Assembly: GCF_007859755.1 (NCBI RefSeq)
Contig: NZ_SJPF01000001.1
Coordinates: 784,734-848,733 of the forward strand
Origin: Blastopirellula retiformator
Lineage (GTDB): Bacteria > Planctomycetota > Planctomycetia > Pirellulales > Pirellulaceae
Direction: 5' to 3'
Length of the DNA stretch: 64,000 nucleotides
In this document: positions 1-64,000 of the stretch, piece by piece
How the letters are laid out: each line of letters opens with the position of its first letter
Numbering within the stretch: the stretch's first letter is position 1
The notes under the pieces: model-generated
Told to the model about the DNA's origin: nothing
Database searches by the model: none
Seen by the model: the letters and a program-made list of their open reading frames with translations, nothing else
Made by a program: the position numbers and the translations under genes

Positions 1-487
1 CGCCGCCAACACGCCGTTTCGTCGCCACAAGACTTGGGTGCATGAAGGGGGAATCAGCACGCCGCTGATCGCCCATTGGCCGAGCGGCATCAAAGCCCGC
101 GGCGAACTCCGCAACACGCCAGCCCACGTGATCGACATCGTCCCGACGATTCTAGAAACGGTCGGCGCCGAAAAACCGGCCGAGTGGGAAGGCGAAACCA
201 TTCCCGCCGCGCCCGGCAAGAGTCTGGTACCGGCGCTCGCCAAAGACGTGACGATCGACCGCGACTACATCTGGTGGCTGCACGAAGGAAACCGCGCCAT
301 CCGCGTCGGCAACTGGAAACTGGTCGCCGCCGAAGGGGACGCGTGGGAACTGTACGACCTAAGCGTCGACCGGGCCGAGTCGAGCAACCTGGCGTCGCAG
401 AATCCCGAGAAGGCGAAACAGCTGGAAGCTCTGTGGACCAAGCAGCTAGAAGCGTCGATCGAGCTGGCGAAGAAGTCCACAAAATAG
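1..487 (+). CDS. Sulfatase (arylsulfatase type), C-terminal part, gene starts before the window
   Basis: Seen: reading from base 2 the frame is open from the window edge to TAG at 485-487, giving 161 residues without a start. It carries the typical sulfatase C-terminal features: TWVHEGG followed by STPLIAHWP, and near the end WELYDL with DRAESSNLA. Known: formylglycine sulfatases with this ending hydrolyse sulfate esters, often of polysaccharides, and planctomycetes carry them in large numbers, usually secreted. The catalytic CxPSR motif would lie upstream of the window, so activity and signal peptide cannot be judged. A GTG at 38 is internal to the domain and is not the start. Confidence 0.9.
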   Translation, partial: AANTPFRRHKTWVHEGGISTPLIAHWPSGIKARGELRNTPAHVIDIVPTILETVGAEKPAEWEGETIPAAPGKSLVPALAKDVTIDRDYIWWLHEGNRAIRVGNWKLVAAEGDAWELYDLSVDRAESSNLASQNPEKAKQLEALWTKQLEASIELAKKSTK

Positions 488-532
488 TAGCCCGAGGCGC
501 GAGCCCCGCAAGCAAGAGAGTGGGAACGCGCT

Positions 533-1093
533 ATGGAGGAGCCGCCTGAATCGCTGGAAGACGCGCTTGGTAGTGCGGTTTGGCGGCAGGACCTCGACGC
601 GGTTCAGCGATTGCTAGGCGCTGGCGCTAATCCGAATATTCCAGGTACCAACGGTGGTTGGTCTCCCCTCAGGCTCGCTGGCGAGCATGATGAGACCGGC
701 GAAATTGTCCGCGCCCTGGTAGCCGCTGGCGCCGACGTCAATCTTCAGGACGAACATGATGGTTCCACGCCATTGCATCAGGCCGTGGACATGGCGATCG
801 ACGGAACGATTCAGATGAATCGGGCAGAAATTGACTGGACGACCGTTGGGGTTTACCTGGAACTGGGAGCCGACCTCAACATCGCCGATCACCGTGGTAG
901 GACCGCCGCGGATATCGCGGCGGCCTACGGCGACAACGCCGAGCGGTCGTTTGACGAGTTTCTAAGGACCCCAGAGGCGCAGGCTGAATCGGCGTGGCTC
1001 CGTCTTGCGCTGCACTGTTTCTGTAGGTCAGGCCTCGGCCTGACGCTGCGCTGCTATCGAGCATCGCAGCGGATCCCTCAGGCCAAGGCCTGA
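533..1093 (+). CDS. Ankyrin-repeat protein
   Basis: A 186-residue protein with ATG at 533, 45 bases after the sulfatase stop. Three to four degenerate ankyrin repeats are visible: DALGSAVWRQDLDAVQRLL, then GWSPLRLAGEHDETGEIVRAL with AAGADVN, then GSTPLHQAVD, then LGADLNIADHRGRTAADIAA. There is no signal peptide or membrane segment, so it is probably a cytoplasmic protein-interaction module. The last 24 or so residues are read out of the nested palindrome at 1023-1098 and probably are not part of the ancestral protein. It converges on, and overlaps, the methyltransferase gene of the other strand. The specific partner is unknown. Confidence 0.75.
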   Translation: MEEPPESLEDALGSAVWRQDLDAVQRLLGAGANPNIPGTNGGWSPLRLAGEHDETGEIVRALVAAGADVNLQDEHDGSTPLHQAVDMAIDGTIQMNRAEIDWTTVGVYLELGADLNIADHRGRTAADIAAAYGDNAERSFDEFLRTPEAQAESAWLRLALHCFCRSGLGLTLRCYRASQRIPQAKA

Positions 1094-1098
1094 CCTAC
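1023..1098. repeat. Nested palindromic (REP-like) element
   Basis: A 21-base arm at 1023-1043 (GTAGGTCAGGCCTCGGCCTGA) is repeated inverted at 1078-1098 with one mismatch. Each arm is itself almost palindromic around AGGCCT/GGCCT, and the centre holds CGCTGCG...CGCAGCG, so three hairpins nest within one. Both convergent genes end inside it. The structure resembles REP/BIME-type elements; other copies of this exact arm were not seen in the window. Confidence 0.75.
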
Positions 1099-1993
1099 GC
1101 GGAATCCAAAGGCCGACGTTGCGCTGATAACGCTCATACGCTGCGCCAAAGCGTTGCTTTAGATCGGCTTCTTCGACCGGGCGAACCGTCAGGTGCCAGA
1201 TCACGGCGCCGGCCAAGGCATAGGCGATCACCCCAAAGCTGCCCAGGAACATGCCCACCGCAATCGCCTGCGAGATCCCGGCGATCGCCATCGGGTTACG
1301 AACATAGCGATAGGGACCGGTGATGACCAACACTGGAGCGGCCGCCGTTGGCAGCGGCGTCCCTTTGCCGATCGTCGCCATCAGGACGGAACTCGAGAGA
1401 CCGATCGAAGCTCCCAGCATAAACAAGATGGGGCCAAAGATCGATTGGCCAGGCAACTGAAACGCCGTAAGGCCCAGGCGGTGCTCCAGTTCGACAATCG
1501 CCGCCGGAACAATGGCCAGCAGCGCCGCCCAGAAGATGACCGTCTGCAGCGTCATCCAGAGCAGAGCCGATCGACTGGCGAGCGGGGTCGCGCGAAAGAG
1601 CGCCGGCGTTTGTTCTGGCGTGCCGTAAATCGTCGCCATCGACAGCGTCATGCCGGCCAGCCCAACCATCAGCCCTGCCGCGATCCAGGCTTCGCCGGTC
1701 ATCAGGCTCACTCCCACGCAGGTCAGCGCCGGATACCAGGCCGCCGCCGCCAATCCCCAGACCGCCAGCCGGGCATGAGTCGCTTCCCGCAGCACAAAAA
1801 TCGCCGCCACCAGCGAGCCGACGACCAGCAGCAGAAGATCGCCGAGCCAGAACCCGAGCAGCGTCTCGCGCGGCCAGACAGCCGGTTGAAACCAGGCGGC
1901 CGACGCCGGAACCAGGCACAACAGCAACCACCACGCAGCCGTCGCCGCCGATTGCAAAAACAAGTAGCCGGCGACAACAGTTCGCGGGTGCAT
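1028..1993 (-). CDS. Membrane methyltransferase of the isoprenylcysteine/phospholipid methyltransferase superfamily
   Basis: A polytopic membrane protein of about 321 residues with hydrophobic segments along most of its length. The C-terminal part has the family signature GPYRYVRNPMAIAGI followed by a hydrophobic stretch, then EEADLKQRFGAAYERYQRNV. Known: this signature marks SAM-dependent membrane methyltransferases (ICMT/PEMT-like). The ATG at 1993 is chosen because GAGG lies six bases upstream; a TTG at 2005 is also in frame. After LWIPRR the coding sequence runs into the palindrome at 1023-1098, adding about 20 residues that look acquired. The substrate is unknown. Confidence 0.75.
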   Translation of the reverse strand: MHPRTVVAGYLFLQSAATAAWWLLLCLVPASAAWFQPAVWPRETLLGFWLGDLLLLVVGSLVAAIFVLREATHARLAVWGLAAAAWYPALTCVGVSLMTGEAWIAAGLMVGLAGMTLSMATIYGTPEQTPALFRATPLASRSALLWMTLQTVIFWAALLAIVPAAIVELEHRLGLTAFQLPGQSIFGPILFMLGASIGLSSSVLMATIGKGTPLPTAAAPVLVITGPYRYVRNPMAIAGISQAIAVGMFLGSFGVIAYALAGAVIWHLTVRPVEEADLKQRFGAAYERYQRNVGLWIPRRSGLGLRDPLRCSIAAQRQAEA

Positions 1994-2063
1994 GGTCAGC
2001 CTCAAAGCGCTGGTGGAATTAACGACCTAATTCCAACCGCAGGCAGCCCCGATTGTTCACCGA

Positions 2064-2620
2064 TAAAAATGGTTGACAAAGCGCACGGAATTTTGATCGA
2101 TTACCGCAAGCAAACCACTATCTGCGGATCCGTGACGATGGAACCGCAGATGAGCGCAGATAGGATGATAGAGAGGGGCGATTGCCCGTGCGAGGATGGA
2201 GCACTGGTCGGCGAAAAAAATCGATCTCGAGTCCACTTTCCATTCGGAAGCGAACTAGTCACGCGTTTCCGGTCGATGGCTCGCGACGCGAAAAAACTGC
2301 GCCGCAGTCCAGTCCCTTCCGGCATGAAAAAATGAACGCAACTGGTCCAGTCCACCACGATCGTAGCCCGAGGCGCGAGTCGAGGGAAAGCGGCCGCTCA
2401 TCGACCAGCCGCATGAAGAAAAAAACGAACGTAGGCAGTCCAGTCCGCGTAGGGCAGGCCGTGCCTTCCGAAGACAAACGCCCCGATGTCACGAACACGA
2501 AGAACCGTCAGAAAAAAGAAAACAGTCCAGTCCACTAGGAATCAAAAAAACGCGCGCCAGTGGTCCAGTTTTCCTGGCGCAAAAAAACGCGCATCGGCGG
2601 TCCAGTCCTGCCGGTGCGCT
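2064..2620. repeat. A-tract/GGTCCAGTCC hairpin array 1 (seven units with leader)
   Basis: Leader: TTGACAAAGCGCACGGAAT at 2073, continuing to GATCGATT at 2102. Units: a run of 6-7 A (starts 2214, 2291, 2327, 2419, 2512, 2544, 2581), then 6-12 variable bases, then (A/G)GTCCAGTCC (starts 2306, 2344, 2437, 2524, 2599; shortened at 2230 and 2562). In the last two units the motif is the loop of a clear hairpin: 2554-2560 with 2574-2580, and 2589-2598 with 2610-2619. On the minus strand each such unit reads as stem, loop GGACTGGACC, stem, then T6-7, like an intrinsic terminator. The motif falls in different reading frames, so it is not protein coding. A second array with the same leader lies at 61221-61679. 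Function unknown. Confidence 0.75.
2363..2395 (+). repeat. Left arm of a 33-bp inverted repeat inside array 1
   Basis: GTAGCCCGAGGCGCGAG through GCGGCC. It pairs with 2624-2657 on the other strand at about 30 of 33 positions with one inserted A. The pair brackets units four to seven of array 1. The same core GTAGCCCGAGGCGCGAG also follows the sulfatase gene at 487-504, so this is a dispersed sequence. Confidence 0.7.
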
Positions 2621-2623
2621 TGT

Positions 2624-2657
2624 GGCCGCTTTTCCCTCGGCTTGCGCCTCGGGTTAC
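2624..2657 (-). repeat. Right arm of the 33-bp inverted repeat
   Basis: Reverse complement begins GTAACCCGAGGCGCAAGCC and ends GCGGCC, matching 2363-2395. It sits eight bases downstream of the stop of the minus-strand secreted-protein gene. Confidence 0.7.
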
Positions 2658-2664
2658 TACTGCT

Positions 2665-3216
2665 TTACTGAACAGGTTTGACCGCAGCGGCCCAGCGGGT
2701 TAGCAGCTCTAGGCCTTCTTCTTTACTGGCGACGATCATCAGAACGGTCGTGTAGCTGGTGAAGAAGATTCGTTCGCGGACGAATTTCGAGACGCCGTCG
2801 GCGTTTTTGTATTCGAGATCGAGAAACAGCGGCTTCGAAAAATCGTACGTCGTCAGGTCCGGAATCGTTTTCTTGGCGACCTGGAAGTTGAGCTGGCCCA
2901 TTGTTTGCTCGGCCTGGTCGACGTACTTTTTGACCTCGGCGATCTTGTCGGCATTGGTTTTGGGGACGTCGAGCGTGATCGTGACCAACACTTCGCCGCT
3001 GACCCCTTCGCGGGATACTTCGACCTGGAAGCCGGTGAATTGGTCGCCGGTGATGATCGGCGTTTTCGTGGTGCTGAAACCGAGCGGCGGCTCGGGCATT
3101 ATCAGGTAGTTGCGCTGCACGATTTGGCGGTTGGCCTCGGTGTCGGGCGGCTGGGCTCCGGCCAGGGCCGTTAGACAGAACAACGTGCAGATTGAGAAGA
3201 GAGCGGCGTTACGCAT
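2665..3216 (-). CDS. Secreted protein of unknown function
   Basis: A 183-residue protein starting MRNAALFSICTLFCLTALAGAQ, a standard signal peptide with cleavage expected after AGA. The mature part is a mixed sequence without cysteines, repeats or recognisable catalytic motifs; it contains PEPPLGFSTTKTPIITG and a segment VRERIFFTSYTTVLMIVASKEE. I do not recognise a family. It is probably periplasmic or exported. It is a single gene on the minus strand between the MBL exonuclease and array 1; the terminator-like units of the array lie directly downstream and could end its transcript. Confidence 0.7.
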   Translation of the reverse strand: MRNAALFSICTLFCLTALAGAQPPDTEANRQIVQRNYLIMPEPPLGFSTTKTPIITGDQFTGFQVEVSREGVSGEVLVTITLDVPKTNADKIAEVKKYVDQAEQTMGQLNFQVAKKTIPDLTTYDFSKPLFLDLEYKNADGVSKFVRERIFFTSYTTVLMIVASKEEGLELLTRWAAAVKPVQ

Positions 3217-3283
3217 GGTCGGTACTCAGCGAGAGGAGGTTACGTCAGGTTGTAGATCAGCAGCGTGAAAGGGTAGGGGATCG

Positions 3284-4261
3284 CTAACCAAGCCAATAGG
3301 CCTGGTGGCCGCGGCGAAGCAGATCGTCGACAAACTTTTTGGGGCCGTGCGTGCAGTAGATTCGCTGCGGCGCGACTTGCTCAATCGTTTCAAGCAGTTC
3401 GCCATAGTCAGCGTGATCAGATAGGGGAATCACATGGTCGCACCGATAGCGCGCCGCCAAGCGCGGATTCCAGCCCCAGCCGGTCATGGCGAACCGTTCG
3501 GCGTGGACGACTCCTCGCACATCGCAGCCCCGCTGCGATCGGGGCGCCGTCACGATCGCATGCCCCGGTTTCGGCCGGCCGTCGTACAGTTCAAAGTGGC
3601 CCAGATCGCAACCGCATTCAGTATAGATTTGACTGATGTCGTAGACCGCCTGGGGTTGTTGGACGCGGATCCCATGCTCGGTCAAGATCTTGGTCACCTC
3701 CTGGGCCTTCCCCAGGACGTAGGCGTGGATCATCGGCGTCGCGCCGCGGCGGAGCGACTTTTCGACCAGTTCGACAAACTGGGCGATCGTTTCGCTACGC
3801 GGGGGCAAGCGGTAAAAGGGATCGCCGAAAGTGCACTCCATCACCAGGATGTCGGAGTGCGGCAGATCAGCCTGGCCGGCGGTGTACGACTGGCCGAGCC
3901 GATAGTCGCCGGTATAGAGGACCGAGCCTTCGTCGGTTTCGGCCAGCAGCATCGCCGAGCCAAGCACGTGCCCGGCTGACAGCGGAGTGAGCCGCGTGCC
4001 GCGAAACTCGAACGGTTGGCCCAGCGGCATTTCGCGGTAGGTCGTTTCGCCAATCCGGTGCCGGACCAGGGCCGCAGTCTCCGGCGTGCAAAGGACGGTC
4101 TGGTGCCGGGCCGAGTGATCCATGTGGGCGTGCGAAATGAAGCCGAACTGCTGCCGCCGGCGGACATCGAGACCGATATGCCCCGGCAGCAGAAAGAGCC
4201 CGCGATCGAAATAGAAGTTCTCGCGGGGTCTGGCGTCGATTTCAAACAGCGATTTTTGCAT
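3284..4261 (-). CDS. MBL-fold exonuclease, DNA-ligase-associated/mRNA-3'-processing type
   Basis: A 325-residue metallo-beta-lactamase-fold protein starting MQKSLFEIDARP at 4261. Metal-binding motifs are visible in order: SHAHMDHS, SAGHVLGSAM, YTGDYRLG, MECTFGDP and PLSDHADY near the C-terminus, followed by CTHGP. Known: this arrangement is typical of ligase-associated DNA exonucleases related to the Ysh1/CPSF73 nucleases. No DNA ligase or helicase gene is next to it here, so the exact role is open (DNA end processing is the default). A longer frame to 4402 exists but its extra residues look non-coding. Confidence 0.8.
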   Translation of the reverse strand: MQKSLFEIDARPRENFYFDRGLFLLPGHIGLDVRRRQQFGFISHAHMDHSARHQTVLCTPETAALVRHRIGETTYREMPLGQPFEFRGTRLTPLSAGHVLGSAMLLAETDEGSVLYTGDYRLGQSYTAGQADLPHSDILVMECTFGDPFYRLPPRSETIAQFVELVEKSLRRGATPMIHAYVLGKAQEVTKILTEHGIRVQQPQAVYDISQIYTECGCDLGHFELYDGRPKPGHAIVTAPRSQRGCDVRGVVHAERFAMTGWGWNPRLAARYRCDHVIPLSDHADYGELLETIEQVAPQRIYCTHGPKKFVDDLLRRGHQAYWLG

Positions 4262-4469
4262 GGGAGACGAACTGTCGCGCTGCGGGGCCGCTATCTTTGG
4301 AGTGGAAACCGAGTTATCATAACAGTTTACGTCGCCGGGCGAGAACCTTCTCCCCCCCGGGCGACGTAGAATAGAGAGGATTCGGCAGGAGTCTCGGTTC
4401 AAGTTGAGCCGGGCGGAATGTCGAAAATCAGGAAGTTGCCGTCTTACCAGGCGGTACTCTTGCGCTTCA

Positions 4470-4835
4470 GGGGGCGAATTGGAATCGACCGGATAGTCTG
4501 AAGTGTAAGTGGCGTGTCGAGGTTGGTCAGTGGGCCTCGTTAAAAGCTGACTACAACTATAATTGCCGAGAATAACACTCTCGCTCTTGCTGCCTAGTTT
4601 ACTAGGTTAGCTTGCCGGTTGAAGGTCTTTGTCGGAGAGATCTGAAAGCCGGTCGCCAATTCCGACTCGTCTTCAGTCACGCAAAGCACGCTGAGGACTA
4701 AATAAAGTTCTTTGCTAGTTGAGGAAGTATCCCGTCGATTGGAGCCTTCCTCAGCGAAATTCAAATAGTCGACTACACACGTAGAAGCTTGCATGGAAAT
4801 GTCGCGGGACGCGGGTTCAAATCCCGCCGCCTCCA
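4470..4835 (+). ncRNA. ssrA: tmRNA (transfer-messenger RNA)
   Basis: The 5' end GGGGGCG (4470-4476) pairs with CGCCTCC (4828-4834), forming the seven-pair acceptor stem of the tRNA-like domain with one G-U pair; the discriminator A is 4835 and CCA is not encoded. The T-arm GGGTTCAAATCCC is at 4813-4825. The tag reading frame GCC GAG AAT AAC ACT CTC GCT CTT GCT GCC TAG at 4565-4597 encodes AENNTLALAA, a standard degradation tag ending in LALAA. At 366 bases it is a normal one-piece tmRNA, which rescues stalled ribosomes with SmpB. Its 3' end is a common integration site and is followed by a mobile-element region. Confidence 0.95.
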
Positions 4836-4841
4836 TCAACA

Positions 4842-4882
4842 AACAGCCACTTGCCTGACACGCAAGTGGCTGTTTTCGTTTG
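4842..4882 (+). terminator. Intrinsic terminator of the tmRNA gene
   Basis: Perfect 13-bp stem: AACAGCCACTTGC (4842-4854) pairs with GCAAGTGGCTGTT (4862-4874), a seven-base loop, followed by TTCGTTTGG. It sits seven bases after the tmRNA 3' end. Confidence 0.9.
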
Positions 4883-4916
4883 GTTTACGACGATTCCGAC
4901 CACTCATCAAAACCGC

Positions 4917-4998
4917 TTCTATGGGACACAATTCTTCAATTGTCCCATAAACACAAGGATTTGGTGTCCCATTGTTGTGCGGCTTGTGTCCCATAGAA
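4917..4998. repeat. Cluster of ATGGGACA/TGTCCCAT motifs in an inverted arrangement
   Basis: TTCTATGGGACACAA at 4917-4931 is found exactly inverted at 4984-4998. Between them TGTCCCAT occurs at 4941 and 4965 (and at 4987 in the right arm), spaced 24 and 22 bases. The inner pair 4921-4933/4936-4948 could also fold as a hairpin. It lies between ssrA and an HTH fragment, so recombinase binding sites or an operator are possible. Confidence 0.6.
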
Positions 4999-5012
4999 CC
5001 GCAACGACACGG

Positions 5013-5243
5013 TCATTTGTTCCGCTCTTTGGCGAGGTAGCGGTAGACGGTCGCAACCGAGATTTTGAGCTTCTTTGCAATGTCGTTTCGCTTAATCCCT
5101 TCGTCCGCAAGCTGGATGATCTTCTCACCAACGGAGCGACGAAGTCTTCCGCCGCCACCTGTCTTTCGCTCCTGCGGAAACGGATCATCTGGCGTGGCAT
5201 CGAACATCGGCTTCAGTGGAGTGCTCCCCAAATCCTGATCCAT
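5013..5243 (-). pseudogene. Resolvase-type helix-turn-helix fragment
   Basis: A 76-residue reading frame ending in a helix-turn-helix of the Hin/resolvase C-terminal type: GEKIIQLADEGIKRNDIAKKLKISVATVYRYL, preceded by GGGGRLRRS. The catalytic N-terminal domain expected of a serine recombinase is absent. Its 5' end lies four bases from the IS3 element at 5247, so the gene has probably been cut by that insertion, although a stand-alone small HTH protein starting at the ATG at 5243 is possible. Confidence 0.55.
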
Positions 5244-5288
5244 TCGTTATGAAAGATCCAGAGCCAAAATTCTGGCGAAGGATTTTTT

Positions 5289-5570
5289 ATGAGTAAGAAG
5301 CGACGTCGGCATTCGGCCGAACAGATCATCAAGAAGTTGCGGGACGCGGACGCCATGTTGGCGGCTGGCAAGAGCGTTGGCGAAGTGCTTCAGGCGTTGG
5401 AAGTGAGCGAGGCGACGCTCAGCCGTTGGCGAACGCAGTACGGCGGCATGAAGAGCGAAGAGGCGAAGCGGCTGAAATCGCTCGAAGAAGAGAACAACCG
5501 GCTGAAACGGATCATCGCCGATCAAGCGCTCGACATCTCGATGCTGAAGGAGATCGCCAAGGGAAACTGA
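5289..5570 (+). CDS. IS3-family transposase OrfA
   Basis: A 93-residue protein with an N-terminal helix-turn-helix (SAEQIIKKLRDADAMLAAGKSVGEVLQAL, SEATLSRWR) and a leucine-zipper-like tail (LKSLEEENNRLKRIIADQALDISML) that allows oligomerisation in this family. It binds the IS ends and regulates transposition. The stop TGA is immediately preceded by GGGAAAC (5561-5567), a canonical minus-one slippery heptamer in the correct phase (G GGA AAC). Confidence 0.9.
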   Translation: MSKKRRRHSAEQIIKKLRDADAMLAAGKSVGEVLQALEVSEATLSRWRTQYGGMKSEEAKRLKSLEEENNRLKRIIADQALDISMLKEIAKGN

Positions 5571-6487
5571 CCACCCCTCAGTCGCGCCGCGAGGCGGTCA
5601 AGCAGCTTCAGGAGAACTATTCGGTCTCCGAGCGGCGGGCCTGTCGCGTGCTCGATCTGCCTCGATCGAGCCAGCGATTTGAGGGGAAGCCGAGGGACGA
5701 AGACGCCCGCCTGACCAAGCGAATTTTGGAGCTGGTGCGCGAGCGTCCGCGTTGGGGCTATCGCCAGATCTGTCAGCTGTTGCGACGCGAGGGGGAAACC
5801 TTGAACATGAAAAAGATGCACCGACTCTGGAAAGCGGCCGGGCTGAAAGTTCCGCAAAAACGCCGGAAAAAGCGGGCGACCGGCGTTTCAACGAACGCTT
5901 GCCACGTGCAGCCGGCCAGCTTCATGCATGACGTTTGGACGTGGGATTTCATTCAGTCGTCGACGATCGACGGGCGAACGATCCGCTTTTTGAACATCGT
6001 CGACGAGTACACGCGGCAGTGCCTGACGATCAAAGTGGGCCGCAGCATCACAAGCGAAGATGCGATCGATACGCTGGCCGAACTCTTCTCGATGCATGGC
6101 GTGCCGAAGCGAATTCGCTGCGACAACGGCCCAGAGTTCATCTCGTGCGCGATCAAGACGTGGCTGGTGCTGATCGGCGTCGAGGTGCTGTACATCGAGC
6201 CAGGCTCGCCGTGGCAAAACGGCTTTTGCGAAAGCTTCAATAGTCGCCTACGTGATGAGTACCTGCACCAGACCGACCTGCGGAACGAGGAGGACGCGAG
6301 GATCAAAGCTCGGGCCTGGCGAGAAGACTTCAACGAGCGACGCCCGCACAGCAGCTTGGGCTACCTGACCCCGTCCGAGTTCGCGCGTCGCTGTGCCGCT
6401 TCCACTCCAGTCGCTGCGCTCCTTCCGCTGCAGCGGCACAGCGACCCCACCCAATCGTTACCTGTTTCCCAAACCGATCTTTCATAA
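5567..6487 (+). CDS. IS3-family transposase OrfB (DDE integrase), made by minus-one frameshift
   Basis: After slippage at 5561-5567 translation continues LTTPQSRREAV... for 306 residues. The integrase core has the expected acidic residues: D in VWTWDFI, D in RCDNGPEF and E in GFCESFNSRLRDEY, followed by NERRPHSSLGYLTPSEFA. An upstream HTH_21 segment is present (ERPRWGYRQICQLLRREG). The stop TAA lies within the right terminal repeat. There is no good independent start, supporting the OrfAB fusion as the transposase. Confidence 0.9.
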   Translation: MTTPQSRREAVKQLQENYSVSERRACRVLDLPRSSQRFEGKPRDEDARLTKRILELVRERPRWGYRQICQLLRREGETLNMKKMHRLWKAAGLKVPQKRRKKRATGVSTNACHVQPASFMHDVWTWDFIQSSTIDGRTIRFLNIVDEYTRQCLTIKVGRSITSEDAIDTLAELFSMHGVPKRIRCDNGPEFISCAIKTWLVLIGVEVLYIEPGSPWQNGFCESFNSRLRDEYLHQTDLRNEEDARIKARAWREDFNERRPHSSLGYLTPSEFARRCAASTPVAALLPLQRHSDPTQSLPVSQTDLS

Positions 6488-6489
6488 GG

Positions 6490-6947
6490 CTTGGTACAGA
6501 AAAAGGGGGCAGGCCACTTCCTTCGTTTCCGAATGAACTAGCGGAACGAATCTTGGAAGAGACCGAAGTCCTGCGAATGATCGCCCTGGAAAACAACCCA
6601 CGCAACAAAGCCATCCTTCTCACCTTCTATGCTGGTGGCTTTCGGGTGAGTGAAGTAGCGGCTTTGAAATGGAAGCACCTGCAAAGCCGTGATGAAGCTG
6701 GTCAAATCACAGTCTTTGCCAAGGGCGGGAAGACCAATTCGGTTTTGATGCCTGCGGCGGTCTGGGTTCAACTTGTGGTGTTGCGTGGTGATGACTCAGG
6801 CGAATCACCCGTTTTCCGTAGCCGGAAGAAAGGTCACCTATCCGAGTGCCAGATTTGGCGGATCGTGCGTAAAGCTGCGGAGCGTGCTGGGATTGAAAAA
6901 GCCGTATCGTGCCACTGGCTACGACATGCCCATGCTTCACACTCGCT
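6490..6947 (+). pseudogene. Tyrosine recombinase (phage-type integrase) catalytic-domain fragment
   Basis: In-frame from the right edge of the first IS: GRPLPSFPNELAERILEETEV, then the catalytic core with GGFRVSEVAALKW (Arg I), FAKGGKT (Lys) and CHWLRHAHASH (His-x-x-Arg). The sequence is cut at 6948 by the second IS, before the second His/Trp and the nucleophilic Tyr, and its N-terminal DNA-binding domain is missing to the left of 6488. It is therefore inactive. It could be the integrase of an element that entered at ssrA. Confidence 0.85.
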
Positions 6948-7037
6948 TGAAGTGGACCCCAGTTTTCGGACCACGGGTTAAGGTGGATTTCTTCGACTCT
7001 CCAGAGAGGATATCGTGGCGTCATCAGGAGAATTCAG

Positions 7038-7328
7038 ATGGCGCGAAAGCGGCGGCGGTTTGATGCGGCGTTTAAGGCCAAGGTGGCTCTCGAAGCGGTT
7101 CGCGGGCTGAAGACGATCAACGAGATAGCTTTGCAATTTAAGGTCCACCCGAACCAGGTCACGCTCTGGAAGAAGCAGCTGCTGAATGGGGCCGAGCAGG
7201 CCTTTGAAGGGGGCAGCGCGAAGCCTGCCAAGAGCGATGAGCCCGATCCGGCCGAGTTGTATGAGCAGATCGGACGACTGAAGGTCGAGCTGGAGTGGCT
7301 CAAAAAAAAAGTTGCCGAGAACTCGTGA
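7038..7328 (+). CDS. IS3-family transposase OrfA (IS911/IS2-like)
   Basis: A 96-residue HTH_Tnp_1 protein: FDAAFKAKVALEAVRGLKTINEIALQFKVHPNQVTLWKKQLL, followed by a coiled-coil-like tail IGRLKVELEWLKKKVAE. An A9 run (7302-7310) lies just before the stop. The orfB frame is plus one relative to this one, so the usual minus-one shift would not join them; loss of one A by polymerase slippage would. Confidence 0.9.
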   Translation: MARKRRRFDAAFKAKVALEAVRGLKTINEIALQFKVHPNQVTLWKKQLLNGAEQAFEGGSAKPAKSDEPDPAELYEQIGRLKVELEWLKKKVAENS

Positions 7329-8172
7329 CGAGGCGCTGCGATGGATCGACCATGGTCACCCGAAACTCAGCGTTCGCAGGCAGTGTCAACTGCTGGGCGT
7401 TCAACGCTCGCAGTTGTACTACGAACCGGTTCCCGAGACGGCGGAAAACCTCGACTTGATGCAAAGGATCGACAAGCAGTACCTCCAGACGCCTTTCTGG
7501 GGCAGCCGCAACATGACCACCTTTTTGCATCAGCAAGGCTTCGCCGTCAATCGGAAGCGAACCCAGCGTTTGATGCGAATTATGGGGCTCAAAGGGCTCG
7601 CGCCGGGACCTTCCACAAGTCGACCAGCGCCGCATCATCCAATTTATCCGTACCTGCTGAGAGACGTGGTGATCAACCGCCCGAATCAGGTTTGGTCGAG
7701 CGACGTCACGTACATTCCGATGCGGCATGGATATCTGTATCTGGTCGCGGTGATGGATTGGTTCAGCCGTTACGTTTTGTCGTGGCGATTGTCGAACAGC
7801 ATGGACGTCGAGTTCTGCGTAGCCGCCTTGGACGAGGCGTTGGATCAAGGAACGCCGGAGATTTTCAACACGGATCAAGGAGCTCAATTCACCAGTCGCC
7901 AGTATACGGATCGATTGAAGTCCAGCGCGATCGAGATCAGCATGGACGGTCGCGGCCGGGCGTTGGACAACGTTTTCATCGAAAGGTTATGGAGAAGCGT
8001 GAAATACGAAGACATCTACCTCAAGCATTACGAGTCAGGCGCCGATTGTCAGAAAGGACTGACTCGGTATTTCAAATTCTATAGCCACGAACGTCCTCAT
8101 CAGTCGCTGGGCAATCGAACCCCATGGGCGGTCCACACCAGCCAGCGACGGGGAGCCAAGGTACCCACCTAA
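7312..8172 (+). CDS. IS3-family transposase OrfB (DDE integrase)
   Basis: A 286-residue protein starting at TTG 7312 and overlapping orfA by 17 bases. It has an HTH_21 segment (PFWGSRNMTTFLHQQGFAVNRKRTQRLMR) and the rve integrase core: D in VWSSDVTYIPM, D in IFNTDQGAQFTS and E in VFIERLWRSVKYE, then FYSHERPHQSLGNRTP. All catalytic residues are intact. Translation could start independently by coupling to orfA or follow slippage in the A9 run. Confidence 0.9.
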   Translation: MPRTRDEALRWIDHGHPKLSVRRQCQLLGVQRSQLYYEPVPETAENLDLMQRIDKQYLQTPFWGSRNMTTFLHQQGFAVNRKRTQRLMRIMGLKGLAPGPSTSRPAPHHPIYPYLLRDVVINRPNQVWSSDVTYIPMRHGYLYLVAVMDWFSRYVLSWRLSNSMDVEFCVAALDEALDQGTPEIFNTDQGAQFTSRQYTDRLKSSAIEISMDGRGRALDNVFIERLWRSVKYEDIYLKHYESGADCQKGLTRYFKFYSHERPHQSLGNRTPWAVHTSQRRGAKVPT

Positions 8173-8212
8173 GCAACTCGCTCCCGTGGTCCGAAAACTG
8201 GGGTCCACTTCA

Positions 8213-9041
8213 CAGCGCCAACGTTGTCGTTCGGTTGAAAGAGCAATGGGGCGCAGAATATGACGAGTGGAGCAAGCGTGAGTTATCGGACAAGCACTAC
8301 GTTTACGTCTGGGCCGACGGCATTCACGCCAAGGTGCGGTTGGAAGACGACGCCAACAAAAAACAGTGCCTGCTGGTGCTAATGGGAGCGACCGCCGATG
8401 GCCAAAAAGAATTGATCGCGGTGCTTGATGGTTATCGCGAGAGCGAACAGAGCTGGTACGAGCTGTTGGTCGACTTAAACCAACGCGGTCTGGCGATGGC
8501 TCCAAAGATCGCGGTCGGCGACGGCGCGCTCGGCTTTTGGGCGGCGCTGCGGAAAGTCTTTCCCGAAACGCAAGAGCAACGCTGCTGGGTTCACAAGACG
8601 GCGAACGTCTTGAACAAAATGCCAAAGAGCGTGCAGCCGAAAGCGAAAGCCGACTTACACGAAATCTGGCAGGCGGAAACGAAGCAAACTGCGGAGAAGT
8701 CGTTCGACGAGTTCCTGGAAAAATACAAGGCGAAGTATCCCGCGGCTTGCGAGTGCCTGCAGAAAGATCGCGACGTGCTGCTGACGTTCTACGACTTCCC
8801 GGCCGAGCATTGGGGCCACCTGCGAACCACCAACCCGATCGAATCGACGTTCGCCACCATCCGCCTACGTCATCGCCGCACCAAAGGCAACGGAACCCGG
8901 CGAGCCAGCCTAACCATGATGTTCAAACTGGCCCAATCCGCTTCGAGGAAATGGAGAAAATTGAACTGCTGCGAAAAGCTCGCGCTTGTCTTGGAAGGAC
9001 GTTCCTTCCAAGACGGAATCCTGCAGGATAAGGCCGCCTAG
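8213..9041 (+). pseudogene. IS256-family (Mutator) transposase, 5'-truncated
   Basis: In frame from codon 8214 to the TAG at 9039-9041, about 275 residues, beginning abruptly at the edge of the second IS. The Mutator-type catalytic residues are present: D in YVWADGIHAKVR, D in AVGDGALGFW and E in TTNPIESTFATI. The N-terminal third is missing, so it should be inactive. The following bases (about 9050-9080, with TTGACAATAGCTC) look like the right terminal repeat of the element. Confidence 0.85.
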
Positions 9042-9305
9042 TTCAGGAATTCAGAACACGATATTTGACAATAGCTCTCGGAAAGATCGAATACGATGCC
9101 GATCTGGAGCGATTGATGGGGGGGGCACGTCGGACCTTCCGAAACACTTTACAGAGTCACTCGTTTTCGCCTCAAGTTGATATTCACCGCACGAAGATGG
9201 CAGAACGAAGCGATGCACGCCGAGTCGCGAAGTCGGTGTTTTTTCAATGGAGAATCGCTCGTCGCGGCCGGGTGATTATAGACATTCGCCGACAATTGGA
9301 GACGC
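9042..9305. other. Intergenic stretch between IS256 remnant and orphan gene
   Basis: The first part is probably the IS256 end; TTGACA at 9064 could act as an outward -35 box for the next gene, with a weak CGAATA 17 bases later. The rest shows no gene or repeat I can recognise. Confidence 0.3.
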
Positions 9306-9779
9306 ATGGCAACGCTATATTTCGTCTGCGGAGGACCAGGGCCAGGGAAAGACATTGTTGATGAGGTCTTCGGACGGAACTTCGAGTCGGTCGGCACGGC
9401 GAAGGGACTTTTCTCTCGCTGCAACGCCGGCGATGGCGCAATCGGATTTATTGACGTCGACGACTACTGGATCTTTTCCGGTGACGCTGACGAGGTGTTT
9501 CGGTACCACGATTCTCTTGCGACAATGCTCTCGAAAGCCGGCGAGGCTTTGGCACTGTTCGGTCAGACAACGGCTGGTTACTACGAGGTCATCAGATACA
9601 AGGAAGGAGTCGAGATTGAGCGGACTCTTGATCGGTATACTGACGCAGGTGACCGTGCGCGATTCAAGCGAAAGAACCTGAAGATGGACGATCTTTGGGA
9701 AGCAGCAGACCGACTTCTGCCGGAGCCGACTGAAGCCGTTTTCGATAGGCCGGTTCATTGGATCAAAGTGGGCGATTAG
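9306..9779 (+). CDS. Hypothetical protein, orphan gene in the mobile-element region
   Basis: A 157-residue acidic protein starting ATG at 9306 (MATLYFVCGGPGPGKD). The early GGPGPGKD resembles a P-loop superficially but lacks the GKS/GKT ending, so I do not call it an ATPase. Other visible segments are DVDDYWIFSGDADEVFRYHDSL and VIRYKEGVEIERTLDRYT. There is no signal peptide or membrane segment. It lies between IS256 and ISAs1 remnants, so it may be cargo of the island. Function unknown. Confidence 0.55.
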   Translation: MATLYFVCGGPGPGKDIVDEVFGRNFESVGTAKGLFSRCNAGDGAIGFIDVDDYWIFSGDADEVFRYHDSLATMLSKAGEALALFGQTTAGYYEVIRYKEGVEIERTLDRYTDAGDRARFKRKNLKMDDLWEAADRLLPEPTEAVFDRPVHWIKVGD

Positions 9780-9894
9780 AGGCAGAACTAATGGATGGAC
9801 GCGAGCCGGGATAGGCCGGTTGGCTCGCCAACGCATTGAGGATCGCTGTGGTAGTTTCGGATGATAGCCCACGGCACGGCGATCGCACCATAAA

Positions 9895-10476
9895 TCACGT
9901 CGCCAGCAACACTTCCAGCAGATAGGCGTCGTTCCGCCCCGCTTTTAGCCGCTTGTTCTTCACACCCACCTTGGCCGTTTTGTTGTTCTTCAAGAGGCTC
10001 AAACTCGTTCTTCGCAGCAGGCTGAAGTTGATGTCGGCGTTTCCTTTGCGGATGCGGCTTTGGTCCTCGCCGAACGTTACGTCGAGTTGCCAGTGGAGCG
10101 AATTCTCGATACCCCAGTGACCGCGGACCGCTTCGGCGAAGCGTTTGCCCGTGAGGTATTTGCTAACGATATAGTAGCGGACGTCGCTTGTCTCTTTGCC
10201 GTTTTGCTTGACGATGTTAATCGTCATGCCGATCGCCTTCAGGCTCTTCCACTTGCTCGCGTACGGAAAATCATCCGCATCGATCGGGCAGAGATAATAG
10301 TAGCGCGACTCTTCGCGGCCATGCCCTTTCTCGTGCGTTTCGTGACGATGAACTTTCAGCTTCTTGAAGTCGACTTCCATCGCGGCGACGAAGTGATCGC
10401 GAATCGACTGGTGCAGGTATCGCTGATTTCCTTTGATCGCCAGGCAATAATCGCCGCCTGCGGCGACTGCGGACAA
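9895..10476 (-). pseudogene. ISAs1-family transposase, C-terminal fragment
   Basis: About 193 residues with features of the ISAs1 DDE transposase C-terminal half: GGDYCLAIKGNQRYLHQSI near the start, YYIVSKYLTGKRFAEAVRGHWGIENSLHWQLDVTFGED, and NFSLLRRTSLSLLKN. The expected N-terminal half (about 180-200 residues) has no counterpart upstream of 10476, so this is a remnant. It marks the right side of the mobile-element region. Confidence 0.8.
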
Positions 10477-10560
10477 TCTGCGTGCTTGCCGAAGTAAGGT
10501 GGCCTTTCCGGGGGACGCATGCTAAAACGCTGACTTTCCCACGGCTTGCACGAGATCCTG

Positions 10561-10848
10561 ATGTTCACGGCCATCCTCTACTATCTACTGCTTGTCGCCA
10601 TCACCAGCATCGTCGCCTTTGCGATGTATTGGCTCGACAAACGACTTGCTCAGAGCGACGGCCGGCGGATTTCGGAGAAGAACCTGATCTTGATCGCCAT
10701 CCTGGGCGGCTGGCCGGGGGCTTGGGCGGCGCAGCAGTTTTTTCGGCACAAGACGCAGAAGACGAGCTTTCAAATCAATTTTTGGTTGGCCGTTGCGGTT
10801 CATGTTGGGATGTTGGGATTTTTCGCCTATTTGTGGTGGTGGCGGTGA
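10561..10848 (+). CDS. DUF1294 family membrane protein
   Basis: About 95 residues: an N-terminal membrane segment (ILYYLLLVAITSIVAFAMYWLDK), then the family core RISEKNLILIAILGGWPGAWAAQQFFRHKTQKTSF, then a second segment (INFWLAVAVHVGMLGFFAYLW). This matches DUF1294, small inner-membrane proteins of unknown role. The start is uncertain: ATG at 10561 is chosen, TTG at 10546 is in frame. It precedes the glutamine-synthetase-like gene by 34 bases and may be co-transcribed. Confidence 0.8.
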   Translation: MFTAILYYLLLVAITSIVAFAMYWLDKRLAQSDGRRISEKNLILIAILGGWPGAWAAQQFFRHKTQKTSFQINFWLAVAVHVGMLGFFAYLWWWR

Positions 10849-10882
10849 TTGCAAATCTCGAAACTGATAGAGAGTGGCGGCG

Positions 10883-12217
10883 ATGAAAGGTGATTCCCTA
10901 CCGACCCTGGATGACGACGTTCGTTTCGTCCGCGTAGTCTGGACCGACAACGCCAACATCATTCGCGGCAAGGCGATCCACCGCAACGGTTTGGCCAAGT
11001 ATGTCACGCATGGCGTCGGCATTACCGCCGCCTCGCAGGCGATGCCGGCGATGTACGACGCGGTGATTCCGGAAACTGGGCTCGGGCCGATTGGTGAGAT
11101 TCGGCTGGTTCCCGATTTCGCGACGCTTACGACGTTGCCGTACGCGCCAGGGCATGCACGGGCGATGGGGGATTTGCTGCTGGATGGAGAGCCATGGCCG
11201 CTTTGCCCACGCAGCTTCTTAAAGCGAATTGCGGCGGACGCGGCGCAGGCAGGCTTTGAAGTCAAAGCAGGCTTCGAGAACGAGTTCTTCTTGCTGCAGC
11301 CGACAGCAGACGGCGGCTTCGCCCCAGCGGACGAGACTTTGTTTGCGGCGACGCTGGCGATGGATCTGGCCCGGCCGGTGATCGACGATATTGTCGACTC
11401 GTTGTTGGCGCAGAAGGTGCCGATCGAGTTGTACTACCCAGAGTCAGGGCCCGGCCAGCACGAGCTCTCGGCTGTCTGCACAACGCTGACTCAGGCAGCC
11501 GATTGGCAGGTTGTCTTTCGTGAGACGGTCCATGGCTGCGCGGCCAGGCATGGACTGAAGGCAAGCTTCCTGCCCAAGGTCTTCGCTGAAAAGGCGGGCT
11601 GCGGATGTCACCTGCATCTCAGCTTGTGGCGCGATGGCGAGAACGTCTTTCCTGATCCGGGCGGACCTGGCGGGTTGTCGGACATCGCCTGTTCGTTTGT
11701 CGCCGGCGTGCTGGAGCATTTGCCGGCGCTGGCGGCGGTGGTTGCGCCAAGCCCGAATTCGTATCGCCGACTCCAGCCTCACTTCTGGAGCGGCGCGTAT
11801 CGCTGCTGGGGATTGGATAATCGTGAAGCCGCCATACGGGCGCCAAGCAGCCCCAGCGGCGATGGCTCGGCTCATTTTGAACTGAAGACGGTCGATGCGA
11901 CCGCCAACCCGTATTTGGCGGCAGGTTGCGTTGTGGCGGCGGGGCTCGATGGAATCCAGCGAAAGTTGAAGTTGCCGCCGCCGGTGCAAGTCGACCCGGG
12001 CTCGCTCTCGGACGTGGAGCGAGCCAGTCGCAACATCGAGACGTTGCCAGCAAACCTAAGCGAAGCGATCGAGCGGCTCGCGAGCGACAAGGTATTGGTC
12101 GACGCCCTAGGGCCAGATCTGGCGAAGGCGTTCTTGGCGGTACGACAGGCCGAATGGGATGCGATGAAGGGCTATCAGCTAGAAGACGAAGTTCGTCTGC
12201 TGCTGGAGCGATACTAA
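10883..12217 (+). CDS. Glutamine synthetase family protein (glutamate-amine ligase)
   Basis: A 444-residue ATP-dependent ligase. Metal- and substrate-binding motifs of the glutamine synthetase fold are visible: FENEFFLL (Glu ligands), ESGPGQHELS, CGCHLHLSLW (His ligand), NSYRRLQPHFWSGAY, NREAAIRAPS (Arg) and HFELKTVDATANPYLA. The N-terminal beta-grasp begins VRVVWTDNANIIRGKAI. The length and this N-terminus fit the GlnA-like group that often acts on amines other than ammonia (for example gamma-glutamyl-polyamine ligases). The ATG at 10883 is chosen over a GTG at 10874. It converges on the DUF1501 gene. Confidence 0.85.
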   Translation: MKGDSLPTLDDDVRFVRVVWTDNANIIRGKAIHRNGLAKYVTHGVGITAASQAMPAMYDAVIPETGLGPIGEIRLVPDFATLTTLPYAPGHARAMGDLLLDGEPWPLCPRSFLKRIAADAAQAGFEVKAGFENEFFLLQPTADGGFAPADETLFAATLAMDLARPVIDDIVDSLLAQKVPIELYYPESGPGQHELSAVCTTLTQAADWQVVFRETVHGCAARHGLKASFLPKVFAEKAGCGCHLHLSLWRDGENVFPDPGGPGGLSDIACSFVAGVLEHLPALAAVVAPSPNSYRRLQPHFWSGAYRCWGLDNREAAIRAPSSPSGDGSAHFELKTVDATANPYLAAGCVVAAGLDGIQRKLKLPPPVQVDPGSLSDVERASRNIETLPANLSEAIERLASDKVLVDALGPDLAKAFLAVRQAEWDAMKGYQLEDEVRLLLERY

Positions 12218-12301
12218 CGGCGATTCCGTCTTGCGTCGTGGCAGAGATTGCCACCGACGCATTCCATTGTGAAGTCGTCTTGCGATCTATGATCGCAGCG
12301 C

Positions 12302-13723
12302 TTAAGCCAGGATGTCGCGATGGAAATGGCCTTCGTTCAGGTCGACCCGTTCGGGGCGGCCTTTGTGCATGTAGATCGTCTTGGTGTGATCCATGCCGAG
12401 CAGGCCCATCACCGTGGCGTGGATGTCATGGACGTGCAGCTTGTCCTCGACCGCGTAGAGGCCCAGGTCGTCGGTCGCGCCGATCGTCTGGCCCGCTTTG
12501 ACGCCGCCGCCTGCCATCCACATGGTGAAGCCGGTCGGGTTGTGATCGCGGCCGGTACCTTTTTCGCTCATCGGGGTGCGGCCGAATTCGCCACCCCAGA
12601 TGACTAGCGTATCTTCCAGCATGCCGCGTTGCCGCAAGTCGGCGATCAGACCGGCGATCGGTTTGTCGACGCCGCGGCAAAGTCGCGAGTGGTTCGACTC
12701 GATGTTGCTATGGCTGTCCCACTTGCTGCCGGCGCCCGAGTAGAGTTGCACAAAGCGAACGCCCCGTTCGACTAGGCGGCGGGCCAGCAGGCATTGGCGA
12801 CCGTAAATTTCGGTCTCCTTTTGATCGAGACCATACATCTTCTTGATCTCTTCGGTCTCGCCGTCAACGTCGACGGCGTCGGGTGCGTCGGCCTGCATTC
12901 GGGCGGCCAGTTCGTAGCTTTGGATCCGGGCTTCCAGTTCGCTGTTCGACTCGCGGCCGGCATAATGGCGGCGGTTCAGTTGATTGATGTAGTCGAGCTT
13001 CCCTTGTTGCTCGGTCATCGTGACGCCGGCCGGGTTGTTCAGGTTACGAACCGGTTCCGATCCGGTTTCAAACAGCACGCCTTGGTGTCCTGAAGGCATA
13101 AAGCCGGAGCCCCAGGCCCGGGCGCCGTTGACGACCATTGCCGAGCTGTCCTTCATCACGACAAACGTCGGCAAGCTCTCGGTCGGCGTTCCCAGACCAT
13201 ACGAAACCCACGAACCAAGCGAAGGACGGCCGCCAAAGACGGCGCCGGTGTTCATCTGGCAGACGCCGCCGGCATGGTTGATGCCGTCGGAGACGCACGA
13301 GCGGATCACGCACAGTTCGTCGGCGATCGCGTGGTGATGCGGCAGCCAGTCGGAAATCCAAAGTCCGCTTTCGCCACATTGTTTCCATTTCCGTTTGCAC
13401 TCCAGGATCGGCGAATTCGCCTCTCCCATGGCGGTCACCGGGCGAGGGAAGCTCTCGGGCAAGGTTTGTCCCGCCAGCTTGTTGACCGCCGGCTTGTAGT
13501 CGAACAGGTCCAGGTGACTGGGACCCCCTTCCATAAAGAGCCAGATGACGTTCTTCGCCCGACCGAACTGGTTGGGGATCTTCTGCGCGACCGGATTGTC
13601 GGTCGTGGCGGCGGCCAGCGGTTGACCGCTGAGCGCGGCGTACGCCATGGCGCCGAAACCGCCGCCGGCTTGCAACAGGAAATCGCGTCGTGAGTAGTGA
13701 TAGTCGAAGTTATTGCAACTCAT
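12302..13723 (-). CDS. DUF1501 secreted protein with Tat-type signal
   Basis: A 473-residue protein beginning with YSRRDFLLQAGGGFGAMAYAAL, a twin-arginine-like signal. Typical DUF1501 segments follow: GRAKNVIWLFMEGGPSHLDLFDYKP, FGRTPMSEKGTGRDHNPTGFT, MWMAGGGVKAGQTIGATDDLG and VHDIHATVMGLLGMDH. Known: DUF1501 proteins are sulfatase/alkaline-phosphatase-fold-like and in planctomycetes are nearly always encoded next to DUF1549/DUF1553 proteins, as here. It is the last gene of the minus-strand unit headed by the ECF sigma gene. Enzymatic activity is not established. Confidence 0.9.
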   Translation of the reverse strand: MSCNNFDYHYSRRDFLLQAGGGFGAMAYAALSGQPLAAATTDNPVAQKIPNQFGRAKNVIWLFMEGGPSHLDLFDYKPAVNKLAGQTLPESFPRPVTAMGEANSPILECKRKWKQCGESGLWISDWLPHHHAIADELCVIRSCVSDGINHAGGVCQMNTGAVFGGRPSLGSWVSYGLGTPTESLPTFVVMKDSSAMVVNGARAWGSGFMPSGHQGVLFETGSEPVRNLNNPAGVTMTEQQGKLDYINQLNRRHYAGRESNSELEARIQSYELAARMQADAPDAVDVDGETEEIKKMYGLDQKETEIYGRQCLLARRLVERGVRFVQLYSGAGSKWDSHSNIESNHSRLCRGVDKPIAGLIADLRQRGMLEDTLVIWGGEFGRTPMSEKGTGRDHNPTGFTMWMAGGGVKAGQTIGATDDLGLYAVEDKLHVHDIHATVMGLLGMDHTKTIYMHKGRPERVDLNEGHFHRDILA

Positions 13724-13799
13724 GGAAATGCTTCCTTTGGTTGGATGGTGATCCGACCGATATCTTGTCGACGACGGATACGCGATCCGTCCACGTCGT

Positions 13800-16700
13800 T
13801 TAGTGGAGGTACAGGAATTCGTTCGAGTTGAAGAGGGCCTGGCAGAAGTCGGTCACCGCGCTGAGCATCTTGTTGTCGGCGTCAGAGCTGTTCTCCTTGG
13901 CCGCCGTTCGCAGCCAGGCGGTATGCGGCGCCGGATGTTCGCCATCGGTCCCGTTAAAGGTCCAGTCCAACAGACGTTCGCTGTCGGCTGATTGGTCGCC
14001 GATCAGCAATCGCTGTTGGGGCAGGGCGCCTTGGCTGATCGTCAGGCGGGCCAGTTGCCCGTCCCACAAATGACCGGCCGCGTCGCGACCGCCGGCGATG
14101 ATCTTCAGCGCCGGGTTTCGGATCTTATTGACGACCGACGTTTCGACGGTCGAGGTTTCCAGCTTCGCGTTCGGATCGGAAAGATCCTTCATATAGAAGG
14201 TCACCGTGCCGGCGGTCGGATTCTCTTTCGACGTAGTCGCCGAGATCGCGGCCGCCAGGTAAACCGGTTTGCCAAGCGGAAACGTCAATCCCGAAGCGAC
14301 CACTTCATACGCAGGTTCATCCTGGAAGGTGCGTCCCACCAACTGCACGATGAAGTTCTGCGGATGGTAGGCCGACTTTTTGCTGGTCACGCCAATGTTC
14401 CAGCCATTCGACTTTGTTCCGCTGTTCCAGCGAGACAGCAGCGTGTTGACGCTGGCGTCCTCGTAGATCCGATCGAGGTTGACGACCGCTTCGACGGTAA
14501 ATTGATCACCGAAGTCGTCGGCCTGTTGAACATGCAGGCGTTCAAAGCGGCTGCCGGGCTGAATCCAGAGCGACTTTTCGCCAAGCTGCAAGTCTTTCGC
14601 CGAGCCGAAGTGCTGCGTGATCGGACGCAAGCCGGTTTCGTTCGGAAACTTGTCTTGAGGCTTGGGCGGGGTGGGCGACGATCGTTCGATGCGGGCAACC
14701 TGCTGACCAACAAAAGCGAGCGCCCCTTTCACCTCTTCGTCCGTGGCGGCCCGGCCGTAGGCGAGTTGGTACGCCTGGCGAACGTCATCCGCGGCGAGTT
14801 CCGACTTGCCGGCCAGCAGACGCTTGGCGAACGCCCGCGAGCGGTCCAGGCTCCATTTGCCATTGACCAACAACAACGATTGCAGCGGCGTGGTCGTCGA
14901 GATCCGTTCCGAGGCTGATTCAAAGCCGAGCGGCGCGTCAAAGCCGCGGAGCATCTCGTCGGGGCGGTTACGCATTTTCTTGACGAAGATGCTGCGATAA
15001 GGGGACGTGCCGGAAACGGAGCTGCCACCGTCACGCTGCTGCAGTTCTCCGGAGATCGCCAGCTGGGCGTCGCGGACTTCCTCGGCGTCAAGCCGTTGCG
15101 GCGGATAACGCCACAGCAGGCGGTTGGTTGGATCGAGGTTCGACTCTTTGACCGTCGGTTCGCGACGCGCCGTTTGGCGGTAGGTGGCGCTGTTCATGAT
15201 CAATTCATGCAGCGGTTTGATTTGCCAGCCTTCCTCCAGAAAGCGGCTGGTCAGCCAGTCGAGCAGTTCGGGATGGCTGGGGGGGTCGCCCAGGGTGCCA
15301 AAGTCATTCGGCGTTGGCACGATCCCTTTGCCCAGGTGACGTTGCCAAACGCGGTTGACGATTACCCGGGTCGAGAGTGGATTCTCTTCGCGAACCATCC
15401 AGTCGGCCAATGCGGTCCGGCGACCGGTGGTCGAAGAGGTCGGCGTGATCTTCGGCGTTTCGTCTCCCAGCAGGGCCAGGAACGACGGCTCCACTTCCTC
15501 GGTGGTCGTGCGGGTCAGTAGGTAAGTGGGCGCCGGCTCGGTACCGATGTCGGACGCCACAAAGGCGTTGGGAAGGGGCTGCGGTTTGAGCGAGTCGAAC
15601 TTCTTCAGCTCTTCCTGCAGCGCCTGGTATCGCTCTAGCTTTTCTGGTTTGCTCTTGAGCGACTTTTCGTGATCGAAACGCATCGCCGCACGATGGGCCT
15701 GACGGAAGACCAGGTACGACAGCTGTTTCTCATAGGTCGTCTTTTCCTCTTCCGGCTTGTTGTAGATCTCTTGGATGTCGTCGGGGAACTGACCAACAAT
15801 GTATTTCTGGTTACTGGCCATGGCGCCTTTGGTTAGCTCGGCCATTTCGTCCCGGATCGCTTTCGTCGCCTCTTCCCATTTCTGTTGCTGCTGGTTGAAG
15901 GCGTCGATTTCTTCTTTGGTGGCCAGTTGACGGTCCAGCGGCCAAGCGACCGAAGAGAGAAACGCCTGCAGACCGAAGTAGTCTCTCTGCAGAATCGGAT
16001 CAAATTTGTGATCGTGGCATTGGGCGCAGCCGATGCCGATGCCAAGGAACGCTTCGCCGGTAACGCGGGTCATCTCGTTAACGATGATGTCCCAGTGCAT
16101 CCGGGCGTTCCGCTGATTCCATTCGTAGATCCCCAGTCGCAGGTACGACGTGCCGATGAAGACGTTGGGATCGTCCGGGTTAATCTCGTCGCCGGCCAGT
16201 TGTTCTCGCACAAACTGGTTGTACGGCTTGTCGTCGTTGAACGATTGGATGACGTAGTCGCGATAGGCGCCGGCGCTGGGGCGGAAGGCGTCCTCGTTGT
16301 AGCCGTCGCTTTCGGCGAAGCGGACGACGTCGAGCCAGTGCTGAGCCCAGCGTTCGCCATAACGGGGACTGTCGAGCAGCTCGCGAATCAGACGTTGCCA
16401 CGCGTCGGGGCGATCGTCATTGACGAATGCGGCGACTTGCTCTGGCGTCGGCGGCAGCCCATGCAGGTCAAAATAAGCGCGACGGACCAGTTCGTGACGG
16501 TCCGCTTCCGGCGCCGGTTTCAGGCCGGTCTCTTGCAGTTTGCGAGCGACGAAGTGATCGATCTCGTTGCGGGCCCACCCTTCGCCAGCGGCAGGAACGG
16601 CCGGATCCTCGACCGGTTGGATCGCCCACCAGTTGCGGTCTTCATCGGTGAACGCTTTTTCCGAGGTGCGGATCAGGTTGGAGTCCGCTTCTGGCCACGG

Positions 16701-17054
16701 GGCGCCCATCTTCACCCATTTGGTGAGAATCGCGATCGAGTGTTCGCTCAGTTGGCCGTTGGGAGGCATTTCGTACGAGGTGTAGTTGATCGCGTCGATC
16801 AATAGGCTTTCGTCGGGACTGCCCGGCACGACCGCGGCGCCGCTCTCGCCACCTTGCAGCATGCCATGCAGCGAGTCCAGGCGGAGGTCCCCTTTTTGCT
16901 TTTCGCCGTTGTGACAAGTGACGCACTTCGACGCCAACAGCGGACGAACCTTGGATTCGAAGAACTTCATTTGTTCGACGTCGATCGACTCTTCCGCAAA
17001 CGCCGCGGCGCAGCAGGCCAACAGGCTGAGTATCGTCAGGGTGCGAATGAACAT
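13800..17054 (-). CDS. Planctomycete cytochrome-c/DUF1549/DUF1553 protein with LamG domain
   Basis: A 1084-residue exported protein with signal peptide (MFIRTLTILSLLACCAAAFAEE). Order of domains: planctomycete cytochrome-c-like domain with one haem motif CVTCH near residue 45, DUF1549 (about 150-370, with the second haem-like CAQCHDHKFDPI), DUF1553 (about 550-790, ALADWMVREENPLSTRVIVNRVW, YRSIFVKKMRNRPDEMLRGFD), and a C-terminal concanavalin/LamG segment (about 830-1030) before a DUF1553 end (FCQALFNSNEFLYLH). The LamG part is inserted near the end of the DUF1553 region. It is probably a periplasmic or surface redox protein acting with the downstream DUF1501 protein, perhaps in polysaccharide use. 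Confidence 0.9.
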   Translation of the reverse strand: MFIRTLTILSLLACCAAAFAEESIDVEQMKFFESKVRPLLASKCVTCHNGEKQKGDLRLDSLHGMLQGGESGAAVVPGSPDESLLIDAINYTSYEMPPNGQLSEHSIAILTKWVKMGAPWPEADSNLIRTSEKAFTDEDRNWWAIQPVEDPAVPAAGEGWARNEIDHFVARKLQETGLKPAPEADRHELVRRAYFDLHGLPPTPEQVAAFVNDDRPDAWQRLIRELLDSPRYGERWAQHWLDVVRFAESDGYNEDAFRPSAGAYRDYVIQSFNDDKPYNQFVREQLAGDEINPDDPNVFIGTSYLRLGIYEWNQRNARMHWDIIVNEMTRVTGEAFLGIGIGCAQCHDHKFDPILQRDYFGLQAFLSSVAWPLDRQLATKEEIDAFNQQQQKWEEATKAIRDEMAELTKGAMASNQKYIVGQFPDDIQEIYNKPEEEKTTYEKQLSYLVFRQAHRAAMRFDHEKSLKSKPEKLERYQALQEELKKFDSLKPQPLPNAFVASDIGTEPAPTYLLTRTTTEEVEPSFLALLGDETPKITPTSSTTGRRTALADWMVREENPLSTRVIVNRVWQRHLGKGIVPTPNDFGTLGDPPSHPELLDWLTSRFLEEGWQIKPLHELIMNSATYRQTARREPTVKESNLDPTNRLLWRYPPQRLDAEEVRDAQLAISGELQQRDGGSSVSGTSPYRSIFVKKMRNRPDEMLRGFDAPLGFESASERISTTTPLQSLLLVNGKWSLDRSRAFAKRLLAGKSELAADDVRQAYQLAYGRAATDEEVKGALAFVGQQVARIERSSPTPPKPQDKFPNETGLRPITQHFGSAKDLQLGEKSLWIQPGSRFERLHVQQADDFGDQFTVEAVVNLDRIYEDASVNTLLSRWNSGTKSNGWNIGVTSKKSAYHPQNFIVQLVGRTFQDEPAYEVVASGLTFPLGKPVYLAAAISATTSKENPTAGTVTFYMKDLSDPNAKLETSTVETSVVNKIRNPALKIIAGGRDAAGHLWDGQLARLTISQGALPQQRLLIGDQSADSERLLDWTFNGTDGEHPAPHTAWLRTAAKENSSDADNKMLSAVTDFCQALFNSNEFLYLH

Positions 17055-17210
17055 GGAAATCCTTTTGCGCTCTGAAAGGGGGGCTTTATAAACTCGTGCC
17101 GATCGTTCGCCGTAATACGGCGCTAACCAGCGGGATAATTGAGTCGTTACTGGATTTAGGTAAACGTACTTGTCGCCTACCGCAATTTTGGACCATTTCC
17201 AGGAGTGAAG

Positions 17211-18524
17211 CTAGGAAAATAGGGCGTCGACCGGCTTGCCGCCGTCGGTGATCGGGACCGGACGGGAACCGTCAAACAGTTCTTGGTACGGATCGATGCC
17301 CAGAGCGGCGTGGATCGTCGCGTGGTAATCGGGAATGGAGACCGGATGCTCGATCATCTTCTTGCTCAATTCGTCGGTCACGCCGTAGGCGCCTTGGTGA
17401 TTCAAGCCGCCGCCAGCCAGCAGCAAACTGAAGCAGGTCCCCTGGTGTCCGCGACCCCGGAGGAGCAGGCGGTGTTTGCCGGCGGGGAAGGTGACGACGG
17501 CTGAGGCTCGCACGTGCGACGGATTGGCTCGGTCTCCACGGACGCCGGTCGCGACGTACTTGTGCGGCAACTCGAATAGGCCGAAGACCTCTTCGACGTA
17601 GGTTTCGGTCACTTCCGGCTCTTCGGGCCAACCGTTTGATTCGGGGACTCCCTTTTCGCTGATCTGGACGAGCACCTTGCCGGACGGAATCATCTCGCGG
17701 GTGACCGGCGGCGGTGGCGGATTGTATTGGCATCGCTCCGCAATCTCCGCCGGATCGAGCGGTTCGCGATAGAGGGCGATGCTGTCCATCCAGCCCTGGA
17801 ACGATTGACTGACGGCGCGATTGTAGCCGGCGCCGATCACCAGATCGTCGGCATCTTGTACTGGCGGTAGATCGGTGACTCCGCCCAGGTCCCACACGCC
17901 GTCAGTCGGCTTGCCGTCGATGTAGGCCTTCAGGCTGGCGCCATCGCCGAAGGTGTAATCGACAGCGACGTGATGCCAGCCGGTCAGCGGCACTTCGGCG
18001 GTGCTCCACCAACGATGCCAGTCGGTCTTTTTCGTCTCAGGATGTCGGCTGGTGAACAGGAAGCCGAGCTGAGCTTCCTCGTGCGTTCCTTGCAAACGAA
18101 CGGCATAGTTCTGGTTGGTTTCGCCGAGGTGTTCGCCCAGCTTGCCATGCCGGCCTTTGCCGATCAGGTAAACGTTGTGCCCCCTGCCGATCGACTTGAT
18201 TTTTAGCCAAGCCTCAAAGGCGAGCGTATCGCCGGCGGCAAAGCGGACGTTGGTGAAGCCTCCCCGCTCGTGATCCTTAACGACGATGGCGCCTTCGTGC
18301 CCGGCAAACTGGCAGGCCTGATTGTCGGCGCTGAAGTTGGGATAGCGCGGCGTCTGCGGTCCGGCGGTGGCCGCACCGTATTTTCCGGTCCAGGCGCCTG
18401 GTTGCGACTGGCCATCGAAATTCCACTGGAGAATCGGCTCGGCCAGGGCGGCGCGATGGAAGGTTGCGAGCAACATCGTGGCGACAAGCAGCAGGGCGCT
18501 GTTGATGCGGCGAGAGTTGTTCAT
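17211..18524 (-). CDS. LamG-domain secreted protein with a DUF1501-like C-terminus
   Basis: A 437-residue protein starting [23 protein letters not shown] (signal peptide); ATG at 18524 is preferred over an upstream frame to 18638. Residues about 30-265 form a LamG/concanavalin domain ([42 protein letters not shown]). Residues about 345-437 ([47 protein letters not shown]) match the C-terminal part of DUF1501 proteins without the rest of that domain. It sits between the FecR-like and DUF1549/1553 genes of the same unit. Carbohydrate binding at the surface is a reasonable guess. Confidence 0.75.
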
Positions 18525-18597
18525 GGGGCTTTGGGGGTTGAGGGCAGGAGGCGGGTTGGCGGACCAGCGAAAGGCGTTGGCCGCAAGGGAGGATGCT

Positions 18598-20289
18598 CTA
18601 TCGAGTGCCTGGCAGGCCGCCGACGAAGACGGGATCAATGTGATGAGGGTCGTCTAGGGCGTCTTGGAAGAACAGCCCCTCGACCGCTTCACCGGGACCA
18701 TAGCCGAGATCGGACAGGTCGATGCCGACCGCCAATCCACGGAAGCGAATTCCTTGTTTGTGTGGCGCCATCTCTAGCGACTTCAGCTGCTCGATCGAGT
18801 CGACCGGTTCGTCAAACATGTGAACGTAAAAGTCGGTCAGGTTGCAAACGCCAGGCGACTCCATCGTCAAGTCATAGGTTTCAATCGTGTGCGACCGCAG
18901 GCCGTCGCGAAACTTCAATGGACTGACATGAAACGGGTCGCCATCAGGTGGATTGGAGAACGCTTGCAGATCAAAGAAGACGACGTCGGGACCAGGGCCG
19001 TTGACGACCGGCGTCGCGAACTGAATCGCCAAGCCAGGCGTCGCCAGCTCGCCGGAAAGGATCGGATCGGTCGTCAGCGGCTCGGCGCTGCCGCCGGGGT
19101 TGATCACGCCGGTGATCAGGCTCCGATCCGACACGGTCGCTAGACGATCGGTGGGCAACGTCTCGGGACCGCACAAAAAGCCGCCCGGCGTGAGGTTTTT
19201 GAATGCCGTAATCCGAGCCGGAATCAGTTCTTCGACCGGGATCTTCTGGATACGTCCGTCGCGCTGGACGGCGACGCTGATCAAGTCCTCGGCGCTGCCT
19301 GCTTCGTTTTTCGAGGCCTCGTACGAGACGACCCGATCAGGCAAGCCCCGACGATAAACGCTGGCGTCAAACGGAATGTTGCTGGCCGCAAACGTGCGAC
19401 CTTTGGCGAGCTTCAGCGCTTTGCCGTTGGTTAGCCGGATTTCATCGTGGGTGGCCTGCGCGATTGCGTTCGCTTCGTAAACGTCGGCGGCGCCTTCGAT
19501 CACCTGAACTTCCGTTTCGCTCAATTCCGAAACATTGACGCTGAACCGCGTACCGCGATCGACGAGGTGCGTCACCGGCGTTTCGACGCGAAAACCTTCG
19601 GCGCCATCCGGGGCGTGCACGCTGCAGCGGCCGACATCCAGCGCCAGGCACTCATCTGACAGCACGCGAAAGACCGCTGGACCTTCGACGATGGCGGTTG
19701 CCCCGGCCGGGAATTTGATTTTCACCAGGCCGCTCATCAGCACGTACTCTCGCTTCTGCGCCAGTAGCGAGCGAACCGGCGGGGCAAGCTCGCCGAAGAA
19801 CTTGGCCCGAGCCATGCTGGAGAAGCGGACGTTGCCGTCTTCGTTGGATGGCGCCGGGGAGGGAATGCTGGGCTGGGCGACGCCGCTGGGGCGAAATACG
19901 GGAAGCGACAGGGTCGCGAGCATCAGCAGCGACAATGCAAGCGCGAGATAAAGCGCCGTACCGCGCGAAGAACGAGCGGAGGGGGCTGCTTCATTTCGTT
20001 GGGCTGACGCTGCAGCCAACCGACCGACATCGGCCATTACGCCGTCGACGAAGGTATCGGAATCTTCGGGAAGCCGCGAGAGAACCTCTTGGACAAACTG
20101 CTCTCGGCGAGCCGGCGTTTCCGGAACCGCCAGACCGAGCAGGCGATGGGTCTGATACATGTCGGCGGTCAAATGCAGCAGACTCTCGTCAGCAGCGAGC
20201 ATTTCGCGCAGCTGGGCCATGCCGGCTTCGTCGAGGTCTCCCTCGAGATAGTCGGTCCAGAGTTCCGAGAATCGTGTGGGCACGTTCAT
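18598..20289 (-). CDS. FecR-domain membrane protein, putative anti-sigma factor
   Basis: A 563-residue protein starting ATG at 20289, overlapping the stop of the sigma gene by ATGA. The N-terminal 60 residues ([25 protein letters not shown]) are the cytoplasmic sigma-binding type seen in planctomycete FecR proteins. A membrane segment follows near residues 115-135 ([20 protein letters not shown]). The FecR domain is at about 190-290 ([38 protein letters not shown]). The remaining C-terminal part is an unassigned periplasmic region. It probably holds the partner ECF sigma inactive until a periplasmic signal arrives. Confidence 0.85.
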
Positions 20290-20885
20290 GAGACGCCCCC
20301 TTCGGCTGTCGTCATACGCGTTTCGATACACTGCTGAAGTTTTTGGCGGATCTGCCAAAGCTGTTTCTTGACGGCGGCGACCGAGCGTCCGCTACGGGCG
20401 GCCATCTCTTCCAGGGGGATTTCTTCGTCGTACCGCCAGGTAACGAAGCGGCGCAAATGATCGGCCAGCGAGTCGACGCACTCTTGCAGATGATCAAGCC
20501 GCGTGGCGACCAGCTCCGGCGGCTCTTCGCCGCGCCGCTGCAACTCGCGCTGCAACAGGTCAGGGGCGTAGCGAGCATGGTAGTCGGCCAACCGCCGCAG
20601 TCGGGTCAGCTCGGTCTTCAGCTGATAGCGGGCGATCGTATAGAGCCAAGCGTCAAAGCGTGTGCCGGACTCGTAATCGTCAAGCCGCGTGAAAGCGGCG
20701 ACGAACGTTCGCTGCGCGATTTCATCGACATCGATCCCAGGAGGAGCGTGCGCGGCGAGCCAAGCGCGCAGCGGAACCTCGTGCTGGCGCACGACCGACA
20801 CGAAGGCGTCGGTCTCCCCATCGCGAGTTCGCTGAATCGCTGCTTCGAGAGGCGCGTTGTCGTAATTTGTTGGCATCGTCATCAC
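20286..20885 (-). CDS. ECF-family RNA polymerase sigma factor
   Basis: A 199-residue sigma-70 of the extracytoplasmic-function class. Region 2 is visible (EIAQRTFVAAFTRLDDYESGTRFDAWLYTIARYQ) and region 4 ends SVAAVKKQLWQIRQKLQQCI. The length and lack of regions 1 and 3 fit the class. Starts at 20885 or 20876 (MPTNYDNAP) are both possible. It is the first gene of a minus-strand unit with its FecR-like anti-sigma and the LamG, DUF1549/1553 and DUF1501 genes, so it probably controls that unit. No clear ECF promoter could be recognised upstream. Confidence 0.88.
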   Translation of the reverse strand: MMTMPTNYDNAPLEAAIQRTRDGETDAFVSVVRQHEVPLRAWLAAHAPPGIDVDEIAQRTFVAAFTRLDDYESGTRFDAWLYTIARYQLKTELTRLRRLADYHARYAPDLLQRELQRRGEEPPELVATRLDHLQECVDSLADHLRRFVTWRYDEEIPLEEMAARSGRSVAAVKKQLWQIRQKLQQCIETRMTTAEGGVS

Positions 20886-21291
20886 TATCCAATGGCACTT
20901 GCCGCAGTGAAGTTACCCCGGTGCGTCAAAAAGATTTCCTTAAAACCGAAGATACTCGGCGCCTATTCCACGTTGCAGGTTTTATGTGGCGCTTGCGTCC
21001 CCAAAACTGGAAATTCTTGGCGCTTAGGGGGACGACATGAATCGAGTTCGCCCCAGCGAACAAGATTCGGGATGAATGAGAGACGGCGTCTCGCAAATGG
21101 CGCAAGCTTTGGATGCGAACTGGTTCCGCCATCTGCTACTAAGGGGCGCTAGGCGTCTCGTTGGGATTGTTGTGTTCAAAATAGGAGTTCGAATTCACCC
21201 GCCACGAGCGATTGTTGCGATATAGATTATTGAAGCCCCATCGAATCGATGCGGTTTGCGTATTTTATCTTCTCCGCATGATGAGCAATTT
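20886..21291. other. Divergent intergenic region between ECF sigma and cation-efflux genes
   Basis: About 400 bases with no convincing gene. It must hold the promoters of both divergent genes, but I see no strong sigma-70, sigma-54 or ECF consensus and no notable inverted repeat. Confidence 0.3.
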
Positions 21292-22227
21292 GTGACAACC
21301 GACGACAGTTCGATCGAACGCCAGTCGCTGCAACTCGGCAAATGGGCGAACTTGGCGATGGCCGCCGCCGGAGTCTCGGCGGCCTATGCTTCCAACTCCG
21401 ACGCGATGTTGGTCGACGGCTTGTATTCCGGAGTCAACTTCGTTTCGGCGATCGTCGCCGCGCGGATTAGCCAGTCGATTCAGGCGCCTCCCGACTCTCG
21501 TTATCCATTCGGCTACGACGCGTACGAAGCGATTTATGTGAAGTACCGCGCCTTGGTACTGCTGGGAATTCTCGCTTTCGCCATGTTTGGCGCTGTCTCG
21601 AAGATCATTCGCTACGCTGGCGGCGGCGAAGTGCCGGAACTGAATTTTGGCCCGATCGTGATCTACATGATCGCCATGGTGGCGACTTGTCTTGGCTTGG
21701 CGTTTTGGCACCATCGCAATTGGAGGCGGTCTGGTGGGCACAGCGAATTGCTGCGGACCGAGACGAAAGCGGCAATGGTCGACGGCATCATCAGCGCCGG
21801 AGCTGGCGGTGGCCTGGTTGGGGCGGCGCTGTTGCAGGGGACGTCCTTGGCGTTTCTGGTGCCGATTTCCGATTCGATCGTTGTGCTCGTGATGTGTGGT
21901 TGTATCGTTCGCCAGCCGCTACAGATCTTTCTCGACTCGCTTCACGAGGTCGCTGGCGGTACGGCGGCAGATGACGTGTGCGCGAAAGCCCGCACGCTCG
22001 CCGAGGAGGCGGCGAAGGGGCGCCAGGTCGAAGTGCTGGAAGTCGCGACGATCAAGATGGGACGCTGTTACTTGATATTCGCCTATCTCAAGCCGAAAGC
22101 TGCGGTCACCGCGGAAGAGATTGACGCGATTCGGATCCAGCTCACCACGGCATGCCAGGAAGCGCTTGGCCTTGTTAAGGCGGAAGTGATTATTACGGCA
22201 CAGTCTCCGTTCGTTGCGCCAACGTAA
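21292..22227 (+). CDS. Cation diffusion facilitator (CDF) family efflux protein
   Basis: About 311 residues with six hydrophobic segments. Paired DxxxS/D motifs typical of CDF metal sites appear in helix 2 (SDAMLVDGLYSGVNF) and helix 5 (KAAMVDGIISAGAG). YPFGYDAYEAIYV follows the first pair, as in the family. The C-terminal cytoplasmic ferredoxin-like domain is present (VEVLEVATIKMGRCYLIFAYLKP). It exports divalent metal ions (Zn, Fe, Mn or Co) in exchange for protons. GTG at 21292 is chosen; TTG at 21256 is also possible. Confidence 0.8.
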   Translation: MTTDDSSIERQSLQLGKWANLAMAAAGVSAAYASNSDAMLVDGLYSGVNFVSAIVAARISQSIQAPPDSRYPFGYDAYEAIYVKYRALVLLGILAFAMFGAVSKIIRYAGGGEVPELNFGPIVIYMIAMVATCLGLAFWHHRNWRRSGGHSELLRTETKAAMVDGIISAGAGGGLVGAALLQGTSLAFLVPISDSIVVLVMCGCIVRQPLQIFLDSLHEVAGGTAADDVCAKARTLAEEAAKGRQVEVLEVATIKMGRCYLIFAYLKPKAAVTAEEIDAIRIQLTTACQEALGLVKAEVIITAQSPFVAPT

Positions 22228-22253
22228 ACGGTCGCGCGCTTTCTGAAAAAAAT

Positions 22254-22289
22254 AAAGCGGCTAGGCGAAATCTCTCGCCTGACCGCTTT
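22254..22289 (-). terminator. Intrinsic terminator of the Bat operon
   Basis: AAAGCGG (22254-22260) pairs with CCGCTTT (22283-22289), with an inner AGGCGA/TCGCCT stem. On the minus strand it is followed by TTTATTTTTTT. It lies 30 bases past the stop of the last minus-strand Bat gene and close to the CDF stop, so it may serve both directions. Confidence 0.85.
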
Positions 22290-22317
22290 CGGTTCTCTGC
22301 TGAAGTCGATCGGTTGA

Positions 22318-25053
22318 CTACAGAACTTCGACTTCGGGATGAGCGACCCAACCGGTCGTGCCGTTTGGCGTGCGGATCTGCAACCAGTCGCCGTCCGCTT
22401 TCAAGACTTCCAACGACTCGCCTTCGCTCAGCGTGACCGCCGAGATCGCGGGGAACTGCTCGCCGGGCGCCTGACGCAGCGTGGCGGTCGAAGCGGCGAC
22501 GATCGCTTGCGGCGTCTCATCAGCCAGCCCATGCAGATTGGATGCGGCGAAACCAACGATCAACAAGCAAACGGTCGGCAGCGCCGCGCCGATCCAGTAC
22601 AGGCTGGGGCGAGTCATCGCGCCCAACACGATCAGCCACAACGCGACCCACGCGGCGATGCACAGCGTCGTCGCGGCGGCCGGGTGCAACATCGCTTGGA
22701 CGTTGGCCGACACGCCGGCCAGCATTCCGCTTAGCGATGTCGACGCGTCGTCCGCGGTGGGCGAGCCGGAGATCGCGGCTTGGGCGGCGGCCAGGTTTTG
22801 GCGGGCTTGCCAGTTCGAGCCATCCAAAGCGATCGCGCGGTCGTAGTTGGCGATCGCCTTGCCGGTGGCGCCAAGCTGCAGCTGGGCGTTGGCTAGGTTG
22901 ACCAGCAGTTTCGGATTGCGAACGCCGTCGTCGACCAATTGGCCGTACTTCAGCGCCGCGGCCGCGAAGTCCTCGTTGGCCGCGGCCGCGTCATGCGAAG
23001 AGGCCTGCATCCCTGCTTCGTAGGCGTGGTTCGCTTCGACCAAGATCGTTTCCCGTTGCTGCGGGGTCAGCGTCGGCGTCACTTCGGTATGCAGGTCTTC
23101 GATGCGTGCGGTCTTGGCCGGGGCGTCGCTCTGCAGGAAGTGGAGCGACGTCGGCAGCACCACAGCCGCCGCCGCCATCGCCAAGCAGGCGATGGCGACT
23201 TGGCGACGTCCACCGAGGCTGGCGGTCGATCGCTTGGCCGACGTCTGCGACGAAACGGCCGACCACTTGTCGAGTAGGCTCTTGGACTGGCGTTTCAGGT
23301 CCGAAAGCTCTTCGACTTGGGCGCCGCTGTAGGCGGCGTGATCGCAGCGAGCCAGAAAGGCGTCGATTTGATCCGAACGCGGGCCGGGCCCAACCACTCC
23401 ATGCAGAGCGGCGGCGATATCGCTGGCCGAGTCGGCGTGGTCAATCTGCCGGTACGCGGTGCGGAGTTGCTCGCTGCGACCTTCTTGCGTCGTCCCTTTC
23501 CGTTTGGCCAACCAGAAGCCGCCGATCGCGAGCGGGGGCAGGATAGCTGCGATCAGCCAGCTCCAGGTTGGCGTAGCATGAGCAGGAACCAGGGCGTCGA
23601 CGCCGCCGTAATTCGAAAGATCGAACGGCGACGCCGAAGCGCCCTCGTCCTGCTGTGGTCCATGGCCTAGCGTTCCGCCGACGATCGCGTCGAGGGCCAG
23701 ACGTTCGGCCGGAGCGACCTCAATCGAAATCGGAGCGCTTTCGGCGGTGTCAAATTGTTCGGTTTCGGGATTGAAGTAGGAGAGCGGAATGGACGGAATC
23801 TCGGTGATCCCTTCCCGGCGGGGCCGGATCGTGGTGGTGAACAACTTCACGTCCCCTTCGACGATGCCGGCCAGCGGCTCGTTGGCGACTTTGAAGTCGG
23901 CGGTCAATTGCGGCAACGCGGCCAGCGGCGGCGCCTGAACCAATTCCATCGGGCCATCGCCACGGATGCCGATGTGCAGGGTGATCGGATCACCCGCTTT
24001 GACGCTGGTCGGCGTCGCTTGCGTAACGATCTCGTATTGACCGACGGCGCCGCGATAGTCGGCGGGGCGACCGGCGGTGGGAATCGGTTTCACGTTGATC
24101 GAGTCGACTTCGGCGTCCGCCACAACCGGACGGCTGGCGACGACCGACAGCGTATTGCGGTTGAACGGCGACATGCCGAAGCCGCCGAAGGGAGACCGCC
24201 CGCCAAAGAAGTCGTCGTCGAACATTGAGCCGAACGGATCACGCGATTTGGCCAACCGCGTCGGATAGTCGAGCACGATCTGCAGGTCGTCCGCATCGAT
24301 CTGGCCGGGACGCTTGGGATAGACGGTCGCATCGATCTGGTAGTGGTAGTAGGCCCGTTCTTCGCCGTTCGTGTCGGCTCGCAAGACTTCCTTGCCGCCG
24401 GGGCGTTGGCGATTTTCGGCCAGTTCATTCATACGCTCGCTGAAGGCGCCCCAGTTGGTCCCTTCCGAAAGCAACTGCCACATGTTTTCTTCCGACAGCG
24501 TCAAGTCGAAGTTGTCGTCATGGTACGGCTTGACCCACAGGTTGAGCGTCAGCGTGAGAGGCTGTCCGACATAAATGTCTTGCTGTTGACCGGTGATCTC
24601 GGCGAACAGCAGATCGCCCGTCTCGCTCTTGGTGGCGACGAAACGAATCGGCCCCGTCGAGCGGGTTTGCCCGTCAACGTTGACCGTAATCGGCGGGATC
24701 TCAAACGTGCCGGCCTCGCGAGGCGTGATTCGCCAGGCGTAGACGACCGAACTGCGATCCAGGCGACGACCGTTGATGATCGTCGTCTGGGTGCTGCGAC
24801 TCGGCGTGCCGGCCAGGGTGATGTCGAGCCCCGGCACGTCGGCGATTTGCGGCTCGTCTTGCGAGGCCGCATCGGCCACTTCCAGTTGCAACGTCAGTGG
24901 GGCGCCAACGTACGCTTCGCGTGACGACAGCGACGCACGCAGATCGGCGGCGCTTGCCGGGGCCGCCGCGCCCAAGGTGACGGCGACGCATGCGAGCAGG
25001 GCGAGTGAAAAGCTGCGAGTATTCATCATTTTCGTCAGGTGAAAAAGGTTCAT
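22318..25053 (-). CDS. BatD/BatE-like fusion: oxygen-tolerance protein with TPR and SH3 domains
   Basis: About 911 residues. ATG at 25053 is chosen because AGGAAA lies shortly upstream; a signal peptide follows (SFSLALLACVAVTLGAAAPASA). Residues about 40-500 are BatD-like Ig-fold repeats (VGAPLTLQLEVAD, ITPREAGTFEIPPITVNVDG, YVGQPLTLTLNLWV), then a membrane segment (WSWLIAAILPPLAIGGFWLAK). Further on are another membrane segment, TPR-like repeats (VNLANAQLQLGATGKAIANYDRAIALD), two more membrane segments and a C-terminal bacterial SH3 domain (LEVLKADGDWLQIRTPNGTTGWV). In other bacteria BatD and BatE are separate proteins. Confidence 0.85.
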   Translation of the reverse strand: MNLFHLTKMMNTRSFSLALLACVAVTLGAAAPASAADLRASLSSREAYVGAPLTLQLEVADAASQDEPQIADVPGLDITLAGTPSRSTQTTIINGRRLDRSSVVYAWRITPREAGTFEIPPITVNVDGQTRSTGPIRFVATKSETGDLLFAEITGQQQDIYVGQPLTLTLNLWVKPYHDDNFDLTLSEENMWQLLSEGTNWGAFSERMNELAENRQRPGGKEVLRADTNGEERAYYHYQIDATVYPKRPGQIDADDLQIVLDYPTRLAKSRDPFGSMFDDDFFGGRSPFGGFGMSPFNRNTLSVVASRPVVADAEVDSINVKPIPTAGRPADYRGAVGQYEIVTQATPTSVKAGDPITLHIGIRGDGPMELVQAPPLAALPQLTADFKVANEPLAGIVEGDVKLFTTTIRPRREGITEIPSIPLSYFNPETEQFDTAESAPISIEVAPAERLALDAIVGGTLGHGPQQDEGASASPFDLSNYGGVDALVPAHATPTWSWLIAAILPPLAIGGFWLAKRKGTTQEGRSEQLRTAYRQIDHADSASDIAAALHGVVGPGPRSDQIDAFLARCDHAAYSGAQVEELSDLKRQSKSLLDKWSAVSSQTSAKRSTASLGGRRQVAIACLAMAAAAVVLPTSLHFLQSDAPAKTARIEDLHTEVTPTLTPQQRETILVEANHAYEAGMQASSHDAAAANEDFAAAALKYGQLVDDGVRNPKLLVNLANAQLQLGATGKAIANYDRAIALDGSNWQARQNLAAAQAAISGSPTADDASTSLSGMLAGVSANVQAMLHPAAATTLCIAAWVALWLIVLGAMTRPSLYWIGAALPTVCLLIVGFAASNLHGLADETPQAIVAASTATLRQAPGEQFPAISAVTLSEGESLEVLKADGDWLQIRTPNGTTGWVAHPEVEVL

Positions 25054-25091
25054 AACGTTTCCTGGTCGTAAAAGCGGGTTGCCGATTTGCG

Positions 25092-27197
25092 TTACCAATC
25101 TCGGTCGACGGGCACATAGCGGCGTTGCGCTTCGTGCTGGTTTTGCAAACGTCGCATCAGTTCGCGATCACGGACCGACTGCAGCAACTTTTGAGCTTCC
25201 TCCTTGGTCATCGGACGGGCGTCTTGCGGTTCGCCGGCGTCATCATGACCAAACTGGGGAACTCCGCTCGGCTGACCTTCCTGGTCTTGCGGCTCCTCTT
25301 GCTGCATCTCTTCCGACGATTGACCGGACGATTGCTGTTGGTCCTGCTGTTGGTCTTGTTGTTGGTCTTGTTGTTGGTCTTGTTGTTGGTCCTGTTGTTG
25401 GTCCTGTTGTTGATCCTGTTGTTGATCCTGTTGTTGATCCTGTTGTTGATCCTGTTGTTGATCCTGTTGTTGATCCTGTTGTTGGTCCTGCTGCTGATCC
25501 TGCTGCTGATCCTGCTGTTGGTCTTGTTGCTGATCCTGTTGTTGGTCCTGTTGTTGGTCCTGTTGTTGGTCCTGTTGTTGGTCCTGTTGTTGGTCCTGTT
25601 GTTGGTCCTGTTGTTGGTCCTGTTGTTGGTCCTGTTGTTGGTCTTGTTGTTGGTCTTGTTGTTGGTCTTGTTGTTGGTCTTGTTGTTGGTCTTGTTGCTC
25701 TTCCTGTTGCAGTTGGTCGATCAGCATCTGGGCAAGTTGGGCGTTGGCTCGGGCATCGCCGTCGGCAGGGTTGGCGGCCAGGGCGCTGCGGTAGTGTCCC
25801 AAGGCCGAGTTCAATCGCTCAATCGCGGCCGGTTTGTCTCGCTGGGCCAATTGCACCGCTTCGGCATAATCGCAATTGCCGAGGTTGTAGCGGGCTTTGG
25901 CTCGCAGGGCTTCGTCTCCTTCGGCAACGCTGCGGGAAAGCAGTTCGCGGGCCTGGCCGACTTGGCCGCTGCGGTATTGGGCGACCGCCTGGTTGTAAAG
26001 CAGTTCTGGCGTTTCCGGCATGTCGGCCATCAGGGCTTGGTCGTCGCCAATCGCCGCTTGAGCGCCATCGGCTTCGACCGTTTGGCTTTCCGTCGGACTG
26101 GCGGCCGCCACGTTGGTGGCCAGCATCAGCAAGACCAGCCCGGCTGCCGCTCCCTTGCCGCCAATTGCGCGGTAGGCGGAACGAAGCGGCAGCACGGCGC
26201 CGGCCGACGCGGGGAGAAAAGCGTCGATCAACAGGAGCATCAGCGCCGCGCCGATGAACCATTGATAGCGGGGGATGTAACTGTGAATGCGGGCCGTCTC
26301 GAAGTCGTGCGCTTCGACCTGCTGCACGTAGCTGCGGTAGACCTGATCCATGGCGACTTGTTTGGTTCCGGCCGGAATGTAGGCGCCGCCGCCGCTCAGA
26401 GCGACTTGCTTGAGCGTGGTCCCGTCGAGCTTCGACCAGACCTGCTGGCCTTCGTATTCGACGAACGAGCGAGCCGTTTGATCGTCGGGAATGCGGGCGC
26501 CTTGCTCCATGTCGCCAAGGCCGACGGTGAAGATGCGGATTTCCCGCTCATCATGCAGTCGCTGGGCGACTTCGATCGGGGCGCTTTCCTGGTCTTCGCC
26601 ATCGGTAAAGACGACGATCGCCTGGTGGTTGCCGGTTTGATCAAGGAATCCGTTGGCGGCCGCCTGAAGCGCGTCGCCCAGTCGCGACCCGCCGACGGCG
26701 ACGTCATGCGGACCGACTTCGGCCAACGTCTTTTTGAAGTCGTGGTGATGGCTGGTCAGGGGAACCATCTGCCGCGAGTCGCCGGCAAAGACGACCAGGC
26801 CGACGCGATCCCCCGGCATGGCGTCCATCATGTCTTCGATTTGTTGCTTGGCGCGGGCCAGTCGCGTGGGCGTAGCGTCTTCGGCCAGCATCGAGCGGGA
26901 GACGTCGAGCACGAACATCACCTCGATGCCGCGCTGCGGCACTTCTCGCCAGATCTTGCCCCAGCGAACGTCGACCAGGGCCAGCACTATGGCGATCATG
27001 GCGCCGACGACCAGCACGCTCTTCGCCAGCCGGCGTCGCGTGCTGCTGGCGGCGGCGAAGCGGTGGATCAGGTTGGCCGTGGCGAAACGAGCCAGGGCTC
27101 GCCGCCGGGCGATCGTCGCGATGACGAGAACGACGATCGCCGCGGCGACCAACCACAACCAGGAAAGGCTTAACAGACTTCCGACTTGAATATCCAT
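25092..27197 (-). CDS. BatB/BatC-like VWA-TPR membrane protein with a long DQQQ repeat
   Basis: A 701-residue protein. Two N-terminal membrane segments flank a short loop, then a VWA domain with MIDAS residues (FVLDVSRSML, then AVGGSRLGDAL and VFTDGEDQES), then a third membrane segment (WFIGAALMLLLIDAFLPA) and a hydrophobic segment (GLVLLMLATNVAAA). TPR-like sequence follows (ELLYNQAVAQYRSGQVGQA, YRSALAANPADGDARANAQLA). Residues about 500-625 are an almost pure DQQQ repeat of about 30 copies, followed by a short acidic tail. VWA plus TPR is the BatB/BatC combination. Confidence 0.85.
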   Translation of the reverse strand: MDIQVGSLLSLSWLWLVAAAIVVLVIATIARRRALARFATANLIHRFAAASSTRRRLAKSVLVVGAMIAIVLALVDVRWGKIWREVPQRGIEVMFVLDVSRSMLAEDATPTRLARAKQQIEDMMDAMPGDRVGLVVFAGDSRQMVPLTSHHHDFKKTLAEVGPHDVAVGGSRLGDALQAAANGFLDQTGNHQAIVVFTDGEDQESAPIEVAQRLHDEREIRIFTVGLGDMEQGARIPDDQTARSFVEYEGQQVWSKLDGTTLKQVALSGGGAYIPAGTKQVAMDQVYRSYVQQVEAHDFETARIHSYIPRYQWFIGAALMLLLIDAFLPASAGAVLPLRSAYRAIGGKGAAAGLVLLMLATNVAAASPTESQTVEADGAQAAIGDDQALMADMPETPELLYNQAVAQYRSGQVGQARELLSRSVAEGDEALRAKARYNLGNCDYAEAVQLAQRDKPAAIERLNSALGHYRSALAANPADGDARANAQLAQMLIDQLQQEEQQDQQQDQQQDQQQDQQQDQQQDQQQDQQQDQQQDQQQDQQQDQQQDQQQDQQQDQQQDQQQDQQQDQQQDQQQDQQQDQQQDQQQDQQQDQQQDQQQDQQQDQQQDQQQDQQQDQQQDQQQSSGQSSEEMQQEEPQDQEGQPSGVPQFGHDDAGEPQDARPMTKEEAQKLLQSVRDRELMRRLQNQHEAQRRYVPVDRDW
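25330..25700. repeat. 12-bp tandem repeat encoding (DQQQ)n
   Basis: About 30 tandem copies of a 12-base unit, on the plus strand variants of CTGTTGTTGGTC. Neighbouring copies differ only by synonymous changes (GTC/ATC, CTG/CTT, TTG/CTG), so the protein repeat DQQQ is kept while the DNA drifts. Blocks with the same variant are clustered, as expected from local expansion by slippage or unequal exchange. Confidence 0.95.
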
Positions 27198-27205
27198 GCG
27201 TTTCT

Positions 27206-28285
27206 TTACTCCGTAATCTTGCGATAGACGGTATTGCTCAGCAAAACCTCAGCGGCGATCAACCAGAACGCCAACAGCGCCAGCGGGGGCAAAGCCCACA
27301 TGCCGAGATGGATCGGCTCGATCGCCAACTCGCGGAAATCGACAAAGTGTTTCGCTTCGACGTGACTCTTCTCTAACTGATCGATCTCGTCGTAAATCTT
27401 TTCGAGCGAGGCGGTGTCGGTCGCTCGGAAGTATTGCCCGCCGGTCGCATCGGCGATCGACTTCAGCGTCGCCTCGTCGATGTTGACCTGGGCCATCTGG
27501 AATGAGGTCCGTCCGGTGAACGGATCGATGACCGGCACGGGAGCTTGTCCCTTGGTGCCGACGCCGATCGTGTAAACCTTCACGTCCATCGACGCAGCCA
27601 ATTCGGCGGCGACGATCGGATCGAGCTCGCCGGCGTTGTTTTCGCCATCGGTGAGCAGGATCACCACCTTGCTTTTCAGCTTCTGCTGATCCCCTTCGCT
27701 CAAGGCCGACAGCTTTTCAACCGCCAGGCCGAGGGCGTCGCCGATCGCGGTGCCGTCTTCGCTTCGCTCCATCGCGATCTTGGTTTGATCGAGCTGCTTG
27801 ATCATGTAGGGATGATCGAGCGTCGGAGGCGAAATACCGTCGGCATTGCGGGCAAAGGTGACCAAGCCGACCAGGTCGGTCGTGCGGCCCGCCAGTTGGT
27901 CGTCGCCCGCGATGAATTTGCCGGCGACGTCTTTGACGGCGGTCAAGCGATCGACCGGTTGACCGTCGACATCAAAGTCCATCGCCTGCATGCTGCCAGA
28001 GCGATCGACCACCATCTCGATGGCGATTCCTTCGCTGTCGACCACCGTCTGCTTGCGTCCCTCTTGCGGACGAGCCAGGCAGACGATCAGCAGGGCGATC
28101 GCCCCCAACCGCAGCGCGGCCGGAGCCCACTGCAGACGTTGTTTCCAACTTGGCGCCAGACCGGCCATCCAGTGGGTCGAACTAAAGGGAAGGGCCGATT
28201 TTCGCTTGCTGCCAAGCAACCGCCACGCAATCAGCGGGACAAGCAACAGCAACAGCAGAAACCAGGCTGAAGATCCATAAAACAT
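27206..28285 (-). CDS. batA: BatA-like VWA-domain membrane protein
   Basis: A 359-residue protein with two N-terminal membrane segments (AWFLLLLLLVPLIAWRLL; LRLGAIALLIVCLA), a VWA domain with an intact MIDAS (VDRSGSMQ, TDLVGLVTFA, LLTDGENNAGE) and a C-terminal membrane segment (GMWALPPLALLAFWLIAAEVLL). This is the BatA/CglB-like layout. It overlaps the next upstream gene by one base (28285) and lies eight bases before the BatB/BatC-like gene. In Bacteroides, Bat proteins are associated with aerotolerance; molecular roles are unresolved. Confidence 0.85.
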   Translation of the reverse strand: MFYGSSAWFLLLLLLVPLIAWRLLGSKRKSALPFSSTHWMAGLAPSWKQRLQWAPAALRLGAIALLIVCLARPQEGRKQTVVDSEGIAIEMVVDRSGSMQAMDFDVDGQPVDRLTAVKDVAGKFIAGDDQLAGRTTDLVGLVTFARNADGISPPTLDHPYMIKQLDQTKIAMERSEDGTAIGDALGLAVEKLSALSEGDQQKLKSKVVILLTDGENNAGELDPIVAAELAASMDVKVYTIGVGTKGQAPVPVIDPFTGRTSFQMAQVNIDEATLKSIADATGGQYFRATDTASLEKIYDEIDQLEKSHVEAKHFVDFRELAIEPIHLGMWALPPLALLAFWLIAAEVLLSNTVYRKITE

Positions 28286-29298
28286 TAGGCGTCCTCCTGG
28301 GGAGCGGCCTGCGAAGTTTCGCTCGGCTGCTGGTCGGCGGTTTGTTGGATGAATTGACGGGCACGGTCAATCGCCTGGTTGGCGTCCGACTGATCGGGCT
28401 CGAACTGGGCGAATTTCACCAGGTCGGCCAGCGACAGGAAGACCCGCAACATCGCTCGTTGCTGGCCGTGTAGCACGCTGCCGCTGGCCGCCTGGTCCAG
28501 GAACTCGTCGGTCGTCAACTTGGGCGCGGCGATGTCAAACTGCTGTTCGACATAATTCCGCACGATGTTGGTCAAGCGAACGTAAAACTGTTCGGTCTGT
28601 CCGGCCCGCAGCAAGTCGGAGCGACGCAGCGCTTCTAAGTCGGCCAAGGCCTGGGCTTGCGGCGAACGTTTGCCGTTGCGACTGGGCCAAACCAACAGCG
28701 CGGCGCCGGCCAAGGCCAGAACCGCGCCGCCGCCGAGCGATCCGTACAGCCAGGCGTTGCTGGGGGACTCGTCGACCGGCAATTCCACAACTCCCTTGAT
28801 ATCGCGGAACTGCAGCGGATCGGGCGTGCCTTCCAAACTGCTGGTGATGGTGACGCTCAGCGGCGACGACTGAGCGATATCGCTGGTCGGGGACGCGGTT
28901 CGGGTGTCGGAATAAGCGATGGTGATCGGTGGAATTGACTGTTCGCCGGGAGTAAGGCTTTCGAGCTGATAGCGGCGGATCCATTGTCGCCCTTCGGCCG
29001 TTGGCAGGTCGGGCGCGTCTTGCGTGCCAAGGACGTTGAAGGTCCCCAGCTTCGCTTGCTCTTGCGGTAAGGTGACTAACACATTTTCGGGGACGTCGAC
29101 CTTCAGGGTCAGCGTCACTGGTTCGGCGATCTGAGCGGTCTCTTGGTCAACCGTCGCCGTCACCGAGACGGGGCCGTCGGTCGACGTCCGCGTGATCGCC
29201 GCGGCGTCGGCGCTGGCGCAGAACAGCGCGAGCAGCAGAGCGGCGCAAGCGGTCTGACGAATCGCCGACAGCAGCGGAGGCGAAGTGAGGAATTTCAT
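28285..29298 (-). CDS. Bat-operon membrane protein with Ig-like domain (short BatD-like/DUF4381-like)
   Basis: A 337-residue protein with a signal peptide (ACAALLLALFCASADA). Residues about 40-155 resemble a BatD Ig-like repeat (VTLTLKVDVPENVLV, LTPGEQSIPPITIAYSD). One membrane segment lies at about 185-207 (YGSLGGGAVLALAGAALLVW), followed by a cytoplasmic helical domain (LRAGQTEQFYVRLTNIVRNYVEQQFDI, TTDEFL) of the kind found in DUF4381 proteins of MoxR operons. It overlaps the DUF58 stop by four bases and BatA by one base, so it is clearly co-translated with them. Confidence 0.75.
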   Translation of the reverse strand: MKFLTSPPLLSAIRQTACAALLLALFCASADAAAITRTSTDGPVSVTATVDQETAQIAEPVTLTLKVDVPENVLVTLPQEQAKLGTFNVLGTQDAPDLPTAEGRQWIRRYQLESLTPGEQSIPPITIAYSDTRTASPTSDIAQSSPLSVTITSSLEGTPDPLQFRDIKGVVELPVDESPSNAWLYGSLGGGAVLALAGAALLVWPSRNGKRSPQAQALADLEALRRSDLLRAGQTEQFYVRLTNIVRNYVEQQFDIAAPKLTTDEFLDQAASGSVLHGQQRAMLRVFLSLADLVKFAQFEPDQSDANQAIDRARQFIQQTADQQPSETSQAAPQEDA

Positions 29299-30170
29299 CG
29301 ACGGCGCTCCCGTTGGTGGAAGAATTTTTGCAGGGGATCGGCGAAGTCTTCGCCAGTAAATACGTGAATCGGATCGAGGCCTAGCTTCTTGAACGTCTGA
29401 TCGCGCCGCTCGGCAATCTCTTGGGCTCGCTCGGCGTAAATCTGGCGAACGCGGCTGTTGGAGGTGTCGACCAGCACCGTCTCGCCCGATTCGGCGTCGT
29501 ACAGGTCGAGCAGCCCGACGTTGGGCAGTTCAAACTCGCGACGGTCCGACACGACGATCGGAATGACGTCATGCTTTCGCCGGGCGATCTTTAGCGGACG
29601 CTCGTAGTCATCGTCTTGAAAGTCGCTGACGACGAACGCGATCGAGCGGCGTTTGGCGGTGTGGTTTAGGTGCTCCAAGGCTCGCGACAAGTTGGTCCCT
29701 TGTCCGATCGGTTGACAGTAAAGCAGCTCGCGGATGACCCGCAGGACATGCCGCGAACCGCTGCGGGGGGGAATCGCTTTTTCGATATCGTCGGTGAACA
29801 AGGTCAACGCGACCTTGTCGTTGTTCCGGATGGCCGAGAAGGCGAGCGTAGCGCCTAGTTCGGCGACCAACTCACGCTTCGACTGCCAATGCGTCCCCAG
29901 GCCTTGCGAAGCGCTGAGGTCGACCAACAGCGTGACGGTCAGCTGACGCTCTTCGCGGAACAACTTGACGAACGGTTCGCCGGTTCGCGCGGTCACGTTC
30001 CAGTCGATCGCCCGGACGTCGTCGCCAATGCGGTAGGGGCGAACTTCTTCAAACTCGACCCCACGGCCTTTGAAGGCGGAGTGGTATTGGCCGGCGAGCA
30101 GGTTCTCGGCCAGATGCGACGTGCGAATCTGGATTCGCCGGATCTTTTGTAAAACTTCGCGAGGGATCAT
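29295..30170 (-). CDS. DUF58-domain protein
   Basis: A 291-residue cytoplasmic protein, complete for the DUF58 family. It has the signature GRGVEFEEVRPYRIGDDVRAIDWNVTAR followed by a VWA-like fold (LLVDLSASQG, VALTLFTDDIEKAIPPRSG, IAFVVSDFQDDDYERPL). DUF58 proteins accompany MoxR ATPases and VWA proteins as a chaperone-like assembly module. It follows the moxR gene by about 110 bases that contain the palindrome at 30232-30260. Confidence 0.9.
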   Translation of the reverse strand: MIPREVLQKIRRIQIRTSHLAENLLAGQYHSAFKGRGVEFEEVRPYRIGDDVRAIDWNVTARTGEPFVKLFREERQLTVTLLVDLSASQGLGTHWQSKRELVAELGATLAFSAIRNNDKVALTLFTDDIEKAIPPRSGSRHVLRVIRELLYCQPIGQGTNLSRALEHLNHTAKRRSIAFVVSDFQDDDYERPLKIARRKHDVIPIVVSDRREFELPNVGLLDLYDAESGETVLVDTSNSRVRQIYAERAQEIAERRDQTFKKLGLDPIHVFTGEDFADPLQKFFHQRERRR

Positions 30171-30231
30171 GAGCTTTGACTTACAGGCATAGGGAAGTGG
30201 TGTTGCAAATGACTTTGACAGCCGCCGGGAA

Positions 30232-30260
30232 TTGGCTGCGGCCTACGAGGCCGCAGCCAA
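30232..30260. repeat. Perfect hairpin between moxR and DUF58 genes
   Basis: TTGGCTGCGGCCT (30232-30244) pairs perfectly with AGGCCGCAGCCAA (30248-30260), three-base loop ACG. There is no T-run, so it is not an ordinary terminator; it could stabilise mRNA, attenuate, or be a short mobile repeat. Confidence 0.7.
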
Positions 30261-30281
30261 CCCGCCAGCTTCCTCTTCGCT

Positions 30282-31298
30282 CTACGGGACCGCGACGTGA
30301 TCGAGGATCGATCGAACCACGTCGTCGGATGTTTTTTCTTCCGCTTCGGCTTCGTACGTGACGATCAACCGATGCCGCAGCACGTCGGGGGCGATCTCTT
30401 TGACGTCTCCCGGCACGACATAGCCGCGGCCGCATAGGAACGCGTTCGCTTTCGCCGCCAACGTCAGGCTGATCGTCGCACGGGGCGAGACGCCATACTG
30501 AATCAAGTCGGCCAGCGGCAAGCGGTAGGCGCCGGGATCGCGAGTCGCCATCACCAGGTCGACGATGTAGTCGCGAACCTTTTCGTCGACGTAAATCTGG
30601 TCAACCAAATCGCGGGCTCGCAGGATCTCTTCCGGCGATAGCGTTGGGTTCACCTCCATCGAGGTCTTGGTCTTCGACATCCGCTCGAGAATCTGGATCT
30701 CTTCGTCGCGAGTCGGATGGCCAACCAGGACCTTGAGCATGAACCGGTCCATCTGCGCTTCCGGCAGCGGGTAGGTTCCCTCTTGCTCGATCGGGTTTTG
30801 GGTCGCCATCACCAGGAACGGCTCTTCGAGCTTGTAGGTGTGGTGGCCGATCGTCACTTGGCGTTCCTGCATCGCTTCGAGCAGGGCGCTTTGCACCTTG
30901 GCCGGAGCGCGGTTGATTTCGTCCGCCAAGATTAGGTTCGAGAAAATTGGTCCTTTCTGAATCGCAAAGTCTTGTTGTTGGGGACGGTAAATCTGCGTCC
31001 CGATCAAGTCGGCCGGCAGCAAGTCTGGGGTAAATTGGATCCGCTGAAAGTCGGTGCTGATTCCTTTCGCCAAGCAAGCGACGGCGGTCGTCTTCGCCAG
31101 ACCAGGCACGCCTTCGATCAACAGGTGACCGTTGGTCAACAAACCAACCTGCATGCGATGAATCAGTTGTCGCTGGCCGACGATGACCCGCCCGATTTCA
31201 TCGAGCAACCGGCGGAACGGAGTACTGCGAATCTTGATTTCTTCCGTCAGTTCGTTGATCCGATCATGAGCGGAGGGAGTGGAGTTAACAGTCGCCAT
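30282..31298 (-). CDS. moxR: MoxR-family AAA+ ATPase
   Basis: A 338-residue ATPase starting MATVNSTPSAHDRINEL at 31298. Walker A is LIEGVPGLAKTTA, Walker B is LILADEINRAPAKVQSALLEAMQE, sensor 1 is VMATQNPIEQEGTYPLPEAQMDRFM. The usual MoxR lid domain follows (AILRDLVDQIYVDEKVRDY, YVVPGDVKEIAPDVLRHRL). It is probably a chaperone acting on the VWA proteins encoded downstream. It is the first gene of the minus-strand MoxR/Bat operon. An in-frame extension to 31409 looks untranslated. Confidence 0.9.
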   Translation of the reverse strand: MATVNSTPSAHDRINELTEEIKIRSTPFRRLLDEIGRVIVGQRQLIHRMQVGLLTNGHLLIEGVPGLAKTTAVACLAKGISTDFQRIQFTPDLLPADLIGTQIYRPQQQDFAIQKGPIFSNLILADEINRAPAKVQSALLEAMQERQVTIGHHTYKLEEPFLVMATQNPIEQEGTYPLPEAQMDRFMLKVLVGHPTRDEEIQILERMSKTKTSMEVNPTLSPEEILRARDLVDQIYVDEKVRDYIVDLVMATRDPGAYRLPLADLIQYGVSPRATISLTLAAKANAFLCGRGYVVPGDVKEIAPDVLRHRLIVTYEAEAEEKTSDDVVRSILDHVAVP

Positions 31299-31602
31299 GG
31301 GAAAGCCTCGAAGAAAGTGGTGAGCAGGGCAAAAACGCCGCAGCGTGAATGATTCAAATCGATTGCGGAAATTGGGGACGCGAGCGGTTCGCGTCGTGTG
31401 GCTCACCAAAATGCAACCGCCGTGCCAAAGCCGTTTGGCCCTAGAAAACAGGGGTTTTCGCCGTTTTCGGACGAAGGAGCTGGGGCATTTTGCCCCACGC
31501 CGTCAGAATGCCCCAATTGGAAGAGATGGGGCCCAGAAAACTGGCGCCATGTTCTTATCGCGTTTTCGCCAGAAGAGCATGTCTTCAATACGTTCTGGCA
31601 GG
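31299..31602. other. Leader/promoter region of the MoxR/Bat operon with GGGGCA/TGCCCC motifs
   Basis: No convincing gene. TGGGGCA at 31481 and TGCCCCA at 31491 form a compact hairpin, and TGCCCCA at 31509 with TGGGGC at about 31527 form another. Four copies of one motif in alternating orientation within 50 bases could be an operator or mRNA structure. A clear promoter was not recognised. Confidence 0.4.
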
Positions 31603-31760
31603 ACCTAACCGTCCGTTGATTTTCTCGACGGACTGCGTGATCGCACGGATGCGATCCCAAAATAACGACGTAAGTCGTTATTTTGCGAGCCGCGAAGAGC
31701 TATGCTCTGAGCCTCGCGAGGTTGAAAAATGCCACGATGGCATTTTTCAACAGGCAGCTA
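31603..31760 (-). repeat. 155-bp multi-hairpin dispersed repeat, copy D
   Basis: Reverse-oriented copy of the element seen three times at 60931-62104. It contains, in order on the plus strand, GTCCGTTGATTTTCTCGACG with its own hairpin, a GATCGCA...TGCGATC hairpin, AAAATAACGACGTAAGTCGT with TATTTT, GCGAGCCGCGAAGAGC, and TTGAAAAATGCCA/TGGCATTTTTCAA. Any reading frames across it are accidental. Confidence 0.85.
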
Positions 31761-31834
31761 AGACATGCTTACTTGGCGAAGACGCCGTGAAAGATGGCGC
31801 CAAGGGACAAGAGTATCTCGCGAAAGAACTTGGC

Positions 31835-33208
31835 CTACTCGTCGACGCCGTATTGCTTCAGCTTGCGATAGAGCGTTTTGCGATCGAGTCCCAGTACCTG
31901 GGCGGCGAGCGATTTGTTGTTGTCGACCGCTTGCAGCACGTGCAGGATATACCGCCGCTCGACTTCCTGCATCGAAGCGAGTTCGCTCGGGTCATCGCCG
32001 CCGATAAAGACCTGCGCACTGCGATAATCGCGGATCTTCTCGGGCAAGTCGTCAACCGCGATCTTTTCAAACGGGGTCAGGGCGACCGCCCGCTCCATGA
32101 CGTTTCGCAGCTCGCGAACATTGCCGGGCCACGAGTAGTTCAGCAGTCGCTCGGCGGCCGGATCAGAAATACCCAGGACATTCCGCTGCGAACGCTTGCC
32201 GGCCTGTTCGATAAACCGCTGGGCCAGCAGCAGCGTGTCGGTGCCGCGAGCCCGCAGTGGCGGCAGATCGAGCTGAATGACGTTGATCCGGTAGAACAAG
32301 TCTTCGCGAAACCGTCCTTCTTCCACTTCGGTCAGCAAGTCGCGGTTAGTCGCCGTGATCAGACGAACGTTAAACGGCACTTCCTGATCGCCGCCGACCG
32401 GACGGACGACGCTTTCCTCGAGTGCCCGTAACAGCTTCGGCTGCATCGCCAGCGGCAGTTCGCCGATTTCGTCGAGGAAGAGTGCGCCTCCTTCGGCCTG
32501 CAGAAACAAACCGCGCCGTTCCGCTTTGGCGTCGGTGAAGGCGCCTTTGGCGTGACCGAACAATTCGCTCTCAAGCAGCGTCTCTGGCAACGCGGCGCAG
32601 TTGACCGGCACGAAGGGACCGCTGCTGCGGTGACTGGTCCGATGAATCGACCGGGCGACCAGCTCTTTGCCAGTTCCGCTTTCGCCGCAGACCAACACCG
32701 AGGCTTCGGTCGTTGCGATCCGAGCGATCTGGTCGTAAAGCTTCGCCATCACCGGGCTGCCGCCGACCATCTCTTCAAAGTGCCCCCCTTGCGCCGCTTC
32801 CTCGCTAAGGACCTTCACCTTCTCCTGCAACTCGCGATGTTTGACGGCGCGGGAGAGGGTCAGGGCCAGCAGTTCCATTTCGATCGGCTTGGTGACAAAG
32901 TCATACGCCCCGGCGCGAATTGCGGCGACGGCCGTTTCGAGACTGCCAAACGCGGTCATTACGATTACCGGAATGTCAGGGCGATTGGCGGTGACGCGCT
33001 CGCACAGTTCCGTACCGCTCATCCCTTTCATACGGAGATCGGTCAACAGGACGTCAAAATCCTGCGTCTTGACCAGATCAAGCGCTTCGTCGGCCGACGT
33101 CCGCCAGGTGGGCTGAAAGCCACGGAGCCGCAAGTCGGTCTCCAGCAGCTGGCACATGTTCGCTTCGTCGTCGACGATCAAGACTCGTCCACAGTTGTTC
33201 GCTTCCAT
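31835..33208 (-). CDS. Sigma-54-dependent response regulator, NtrC family
   Basis: A 457-residue regulator. Receiver domain at 1-125 with phosphoacceptor Asp in VLLTDLRMKG, and VMTAFGS and TKPIE completing the site. AAA+ sigma-54 domain at about 145-380: Walker [20 protein letters not shown] (GAFTDA in place of the usual GAFTGA), Walker B GGALFLDEIGELP, then TATNRDL. The C-terminal Fis-type helix-turn-helix is HVLQAVDNNKSLAAQVLGLDRKTLYRKLKQYG. It starts one base after the histidine kinase stop and is its likely partner. Target genes are not evident. Confidence 0.9.
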   Translation of the reverse strand: MEANNCGRVLIVDDEANMCQLLETDLRLRGFQPTWRTSADEALDLVKTQDFDVLLTDLRMKGMSGTELCERVTANRPDIPVIVMTAFGSLETAVAAIRAGAYDFVTKPIEMELLALTLSRAVKHRELQEKVKVLSEEAAQGGHFEEMVGGSPVMAKLYDQIARIATTEASVLVCGESGTGKELVARSIHRTSHRSSGPFVPVNCAALPETLLESELFGHAKGAFTDAKAERRGLFLQAEGGALFLDEIGELPLAMQPKLLRALEESVVRPVGGDQEVPFNVRLITATNRDLLTEVEEGRFREDLFYRINVIQLDLPPLRARGTDTLLLAQRFIEQAGKRSQRNVLGISDPAAERLLNYSWPGNVRELRNVMERAVALTPFEKIAVDDLPEKIRDYRSAQVFIGGDDPSELASMQEVERRYILHVLQAVDNNKSLAAQVLGLDRKTLYRKLKQYGVDE

Positions 33209-34660
33209 TTACGCAACCTGCTGGGGCAGATAGATGGTGAATCGACTGCCTTCGCCCAATTGGCTTTGGACGTCGATCCAGCCGTTGTGATCTTCGACAA
33301 TACCATACGAAACCGACAGCCCAAGCCCGGTCCCTTCGCCGACATCCTTGGTCGTGAAGAAGGGCTCAAACAAGTGGGGCATCGCTTCTTCCGAAATGCC
33401 AGTCCCTTGATCTTCCACGCTTATGCAGTAGTACTGCTCTGTTGGCGAGATGGCGCCGCCAGGGGGAGCGGCCATTTGGCTCTCCAAGGCGACGCGAACC
33501 GTCCCGCCGCTGCTGGCATGAATCGCATTAACGATCAAGTTGGTAACCACCTGTTGGATCTGGGCCGGATCGACCGCGGTCGAAAGGGAAGGGCCGTCAA
33601 CGGCGACGAGTTCCACGTCGCACTGATGCGCCATCGGCTGTAGCAGGTTGATCGCGCTGGCGATTAATTCTCGCAAGTCGACGGTGGTCCGTTGCGGCGG
33701 TCGACGGCGGGCGAAGCCGAGCAGTTGGCGAATGATCTCCGCCATCCGGTCCGCTTCCGACTTGATCACCAGCGCGCTTTCGGTCACCTCTTCGGCGCTC
33801 AGCCGATGCGAAGCGATCAGCCCGGCGCGTCCCGAGACGACGTTGAGCGGCGTTCCCAGTTCGTGGGCGATGCCGGAAGCGAGCCGTCCCACCGTCTTCA
33901 CCCGATCAATGTGCCGCAATTGTTCCATCGCCGACAGGCGTGCGGTCGCCGCTTCATCCAACTCTTGCTGCTGCGTTTGCAGCGTCTCGCTCATCTCGTT
34001 CAGCGCGGCGCCCAACTGGGCGATCTCGTCATTGCCGGCGACCTGCACCGGGCTAGAGAAATCGCCGGCACTGATTCGCTTGGTCTTGGCGACCAATTTG
34101 TCGAGCCGCTGCCCTACCATCCGCACGCCAAAAAAGATAATCACCAGTCCGAAGATTGACATCGCTGCGATGATCAGGGCGGTGCGATAGGTGGTCAGCC
34201 GCGCGTACTCTTCCGCTTCTTCCAGGGGGACGTTGAACTCGACGTAACCGGCTCGTGCGTTCTCGACATCGACCGGGTAGTAGATCATGTACTGATCTTC
34301 TCCTTCGGCGTCGTGCGTGATGATCGTCGCCATCGTCTTGGTGGTGGCGACGGCCAGCTCTTGTTGAGGAGGGAGATCGGTCTCGGGGGACGCGTCGCCA
34401 TCGGTCGGAACCCAGCGAATGGTCATTTGCTGGTGGCGAGTGGCGAAGTCGCGGACCAACTTGATGGCGCCTTGGTGCCCTTGATCCTTCCAGGCGACGA
34501 TCAACGTCTCTCGCACTTCATTGCCAAGCGACGCGGCGGTCTCTTCCTGGGCTCGCTTGTACTGCTCAAACTCGCTCTGCGCCGTCAGGTAGCCGAACAA
34601 GGAAGTCAGCAGAACAATGCCCAGCAGGAAGATGCCGACAATTTTCGCGGTCAGTTTCAT
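33209..34660 (-). CDS. Membrane sensor histidine kinase
   Basis: A 483-residue kinase. N-terminal membrane segment (KIVGIFLLGIVLLTSLFGYLTA), periplasmic sensor of about 135 residues, second membrane segment (ALIIAAMSIFGLVIIFFGV), HAMP (DKLVAKTKRISAGDFSSPV), HisKA with phosphorylated His in SGIAHELGTPLNV, and a HATPase domain with N box (TNLIVNAIHA), G1 (VEDQGTGIS) and G2 (GTGLGLSVSYGIV). It phosphorylates the NtrC-type regulator encoded immediately downstream. The sensor part has no recognised ligand-binding family. Confidence 0.9.
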   Translation of the reverse strand: MKLTAKIVGIFLLGIVLLTSLFGYLTAQSEFEQYKRAQEETAASLGNEVRETLIVAWKDQGHQGAIKLVRDFATRHQQMTIRWVPTDGDASPETDLPPQQELAVATTKTMATIITHDAEGEDQYMIYYPVDVENARAGYVEFNVPLEEAEEYARLTTYRTALIIAAMSIFGLVIIFFGVRMVGQRLDKLVAKTKRISAGDFSSPVQVAGNDEIAQLGAALNEMSETLQTQQQELDEAATARLSAMEQLRHIDRVKTVGRLASGIAHELGTPLNVVSGRAGLIASHRLSAEEVTESALVIKSEADRMAEIIRQLLGFARRRPPQRTTVDLRELIASAINLLQPMAHQCDVELVAVDGPSLSTAVDPAQIQQVVTNLIVNAIHASSGGTVRVALESQMAAPPGGAISPTEQYYCISVEDQGTGISEEAMPHLFEPFFTTKDVGEGTGLGLSVSYGIVEDHNGWIDVQSQLGEGSRFTIYLPQQVA

Positions 34661-34828
34661 GGAACGATGGGGAACTGGTCAATCCGATGAAGGTTCGTGC
34701 CCCGGCGAGACATTGCCAGTCGTCGTGGCGCGCAACGGGGGCGTCTTCAAACGCAATTGGCAAGTGTAGCATGCCGCACGGGTTTGTGACGGAGTTTCCA
34801 AGGAGCTAGAACAGAAGGATTAGAGGGG

Positions 34829-35947
34829 CTATTCAGCCGAATCGCCATATTCCAGCCGATGGCATTCGAGCCAGGTCGGCGGTTCGCACCGCTCGGCCAG
34901 TTTGCGAATCACCGTTTCAGGAACCTGGCTGCTGCGGGCCTTGTTCTGCGCCAAAATCTGCTTCAGCGACGGTTCGAGATAGACGATCTCGATCCGGGCG
35001 CCATAGTCGTTAAACAAGTCGAGCCACCGGCCGCGGGTCAATCGCATCGTGTTGGTGGCGTTAAACGCGAACGACTTGTTGGCGCGCAGCAATTCGCGAC
35101 AACGCTCGCGGGCCAACTGGGCGACTTCTCCCTGGTTGTCGGTCGGATCGATGTCGAGCTCGACCCGAATATCGTCGAGCGCAACGATCGGCAATTCGCT
35201 ACGGTTCTGGGCGATCCACGTATCCTTGCCGCTGCCAGGCAAGCCCGACAATAACGTCACGGTGCAGCGGAAGTCTTCGTGCGGAACGTAATGCAGGTTC
35301 GGCTCGGCCTGACGGAAGAAGGTGAAGCGGGCATGCTCGGTCGCAAAGGGATAGGGCTGGTCGTAGCAGCCCGCTTCTTCCGACGCCAGCTTCCAATAGT
35401 GCAGGTTTTCTTCGGGCCGCGACATCGAGTCGGTATCGCGGCCGCGGGTATCCGCCAACGCAAAGAGATAGAGCAACCGATTATTGACCAGCCATGACAA
35501 GCGGACTACTTCATGCGTCGGCTCGGATCGCTCCAGCAAAAACGTGGGTCGTCCGTGGTTCCGAACCATCCGGGCGATCGCTTCGCGCGTCAGCAAGTCG
35601 CAGCCCAAGTCGCGCAAAATCGCCCGAGCCAAATGCTCTCCCTTCACTGCATGTTTGGGAGAGCGAACGTGGCCGGTTACGGAATCGACTTCGGTCGTCA
35701 GCGGCTTGGCGATGTCGTGAAACAAGGCGGTAAACGTCAAGTTGGTCTGATCTCGCTGCGGCAGACTACTCCACTCATCAAGCCTGCGCAGTTCCTGCAA
35801 GACCATCTTGGTGTGGGTCCAAACATCTCCCTCGGCATGCCACTGGGCGTCTTGCGCGCAAGCCGCCATCGCGGCGCACCAAGGTTGCGTTTCGGCCCAG
35901 GCGGCGACTTCGTCCACGGTCGCGTTCTTCAGCTGTTCCCAGTTCAT
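34829..35947 (-). CDS. HD-domain phosphohydrolase fused to a P-loop (polynucleotide) kinase
   Basis: A 372-residue protein starting [14 protein letters not shown] at 35947; its ATG overlaps the RNA-ligase stop by four bases. N-terminal HD domain (about 40-220): [40 protein letters not shown] and [12 protein letters not shown]-terminal AAA_33-type kinase (about 225-372): Walker [21 protein letters not shown] and [17 protein letters not shown]. Inference: with the ligase and Thg1-like gene, the HD part may remove a 2',3'-cyclic phosphate or 3' phosphate and the kinase may add a 5' phosphate, preparing RNA ends. Confidence 0.85.
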
Positions 35948-36684
35948 TGCCAGATATCCACGCCTTCGGCCAGTTGGTTGGGCGTCATGGCTTGTTGTTG
36001 CCAATGCTCACTCCGCTTGATCTTTTCGACAAACTCGGGACGCACGAACTTGGCCCGCGCGGTAACGGCGCCCTCGGCTTCGGTTCGCACATACAAGCCC
36101 TCCATCCGGTTGTCGGTCTTCCCTGTAAAGGGATTCTCAAAGCTGCTGTCGAACCGCGAGGCGCCAATCTGCTTTTCCAAGTCGCTACGTCGGAGCGAAC
36201 CGGTATGCACAACCGGCACGGTCTGCACGCCGCTTCCTTCCAGCCGCGCCAAGCGACGCTGCAAATCGAGGAAGACGCCGTGCCGTTTGTCGTAAATGTC
36301 GAACTCAAAAAAGTAGTGCGACAGTTGACGGTAGTGAATCGAATGCTTGGCGTAGACCCACTCGCCGAACAGCAGGAAGCGGTTCTCAAGCATTTCTTCG
36401 AGCACCTGGCGTTTAACCATGGCCCATTGTTTAAACAGGTCATATTGCGGATGCATGCCTTCGGTGATCAGGTGCCCGCGACATTGCAGGACCAGTTCGC
36501 CGGCGTCGGAAAAATGAATGCCGACATTCGTGCCGTCCAGTTTCTCTTCGACGATCAGCGACGGATCGGCGATAAGCTTCGTCGATTCCGCCTCGCCAAG
36601 ATGCTTGTCATCGGCGGTGCCCTGCGACCCAAACAGATGGGGCGTGCGAGGATACTTGGTAAAGTCGCCATGCGACGTACCCAT
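35944..36684 (-). CDS. RNA ligase (Rnl2-like nucleotidyltransferase)
   Basis: A 246-residue protein with the covalent nucleotidyltransferase motifs in order: motif [13 protein letters not shown] (AMP-accepting Lys), motif [13 protein letters not shown], motif IIIa region FFEFDIYDK, motif [13 protein letters not shown] and motif [10 protein letters not shown]. The short size and KLDGTN motif fit the RNA ligase group rather than DNA ligases. It seals 5'-phosphate and 3'-OH RNA ends. It lies two bases after the Thg1-like gene and overlaps the HD-kinase gene. Confidence 0.9.
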
Positions 36685-36686
36685 GG

Positions 36687-37463
36687 CTAGGCTCCTTGTG
36701 TTGGTTGGGGTAATACGAGGGACCGGAGTAACTCAGCGTATTCTTCTTTTCTCGGCAGATAATAGTCAATGTAGATCCGCCGGCGGCGAGCAGCGACCGT
36801 TTGGTTGAGGATTGGGTTGAAGGAGGTTTTCTCAAACGTTTCCCAGTACAGACCGACGCCACGTTTCTGCCAACTCGGCAGACTGTTGTAGTTGATTCCC
36901 CGTTGGAGCAGCAACTCGTTTTTGTCGCGCACAGATAGCCCAAGCAAACGCCGCGTCGCTTGTCGAGCGCTGCAGCCTTCCTGGCGAAGCGTCCAATAGC
37001 ACCAAGCGTTGAGCGCGTTCCTCGCCGCATCCTCACACCGCCAGCGGAAGTAGTCGACGACGAGCTCGATGTTGGGAAGTTGCGAGATGCGACAATCGAA
37101 GCTGGCCGCCTGGCCGAGTTGTAGCGAGAATTGGGCGCTCGCCTCGCCGGCGAGAGTCGAAACGTATTTGCGGAGCTTGCGACCGAAATGACGTTCGTCT
37201 CGATCAAGTAGCAGCGAGATCTCGTCACTTTCGGTATAAGCGTACAGCACGCGAAATCCGCAGTTCATCAGAGACTTCGCCGTCGCTGTCATGAAGTCGC
37301 GAAACCGAACGTCGAATGGCGCTTTGAACTGGCAAACATCTTTCGTTAGCCGAGTGAAGCTCCGGCCGTCGAGCCGTGCAACCATATACATCTCGGGCAG
37401 CACGCATAGATCGGATGCCGTTTCAAATACCCGCATCTTGTTGTCGAGCTGTTTAAATCTCAT
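36687..37463 (-). CDS. Thg1-like 3'-5' nucleotidyltransferase
   Basis: A 258-residue protein of the tRNA-His guanylyltransferase family. Catalytic palm motifs: [14 protein letters not shown] (metal-binding Asp) and [14 protein letters not shown] (second metal-binding Asp and Glu). The C-terminal Thg1 domain is recognisable from NALNAWCYW, then [16 protein letters not shown]. Known: bacterial Thg1-like proteins add nucleotides in the 3'-to-5' direction to repair truncated tRNA 5' ends. It overlaps the upstream kinase gene by 11 bases. The context fits RNA repair rather than routine tRNA-His maturation. Confidence 0.92.
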
Positions 37464-37893
37464 CGTTCCATTCCTCTACCTCGAAGCCGCGTTCGCTCAG
37501 GCGAACGTACCACAGGGCGTCAAAACCTTCCTCTTGCGTAGGAAGTTCTAAACGTTTCGCAGTCGCCAGCAGTCCAACCTCCGGAATCGAGTGTTCACGC
37601 TGCTGATTCCGCACCAGGCACTCGGCGATCTTCGAGCTAAAGTAGTAGCCGACAACGGAGTATCTCGCCTTCTTCAGGGCGCCAAGATAGGAAGCCCGAT
37701 CATCCCGCGTTGGATTGGTATTGTCGATCACCAGGGGCTGGTCGGTCTCCAGACAAGCCGTCATCAGACGCCGCTCTCGATGGCGTGTGCGGAGCAAGTC
37801 GAGACTGATCCGCACGTGCGTGGCGAAGAAGCGTTCTCGATAGAACGACGACTTGCCCGAGGCCTGCAGGCCGATGAAGAGTATGCCTTCCAT
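37453..37893 (-). CDS. P-loop nucleotide/polynucleotide kinase (AAA_33 type)
   Basis: A 146-residue protein starting MEGILFIGLQASGKSSFYRE, with Walker A GLQASGKS. Further AAA_33/polynucleotide-kinase-like features: VRISLDLLRT (Asp acceptor-site region) and VIDNTNPTRDDRASYLGALKKA. It is small, without the extra phosphatase domain of T4 Pnkp. First gene of the four-gene RNA-repair operon, overlapping the Thg1-like gene. It would phosphorylate 5'-OH ends, although a small-molecule substrate cannot be excluded. Confidence 0.85.
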   Translation of the reverse strand: MEGILFIGLQASGKSSFYRERFFATHVRISLDLLRTRHRERRLMTACLETDQPLVIDNTNPTRDDRASYLGALKKARYSVVGYYFSSKIAECLVRNQQREHSIPEVGLLATAKRLELPTQEEGFDALWYVRLSERGFEVEEWNDEI

Positions 37894-37925
37894 ATCAACG
37901 CTCGCGATCAGTGCTGAAACGCAAA

Positions 37926-37959
37926 AAGCCCGCCCGATTATGAAAAACCGGGTGGGCTT
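37926..37959 (-). terminator. Terminator/attenuator hairpin just upstream of the RNA-repair operon
   Basis: AAGCCCGCCCG (37926-37936) pairs with CGGGTGGGCTT (37949-37959) with one G-U pair; on the minus strand it runs into TTTTT. It stands only about 33 bases before the first start codon of the operon and after the SEC-C gene, so it either ends the SEC-C transcript or lies in the operon leader as an attenuator. A second hairpin, TTAAGAGGC/GCCTCTAA, is at 37971-37990. Confidence 0.75.
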
Positions 37960-38014
37960 GCTATCTCTCCTTAAGAGGCTTCGCCTCTAAAAGTAGTGGT
38001 CCCGGTTCACGCCG

Positions 38015-38182
38015 TCAAAAACAGCCTTTCGCGAGACAACACCTCTTGAAGCGGAGGCCGGAACCGCAGGGGCAAAGATCGTTCCGCCCCAGCTTTTCTT
38101 CCAGCAGTTTGTCGCCATGGACGATCCGCACTCCGCGCTTCACTTGCGTTTCGGAAGGGAATCCATGGCGCCGCTTGCTCAT
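38015..38182 (-). CDS. Small SEC-C-motif protein
   Basis: A 55-residue basic protein starting [17 protein letters not shown] and ending with a complete SEC-C zinc-binding motif ([18 protein letters not shown]). SEC-C motifs bind zinc through CxCx8CC and are found at the end of SecA and in many small proteins of unknown role. A longer frame to 38491 exists but its upstream part lacks conserved character. The ATG overlaps the stop of a short upstream frame by ATGA. It lies just upstream of the RNA-repair operon on the same strand, separated by hairpins. Confidence 0.75.
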
Positions 38183-38235
38183 GTTCTCGAAAAAAATGGC
38201 TGTTCGTCGAGTTGTCGATCGAAGTCGTGTCGCAT
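38179..38235 (-). CDS. Possible 18-residue upstream leader peptide coupled to the SEC-C gene
   Basis: ATG at 38235 is preceded by AGAGG at a good ribosome-binding distance and encodes [18 protein letters not shown]; its stop overlaps the SEC-C start as ATGA. The SEC-C start itself has no clear ribosome-binding site, which would suit translational coupling. Too short to support by homology. Confidence 0.35.
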
Positions 38236-38755
38236 GACGCACCTCTTCTTGGTGAAAGTTCTTCCGCTTAGAGAGTTCCTGCAGCAAAAGGTTCGCAAGA
38301 ACGTTTGCAGGGCGTGGAAGAAACCAACGTCTTTTTTCCACATCGCCTTGCCCGGTTGCTCTGCAACGGTCGAGACGATTCTTCCGGTTGCCGGGCGTCG
38401 CTTTGCGGTAGACCGTGCGCGCCGGGTTCTCGCCAATGCGACTTGGCGCACCGCCGCGACGTAGCATCGCATAGCGACTTGCATGGGGCAAACGCTGGCA
38501 CGAGGCTTGGCAAGGTGACGAGCGAGCGCAGCCTCGGGAACCCGCGAATCGCCGCCGCAGCTAGAAAGCGAAGTCTTACGGGAGTGATGGCGCCTTAAGA
38601 ATTAAAACTCCTTAAGGTAAGGCAATGAAGGGTGGGATGGAGAGTAGAGTTTGACGAAGAATGGATCAACCCACCTGGTCCTGCTAAGGCCCAAACCCCA
38701 ACAAGCGCCAATCCGTCCGCGTCCCATTCTCAACCTTGAGGTATGTACCAGCGCT
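38236..38755. other. Intergenic region between SEC-C gene and efflux operon
   Basis: About 520 bases without a convincing gene. It should hold the divergent promoters. A stem CCTGCA..AAA (about 38277) with TTTGCAGG (about 38305) is possible in the SEC-C leader. AGCGCAGCCTCGGG near 38525 resembles the dispersed CCCGAGGCGCGAG sequence. Frames across it look random. Confidence 0.3.
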
Positions 38756-39925
38756 ATGAAAATCTTAGAGACTGCTGCCATTGTTGTGGGGCTGGTTTCG
38801 CTCGCCTTTGTCGGCTGCGTTTCGCAGGCCGAATCCCACGAAGAGATCCACGGCGAATCGGAGTCGCACGCGGAAACCCATGGCGAAGCGCACGGCGAAT
38901 CAGGACATCCGCAACACAAGATCATCGTCACCAGCCCGGTGGTGAAGGATGTGGTCAGTACGCAACAATACGTCTGCCAGATCCACTCCTGCAAACATAT
39001 CGAAGTTCGCGCCCTGGAAGGGGGTTACCTCGACGAAATTGGGATCAACGAAGGTCAGGCGGTGAAAAAGGGAGAACGGATGTTCAAGATTCTCCCCACG
39101 CTCTACCAGGCCAAACTTGATTCGGAATCGGCCGAACTGCAGCGAATTTCGATCGAACTGCAGAACGCCGAAAAGCTGAACGCCAAAGGGATCGTTTCGC
39201 CGCAGGAAATCATGCTGAAAAAGGCGGAGCTGGCCAAGGCGCAAGCCAACATGGAACTAGCGAAAGCCGAGCTGAACTTTACCGACGTGAAGGCGCCGTT
39301 TGACGGCATCGTCGATCGCCAATATTGCCAGTTGGGCAGTCTGATCGAAGAAGGAGACATTCTGACGACCTTGTCCGACAACAATCTGATGTGGGTTTAC
39401 TTCAACGTGTCGGAAGCGCGGTATCTGGAATACAAGCAAGAGCTCGATAAGAGCAAAGGCGACAGTCAAGATCAGCTGACGATCGAACTGAAGCTGGCCA
39501 ACGGCGCCATTTTTCCGCAGCAAGGCGAGATCGGCGCCATTGAGGCCGACTTCAACAATACGACCGGCAACATCGAGTTTCGGGCCGACTTCGCCAATCC
39601 CAGCGGACTGCTGCGAAACGGCCAGACCGGGACGATTCTGATCCACCGGACGATGAAAGACGTCTTCGTCATTCCGCAGCGGGCGACGTACGAAATCCTC
39701 GACAAGCGGTATGCGTTTGTCGTCGATGAGCAAAACGTCGTCCATCAGCGCGACATCGCGGTCGAGAGCGAGCAGGACGACATCTTTGTGCTGAAAGAGG
39801 GCTTGGCTCCGGGTGAAAAAATCGTCTTCGAGGGAATTCGACAAGTTCGCGATGGCGACAAGATCGCGTTCGAGTACCGCGCTCCCGAAGAGATTTTGAA
39901 CCACCTGAAATATCCGGCCGAGTAA
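38756..39925 (+). CDS. RND efflux periplasmic adaptor (membrane fusion protein), lipoprotein
   Basis: A 389-residue protein starting ATG at 38756. Lipoprotein signal: IVVGLVSLAFVGC, Cys at the lipobox. Directly after it is a His/Glu-rich stretch (SHEEIHGESESHAETHGEAH). The adaptor core follows: VEVRALEGGYLDEI-like biotinyl-lipoyl half (EVRALEGGYLDEIGINEGQAV), an alpha-hairpin (AELQRISIELQNAEKLNAKGIVS), the second lipoyl half (VKAPFDGIVDRQYCQLGSLI), a beta-barrel and membrane-proximal domain (VIPQRATYEILDKRYAFVV). It links the RND pump, whose gene follows by 14 bases, to the outer-membrane channel. Confidence 0.92.
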   Translation: MKILETAAIVVGLVSLAFVGCVSQAESHEEIHGESESHAETHGEAHGESGHPQHKIIVTSPVVKDVVSTQQYVCQIHSCKHIEVRALEGGYLDEIGINEGQAVKKGERMFKILPTLYQAKLDSESAELQRISIELQNAEKLNAKGIVSPQEIMLKKAELAKAQANMELAKAELNFTDVKAPFDGIVDRQYCQLGSLIEEGDILTTLSDNNLMWVYFNVSEARYLEYKQELDKSKGDSQDQLTIELKLANGAIFPQQGEIGAIEADFNNTTGNIEFRADFANPSGLLRNGQTGTILIHRTMKDVFVIPQRATYEILDKRYAFVVDEQNVVHQRDIAVESEQDDIFVLKEGLAPGEKIVFEGIRQVRDGDKIAFEYRAPEEILNHLKYPAE

Positions 39926-39939
39926 GGGAGGCGCCTAGC

Positions 39940-42900
39940 ATGTTTTCCAAATTCCTCCATCGGCCGGCGTTGGCCATCGTGATCTCGCTGCTCATCTTGT
40001 TCATGGGCGGTCTATCGATCGTGTCGCTGCCGATTTCGCAATTTCCGGACGTGGCGCCGCCGAGCGTCGTCGTCTCGCTCTCGTTCCCTGGTTCGAGCGC
40101 CAAGATTCTGGTCGACTCAACGCTCGTTATTTTGGAGCGGGCCATCAACGGCGTGCCGGACATGCGGTACATGACTTCGGCGGCCACCAGCGCCGGCGAA
40201 GCGACGATCATGATCACCTTTGAGCCGGGCACCGATCCGAACGTGGCGGTCTTGAACGTCAACAACCGCATTCAGATGGTCAAGAACCAACTGCCCCCAA
40301 TCGTCGAACGAGAAGGCATCATCGTCATGCAGAACATGACGAGCATGCTGATGTACGTCAACGTTTACAGCACCGACCCCAAAGTCGACCAAAACTTTCT
40401 GTACAACTACGTCAGCGCCAACCTGCTGCCGGAGATCCAACGGACCCGCGGCGTCGGTCGCGCGAAGATTCTTGGTAACCGAGCCTACGCGATGCGGGTT
40501 GAGCTCGATCTCGACCGCATGCGAAACTACAACATTTCGTCGGCCGACATCATGGAGGCGATCAAAGAACAAAGCCTGATCGGTTCGCCAGGGCGGCTTG
40601 GTCAGGCGACTGGAACGACCTCGCAAACGATCGAATACGTGCTGACCTGGATCGGCCGGTACGACAAACCCGATCAATATGGCGACATCATCCTGCGGGC
40701 CAACGAAAAAGGGGAGATCCTCCGGCTGCGGGACGTTGCGAACGTCTCGCTCGGTTCGGCCTTTTACGACCTCTATTCCGACATCGACGGCTACCCGTCC
40801 GCTTCGATCGTGCTGAAGCAGATCCCCGGCTCCAACGCGGCCGACGTGATCGACGAGGTGAAGGATAAGCTGAAAGAGTTCAAAGCCGATATGTTCCCGC
40901 CGGGGATGGAATACGCGATCAGCTACGACGTTTCGAGCTTCCTGGACGCGTCGATCGAGAAGGTGCTGCACACGCTGTTTGAAGCGTTCGTGCTGGTGTC
41001 GCTGGTGGTCTTTTTGTTTCTGGGGGACTTCCGCAGTACGTTGATTCCGACCTTGGCGGTGCCGGTCTCGTTGATTGGGACGTTCTTCTTCATGAGTATG
41101 TTCGGGATGTCGATCAACCTGATCACGCTGTTCGCCCTGGTGTTGGCGATCGGCGTGGTGGTCGACGACGCGATCGTGGTGGTCGAAGCGGTCCACGCCA
41201 AAATGCACGAGAAGCATCTCTCTCCCTACGCGGCGACCAAAGAAGTGGTCGGCGAAATCAGCGGGGCAATCATCGCGATTACGCTGGTGATGACCTCGGT
41301 GTTTATCCCGGTCTGCTTTATGCCGGGGGCCGTCGGCGTTTTCTATCGGCAGTTCGCCCTGACGATGGCGATGTCGATCGTGCTGTCGGGCGTGGTGGCG
41401 TTGACGCTGACGCCGGTGCTGTGTGCGATGATCTTGAAGCCCCACGGCCAGCAAAAACAGACCGGCATTATCGGCTTGATGAACGGCGTCATCAATCGAA
41501 CCGGCGATGCCGCTAACCCCATCCGCCTGGTGCTGTCGATGATTCTGGGCGCCGCGGTCGGCTACGGAATTTACGAATTGCTGCATGTCGAGATCGTGCA
41601 CGAGGTCATCTCGGAACAACTGGAGCTGACGCCGACTCGGATGATGACGATCGGCGCTGTGATGGCGGTTCTCTTCTTCTTCACCTTCCGGGCAGTCTTC
41701 TCCGGCAGTCGCGAGGGTGAGAAGAAGTTGCGGGGGCCGATCGGCATGTTCCTGAAAGTGTTTGATAGCGGCGTCGAATGGGTGACCCGCGGCTATGTCG
41801 GCGTTGTCGGTCTGGTCGTGACCCGGCGGATCGTGACGATGGCGGTGATCGGCTTGTTCGGCTGGGGCATTCTGGTCGTCAACGAAGTGTTGCCGTCCGG
41901 CTTTATTCCTTTGGAAGACCAGGGGGTCATCTATGGAATCATTCAGACTCCGCCGGGCTCGACGCTCGAATACACAAACTCGAAGTCGCACGAACTGCAG
42001 AAGATCTGCAAAGAATTTGACGAAGTCACGTCGGTCACTTCGCTGGCCGGCTACGAAATCTTGACCGAAGGTCGCGGCTCGAACGCTGGTACCTGCTTGA
42101 TCAACCTGAAGCCCTGGGCTGAACGCGAACTGACGTCCAAGGAATTGATCGCCGAGTTGGAAGAGCGGGGTCGTGAGATCTCGAACGTGAAGCTGGAGTT
42201 CTTCGAGCCGCCGGCTGTGCCGGGCTTTGGCGCCGCGGGCGGTTTCTCACTCTGCTTGCTCGATAAGACGAATACCGGCGACTACGACGCGTTTGGCAAG
42301 GTGACCGAGGACTTCCTGGCCGCCCTTGAAAAGCGGAAAGAGTTGAAAGGGTTGTTTACCTTCTTCGCGAACGACTATCCGCAGTACGAGATTTTGATCG
42401 ACAATGACGTCGCCATGCAGAAAGGGGTGTCGATCGAAGACGCGATGGAGAATTTCTCGATCGTGGTCGGCAGTACCTGGGAGCAGGGCTTCATTCGCTT
42501 TGGTCAGTTTTCCAAGGTCTACGTGCAGTCGGCGCCCGAGTATCGCCGCTATCCCGAAGACCTCGACAACATGTACGTCAAGAACGACGAAGGGGAGATG
42601 GTTCCCTACTCGGCGTTCATGAAGATCGAGAAGCGGCAGGGGATGAACGAAATCAACCGTTACAATCTCTACACGACGGCGATTATCCAAGGCGCTCCGG
42701 CGGCGGGTTATAGTAGCGGTCAAGCGCTGCAGGCGATTCAAGAAGTCGCCGACGAAGTGCTGCCGCATGGCTACGGCATCGGCTGGCAAGGCTTGGCCTA
42801 TGACGAAGCGGGCAAGGGAAACACGGCGGTCCTTATTTTTGCGGTCGTGGTGATCTTCGTCTACCTGGTGCTGGTCGGGCAATACGAGAGCTTCCTGCTG

Positions 42901-43431
42901 CCGCTGGCGGTGCTGGTCTCGCTGCCGGTCGGATTGTTCGGTTCGTTTCTGATGCTAAAAGGGATGGGGCTGGCGAACGACGTTTATTGCCAAATCGGCC
43001 TGGTGATGCTGGTCGGTTTGCTTGGCAAGAATGCGATCCTGATTATCGAGTTCGCCGTCCAGCGGCGACACGAAGGGCTCAGTATCCGCGACGCGGCGAT
43101 CGAGGGGGGCGCACTCCGTTTCCGCCCGATCATGATGACGTCGTTCGCGTTCGTCGCCGGTCTGATTCCGCTGGTCCGGGCAACCGGTCCTGGCGCCATC
43201 GGCAACCGGACGATCGGTACGACGGCCGTCGGCGGGATGCTGATGGGTACGCTGATCGGCGTGCTGGTCATTCCCGGTTTGTATTACCTGTTCGCCAAGT
43301 TGTCGGACGGCAAGCAGTTGATCAAGCAAGAGCATGACGACCCGCTCAGCGAGATCTTCGAGCGTGACCAGGCGCATCCGCCGCATGAAATGGGTGGGCC
43401 TGACTCGCAGCATGGCCCGAGCCAGGCGTAG
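39940..43431 (+). CDS. RND multidrug efflux transporter (HAE-1/AcrB-like)
   Basis: A 1163-residue inner-membrane pump, longer than the usual 1030-1050. N-terminus MFSKFLHRPALAIVISLLILFMGG is typical. Proton-relay residues are present: two Asp in TM4 (IGVVVDDAIVVVEAVHAKM) and Lys in TM10 (LGKNAILIIEFAVQRRHEG). A region of about 100 residues with two extra hydrophobic segments (about 525-590: VLSMILGAAVGYGIYELL and MTIGAVMAVLFFFTFRAVF) lies between TM6 and TM7. The product should export drugs or toxic compounds using the proton gradient, with the adaptor and channel encoded nearby. Confidence 0.92.
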   Translation: MFSKFLHRPALAIVISLLILFMGGLSIVSLPISQFPDVAPPSVVVSLSFPGSSAKILVDSTLVILERAINGVPDMRYMTSAATSAGEATIMITFEPGTDPNVAVLNVNNRIQMVKNQLPPIVEREGIIVMQNMTSMLMYVNVYSTDPKVDQNFLYNYVSANLLPEIQRTRGVGRAKILGNRAYAMRVELDLDRMRNYNISSADIMEAIKEQSLIGSPGRLGQATGTTSQTIEYVLTWIGRYDKPDQYGDIILRANEKGEILRLRDVANVSLGSAFYDLYSDIDGYPSASIVLKQIPGSNAADVIDEVKDKLKEFKADMFPPGMEYAISYDVSSFLDASIEKVLHTLFEAFVLVSLVVFLFLGDFRSTLIPTLAVPVSLIGTFFFMSMFGMSINLITLFALVLAIGVVVDDAIVVVEAVHAKMHEKHLSPYAATKEVVGEISGAIIAITLVMTSVFIPVCFMPGAVGVFYRQFALTMAMSIVLSGVVALTLTPVLCAMILKPHGQQKQTGIIGLMNGVINRTGDAANPIRLVLSMILGAAVGYGIYELLHVEIVHEVISEQLELTPTRMMTIGAVMAVLFFFTFRAVFSGSREGEKKLRGPIGMFLKVFDSGVEWVTRGYVGVVGLVVTRRIVTMAVIGLFGWGILVVNEVLPSGFIPLEDQGVIYGIIQTPPGSTLEYTNSKSHELQKICKEFDEVTSVTSLAGYEILTEGRGSNAGTCLINLKPWAERELTSKELIAELEERGREISNVKLEFFEPPAVPGFGAAGGFSLCLLDKTNTGDYDAFGKVTEDFLAALEKRKELKGLFTFFANDYPQYEILIDNDVAMQKGVSIEDAMENFSIVVGSTWEQGFIRFGQFSKVYVQSAPEYRRYPEDLDNMYVKNDEGEMVPYSAFMKIEKRQGMNEINRYNLYTTAIIQGAPAAGYSSGQALQAIQEVADEVLPHGYGIGWQGLAYDEAGKGNTAVLIFAVVVIFVYLVLVGQYESFLLPLAVLVSLPVGLFGSFLMLKGMGLANDVYCQIGLVMLVGLLGKNAILIIEFAVQRRHEGLSIRDAAIEGGALRFRPIMMTSFAFVAGLIPLVRATGPGAIGNRTIGTTAVGGMLMGTLIGVLVIPGLYYLFAKLSDGKQLIKQEHDDPLSEIFERDQAHPPHEMGGPDSQHGPSQA

Positions 43432-43965
43432 CCCGCGGAAGATTCCGTAAGAGTTTGCCAGATCGTCAAACTTAAACGCATCGCTCTCGGCAGGGCCAGG
43501 CGATGTGCGAGAAATTTGAATACGCCGCAGCGAATTTGCTGCGGCGTTTTCGTTGGCGGACTTGGTAAGGTTTGCAGCTGGTAGCGGTTGTATGCGCCAA
43601 TGGCTTCGCGGCGCGGCGAGGATGAAGTGCGGATCGTCTTCCCCTAGACCGCCTAATCGGCCCCTTAATGTCTTTTAATGATGTGCTGGCGACGCGGCGA
43701 AACCTGCTGTTTTCCCGCGTCTTTCTAGCGATTCGATCAGGTAAGATCGCCGCCGCCGCGCCGGACGCGAAGGATTGCCTGACCTGCCCTTATTTTTCTG
43801 CCGATACGATTTGAGCGGGAAGTATCTAGCCCACGCGTTATGCGGTCTGTCGCAATTGGACCGTCTGGCTACGGATACTAGCACTGACCGAAAAAGTCCG
43901 CCACCAGCGCGGAAGGCATGGGATCGAACACCAAACGATTGGCAGAAGTCGCAAGGGGCGGAACG
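43432..43965. other. Intergenic region between pump and outer-membrane channel genes
   Basis: About 530 bases. It contains the strong terminator at 43523-43552. The remainder (43553-43965) shows no gene and presumably carries a separate promoter for the channel gene; GGGGCGGA just before the ATG at 43966 is the likely ribosome-binding site. Confidence 0.4.
43523..43552 (+). terminator. Intrinsic terminator after the RND pump gene
   Basis: CGCCGCAGC pairs perfectly with GCTGCGGCG around loop GAATTT (43523-43546), followed by TTTT. It ends the adaptor-pump transcript, so the channel gene downstream is probably transcribed separately. Confidence 0.9.
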
Positions 43966-45765
43966 ATGAGACGGAGTCGACCTAACGTTGGTTTCAAGAC
44001 GAGTGCGTCGCGGCAATGCCTGATCGTAGTCGCCATCGCCTGCGTTCTGTTAGCGGCCTTGTCTGGATGCTCGATTCCCAAACTCTGTTGCGCCAAGAAG
44101 GGGCCGGATCTGCCGTACGACTTCAACGGTGAGACGACCGCTCAGAACTCGGCCGACGTCGGCATCGAAGAGTTCTTCGACGATCGCGTGCTGACGCAGT
44201 TGATGGCGCAGGGGCTGGTTAACAACCAGGAGCTGAAGATCCGTAATCAGGAAATTCGGATCGCCAGCAACGAAATCATGGCTCGTCGCGGCGCCATCCT
44301 GCCGTTCGTCTCGGTCGGCGCCCGCGGCGGTATGGAGCGAACCAGCAAATTCACTCCGCTTGGCGCCGCGGAAGAGCAACTGACCTATCCAGTGGGCGGC
44401 AAGTTCCCCGATCCATTGCCCAACGTTGGACTAACCGCCAATCTCTTCTGGCGGATCGACATTTGGCGAGAACTGCGAAACGCCCGCGACGCCGCGATGC
44501 AGCGGTATGTCGAAGCGGTCGAAGTGCGAAACTACTTCGTTACCCAACTGGTCGCCGAGATCGCCACCAGCTACTACGAACTGGCGGCCCTCGACAAGCG
44601 GATGCAATACCTCAATCAAACGATCGCCATCCAAAAGCAAAGCCTGGAAGTGGCCCAGGCGCAAAAAGACGCCGGTCGCGGTACCGAACTGGGCGTGCAG
44701 CGTTTTCTGGCCGAAGTGCGGAAGAACGAAAGCGAGTTGCTGATCGTCAAGCAGCAGATTATCGAGACCGAAAACAAGATTAACTTCCTGGTCGGCCGCT
44801 ATCCGCAGCCGGTCGCTCGCACCGAGTGGGACTTCATCGTCCTCGATTCGCAAGTGTTGGCGGTCGGGGTGCCGGCGCAATTGCTCGCCAATCGCCGCGA
44901 CATTCGCGCCGCCGAGCGAGAGCTGGCCGCGTCGGGACTCGACGTGTTGGTCGCCCGGGCTCGCTTCTTCCCGCGGTTCGACATCACCGCCGGCATCGGT
45001 TACGAGGCGTTCAATCCGCGCTACCTGTTTGACCCGGGCTCCTTTATCGCCAACGCCGCCGGCGAACTGGTCGCTCCTTTGATCAACAAGTCGGCGATCA
45101 AGGCCGACTACCTGAACGCCAACGCGCGTCAGCTGCAAGCGGTCTACGACTATCAGCGGACCGTGCTGAACGCCTACACCGAAGTGATCAACGCCATCAC
45201 CAAGGTCGAGAACTACCGCCAGAGCGTCCAGATCAAGCAAGGTCAGGTCGCCGCCTTGGATGAATCGGTCAACGTGGCGACTGATCTGTTCCAGAACGCC
45301 CGGGCCGAATACGTCGACGTCCTCTTCTCGCAACGCGACTTGCTGGAAGCGAGAACCGATTTGATCGAGACGAAGCGACAGCAACTGTCGGCGATCGTAA
45401 AAGCGTACCAGGCCCTCGGCGGCGGCTTCCTCTGGTCGAGCAGCGGGTCGACGTGGCTGGACGTTTACTGTGAACCTCTGCTGATTGAGCCCGACGAAGT
45501 GATCATGCCGCCAATGCCGGAGGACGCGGTCGACCTGCCGGAACCGACCGCCGCTTCACCGGTACCGGCCGTCCCCACGATGGCGCCGCCGGCGATCGAT
45601 CCGCAGGAACTGTCGCAGCCCGACCAAGTGAGCTTGCAACCGGCGCACGTCGATCCAATCTGGGCGAACAACCCCGCGCCCGCCACGCCCAATCGTCCCG
45701 TCTCCTACGATCAGCCGGCCGCCTATCCGCCGCCGGTGTTGATCGAAAATCCGCTGCGTCCGTAG
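43966..45765 (+). CDS. Outer-membrane efflux channel (TolC/NodT-like) lipoprotein
   Basis: A 599-residue protein; ATG at 43966 follows a good ribosome-binding site. Lipoprotein signal: CLIVVAIACVLLAALSGC. The body is the two-repeat OEP fold: QGLVNNQELKIRNQEIRIASNEI, LFWRIDIWRELRNARDAA, LVAEIATSYYELAALDKRMQYL, and the second half with LANRRDIRAAERELAASGLDVLVARARFFPRFDITAGIGY and FQNARAEYVDVLFSQRDLLEART. The last 90 residues are a Pro/Ala-rich tail not usual for the family. Partner of the RND pump upstream. Confidence 0.92.
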   Translation: MRRSRPNVGFKTSASRQCLIVVAIACVLLAALSGCSIPKLCCAKKGPDLPYDFNGETTAQNSADVGIEEFFDDRVLTQLMAQGLVNNQELKIRNQEIRIASNEIMARRGAILPFVSVGARGGMERTSKFTPLGAAEEQLTYPVGGKFPDPLPNVGLTANLFWRIDIWRELRNARDAAMQRYVEAVEVRNYFVTQLVAEIATSYYELAALDKRMQYLNQTIAIQKQSLEVAQAQKDAGRGTELGVQRFLAEVRKNESELLIVKQQIIETENKINFLVGRYPQPVARTEWDFIVLDSQVLAVGVPAQLLANRRDIRAAERELAASGLDVLVARARFFPRFDITAGIGYEAFNPRYLFDPGSFIANAAGELVAPLINKSAIKADYLNANARQLQAVYDYQRTVLNAYTEVINAITKVENYRQSVQIKQGQVAALDESVNVATDLFQNARAEYVDVLFSQRDLLEARTDLIETKRQQLSAIVKAYQALGGGFLWSSSGSTWLDVYCEPLLIEPDEVIMPPMPEDAVDLPEPTAASPVPAVPTMAPPAIDPQELSQPDQVSLQPAHVDPIWANNPAPATPNRPVSYDQPAAYPPPVLIENPLRP

Positions 45766-45917
45766 CGCCGCTTACCAACGCAGGCAAGTAGCGGCGATCG
45801 GCGTCTCGGGTGGATCGCCGTGGGGCGACTTGCGATACTAGGGACTTGCTGGTTCGTAGTCACCCAAGTCGATTGCGACCGATGTCGAGTTTCTCCCTTG
45901 CCCGGAAGTGACGCCCC

Positions 45918-46982
45918 ATGAACTCCGCCGCCAATGCCGCTGCTGCGCTCCACCGACCCGAGACCGATCCGACCCCCATCTTTGAGCATTTTCGGGGGAT
46001 GCATGGCTCGGAGTTGTTAACCGCGGCGGTCGCTCATTTCGACCTGTTCGGTCGACTTCAGCAGCAGCCGCTCGATTTCGCGTCGCTCCGTCAGGCGTTG
46101 CAATTGGAAGAGCGTCCCGCGCACGTGCTGCTGACGGCCCTCAGGGCGATGGGCTTGTTGCAAGAAACGGACGGCAAACTGGCGCTCACCCCGCTTGCGG
46201 CTGAGCATCTCGTACCGGGCGGGCCGCTCGACTGCGGCGACTATATTGGCTTGGCGGCGCAAACGCCAGGCGTGTTGACGATGGTCCGCTTACTGAAGAC
46301 GAACCGTCCTTTGGGGAGCGACGATAGCGAAGAAGGGGGCGCCGCGTTCATCTATCGCGACGGCATCAAGTCGGCGATGGAGGCGGAAGCGTCGGCCCGG
46401 CACTTTACGCTCGCGCTGGCTGGTCGGGCGAAGAACGTCGCGCCGCATCTGGCCGAAGCGGTTTCGCTCGCAGGGGCGAAGTTGTTGCTCGACATCGGCG
46501 GCGGTACCGGCATCTATTCGCACGCCCTGCTGCAGAAGAACCCGGACCTGAAGGCGATCGTGTTTGATCGCCCAGAAGTGCTGAAAATCGCCGGCGAAAT
46601 GGCCGAACAGTATGGCGTCACCGATCGCTGTCAGTTGGTCGGCGGCGATATGTTCGCCGATGAGATCCCGGCCGGAGCCGACGTCATTCTGCTCTCGAAC
46701 ATCCTACATGATTGGGACAAGCCCGAGTGTCAGCAAGTGGTCGATCGCTGCGCCGCGGCGCTTGCGCCCGGCGGTCGACTCTTGATCCATGACGTGTTTC
46801 TCGATGACGCGCTCGATGGACCGCTGCCGATCGCCCTCTACTCGGCGTCGCTCTTCTCCTTTACTGAAGGTCGCGCCTACAGCGGCGCTGAGTATCGCGA
46901 GATGCTGACTGCCGCTGGACTGACGCCGCAGCCAATCGTGCCGACGCTGGTGCACTGCGGCGTCTTGGCAGGCGTGAAATAA
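45918..46982 (+). CDS. SAM-dependent O-methyltransferase (plant-type O-methyltransferase family 2)
   Basis: A 354-residue protein with an N-terminal winged-helix dimerisation domain (SELLTAAVAHFDLFGRLQQQPLDFASLRQAL) and a C-terminal Rossmann methyltransferase domain: LLLDIGGGTGIYSHALLQ (SAM site), AIVFDRPEVLKIA, VGGDMFADEIPAGADVILLSNILHDWDKPECQQV with the His-Asp pair of the family, and GGRLLIHDVFLDD. Such enzymes methylate hydroxyl groups of small aromatic or polyketide compounds. It follows the efflux genes, which may be coincidence. Confidence 0.88.
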   Translation: MNSAANAAAALHRPETDPTPIFEHFRGMHGSELLTAAVAHFDLFGRLQQQPLDFASLRQALQLEERPAHVLLTALRAMGLLQETDGKLALTPLAAEHLVPGGPLDCGDYIGLAAQTPGVLTMVRLLKTNRPLGSDDSEEGGAAFIYRDGIKSAMEAEASARHFTLALAGRAKNVAPHLAEAVSLAGAKLLLDIGGGTGIYSHALLQKNPDLKAIVFDRPEVLKIAGEMAEQYGVTDRCQLVGGDMFADEIPAGADVILLSNILHDWDKPECQQVVDRCAAALAPGGRLLIHDVFLDDALDGPLPIALYSASLFSFTEGRAYSGAEYREMLTAAGLTPQPIVPTLVHCGVLAGVK

Positions 46983-47131
46983 GGGGAAGGAAGAGTGCAA
47001 GACTCGGTAGGATTTCGGCAGCTGAACTAGTGTAGATCAAGGCAGTTCCGCCGAGGATCCGCGATCTCGTGCTGCAGCAGCGAATTGCCGCAGTCCAGCC
47101 GCAGCTCACCGCGTTGTCGACTTGACCTGGT

Positions 47132-50100
47132 TTAGGGCGCCGCTTGCACCAAGAGGCGGACCGACTGACTCGTCCCCCGCTTGTCCTCGTCGTAGTACTC
47201 GTAGGCGACCGCCGGGAGGGCGAGAATATCGACCGGCATCGTCGCCTTCAGTTCGTACGCCAGCGTCAGCGGCTCTTCTGGCGATAGGCCGCGAAGATAG
47301 ACAATCACGCTGCGGGCGTTGATCTCGTATTTCTCGATATCACCCAGCAGTTTGCGTTCTTCAAATTCAGCCCGGCTGACCTCAAAGCCGGCTGGAATCG
47401 GCAGGTCGAGCATCACCATCGGCGCCTCTTCGGACATGCGATTGGTGACCGTGGCGGTCGCGACAATCGAGTCGTTGACGGCCAGCTCGGTACGATCGTA
47501 CTCGAGCTGGACCGTCAACGGCTCTTCCGGCTGCTCCGGCCCCGCCAGTTCTTCGTAATACTTCAGCACCACCTGGTAGCCAGTCGACGTATTGGTGGCG
47601 TCGCTCAGTCTTAGCTTCGACAGCCCAGTTGTGAACCGATCTGACAGAATGATCTGCCGCATCACGTCGGCCTGGTCGACCGGAATGGTGATGCGCTCTG
47701 CCGGTCGATCGGCCAGTTGCAGTTCGATCCGTCGCTCTTTTTCATCGCTAAGGGTCCGTCCGGTCCCTGCGATCAGCGCCTTTAGGGCGAGGACCGTCGC
47801 TTGCGTCGAATGCCACGTACCGCGGCCATCCTTATGATCGATCAGCCAAGAGAGCCCGCCGCGAATGGTCGCCGCTTCGCGTTTTCCACGAATCAGGGCC
47901 AACATGGCCAGCGAGGTCGTTTCGATATCTTGGCTGCGACCGGCTCCGTAGAACATGGTTCGCCCAGAATTGCTACTTCCCCACCAGGTTCGCTTGCCAT
48001 CGCTCGACGTCTGCCGTAGCGTCTGCAATCGAGCCAGATAGGGTTGGGCCTCGAATGTGGTCGGATCGATCGCCAACAGGGCGTTGCAAACCAGAGCCAG
48101 CGTGTAGGGATCGTCAATCTGGTTGGGCCGGAATGAACGAAGATAATTGAGCGTCGCTTGCGACTGCGCGTCATTCGTCTCGCCGTCGTAGACTGCCCAG
48201 GCGATGTAGGCGGTCGTGCTCAGGCGAGCCAGATCGCCGCCGCCGCTCGCGGGATCGCCATGAAAACGATGTCCTTCCGGATCCCACGTTCCGTCAGGCT
48301 TGCGCTGCCCCAACAGCCAGCGACGCGTGCGCTCGATCAGCGCCGGATCGACGTCGTGAACCCGCGCCATGTCTTGGAACTCCATCAGGCCATAAGCGGT
48401 CAGCGTTCGATTGGCAGGCGGCCGCCCAAACCAATCGAATCCACCGCCGGCGACTTCAAAGGTTAGCAGACGCTGATAGCCGAGGTGGATGTACTGCCGA
48501 GCTTGCGCTTCGACCTCTGGCGCCGAGTTGCCTGTTCGTTTCAGGTAGGCGAGCGCCAGGACGTTGGGATACGTGGTAGAGGAGGTTTGCTCGAAGCAGC
48601 CATAGGGACGTTGGAAGATGCCGTCGAGACCTTCCACCACATGGCTGAACGTCGACGGATAGAACCGCACGATCGCGGTGACGCTCCCCTCGACCGCGTC
48701 GTCAGGGACGTTCAAGTTCAATTCGGTCGCCGAATCGAGCACGCCATTAAAGACCGTTTCGACTGGCCGCCCGTTGGGGATGATTTCGATCTCGCGCTCC
48801 AAGGCGTCCGCCACTTCGCCGCTGTGGGCGGTCACCTTCAGCTTATGACGTCCCACCTTTTCGGCGCGGATGCGGTAGTGCAGCGAGCGAACTTCGCCAG
48901 GCTGCAGCGTGATTGACTGCTCGGCCTCGTCGAGACCCTCAAACCAAGGCGCCGACGCCAGCGTCAGCGCCACTTCCTGCGGCTCGTCCAAATAGTTGTA
49001 GACGACCACCGGGACCGCAACCTCATCGCCCCGCGTCAGCGCCACCGGCAGGTTCAAATCGACGAAGAAGGGCTGGAAGACGCGCAGCGACGACTGCGAC
49101 GCTCCCAACTGCCCGTTGGCCGAAACGGCGCTGGCGGTCAATCTCCATGAGGTGATCGAATCGGCCAGGTCAACGTCAATCGTCGCGCGTCCCTGGTCGT
49201 CAGTGATTAGCTCGGGACGCCACAGCAAGGTTTCGGGGAACCATTGCCGAACGCGAACCTGTTTGCCCGCTTCGCCTGGTGGTCGGTCAAACTCAAGGCC
49301 CATCTCATCGATAGGTTCAAATTCCTCCATCGTAAAAGCGGCGAGGCCCAACTGTTTTAGGTTGTTCACTGCTTCTGCCCGACGTGCTGCTTCCCGCGCT
49401 TGCTGAACCGCCGGCAGGAGAAGCGAAATTAACACGCCGCCAATCAGGATCACCGTTATCACCTCCGCAATCCGCGTCGTCTCAAAGACATACGAGAGCA
49501 CGATCACGAACCCGGGGATGCCGAAAACGAGGGCGAAGATCCACCACAAGAATCCGACCAAATCCATCCCTTCCCGTTTGGTCGCTTCGATCGCCTGCAC
49601 ATGTTCCGGGCGAGACGACGCCGTCAGCGAGTGGTAGCTCGGCTCGTCGCGCAGGTCGTCGAGCACGTCCGGCGGGAAGTAGGCCGACAGGTCGACCAAC
49701 TCTTCCCAATCGGAGCGATTGAAAACCTCAAAAACTTCCTGGTTGTTCTCGACGAAGGGAAGCAGGCGCTCCATCATCGCCTCGCGTTTCGACTTCTCGC
49801 GACGCTCGGCGCCGGCGAACAGGGCTTGCTCAAAGAGGCGACGATCGGCTGGGCGTCCCTCTAGATCCAATGACGGGGACCAGGGATAGATCGCGTAGAC
49901 CGGCGTCAGCAACTCCTGCTCAAGCAGGAAGAAGCTTTGCTGCATTTGCGCGCCGGAACCAAGCACCGAGAAGACCGCTTCGTCGACCGCCGCCAGGCTG
50001 ATCGCGCCCGGCGCCGGTTTGCCGTCTTGATCGGTCAGCTTCAAGGCGATCTTCGCTTTTTCGCCGGGGCGATACTGATCGCGATCAAGCTTCGCCGTGA

Positions 50101-51982
50101 TTTGTAGTTCATTGGCCTGGCGAATGTAGAGGACCCGCGTCTTGCGGACCGGTTGGCCCTGCTGGTCGAAGCGATAGGCGCACAACTCCAGCGTGCCGAA
50201 CATCTCTGGCGGCAGATCGAGCAGATACTCGCCATGCCCGTCCTTCATTTCTATCGAGTCGGTCAGGATCGTCTGACCATCTTTGACGAAGTCGAGAAAG
50301 ACCGGTTCGTTGCCGCCGCCGATCGCCGACAGCCGCATCACCTCGCCTCCGTCGTAGACCGCCTTGTCGGTGCGAACGAGAAAATCATGCGCCGCTTCCC
50401 CGCACGTCAGCTTCACCTGGCTCCGCCCCACCAAGCCCGCTTCGTCGGTCGCCCGGACGATGATGTCGAGCTCTGGCGACTTCGGCGTCAATTCGCAAAC
50501 GGCGGCGCCTAGTGGTGAAGTGGTAAGCTCTTCGCTGACGCCGCTCATCGCGATGCGGGCCTCGGCCGGACGACCATCGGCGTAGTTGGCCAACACGTAG
50601 ACGCGATTGGGAATTCCTTGCACGAGCTTCGCCGATTCCGGAATGATCTGCACGTGGATCGGATTGATGGTAACGATCCGCGAGACAGTTTTCGTTTGTT
50701 CCTGCCCCGCTGTGTCGACGACTTTGATCTGCACATTCACCCGGGCGTTTCCGTTTTCCTGCGGCATCCCAACCAGTCGATCGGGCAGGCGGAGCGAAAA
50801 TTGCGCGACGCCAGAGGCATTGGTCTCAACAGTCGCTTGGTCGGTTGCGTCGCTCGCGACATCGCTGGTCCGCAGACGCACGTTGACCGTCCCCTTTGCG
50901 ACCGGTTTGCCAAAGAAGTAGTTGGCCTGCACGGTCCCTTCGATCCGATCGCCTGGCTGGTAGTATGACTTGTCGAGCTCGACTTCCAGCTTGAACTTCG
51001 GCAGCACGTACTTTTTGACGTCGACGGCGACGGCGCTTTCGGTTTCGCCCACCAGGCACTCGATGCGGTATTGCCCCTCGATGATTTCCTGGGCCAACGG
51101 ACAGTCGAGCGACGTGATTCCATAGCGACTGGTCACGTCCTGCTTGCGATAGATCACGTTTCCTTTGGGATCGGTGATGCGGAAGGTGACCGCCTGGCCG
51201 GCAGTTGGTTTCAAGTCGGGACGCCGCAGCGATAGGCTCCGCATGTGGATCGTCTGGCCCGGCTGATAAACGGGCTTGTCGGTCGTCACCATTACTTGCG
51301 ACGCGCGGCGCAGATGGATCTTGTGCGTCAACTTTTGGTCGCCTCCCGCGGGATGCGCGACGATCCGCAGTTCGTAGTCGCCGTCGCTCCAATCGGGCAG
51401 CTGAATCCGGGGGCGTCCGCTTCCTTGGGCGTCGGTCTGAAAGCTGGTCAGATGAAAGACTTCGTCCGAGTCGGGTTTGGCGATCGCAATGTCGACCGGC
51501 ACGTCGGCGATCGTCTCGTCGCTCTCGGTATTAAAGACCACCACCCGCAGCGACGACTCGGTATCGGAGAGCAAATCGGTCTGCCCCAGCACTTTCACGT
51601 CATAGGGAGAAGGCGCCAGGTTGGTGTAATAAGCTTGCAAGCTGACGATGACCAGCAGAAAGGTGGCCGCCAGCGTAACGGCGGTCGTATAGAACTTTTG
51701 TTTCAGCGGCATCTCCCCCCACCAGTCGCCGACCCTTTGCAGGCGCGTTCGCTTTCCCAACGCGGCGATCTTCGCCTCGGTCGCTTCGATCAGGCTTTGC
51801 GACGCTTCCATCGGCGGCAGCAACTGGTACAACTCGGCCCGCTTGCGCGCTTCGTCGAGCGCCGCCTGGCAGATCGCGCATTGTTCGCAGTGCTGACGGA
51901 CGCGATCGGCATAGGCGACCGACAGCGCACCATGCACGTAGGAGTCGACATCATCGAGAACGTGGGAAAATTTCGTGGACAT
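47132..51982 (-). CDS. Alpha-2-macroglobulin family protein with N-terminal anti-sigma-like zinc finger
   Basis: A 1616-residue membrane-anchored protein. Residues 1-40 carry H31-x3-C35-x2-C38 ([11 protein letters not shown]), the zinc-finger form of anti-sigma factors. A membrane segment is at about 97-118 ([19 protein letters not shown]). MG-type macroglobulin domains follow ([57 protein letters not shown]). Near residues 840-880 a pseudopilin-like hydrophobic stretch is embedded ([17 protein letters not shown], then [20 protein letters not shown]). The bait-to-thioester half includes the intact thioester YGCFEQTSS (Cys about 1129). It should trap proteases at the periplasmic side; the cytoplasmic end may control the neighbouring ECF sigma. 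Confidence 0.9.
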
Positions 51983-52053
51983 CGTGATGATCCTGAAATC
52001 AAAAGGCGAAGCGAAGGGAAACGCGCGGCCGACTGGCGGCGGAGCGTTTCGGG

Positions 52054-52608
52054 TTAAAGTCGCGGTTCGAGGTAGTCGCGCATCGCGTTAAGTCCGTGAT
52101 GCATGTTCGAGCGGGCGGTCGATTCGCCGCAGCCGACCACCTCGGCGATTTCGGCGAACGACATCCCGTTCCAGAGCCGCAGTGCGACGACGGTTCGCTG
52201 TTGCATGGGCAAGCGGAGCAGGGCGGTCTCGACCAGCGCGGCGTTTTCGGTGGCGATCGCGCCTTCGTCGGGGGGCGGTCCGTGTTCGAGCGCGGTATCG
52301 GCGTAGTGCGAGTCGGGGACGACCAGCGGATCGCCCTGCTTGCGAAACTCCTGCCGGCATTTGTTCATCGCGATCCCGAAGACCCAAGGGCGAACGGATC
52401 GCGGGAAGGCGTACTTGCGGCGACTGGTCCAGATCGCCAAGAAGACTTCCTGGAACAGTTCTTCCGCGCGATGATGATCCTGCGTCATGCGACGCAAGAA
52501 GGTCAAAATGGGATTGGCGTAACGGCGCATCAACAGCGAAAAGGCTTCGTGGGCCCCACCGGCCGCTTCCTGCATCAACCGCTCATCCGACTCGTAAGGA
52601 TGTTTCAT
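52054..52608 (-). CDS. ECF-family RNA polymerase sigma factor
   Basis: A 184-residue sigma factor. Region 2: [61 protein letters not shown]. Region 4: [46 protein letters not shown]. It lies 71 bases upstream of the alpha-2-macroglobulin gene on the same strand, whose first 40 residues look like a zinc-finger anti-sigma domain; the two are therefore a probable sigma/anti-sigma pair. Confidence 0.9.
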
Positions 52609-52932
52609 GTTGGTGGCTCCAGGGACGTCTTACCTACCTATTAGCGCGCCGGCGCCCTTTCGTTGAATCAGAAATCGAAGAATTTAGGAGGAATTTTGTC
52701 GCGGTGAAACCGGATGCGGGCGAATCGCTGATGTTTCGCCGTCTAGAAAGCGGGGAGAAGCTGCCAGGTCAGTTCTGGATGCCGGGGGCAAGGATCTGGC
52801 AGTAACGGCCAGACCCGGCATGCAATTCTGGCCGGATGTCGATAGTCCACGCCAATAAAAAACGCCGCCCTGGAACCTGCGGAGAGTTCCAAAGCGGCGC
52901 ACTGGGGGAATATCTCGATTCGCGATCGTCGG
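52609..52932. other. Intergenic region upstream of the ECF sigma gene
   Basis: No gene seen in these 324 bases. It contains the terminator of the PQQ-propeller gene at 52856-52900 and presumably the sigma promoter, for which I recognise no clear -35/-10 pair. Confidence 0.4.
52856..52900 (-). terminator. Intrinsic terminator of the PQQ-propeller gene
   Basis: On the minus strand GCGCCGCT and, further on, GGCGGCG form the outer stem with an inner TGGAACT/AGGTTCCA stem, followed by TTTTTTATT. It lies about 33 bases after the stop of the PQQ-propeller gene. Confidence 0.85.
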
Positions 52933-54303
52933 CTAGTTCGCCTTCACGTCATACACGTACAGCGTGCCTTGATCGCGAATGTACAGCTTGCCGTTGGCGA
53001 CCACCGGGTGCGCCCAAGCGGGGCTGCTGGTGCGGTCGGGTTGGCTAAATCGGCCGCGCTCCAGGTATTTCTCGCGGCTCGGTTCGATCAGGACGACCTC
53101 CCCATCTTCGGTTCGCAGGTAGAGCCGATCGTCGGCCATCGTCAGCGAACCCTTTTGAGCGTCACGCTCGCGCCAGAGGACGTCGCCGGTCTGGAAGTCC
53201 AAGCAAGCCAAAAAGCCGCCGCCGTTGCCGCCGTTACCGCCATACAACGCGCCGTCATGCACGATCATGCCGCCATGATGGTTTTGCATACTGCTGGTGA
53301 AGTAGACTTCCTCGGCTTCGTACGTGCCGTCTTCCTTCTTCTGCAGCTTGACCGCGCCGCCGCCGGTGCCGTAGGCCGAAGCGGCGAAGACCAGGCCATC
53401 TTTGTAGATCGGGGTCGAGCAGTTGATCCCCATACCGTTGGCCGGGGCGTCGTATCGCCACAGCGGTTTCCCCTCAGGCGAAACGGCAAACAAGCCCTTG
53501 GCGGCGAACTGCACGTATTGACGCTCGCCGTCGACATCGATCGCAATCGCCGAAGAGTAAGCGGCGCCAGCGCGCGGGCCACGGCCAAAGCCGCGACCAC
53601 CACGACCGCCCCGTCCACCGCGGCCAGGACCTTCTTGCGGGCGAGCTTCTTCCTGCGGCTCGGCCGGAGCTTCGGCGGCGCCCGGCATCTTGCTTTGCCA
53701 GATCGTTTCGCCCGTTTTCTTATTCAACGCGACGATCATCGCTTCGTCGCCGCCGGGGGTAAAGATCACCTTGTCACCATCGATCAGCGGCGACTCACGG
53801 AAGCTCCAGGGCGGAATCGCGCCGCCAAAGTCTTCCTGCAGATCGCGCTGCCAGACTATTTCGCCATCGGCGACCTTCAAGCAGGCGACGTTCCCTTTCA
53901 TCCCCATCACGTACAGCAGATCACCGTCGACGGTCGGCGTGCCGCCGGGCCCTTCTTTCGACTGCGGCATCCGCTGCTGGTACGCCGGGCTGAGCTTGCT
54001 GACCCACAGCTCTTTGCCATCTTCTTCCGACAACGCCCACACCACCTCGTCGTCCCCGCGAATGCTCATCGCGAAGATCTTGCCGTCGACAATCGCCGGA
54101 GCGCTGTCGCCGCCACCCAGGTCGGTCGCTTTCCAGGCCAGGGCCGGGCCATCTTTCGGCCACTGCTTCAGCAGGCCTTCTTCGGCCGAGATCGCGTCGC
54201 GGTTCGGCCCTTGCCACTGCGGCCAGTCGGCAGCGTGGGCCGCAGGGGCGAACAGAGGGGCGCCGCCGGCGGTCAGTGCAAGTAAAAGTGCGAAACGTTT
54301 CAT
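52933..54303 (-). CDS. PQQ-like beta-propeller secreted protein
   Basis: A 456-residue protein with signal peptide [27 protein letters not shown] at 54303. The mature protein starts [21 protein letters not shown], a signature of planctomycete outer-membrane-assembly-like PQQ propellers, and contains repeated blades ([86 protein letters not shown]). A Gly/Arg-rich loop ([20 protein letters not shown]) interrupts the propeller. Whether PQQ is bound is unknown; many such proteins are structural. Confidence 0.88.
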
Positions 54304-54494
54304 CAAATATCCCCGTCGCAATTGGTATTCGTGGCATTGCCCTGCTGATATCAGGGCGCAACTCGGAATGAACCCCGTAATCCGCACAAGGTTACGGCGG
54401 TTTGACGACTATTTCGCGGGATCGGTTTCGCCATCGCTGGAGGATTTTTGTTGGATCCTCCAGCCTTAACCGTCCATCGGCTCCAGAGTGTGAG

Positions 54495-54983
54495 CTATCG
54501 CACCTCCGGGATGCCGCGATCGTCCGCAGGCCGGGGACCAGGCGCGGGCCAGTGAAATTTGCGCTCTCCGGCGTCGATCGGCACGTCGTTGATGCTGGCC
54601 TCGCGGCGCCGCATCAGGCCGTCGTCATCAAACTCCCACAACTCGTTTCCATAACTGCGAAACCAGTTGCCGTCGGCATCGCGCCATTCGTACTGAAATC
54701 GCACCGCGATATGGTTGTCGTCAAACGCCCACAGCGACTTCGTCAGGCGGTAGTCGAGTTCTCGTTCCCACTTGCCTGCGAGGAAGCGGACGATCTGCTC
54801 GCGGCCGGTGACGAACTGGCTGCGATTGCGCCACTGCGAGTCGAGCGAATAGGCCCGCGAAACTCGCTCGGGATCACGCGAGTTCCAAGCGTCTTCGGCC
54901 AGGCGAACTTTTTGCAGGGCCGACTCGCGGGTAAACGGCGGGGCGATCATCGGCGGCTGTGCGGCTGTGGTGCTGGCGGTCAT
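54495..54983 (-). CDS. NTF2-like protein, DUF1348 family
   Basis: A 162-residue protein matching DUF1348: [103 protein letters not shown]. It has the NTF2-like cone fold expected for small-molecule binding or isomerase-type chemistry; no activity is established. It follows the AhpD-like gene on the same strand by about 96 bases and is likely in one operon with it. Confidence 0.88.
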
Positions 54984-55079
54984 GGGAAGGTTCCTTGTTG
55001 TAGATCAGGCCAGGGAAAATAAAGTGGGAACCGTCCAGAACATCAGGAAGTGCGGCTCCCACTTGAGCAGCAGGATCGT

Positions 55080-55619
55080 CTAGACGAGCGCTGGGGCCAG
55101 CGGGAAGTCGATCTCGGTTTGGGCGACGTTGTTGAAGTAGTTGGTGAAAATGTTGAGCGCGACGGCGGCGATCGTTTCGGCGATCTCGGCGTCGTCGTAG
55201 CCAGCGTCTTTCACCTCTTGCAGCTCGTCGTCGCTGACATTGCCGCGCGACTCGATCACCTGGCCAACGAACTGAAGCAGGCTGTCGACCTTGGCGTCGA
55301 CCGACTTGCCGCGGCGGCTGTCGGTGACCTGGTCATCGGTCAGGCCCGTCATCTTGCCGATCGCACAGTGGGCGGCCAGGCAATAGTCGCAGCCGTTCGC
55401 TTCGGCGACCGCCAGCGAGATCTGCTCGCGAACCTTGGCCGGCAGCTTGCTGTGTCCCAAGGCGCCGCTCAGGGCCAGGTAACCTTCCAGCACTGCCGGC
55501 GAACTGGCCATCGTCCGCATCAGGTTGGGGGTCATGCCGAGTTTTCGCTGAACGCCGGCTAGCAGTTCGGGCGAGTTACCAGGGGCCGATTCGGTGGCGA
55601 GGGCTTGCAAACGAGTCAT
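55080..55619 (-). CDS. AhpD/carboxymuconolactone decarboxylase-family protein
   Basis: A 179-residue protein starting MTRLQALATESAPG at 55619. The CMD core has the redox motif CxxC and its His: EANGCDYCLAAHCAIGK, as in AhpD-like alkylhydroperoxidases. The N-terminal GVQRKLGMTPNLMRTMASSPAVLEGYLAL is typical. It may reduce peroxides or help with stress defence. It is divergent from the sigma-54 activator gene at 55838, with three operator-like palindromes between them. Confidence 0.88.
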   Translation of the reverse strand: MTRLQALATESAPGNSPELLAGVQRKLGMTPNLMRTMASSPAVLEGYLALSGALGHSKLPAKVREQISLAVAEANGCDYCLAAHCAIGKMTGLTDDQVTDSRRGKSVDAKVDSLLQFVGQVIESRGNVSDDELQEVKDAGYDDAEIAETIAAVALNIFTNYFNNVAQTEIDFPLAPALV

Positions 55620-55687
55620 GGTTCCGTCTCCAGTAGCAGAGTAAAAGTGATGGTGTCGCACAGTTGCGACTTCTGGCGGCCCTTTAG

Positions 55688-55704
55688 TTCACTTCCTGTG
55701 CCAA
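55688..55704 (-). promoter_or_regulatory. Weak sigma-54 promoter candidate for the AhpD-like gene
   Basis: Minus strand TTGGCACAGGAAGTGAA: TGGCAC matches the -24 element exactly, but the -12 element reads GTGAA instead of TTGCA, losing the usual GC. It lies about 70 bases before the start codon and beyond the activator palindromes, in the right order for an enhancer-dependent promoter. Confidence 0.3.
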
Positions 55705-55773
55705 ACTGCCGAAGTTTTTTTAAGTGGATGATATGAAATAGGTTAAGGCGATTCGCTTGTGTTCGCGTGATTT

Positions 55774-55824
55774 ACGAGATATCGTTGATTGACGAAATTT
55801 CGCGAGTTGTTTACGAAAAATCGT
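55774..55824. promoter_or_regulatory. Three operator-like palindromes ACGA-N4-TCGT
   Basis: ACGAGATATCGT (55774-55785), ACGAAATTTCGC (55792-55803) and ACGAAAAATCGT (55813-55824) are spaced 18 and 21 bases. They sit between the divergent AhpD-like and activator genes, just before the activator start. They are probably the binding sites of the activator encoded at 55838, serving as enhancer and autoregulatory sites. Confidence 0.65.
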
Positions 55825-55837
55825 AAGGCGTTGGGCG

Positions 55838-57445
55838 ATGAGTGATCACTTTCCGCTGCTGGAAGACCCAAAGCGGCTGCTGCTCGACTTGGCGCTGCGG
55901 CACTCGGTTGACGAGGTGCTGCAGTTGATCGTCGAGCGGATGGGAGGCGCCGAGCAGGTCGCGTTGGCCCGGATCTGGCTGGTCGAGTCCAGCGCCAACT
56001 GCGATGGCTGCACGCTGGCCGAGCATTGCCAGGCCCAGTCGGAGTGTCTGCACCTGGTCGCCAGCGGCGGCAGTTCGCTGGTCTCGCCCCAGGCCGACTG
56101 GTCGCGGATAGACGGCGACTTTCGGCGGATGCCGATTGGCGTGCGCAAGGTCGGCACGATTGCGTCGACCGGCATCGCGCTAGAAGAGCCGGAGTTTGGC
56201 GAGCCGCTGCCGGAGTGGATTGCCCGCCCCGAGTGGGTGCACGCCGAAGGGATCCGCAGCTTCGCCGGTCAGCCGCTGATCCATCGCGGCAGGGTCTTGG
56301 GGGTGCTGGCCGTGTTCGTCCGCCAGCCGATCGAAGTCGAGTGCATGGGGTGGCTGCGAATGATCGCCGATCACGCCGCCGCCGCGATCGCGACCGCCAG
56401 GGCGTTTGACGAGATCGAGTCGCTCCGCGAGCAGTTGGAGCTGGAAAACGAATACTTGCGGGAAGAGCTGCAAGGCGCCGGGGCGTTTGGCGAGATGGTC
56501 GGGCAAAGTCCGGCGCTGGAAGCGGTCTCGCATCAGATCGACTTGGTCGCGCCGACCGACGCGGCGGTCTTGGTCTTGGGCGAAAGCGGCACCGGCAAAG
56601 AGCTGGTTGCCCGAGAGATTCATCGGCGTAGTCGTCGCGCCGAACGCCCGCTGATCAAGGTCAACTGCGCGGCGATCCCGCGCGAGCTATACGAGAGCGA
56701 GTTCTTTGGTCACGCCAAGGGCGCGTTCACCGGAGCGCTGCGCGATCGGGTCGGACGATTTGAGTTGGCCGAAGGGGGCACGCTCTTTCTGGATGAAGTG
56801 GGCGAGATTCCGCTCGAGATGCAGGCCAAGCTGCTGCGCGTCTTGCAGGAAGGTGATCTGGAGCGGGTTGGCGAAGAGCGAACGCGGCATGTGAACGTCC
56901 GCATCATCGCCGCCACCAATCGCGACCTGCGAGCCGAAGCGGAAGCGGGCCGCTTTCGGCAGGATCTCTACTACCGGCTGAGCGTCTTTCCGCTGGAGAT
57001 CCCGGCGCTGCGGCGTCGCAAGGAAGACATTCCGCTACTGGCCGAACACTTCTTGCAACTGGCCTCCCGCCGCATCGGCAAACCAAAAGCGACGCTCACC
57101 ATGGCGGCGGTGCGGCGGCTGCAGCAGTACGACTGGCCTGGCAATGTTCGTGAACTGCAGCATGTGATCGAACGAGCGGCCATCACCTCGACCGGCAGTC
57201 GGCTGCAGATCGAACTGGCGGATAAGAAGCTGTCGCACAAGTCAAAGTCGACCGAAAGCGAAGTTGTCGTCCGAACCGACGCCCAGATCCGCCAGCTGGA
57301 AAAAGAAAACATCATCGCCGCGCTGCAGGCAGCCGGCGGCAAGGTCTCCGGCATTGGCGGCGCCGCGGAGTTGCTTGGCTTGAAGCCGACGACGTTGGCG
57401 TCGCGGATTAAGAAGCTGGGAGTGGAGTCGCCTGACGGCTGTTGA
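55838..57445 (+). CDS. Sigma-54-dependent activator with N-terminal GAF-like sensor (NorR-like)
   Basis: A 535-residue regulator. N-terminal GAF-like sensor (about 1-185) containing a Cys-rich stretch ([17 protein letters not shown]) that could bind metal or sense redox, then a short coiled coil. AAA+ domain at about 220-450: [18 protein letters not shown] (intact loop for sigma-54 contact), [21 protein letters not shown]. The C-terminal Fis-like helix-turn-helix begins [37 protein letters not shown]. There is no receiver domain, so it senses its ligand directly. Divergent from the AhpD-like and NTF2-like genes, its likely targets. Confidence 0.9.
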
Positions 57446-57513
57446 CCGGCAAGCGGTAGCCTTTCCCTTCGGCAGGGGCGGCCTTGGTCTACGGTCGTGA
57501 TTATGGCAAGAAA

Positions 57514-57544
57514 GGCCAGGTCCGTTTTTGGGACGGATCTGGCC
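57514..57544. terminator. Bidirectional terminator-like hairpin
   Basis: GGCCAGGTCCGT (57514-57525) pairs with ACGGATCTGGCC (57533-57544) with one G-U pair, loop TTTTGGG. On the minus strand it is followed by TTTCTT. It lies between the convergent activator gene and the decayed lipoprotein gene. Confidence 0.75.
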
Positions 57545-57568
57545 TGGTGAAGATCGCGACAGTCGCGG

Positions 57569-57812
57569 TTAGCGAAGCAGCAGGTCGTATTCGCCCGGCA
57601 GGCAGCCGTCTCCCATCACGTAGGTCGACATCTGGAAGCTGCCGTCTTCTTGGACGTAGGCCCAGCAGTCGGAGTTGGCCCAGCAGTCGGAGTTGCGCTC
57701 GTCAATCGGTTCGCCGCGACGCGTCATTCGAACAAACGCTTTGAACGCCGGCTCGCCATTGACGGTGACCGTGCCAAAAGTCGGATAGGTGTCGGCCTTC
57801 CAGCTTTTGGGA
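57569..57812 (-). pseudogene. C-terminal fragment of a DUF1559-associated lipoprotein
   Basis: Frame reading FGTVTVNGEPAFKAFVRM, then NSDCWA twice, VQEDGSFQMSTY, and GDGCLPGEYDLLLR before TAA. It resembles the carboxypeptidase-regulatory-like lipoproteins paired with DUF1559 genes (compare 60544-60933). The signal peptide and N-terminus are missing. A perfect 18-base tandem duplication (57661-57696) produces the doubled NSDCWA. It is joined out of frame to the DUF1559 fragment upstream. Confidence 0.65.
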
Positions 57813-58100
57813 CCGTGTCGAGCAGCGACTCAGTCGGGCAAGCGTAGTCCGAGGTCTGGAAGCCGGTGAACAACGGACCGGCGCTGGCCATCGTTTCGCC
57901 GCCATTGGGGGTCGACGGGCAGGCGAAGACTTCCGGCATCAGCTCGGCCATGTGTTGGTTGCTGCTGTGGCGCCACCACTGGCTGTAGTTGTATTGGTCG
58001 GCCAGGTTCTGCTGTTCCATAAACGGCAGCAGGGCGACGTTGGGTCCAGCGGCGCGGCGAGCGGTCGAGGTTCCGCGGTTGGCGTTGGGCAGCGTGCCAT
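57812..58100 (-). pseudogene. DUF1559 protein, internal fragment
   Basis: Frame reading RAAGPNVALLPFMEQQNLADQ, then MPEVFACPSTPNGGETMASAG and TSDYACPTES, matching the middle of DUF1559 proteins (LLPFxEQ, CPS-P). The prepilin-like N-terminus and the C-terminal H-x-G-G segment are both missing. On its 5' side it ends at a 23-base fragment of the dispersed multi-hairpin repeat (58101-58123). Confidence 0.75.
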
Positions 58101-58123
58101 AGCAGTCCGTTGATTTTCTCGAC
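58101..58123 (-). repeat. Truncated end of the multi-hairpin repeat (copy E)
   Basis: The 23 bases starting AGCAGTCCGTTGATTTTC match the terminal arm of the full copies (compare the minus strand of 61833-61811). The second half of the arm is replaced by unrelated sequence. It marks a deletion junction next to the DUF1559 fragment. Confidence 0.75.
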
Positions 58124-58172
58124 CCATAGCCGGCTAGAAAGTGGCAGTCGTTTCGGCGGGTCTGCGCTGCCC

Positions 58173-59108
58173 CTATGTCTTCGTCATCGAGCGCGCTCGA
58201 TGACGATCGCGATACGCTCCCGGCGGGCAGCCTTCTTCGGCGATCATGAGACGCCGGAATCGTTCCTGCCCGCCAAAGCCAGAGAGATAGGCGACCGATT
58301 TGATCGAGAGATTCGTTTCGGTCAGCAGACGCTTGGCCCGCAATAGCCGACATTGATTGATTTCGTCCAGGACGGTGTGCCCGAGCAGGCTCATGAACTT
58401 CCGCTCGATCGTGCGGCGGGTCGTTGGTAGCGCTGCGACCAGTTGATTGACCGATAGGGGGCGATCGCTGCGGGTCCAGATGATGTCGATCGCCCGGTTC
58501 ACGATCGGATCGTCGATCGGCCCAGCCAAGCCGCTGCGGGCCTGGGCGACCTCGGCCTGTTTGGGCAATAGATCTAAGGTTTGCGTCAGCAGCTCGAGCG
58601 AGTTCGCGCAAACCGCCGGCGTGTGCCGCGTTGGGTCTTGGTGAATCCGGCCCAGCAAGCGGTCGAACGTCTGCAGCAGCGGCTCTCGTTGTTTGCTCGT
58701 CAAACGGACCACAGCGCTGGCCGGAGAGATCGAGCCGCTTTCGACCAGGCGATGCATGAACTCGCCATGCAGCGAAATCCAACGCTCGGTCCAACCGACG
58801 GGGCGAATCGGTCGATAGCGATGCCAGACGCCGGGGAACAGCAGGAAAAGGGTGTTGGGCTCGATGTCGACTCGCCCCGTTGGAGTCGACTCAAATTCGC
58901 CCCGTCCCTCGGAGATGAACTGGATTTGAAACTCGGGAAGTTCGCGACCCGCCGCCCACGAAAACTGGTAGACCCCGGGGTGTTGCTGCGGCGGATATTC
59001 GGAGCCCGGCGCGACCATCCCGGCGCCGCCGCCGGTGACGTAAAACCCCAGCCGCATATCGCTGTCGGTGATCGGCAGGTAGTGAAAAAAACTCTCCGTT
59101 GTGCTCAT
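58173..59108 (-). CDS. AraC-family transcriptional regulator (XylR-like)
   Basis: A 311-residue regulator. An N-terminal cupin-type sensor (QFSWAAGRELPEFQIQFISEGRGEFESTPTG, LFLLFPGVWHRYRP) precedes two AraC helix-turn-helix units: DRPLSVNQLVAALPTTRRTIERKFMSLLG and LLTETNLSIKSVAYLSGFGGQERFRRLMIAEEGCPPGAYR. The sensor is of the type that binds sugars. It is divergent from an intact DUF1559/lipoprotein pair and convergent-adjacent to a decayed one, so it may regulate them; such regulators next to DUF1559 genes are common in planctomycetes. Confidence 0.9.
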   Translation of the reverse strand: MSTTESFFHYLPITDSDMRLGFYVTGGGAGMVAPGSEYPPQQHPGVYQFSWAAGRELPEFQIQFISEGRGEFESTPTGRVDIEPNTLFLLFPGVWHRYRPIRPVGWTERWISLHGEFMHRLVESGSISPASAVVRLTSKQREPLLQTFDRLLGRIHQDPTRHTPAVCANSLELLTQTLDLLPKQAEVAQARSGLAGPIDDPIVNRAIDIIWTRSDRPLSVNQLVAALPTTRRTIERKFMSLLGHTVLDEINQCRLLRAKRLLTETNLSIKSVAYLSGFGGQERFRRLMIAEEGCPPGAYRDRHRARSMTKT

Positions 59109-59462
59109 GACAATGGTGATCCTCGGAAGGCGGTCGGCCCGGTTTTTCTAGTTCTACTGCGGGTATCCGATGTCGCAAAGTGAGTGTTGACGTTCTGGCG
59201 GAAAGGAGCGTTTTGATTCTGTGGGGCGAGTATTTCACCTTCGTAGAGGGTTACGGTTACCAAAAAATAGCGTTGTGGCGGTCTGGATAGCCGTAAGTGC
59301 AATTTGGACAGTGTTGCGATGACATTGTAAGTTGTCGCAAATCAAGGGTCCAATTGTCATTGCAATTTTCCGGGTAATGGTAGAATTTATCTCGCGGCGA
59401 ATGGGTCGCGGTGTCCTTCTTTTTCTTTTCTCGGTCCACTCGGATCTTTGGGAGTTTTGACT
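59109..59462. other. Divergent promoter region between AraC regulator and DUF1559 genes
   Basis: About 350 bases with no gene. It is AT-richer than its surroundings around 59250-59390, as expected for promoters. I could not pick out a regulator half-site pair with confidence. Confidence 0.35.
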
Positions 59463-60425
59463 ATGTCTGGCGTCTATCCTTGTCGTAAAACGCCTTCTGT
59501 CCGGCACGGGTTTACCCTGGTCGAATTGTTGGTCGTCATCGCCATCATTGGGGTTTTGATCGCCCTGCTTTTGCCGGCCGTTCAGCAGGCCCGCGAAGCG
59601 GCTCGTCGCATGCAGTGTGCGAACAATCTGAAGCAGATTGGTCTGGGCCTGCACAATTTCCATGACACGTACAATCACATGCCCCCGGGGGGAAGTCGTT
59701 CCGCGCACGGCGGTTATACCTGGGGCGCTTTCATCTTGCCGTTCGTCGAACAGACCAATGTCTGGGATGCGATTCTCGACGAAGCCGGCAACTACCCGCC
59801 GGACCCGACCGGCAAGAGCGGTTCGATCTACTGCGGTTGCCACGAGTACGGCGTCTGGACGACTCCAGGCCCCGAGTCGACCGTTCTGGAAATGTACGTT
59901 TGCCCGACCGACACGTTGGCCGAACTGCGCGACTCGACCGACCAAGGTTTCCGCTGCGGCAAGTCGAACTACGCCGGCAGCATGGGCTGGGGTCACAGCT
60001 ACGGCAACGGCTTCTTCAATCGCTTTATATCTTCGATCACGCGGTTCGCCGATGTGACTGACGGTCTCTCGAACACGATCGCGATTGGCGAAGTCGGAGC
60101 GGGCCGCGGCGGCTCGGCGCCTTCGCCAGAGAATCCGACCTACACCGGTTGGGCTGGCAGCCCGAAGGGTGGCTCCGGCACGTCGCTGACCCACTGGGGG
60201 CCGTTGCGTGAAGCGTGGCATGGCACGCCGATCAACCTGTTCAACGGCGGCGGTCCGCTGCAAGATCCGAATGCGTGGGAAAAGGGATTCGGCAGTTTGC
60301 ATCCAGGCGGCGCCCAGTTCCTGCTGGCCGACGGTTCGGTCCACTTCCTGGCCGAGACGATCTCGTTGGAAACCTACGACAACCTGGGGCAGCGGAACGA
60401 CGGCAATGTTGTCAGCGGCTTCTAG
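59463..60425 (+). CDS. DUF1559-domain prepilin-like protein
   Basis: A 320-residue protein starting MSGVYPCRKTPSVRHG at 59463. It has a type IV prepilin-type N-terminus (GFTLVELLVVIAIIGVLIALLLP), then the DUF1559 hallmark [20 protein letters not shown] with GLHNFHD. Further signatures: LPFVEQTNVWDAI, YVCPTD, NYAGSMGWGH, DGLSNTIAIGE, and at the end LHPGGAQFLLADGSVHFLAETI. These are probably processed by prepilin peptidase and exported; their role is unknown although planctomycetes have dozens. Followed by a GATCGTGGG/CCCACGATC hairpin (60444-60480) and the lipoprotein gene. Confidence 0.93.
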   Translation: MSGVYPCRKTPSVRHGFTLVELLVVIAIIGVLIALLLPAVQQAREAARRMQCANNLKQIGLGLHNFHDTYNHMPPGGSRSAHGGYTWGAFILPFVEQTNVWDAILDEAGNYPPDPTGKSGSIYCGCHEYGVWTTPGPESTVLEMYVCPTDTLAELRDSTDQGFRCGKSNYAGSMGWGHSYGNGFFNRFISSITRFADVTDGLSNTIAIGEVGAGRGGSAPSPENPTYTGWAGSPKGGSGTSLTHWGPLREAWHGTPINLFNGGGPLQDPNAWEKGFGSLHPGGAQFLLADGSVHFLAETISLETYDNLGQRNDGNVVSGF

Positions 60426-60443
60426 TTTTGCTCGTACTGGCGG

Positions 60444-60480
60444 CGATCGTGGGGCGGCATCTGCGTCTGGCCCACGATCG
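60444..60480 (+). other. Hairpin between DUF1559 and lipoprotein genes
   Basis: CGATCGTGGG (60444-60453) pairs perfectly with CCCACGATCG (60471-60480). There is no T-run after it, so it may lower expression of the downstream lipoprotein gene or protect the upstream message rather than stop transcription outright. Confidence 0.65.
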
Positions 60481-60543
60481 GCTGAGGCGGAGGGCGACCG
60501 CGCGGCAGTAACTGAAATCAACCTAACCATAGATTGAAGTGCT

Positions 60544-60933
60544 ATGAGAATCTTATCTGCAGGAATGCTCGGCGTGGCGGTTCTGGTCACGTTTGTCGGT
60601 TGTGGGGCGAACGGTACGGTCACCGGAATGGTCACCGCAGGCGGAGAGCCGGTCGAAGCCGGGAGCATCGTCTTCCAGCCGGTCGACGTCGGCGTGAAGC
60701 CTGCTTTGGGGCGGATCGGGAGCGATGGCGCGTATGATATGCGGACCGCCGGCGACGAAGGTCTCGTCCCAGGCGAATATCGCGTTTTGTACATGCCGCC
60801 CGATCAACGCGAAGACGAAAATGGACGTCCGCTGGGGAAGCCTTCGAAATGGCGGTCGTACCAGGGACCGGCCGAAACGGTGAACGTCGAGTCTTACGAA
60901 AACGAGATACCGGTCGAACTGCAGAAACGTTAA
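60544..60933 (+). CDS. Lipoprotein with carboxypeptidase-regulatory-like domain, DUF1559-associated
   Basis: A 129-residue lipoprotein: MRILSAGMLGVAVLVTFVGC has a lipobox ending in Cys. The mature part is a small beta-sandwich typical of these partners: GTVTGMVTAGGEPVEAGSIVFQPVD, then DGAYDMRTAGDEGLVPGEYRVLY. It pairs with the DUF1559 gene upstream. Its stop TAA (60931-60933) coincides with the outer edge of repeat copy A, suggesting that the repeat inserted right at, or supplied, the end of the gene. Confidence 0.85.
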   Translation: MRILSAGMLGVAVLVTFVGCGANGTVTGMVTAGGEPVEAGSIVFQPVDVGVKPALGRIGSDGAYDMRTAGDEGLVPGEYRVLYMPPDQREDENGRPLGKPSKWRSYQGPAETVNVESYENEIPVELQKR

Positions 60934-61086
60934 CAGCCTGTTGAAAAATGCCATCGTGTTATTTTTCAGCCTCGCCAGGCTCAGAGCATTGCTCTTCGCG
61001 GCTCGCAAAATAACGACTTACGTCGGTATTTTGGGATCGCATCCCTGCGATCTCGCAGTCCGTTGAGAAAATCAACGGACTGTTAA
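60931..61086 (+). repeat. 155-bp multi-hairpin dispersed repeat, copy A
   Basis: Starts TAACAGCCTGTTGAAAAATG and ends CAACGGACTGTTAA, so its outer ends are inverted (TTAACAG/CTGTTAA). Internal hairpins: TTGAAAAATGCC..., AAAATAACGACTTACGTCGG with TATTTT, GATCGCA/TGCGATC, and AGTCCGTTGA with TCAACGGACT. It is the most diverged of the plus-oriented copies. Confidence 0.85.
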
Positions 61087-61154
61087 TCGTCTTGCGGCGG
61101 GCGAACGCCGCGACGATCGTGGGCCGGAACCGGGCGACGATCTCCGAGAAGAGG

Positions 61155-61188
61155 AGCGGCGGCAAGAATTCTTGCCGCCGCTTTTTTT
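61155..61188 (+). terminator. Very strong intrinsic terminator
   Basis: AGCGGCGGCAAGAA (61155-61168) and TTCTTGCCGCCGCT (61169-61182) form a perfect 14-bp palindrome followed by T7. It stands between repeat copy A and array 2; it would end transcription from the DUF1559/lipoprotein genes. Confidence 0.92.
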
Positions 61189-61220
61189 CGTTGTTGCTTC
61201 TTGGGCCTTTGGCGTTGCGA

Positions 61221-61679
61221 GAAAAACGATTGACAAAGCGCACGGAATAATGATCGATTGCGGGTTCGGACTCAGCTTTGACCGGCGGCTTCGTCCGATC
61301 GCACGCCGGGCAGAGCCGACCGCAAAAAAAAATTGCGTTCGGAGTCCACTTTCGGTTCGGATGCGAACGGATGAAGTGGAAGGGGCGTCCGGAGAAAAAA
61401 AAGACGCGGTCCAGTCCACCACAGCGCGAAAAAACGGAACGGTCCAGTCCTGCCGGGTTTGCAATTCGCCTTGTTTGCCTAAGGCGCCAGATCGCGGCCC
61501 CGAAAAAAATTTGTCGGAGTCCAGTCCACCACGTGGATGGCAAAAAAGCGAAATCGTCCGGTCCAGTCGGTTTCGCAAACGGCCTAAATTGCCAGAAGGG
61601 GATGGCGCGTTGGTGAAAAAAACGTCGCGGTCCGGTCCACTGGTCCGGCGGAGCCTGGACGTCAGGCGGACCTTGGCTG
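61221..61679. repeat. A-tract/GGTCCAGTCC hairpin array 2 (six units with leader)
   Basis: Leader TTGACAAAGCGCACGGAAT at 61230, matching array 1 at 28 of 30 positions. A-runs of 6-9 start at 61324, 61395, 61429, 61503, 61542 and 61616; motifs (A/G)GTCCAGTCC or close variants start at 61343, 61408, 61441, 61518, 61560 and 61629. A-run spacing is 71, 34, 74, 39 and 74 bases, close to multiples of 36. The first unit is conserved beyond the motif: 61342-61368 matches 2229-2255 at 24 of 27 positions. The fifth unit has a clear stem (61548-61555 with 61569-61576) holding the motif in its loop. It lies between repeat copies A and B. Function unknown. Confidence 0.75.
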
Positions 61680-61680
61680 G

Positions 61681-61836
61681 TTAACAGCCTGTTGAAAAAT
61701 GCCATCGTGGCATTTTTCAACCTCGGCAGGCTCAGAGCATAGCTCTTCGCGGCTCGCAAAATAACGACTTACGTTGCTATTTTGGGATCGCATTCATGCG
61801 ATCACGCAGTCCGTCGAGAAAATCAACGGACTGCTA
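61681..61836 (+). repeat. 155-bp multi-hairpin dispersed repeat, copy B
   Basis: Starts TTAACAGCCTGTTGAAAAAT directly after array 2 and ends with CAACGGACTGCTAG. It holds the same series of hairpins as copy A, with TTGAAAAATGCCA/TGGCATTTTTCAA perfect here. Same orientation as A and C. Confidence 0.88.
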
Positions 61837-61947
61837 GGGAGTTTGACGCTGACGGAGAGTTACGTTCCGGCGGCTGCCGCCTATCCCGTTATCTTGGGCA
61901 AGACCGTCATAATCGCGCAGCACGCAACCTGTAGACGCGTGCTAGAG
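61837..61947. other. Spacer between repeat copies B and C
   Basis: About 110 bases without a gene or recognised signal. Confidence 0.4.
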
Positions 61948-62104
61948 TTAACAGCCTGTTGAAAAATGCCCTCGTGGCATTTTCCAACCTCGGCAGGCGC
62001 AGAGCGTAGCTCTTCGCGGCTCGCAAAATAACGACTTACGTCGCTATTTTGGGATCGCATCCCTGCGATCACGCAGTCCGTCGAGAAAATCAACGGACTG
62101 TTAA
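61948..62104 (+). repeat. 155-bp multi-hairpin dispersed repeat, copy C
   Basis: Starts TTAACAGCCTGTTGAAAAAT and ends CAACGGACTGTTAA; 157 bases, with both outer ends intact. It lies 49 bases upstream of the potassium transporter start, so it may influence expression of that gene. Confidence 0.88.
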
Positions 62105-62153
62105 GGACTTCATTGCGAGGCGCAATTCGTAAAACCAACGGAAACACAGGCCC

Positions 62154-64000
62154 ATGGCGGATGACCTGACATCGACCGAAAAGGACGAAAGCAAAGCCAC
62201 GTGGGCCAAGCTTTCGCTGGTCGCGCTCGGGGTCGTCTATGGCGATATCGGCACGAGTCCGCTGTACGCATTGCGAGAGTGTTTTCAGGAGGATCATGCC
62301 ATCGCCGCGTCGCACGATCATGTGCTTGGCGTGTTGTCGCTGATCTTCTGGGCGCTGGCGATCGTCATTTCGACGAAGTACCTCCTCTTCATTCTGCGCG
62401 CCGACAATGAAGGAGAAGGGGGAATCCTGGCGCTGGCGGCGCTGGTTACCTCGGGCGATTTGCAAAGCGAAAATCGCCGCTGGATTATTTTCACGCTTGG
62501 ATTGCTGGGCGGATCGCTACTGTACGCCGACGGGATGATCACGCCGTCGATCTCGGTCTTGAGTGCGATGGAAGGGTTGGAGGTGGCGGCGCCGGCGCTG
62601 GAAGCGTACGTCGAGCCGATCACCATTGCGATCTTGATCGGGTTGTTCCTGTTTCAATCGAAGGGAACGGCCAGCGTCGGAGCTGTTTTTGGCCCAGTCA
62701 TGATGATCTGGTTCGCCGTGTTGGCGATCATGGGGATCTCGCAGTTGATCCAAGCTCCGCAAGTGCTGGCCGCGATTCATCCGGCCTACGCGATACAGAT
62801 GCTGTCGGAGAATGGCCTGGCCGGATACCTGGTGTTGGGATCGGTCTTTTTGGTCGTCACCGGCGGCGAAGCGCTCTACGCCGATATGGGGCATTTCGGC
62901 AAGCGGCCGATCCGCACCAGTTGGTACTGCGTCGTGCTGCCGGCGCTGCTGCTCAACTACTTTGGGCAAGGCGCCTTTCTACTGCGCCATCCAGAAGGCG
63001 CCGTGAATCCGTTTTACTTGATGGCGCCCGGTTGGGCCCTCTACCCGCTGATCTTCCTTTCGGCTTTGGCGACGGTGATCGCGTCGCAAGCGGTGATTAC
63101 GGGCGCGTTTTCGCTGACGCTGCAAGCGATTCAACTCGGCTACAGCCCACGGATGAAGATTCGCCATACTTCGGCCGAGCAGATCGGTCAGATCTACATT
63201 CCGCTGGTGAACTGGGCGTTGATGTTCGCCTGCATTGGGCTGGTGTTGGGATTTCGCACGTCGAACAACCTGGCGGCCGCGTATGGCGTTGCGGTGACGA
63301 TCACGATGGTGATTACGACCGTGCTTTTTTTCCTGCTGACGCGGATGCGTTGGAACTGGCCGTTGCCTTTGGCGCTGGCGGTCTCGGGGGCGTTCTTGGT
63401 CGTCGATCTCTCGTTCTTAGGAGCGAACCTGTTTAAGGTCTCCAACGGCGGTTGGTTTCCGCTGTTGGTCGCTGGAGGCGCTTACGCGTTGTTGTCGACA
63501 TGGATGGCGGGACAGCGATTGCTGGCTCGCCGGATTCGCGAAAGGGCGCTCTCGGTCGAGCTGTACATCGCCGACTTGATGAACGATCCTCCGACCCGCG
63601 TTCCCGGATTAGCAGTTTACATGACCGGCAACCCAGTCGGTACGCCATCGGCGCTGATACGGAACGTGCGTCACAACAAAATGCTGCACGAGCAGGTTGT
63701 CTTTCTGACGGTGACGACCGTCAGCGTGCCGCATGTCCGTCTGGCGAAGCGGTTTGACCTGGAAGAGATTGGCGAAGGGTTTTACCGCATTCAGATCGAC
63801 TACGGTTTCATGGACTCGCCCAATATTCCGCTCACCTTGGCGACGATTCCGGCCGACCAGATCAATCTTCAGGGAGAAGACGTCACGTATTTTCTGGGGA
63901 CCGAGCGTCTGATTGCGACCGCTCGGCCCGGCATAGCGGTCTGGCGCGAGCGGCTGTTTGCCTGGATGTCGCGAAACGCGCAGCCGGCGACGGCGTACTT
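62154..64000 (+). CDS. kup: Low-affinity potassium transporter Kup, 3' end beyond the window
   Basis: Frame open from ATG at 62154 to the window edge, 615 codons, so nearly complete for a family of about 620-640. The N-terminal signature is LSLVALGVVYGDIGTSPLYALRE. Many hydrophobic segments follow (about twelve), with GGSLLYADGMITPSISVLSAMEG, GGEALYADMGHFG and the cytoplasmic C-terminal part (PGLAVYMTGNPVGTPSALIRNVRHNKMLHEQVVFLT). It imports potassium with protons. Repeat copy C occupies the region just upstream; no clear promoter was found between them. Confidence 0.93.
   Translation, partial: MADDLTSTEKDESKATWAKLSLVALGVVYGDIGTSPLYALRECFQEDHAIAASHDHVLGVLSLIFWALAIVISTKYLLFILRADNEGEGGILALAALVTSGDLQSENRRWIIFTLGLLGGSLLYADGMITPSISVLSAMEGLEVAAPALEAYVEPITIAILIGLFLFQSKGTASVGAVFGPVMMIWFAVLAIMGISQLIQAPQVLAAIHPAYAIQMLSENGLAGYLVLGSVFLVVTGGEALYADMGHFGKRPIRTSWYCVVLPALLLNYFGQGAFLLRHPEGAVNPFYLMAPGWALYPLIFLSALATVIASQAVITGAFSLTLQAIQLGYSPRMKIRHTSAEQIGQIYIPLVNWALMFACIGLVLGFRTSNNLAAAYGVAVTITMVITTVLFFLLTRMRWNWPLPLALAVSGAFLVVDLSFLGANLFKVSNGGWFPLLVAGGAYALLSTWMAGQRLLARRIRERALSVELYIADLMNDPPTRVPGLAVYMTGNPVGTPSALIRNVRHNKMLHEQVVFLTVTTVSVPHVRLAKRFDLEEIGEGFYRIQIDYGFMDSPNIPLTLATIPADQINLQGEDVTYFLGTERLIATARPGIAVWRERLFAWMSRNAQPATAY

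Follow-up and report, generated by a model that had tools for sequence, protein, structure and literature searches.

The window analysed here, a stretch of 64,000 nucleotides from a 6.2-Mb Blastopirellula genome (G000), holds two non-coding arrays, array 1 near its beginning and array 2 at 61230-61638, with the same leader and the same order of elements in both. Array 1 consists of the leader and seven A-tract units readable in 2214-2608, ends at about 2619 and is convergent with a gene at 2665 (Table 1). The core motif GTCCAGTCC was found nine times in the window against 0.44 expected (maximum among 100 shuffles, 3), with five copies in array 1, three in array 2 and one elsewhere, at 13960. 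The array of seven A-tract units described in a first-pass annotation is real and far above shuffles, but its leader at 2073 had been overlooked and the core is exact in five of the units only. Rfam, searched at gathering threshold across the window, returned tmRNA as the sole match and none for the arrays, and no description was found in the titles and abstract openings of the literature on Blastopirellula or planctomycete non-coding RNA and repeats, so the earlier view that the layout belongs to no named family still holds. The tmRNA is full-length (window 4470-4838) and is followed by open reading frames that resemble, by eye, IS3-type transposases (5289-8172). Near array 2, a 164-nt repeat (60929-62110) is present in three copies, one before the array and two after it, with 89-100% identity to the reference copy.

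Table 1. Positions of the leaders, units and arrays in the window.
Feature	Position	Strand	Description
Leader of array 1	2073-2102	+	TTGACAAAGCGCACGGA 2073-2089, spacer, GATCGATT 2095-2102; promoter-like; genus-wide motif
Stretch from leader to first A-tract, array 1	2103-2213	+	Presumed untranslated; boxA not recognised
Unit 1, array 1 (degenerate)	2214-2237	+	A7 ... GAGTCCACT (core at 2229); first-unit type also found at other loci
Unit 2, array 1	2291-2315	+	A6 + GTCCAGTCC (core at 2307)
Unit 3, array 1	2327-2353	+	A6 + GTCCAGTCC (core at 2345)
Unit 4, array 1	2419-2446	+	A7 + GTCCAGTCC (core at 2438)
Unit 5, array 1	2512-2533	+	A6 + GTCCAGTCC (core at 2525)
Unit 6, array 1 (degenerate)	2544-2571	+	A7 + GTCCAGTTT (core at 2563); own flank allows hairpin
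Unit 7, array 1	2581-2619	+	A7 + GTCCAGTCC (core at 2600); 10-bp stem, top stem score among 458 units tested
Leader of array 2	61230-61259	+	TTGACAAAGCGCACGGA 61230-61246, GATCGATT 61252-61259
Array 2	61324-61638	+	Degenerate first unit, then cores at 61409, 61442, 61519, 61556 and 61630; boxA not recognised

The leader (leader 1) has the consensus TTGACAAAGCGCACGGA-N5-GGTCGATT, and in array 1 it places TTGACA and ATCGAT 17 nt apart, in the manner of -35 and -10 boxes. Its second block is unlike the usual housekeeping -10; the rRNA promoters of G000 appear, as read by eye, to use TTGACG with TAGGAT or TACTCT, and a sigma-28-like leader was likewise considered by eye. The distribution was evaluated in four genomes of the genus, G000 and G001-G003, with Blastopirellula marina among them; a contig of B. 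marina DSM 3645 carries the leader. At ≤3 mismatches the leader core gave 37 matches in G000 compared with one for the reversed pattern, and 63, 43 and 61 matches in G001, G002 and G003, respectively. The two-block leader pattern was found 33, 39, 58 and 59 times in the four genomes; among 292 other genomes of the order, evenly drawn, two gave one match each. Similarly, the unit pattern gave 353-621 overlapping matches in the genus genomes and ≤8 in any of 115 other genomes of the family. The further copies in related genomes on which the first-pass annotation had made its array depend are therefore present in each of the four, and leader and units form a family confined to the genus, of which array 1 is one member among dozens of G000 loci that look like long, promoter-led GUCC-repeat RNAs.

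Altogether, 198 distinct leader loci were fetched (57 of 63 in G001) and 191 were kept after seven with low profile scores had been dropped. At least one unit lies within 900 nt downstream of the leader in 30/34 loci of G000, 33/54 of G001, 38/42 of G002 and 46/61 of G003; by the first unit pattern, 147 of the 191 are array loci and 44 have no unit. At least eight unit clusters of G000, among the matches listed, are without leader 1, so units and leader 1 are not obligatorily coupled; four of these clusters have another promoter-like element, TATAAA, at ≤3 mismatches, and two are placed on the 3' end of ATPase genes. A TATAAA-type leader, TTGCCAAATTG...GGTATAAA, precedes some G000 arrays (among L180, L181 and L183), a variant of it, TTGAC...AGTATAAA, is found before some G000 ATPase genes (among L352-L355 and L340-L347), and a third leader type, TTGCAAAAC...CGTACACTAC, before other G000 loci. 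At two G001 loci (L090 and L091), tandem leaders recur every 236-251 nt inside a larger repeat, with no units between them, and at L006 an array of three units precedes a gene taken, by eye, for recA. In all four genomes, leaders without arrays are also found in front of a portal gene of phage type. In G000 this gene belongs to a prophage- or GTA-like cluster with portal, tail tube and tail proteins (L269, C2:750000-769900) and is preceded by two leaders in tandem; leaders recur at the portal locus of each of the four genomes.

The core shared by the units is a run of tandem NGTCC pentamers behind an A-tract, and a hairpin is not general. There are 820 instances of GTCC repeated at a 5-nt distance, the array strands carry 1555 copies of GTCC and 155 of GGAC, and the density of AAAAAA is 17.9 per kb in the arrays compared with 0.5 in their flanks. 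Many arrays of G001 and G003 consist of near-identical tandem units, most often of 38-40 nt and with two to four successive NGTCC, and in G000 neither unit text nor spacing is constant, whether inside one array or from one array to the next. Species differ in the central base of the motif, which is T in 1/137 copies in G000, 0/156 in G002, 34/253 in G001 and 92/274 in G003. When the spacings between units were taken modulo 3, the four genomes together gave counts of 139/172/154, which means that the reading frame is not kept; this bears out the earlier observation that the motif changes frame from unit to unit and that the array is non-coding, and a protein-coding tandem repeat was rejected on the same count. 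The stretches between leader and units fall into loose groups, and the idea that they share one conserved 5' structure was set aside. The core was also considered for pairing with 16S rRNA, and this was rejected, since its complement is absent from the 16S genes at ≤1 mismatch; a one-mismatch copy of the core motif itself is present there.

The units had further been proposed to fold with the motif in the loop, which is true of the last two units of array 1 and is no general rule. Among 458 distinct exact-core units of the four genomes, complementarity between arm and flank averaged 9.84, compared with 9.65 when flanks were swapped (50 swaps, sd 0.095, largest 9.83), and 15 strong stems (score ≥16) were counted against 13.3 in the swaps, so that the observed mean barely exceeds the control and the stem pairing on which the proposal partly hung is marginal at best. 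When 120 of the 239 units of G000 and G002 were folded singly and compared with shuffles, z values of -0.44 (se 0.10) and -0.11 (se 0.09) were obtained for the plus and minus strands, respectively; array 1 as a whole gave -1.96 and -1.97. A hairpin array as the rule was consequently dropped. The same minus-strand value speaks against the suggested tandem terminators, as stems before T-runs do not go beyond chance; intrinsic terminators, with a GC hairpin immediately ahead of a T-run on that strand, were not supported as a class, although individual units, for example unit 7 of array 1, do qualify.

The direction of the family is uniform. Under a stricter unit pattern, 143 of the 191 loci have units downstream on the leader strand and none has them on the opposite strand (481 units to 0), and units upstream were found in 1 of the 93 loci with at least 1000 nt of upstream sequence. 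A boxA-like element, TCTTTGRHAATT, occurs between leader and first unit in 30/147 array loci and never on the reverse strand; the expectation of 0.48 was derived from the flanks, which are largely coding, and a shuffle control agrees with it (28/147 array loci at ≤2 mismatches, 0/441 shuffles). The two rRNA leaders of G000 carry a matching GATCTTTGACAATTTGG. Such elements on the leader strand point to RNA, and both strand counts go against the minus-strand reading of the first-pass annotation; arrays 1 and 2 themselves lack a recognisable boxA. By heuristic gene calls, the downstream gene is directed toward the array in 88/142 loci and runs in the same direction in 54/142. Most arrays are therefore not 5' UTRs, and the idea that the array is the 5' UTR of the next gene was discarded.

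Counterparts with a matching flank were found for up to 38/54 G001 loci in G003 and for 18/34 G000 loci in G002, numbers that need one flank above 150 bits and include loci flanked by an ATPase or portal gene; array 1 matches a G002 locus (L162) on both sides. Identity was compared in two sets of orthologous array pairs (16 + 16). The first leader block was 91% and 98% identical and the second 95% and 95%, values biased upward because the pairs were found via the leader in both genomes. Identity was 28% and 25% at -60..-20, and 69% and 33% at +34..+74; the 69% over the 40 nt after the leader in G001/G003 means that conservation there is not confined to the leader. Orthologous arrays shared a median of 2.9% and 0.3% of their 14-mers. 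These comparisons suggest that the leader is kept, or repeatedly restored, and that the array text is replaced, with the pentamer core persisting. The leader pattern gave 0 exact matches in viral contigs, where one unit-like match (L274) is isolated, without a second core or a leader, and a phage-borne family was rejected on these results.

The units are linked to one gene family. Genes of the AAA_25 (Pfam) ATPases are expanded in the genus, with 11-20 matches per genome compared with 0-3 in 41 others, and occupy about 54 places (60 matches, some split), 30 of which were examined for tails. A-tract/GTCC units were found at the gene end in 29/30 with a loose pattern and in 25/30 with the exact GTCCNGTCC, the single gene without tail units adjoining a run of N; in relatives from other genera, the corresponding values were 0/13 and 1/13. 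Since paralogues share tails by descent, the link does not represent 30 independent events. Leaders without arrays precede AAA_25 genes in three of the four genomes; leader 1 was found upstream of most examined genes in G001 and G003, of one in G002 and, within 700 nt, of 0/16 in G000. The central base in G002 is G 3, A 1 and C 1 in the ATPase tails, compared with A 126 and G 30 in the arrays. One leader-preceded ATPase was modelled (mean pLDDT 83), and its best solved match was Thermus aquaticus DnaB (E 1.6e-11, TM 0.28 over the whole chain); NCBIfam and PADLOC gave no match for two members. Three relatives from other genera were scanned, and Prim-Pol and PriCT_1 domains were detected in two and a DnaB N-terminal domain in one. 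Blocks of ATPase gene plus units are duplicated at unrelated sites of G000; the blocks at L352 and L353 (G000:C3) are 98.8% identical over 1957 bp with unrelated flanks. Two of the CsrA-family matches of G000 (e.g. C4:229415 and C4:234608) lie less than 8 kb from the ATPase gene at C4:236120.

The family shares single features with sponge RNAs, type III antitoxin repeats and boxA-led CRISPR arrays, and lacks at least one tested defining feature of each. Sponge RNAs of the CsrB/RsmZ type, present in one to a few copies per genome, carry many short protein-binding motifs with GGA in loops, and CsrA prefers ANGGA. The arrays would resemble them as non-coding RNAs with many short protein-binding motifs, if our reading is right; they differ in having GUCC pentamers instead of GGA in loops, no general hairpins and 30-46 unit-bearing leader loci per genome. 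GGA and ANGGA occur at 16.5 and 3.64 per kb on the plus strand of the arrays (flanks 14.9 and 3.01), and at 36.2 and 2.41 per kb on the minus strand (flanks 13.1 and 2.90). A CsrB/RsmZ-type sponge was rejected, as neither dense GGA/ANGGA on the presumed transcribed strand nor general display in loops was found. Iteron origins combine direct repeats and A-rich tracts beside plasmid replication genes, and the units likewise adjoin a replication-type ATPase gene; unlike iterons, the arrays are promoter-led and many per chromosome, mostly with the gene absent. With the rRNA operon leaders of G000 some arrays share a boxA-like TCTTTGACAATT, and differ from them in promoter sequence and in having no rRNA-like product. 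Type III toxin-antitoxin systems, in the passages of PMC8860590 drawn on here, have a repeat array upstream of a toxin gene, with a terminator between, and a ToxN-like endoribonuclease. ToxIN, so outlined, and the present family both have RNA repeats in tandem that are tied to a single protein gene and preceded by a promoter, but the units here stand alone or at and after the 3' end of the gene, most arrays are heterogeneous, and the protein is an AAA_25 ATPase by Pfam with a DnaB-like fold instead of an endoribonuclease; a type III system was rejected on gene order and protein. The boxA-led CRISPR loci of PMC7862264, as far as the portion of that paper used here describes them, have a leader, an antitermination element and a long untranslated repeat array, and the same elements (the second at some loci, the third presumed untranslated) recur here. 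Most arrays lack the constant repeat of CRISPR, and spacer length is arbitrary; a CRISPR array was rejected because repeats and spacings are not near-constant in G000, although G001 and G003 include some arrays whose tandem units are near-constant.

Several explanations compete. The strongest rival, which we still hold to be somewhat unlikely, makes the arrays derivatives of selfish ATPase elements: a plasmid- or phage-derived block, made up of ATPase gene, promoter and 3' units, would be mobile or duplicating, with the units as iterons of an origin-like kind or as its end sequences, and loci that have an array alone would be non-autonomous derivatives without host function. The ATPase-plus-unit blocks at unrelated G000 sites, the DnaB match of the fold, the domains of mobile-element replication proteins in relatives and the leaders upstream of the portal gene are all consistent with it. 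On the other hand, many array loci occupy the same places across species, and their leaders are much better conserved than most of the sequence around them; the few boundaries inspected showed no recognisable element ends or target duplications. Fixed positions and conserved leaders make mere decay less likely but leave the likelihood of a selfish origin untouched.

The scatter of many sites over the chromosome and the enrichment of A-tracts would also suit sites acting as DNA, in which A-tract bends and GGACN repeats are bound by a nucleoid, partition or transcription protein. The confinement of units to the leader strand downstream of the leader, and boxA-like elements indicative of RNA, make this improbable. 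Neutral repeat expansion behind a functional promoter, with the leader alone of importance, would account for the almost complete replacement of array text between species and for the near-identical tandem units of B. marina, and is rendered very improbable by a pentamer core common to all four species although nearly all else changes. The least probable account, scarcely credible in our view, is that of the first-pass annotation, in which the minus strand would yield a CsrA/RsmA sponge that displays GGA in its hairpin loops, or the units would serve the gene at 2665 as tandem terminators. G000 does encode CsrA, as that annotation had wondered (13 CsrA-family matches), GGA is abundant on the minus strand, and array 1 and that gene are convergent; however, stems hardly exceed chance, minus-strand ANGGA is not enriched and the directional signals lie on the plus strand. 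Its broader suggestion, an RNA that would bind protein, still appears to be the best idea.

In the reading that we tentatively favour, and regard as possible, the plus strand of the arrays would be transcribed into untranslated RNAs, which would titrate a common factor, most likely the AAA_25 ATPase, or tether it. Array 1 would be a stand-alone untranslated RNA gene, transcribed rightward from the leader promoter at 2073. Its transcript would contain A-tracts and clustered NGUCC pentamers, to which, as single-stranded sites, one trans-acting factor common to such loci would bind. The likeliest candidate for this factor would be the genus's family of DnaB-like AAA_25 ATPases, the genes of which end in array-type units; units on the ATPase mRNA may mark or limit that mRNA, and array-only RNAs may act on the ATPase as sponge or tether. 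The confinement of leader and units to the genus and their directional arrangement count for this reading, as do the strand-specific boxA-like elements, the leaders conserved between orthologous loci with replaced array text, the recurrence of the pentamer, the predominance of convergent downstream genes, the units in the ATPase tails and the species-dependent central base. Counting against it are the restriction of boxA-like elements to 30/147 array loci, the shared descent of the ATPase tails, the upward bias in leader identity, the conservation beyond the leader in G001/G003, the unusual second leader block, the leaders without units, the G000 clusters without leader 1, the two window arrays without recognisable boxA, the G000 ATPase genes without leader 1 and the central-base mismatch in G002.

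A bolder proposal, which we consider unlikely, is a new kind of genus-wide RNA-protein system, in which dozens of promoter-led RNAs, some with antitermination elements, made of fast-changing A-tract/(NGUCC)n units, would bind, and check or deliver, replication-helicase-like ATPases that derive from mobile elements and whose mRNAs carry the same units. If this were true, bacteria would hold large promoter-led repeat-RNA families outside CRISPR, at fixed loci and tied to one protein family, and the text of such repeat RNAs would turn over within a genus while the loci stay. It would also provide an example, open to testing, of co-evolution between an RNA array and a replication-type ATPase, and RNA-level control of mobile elements could then be sought in a new place.
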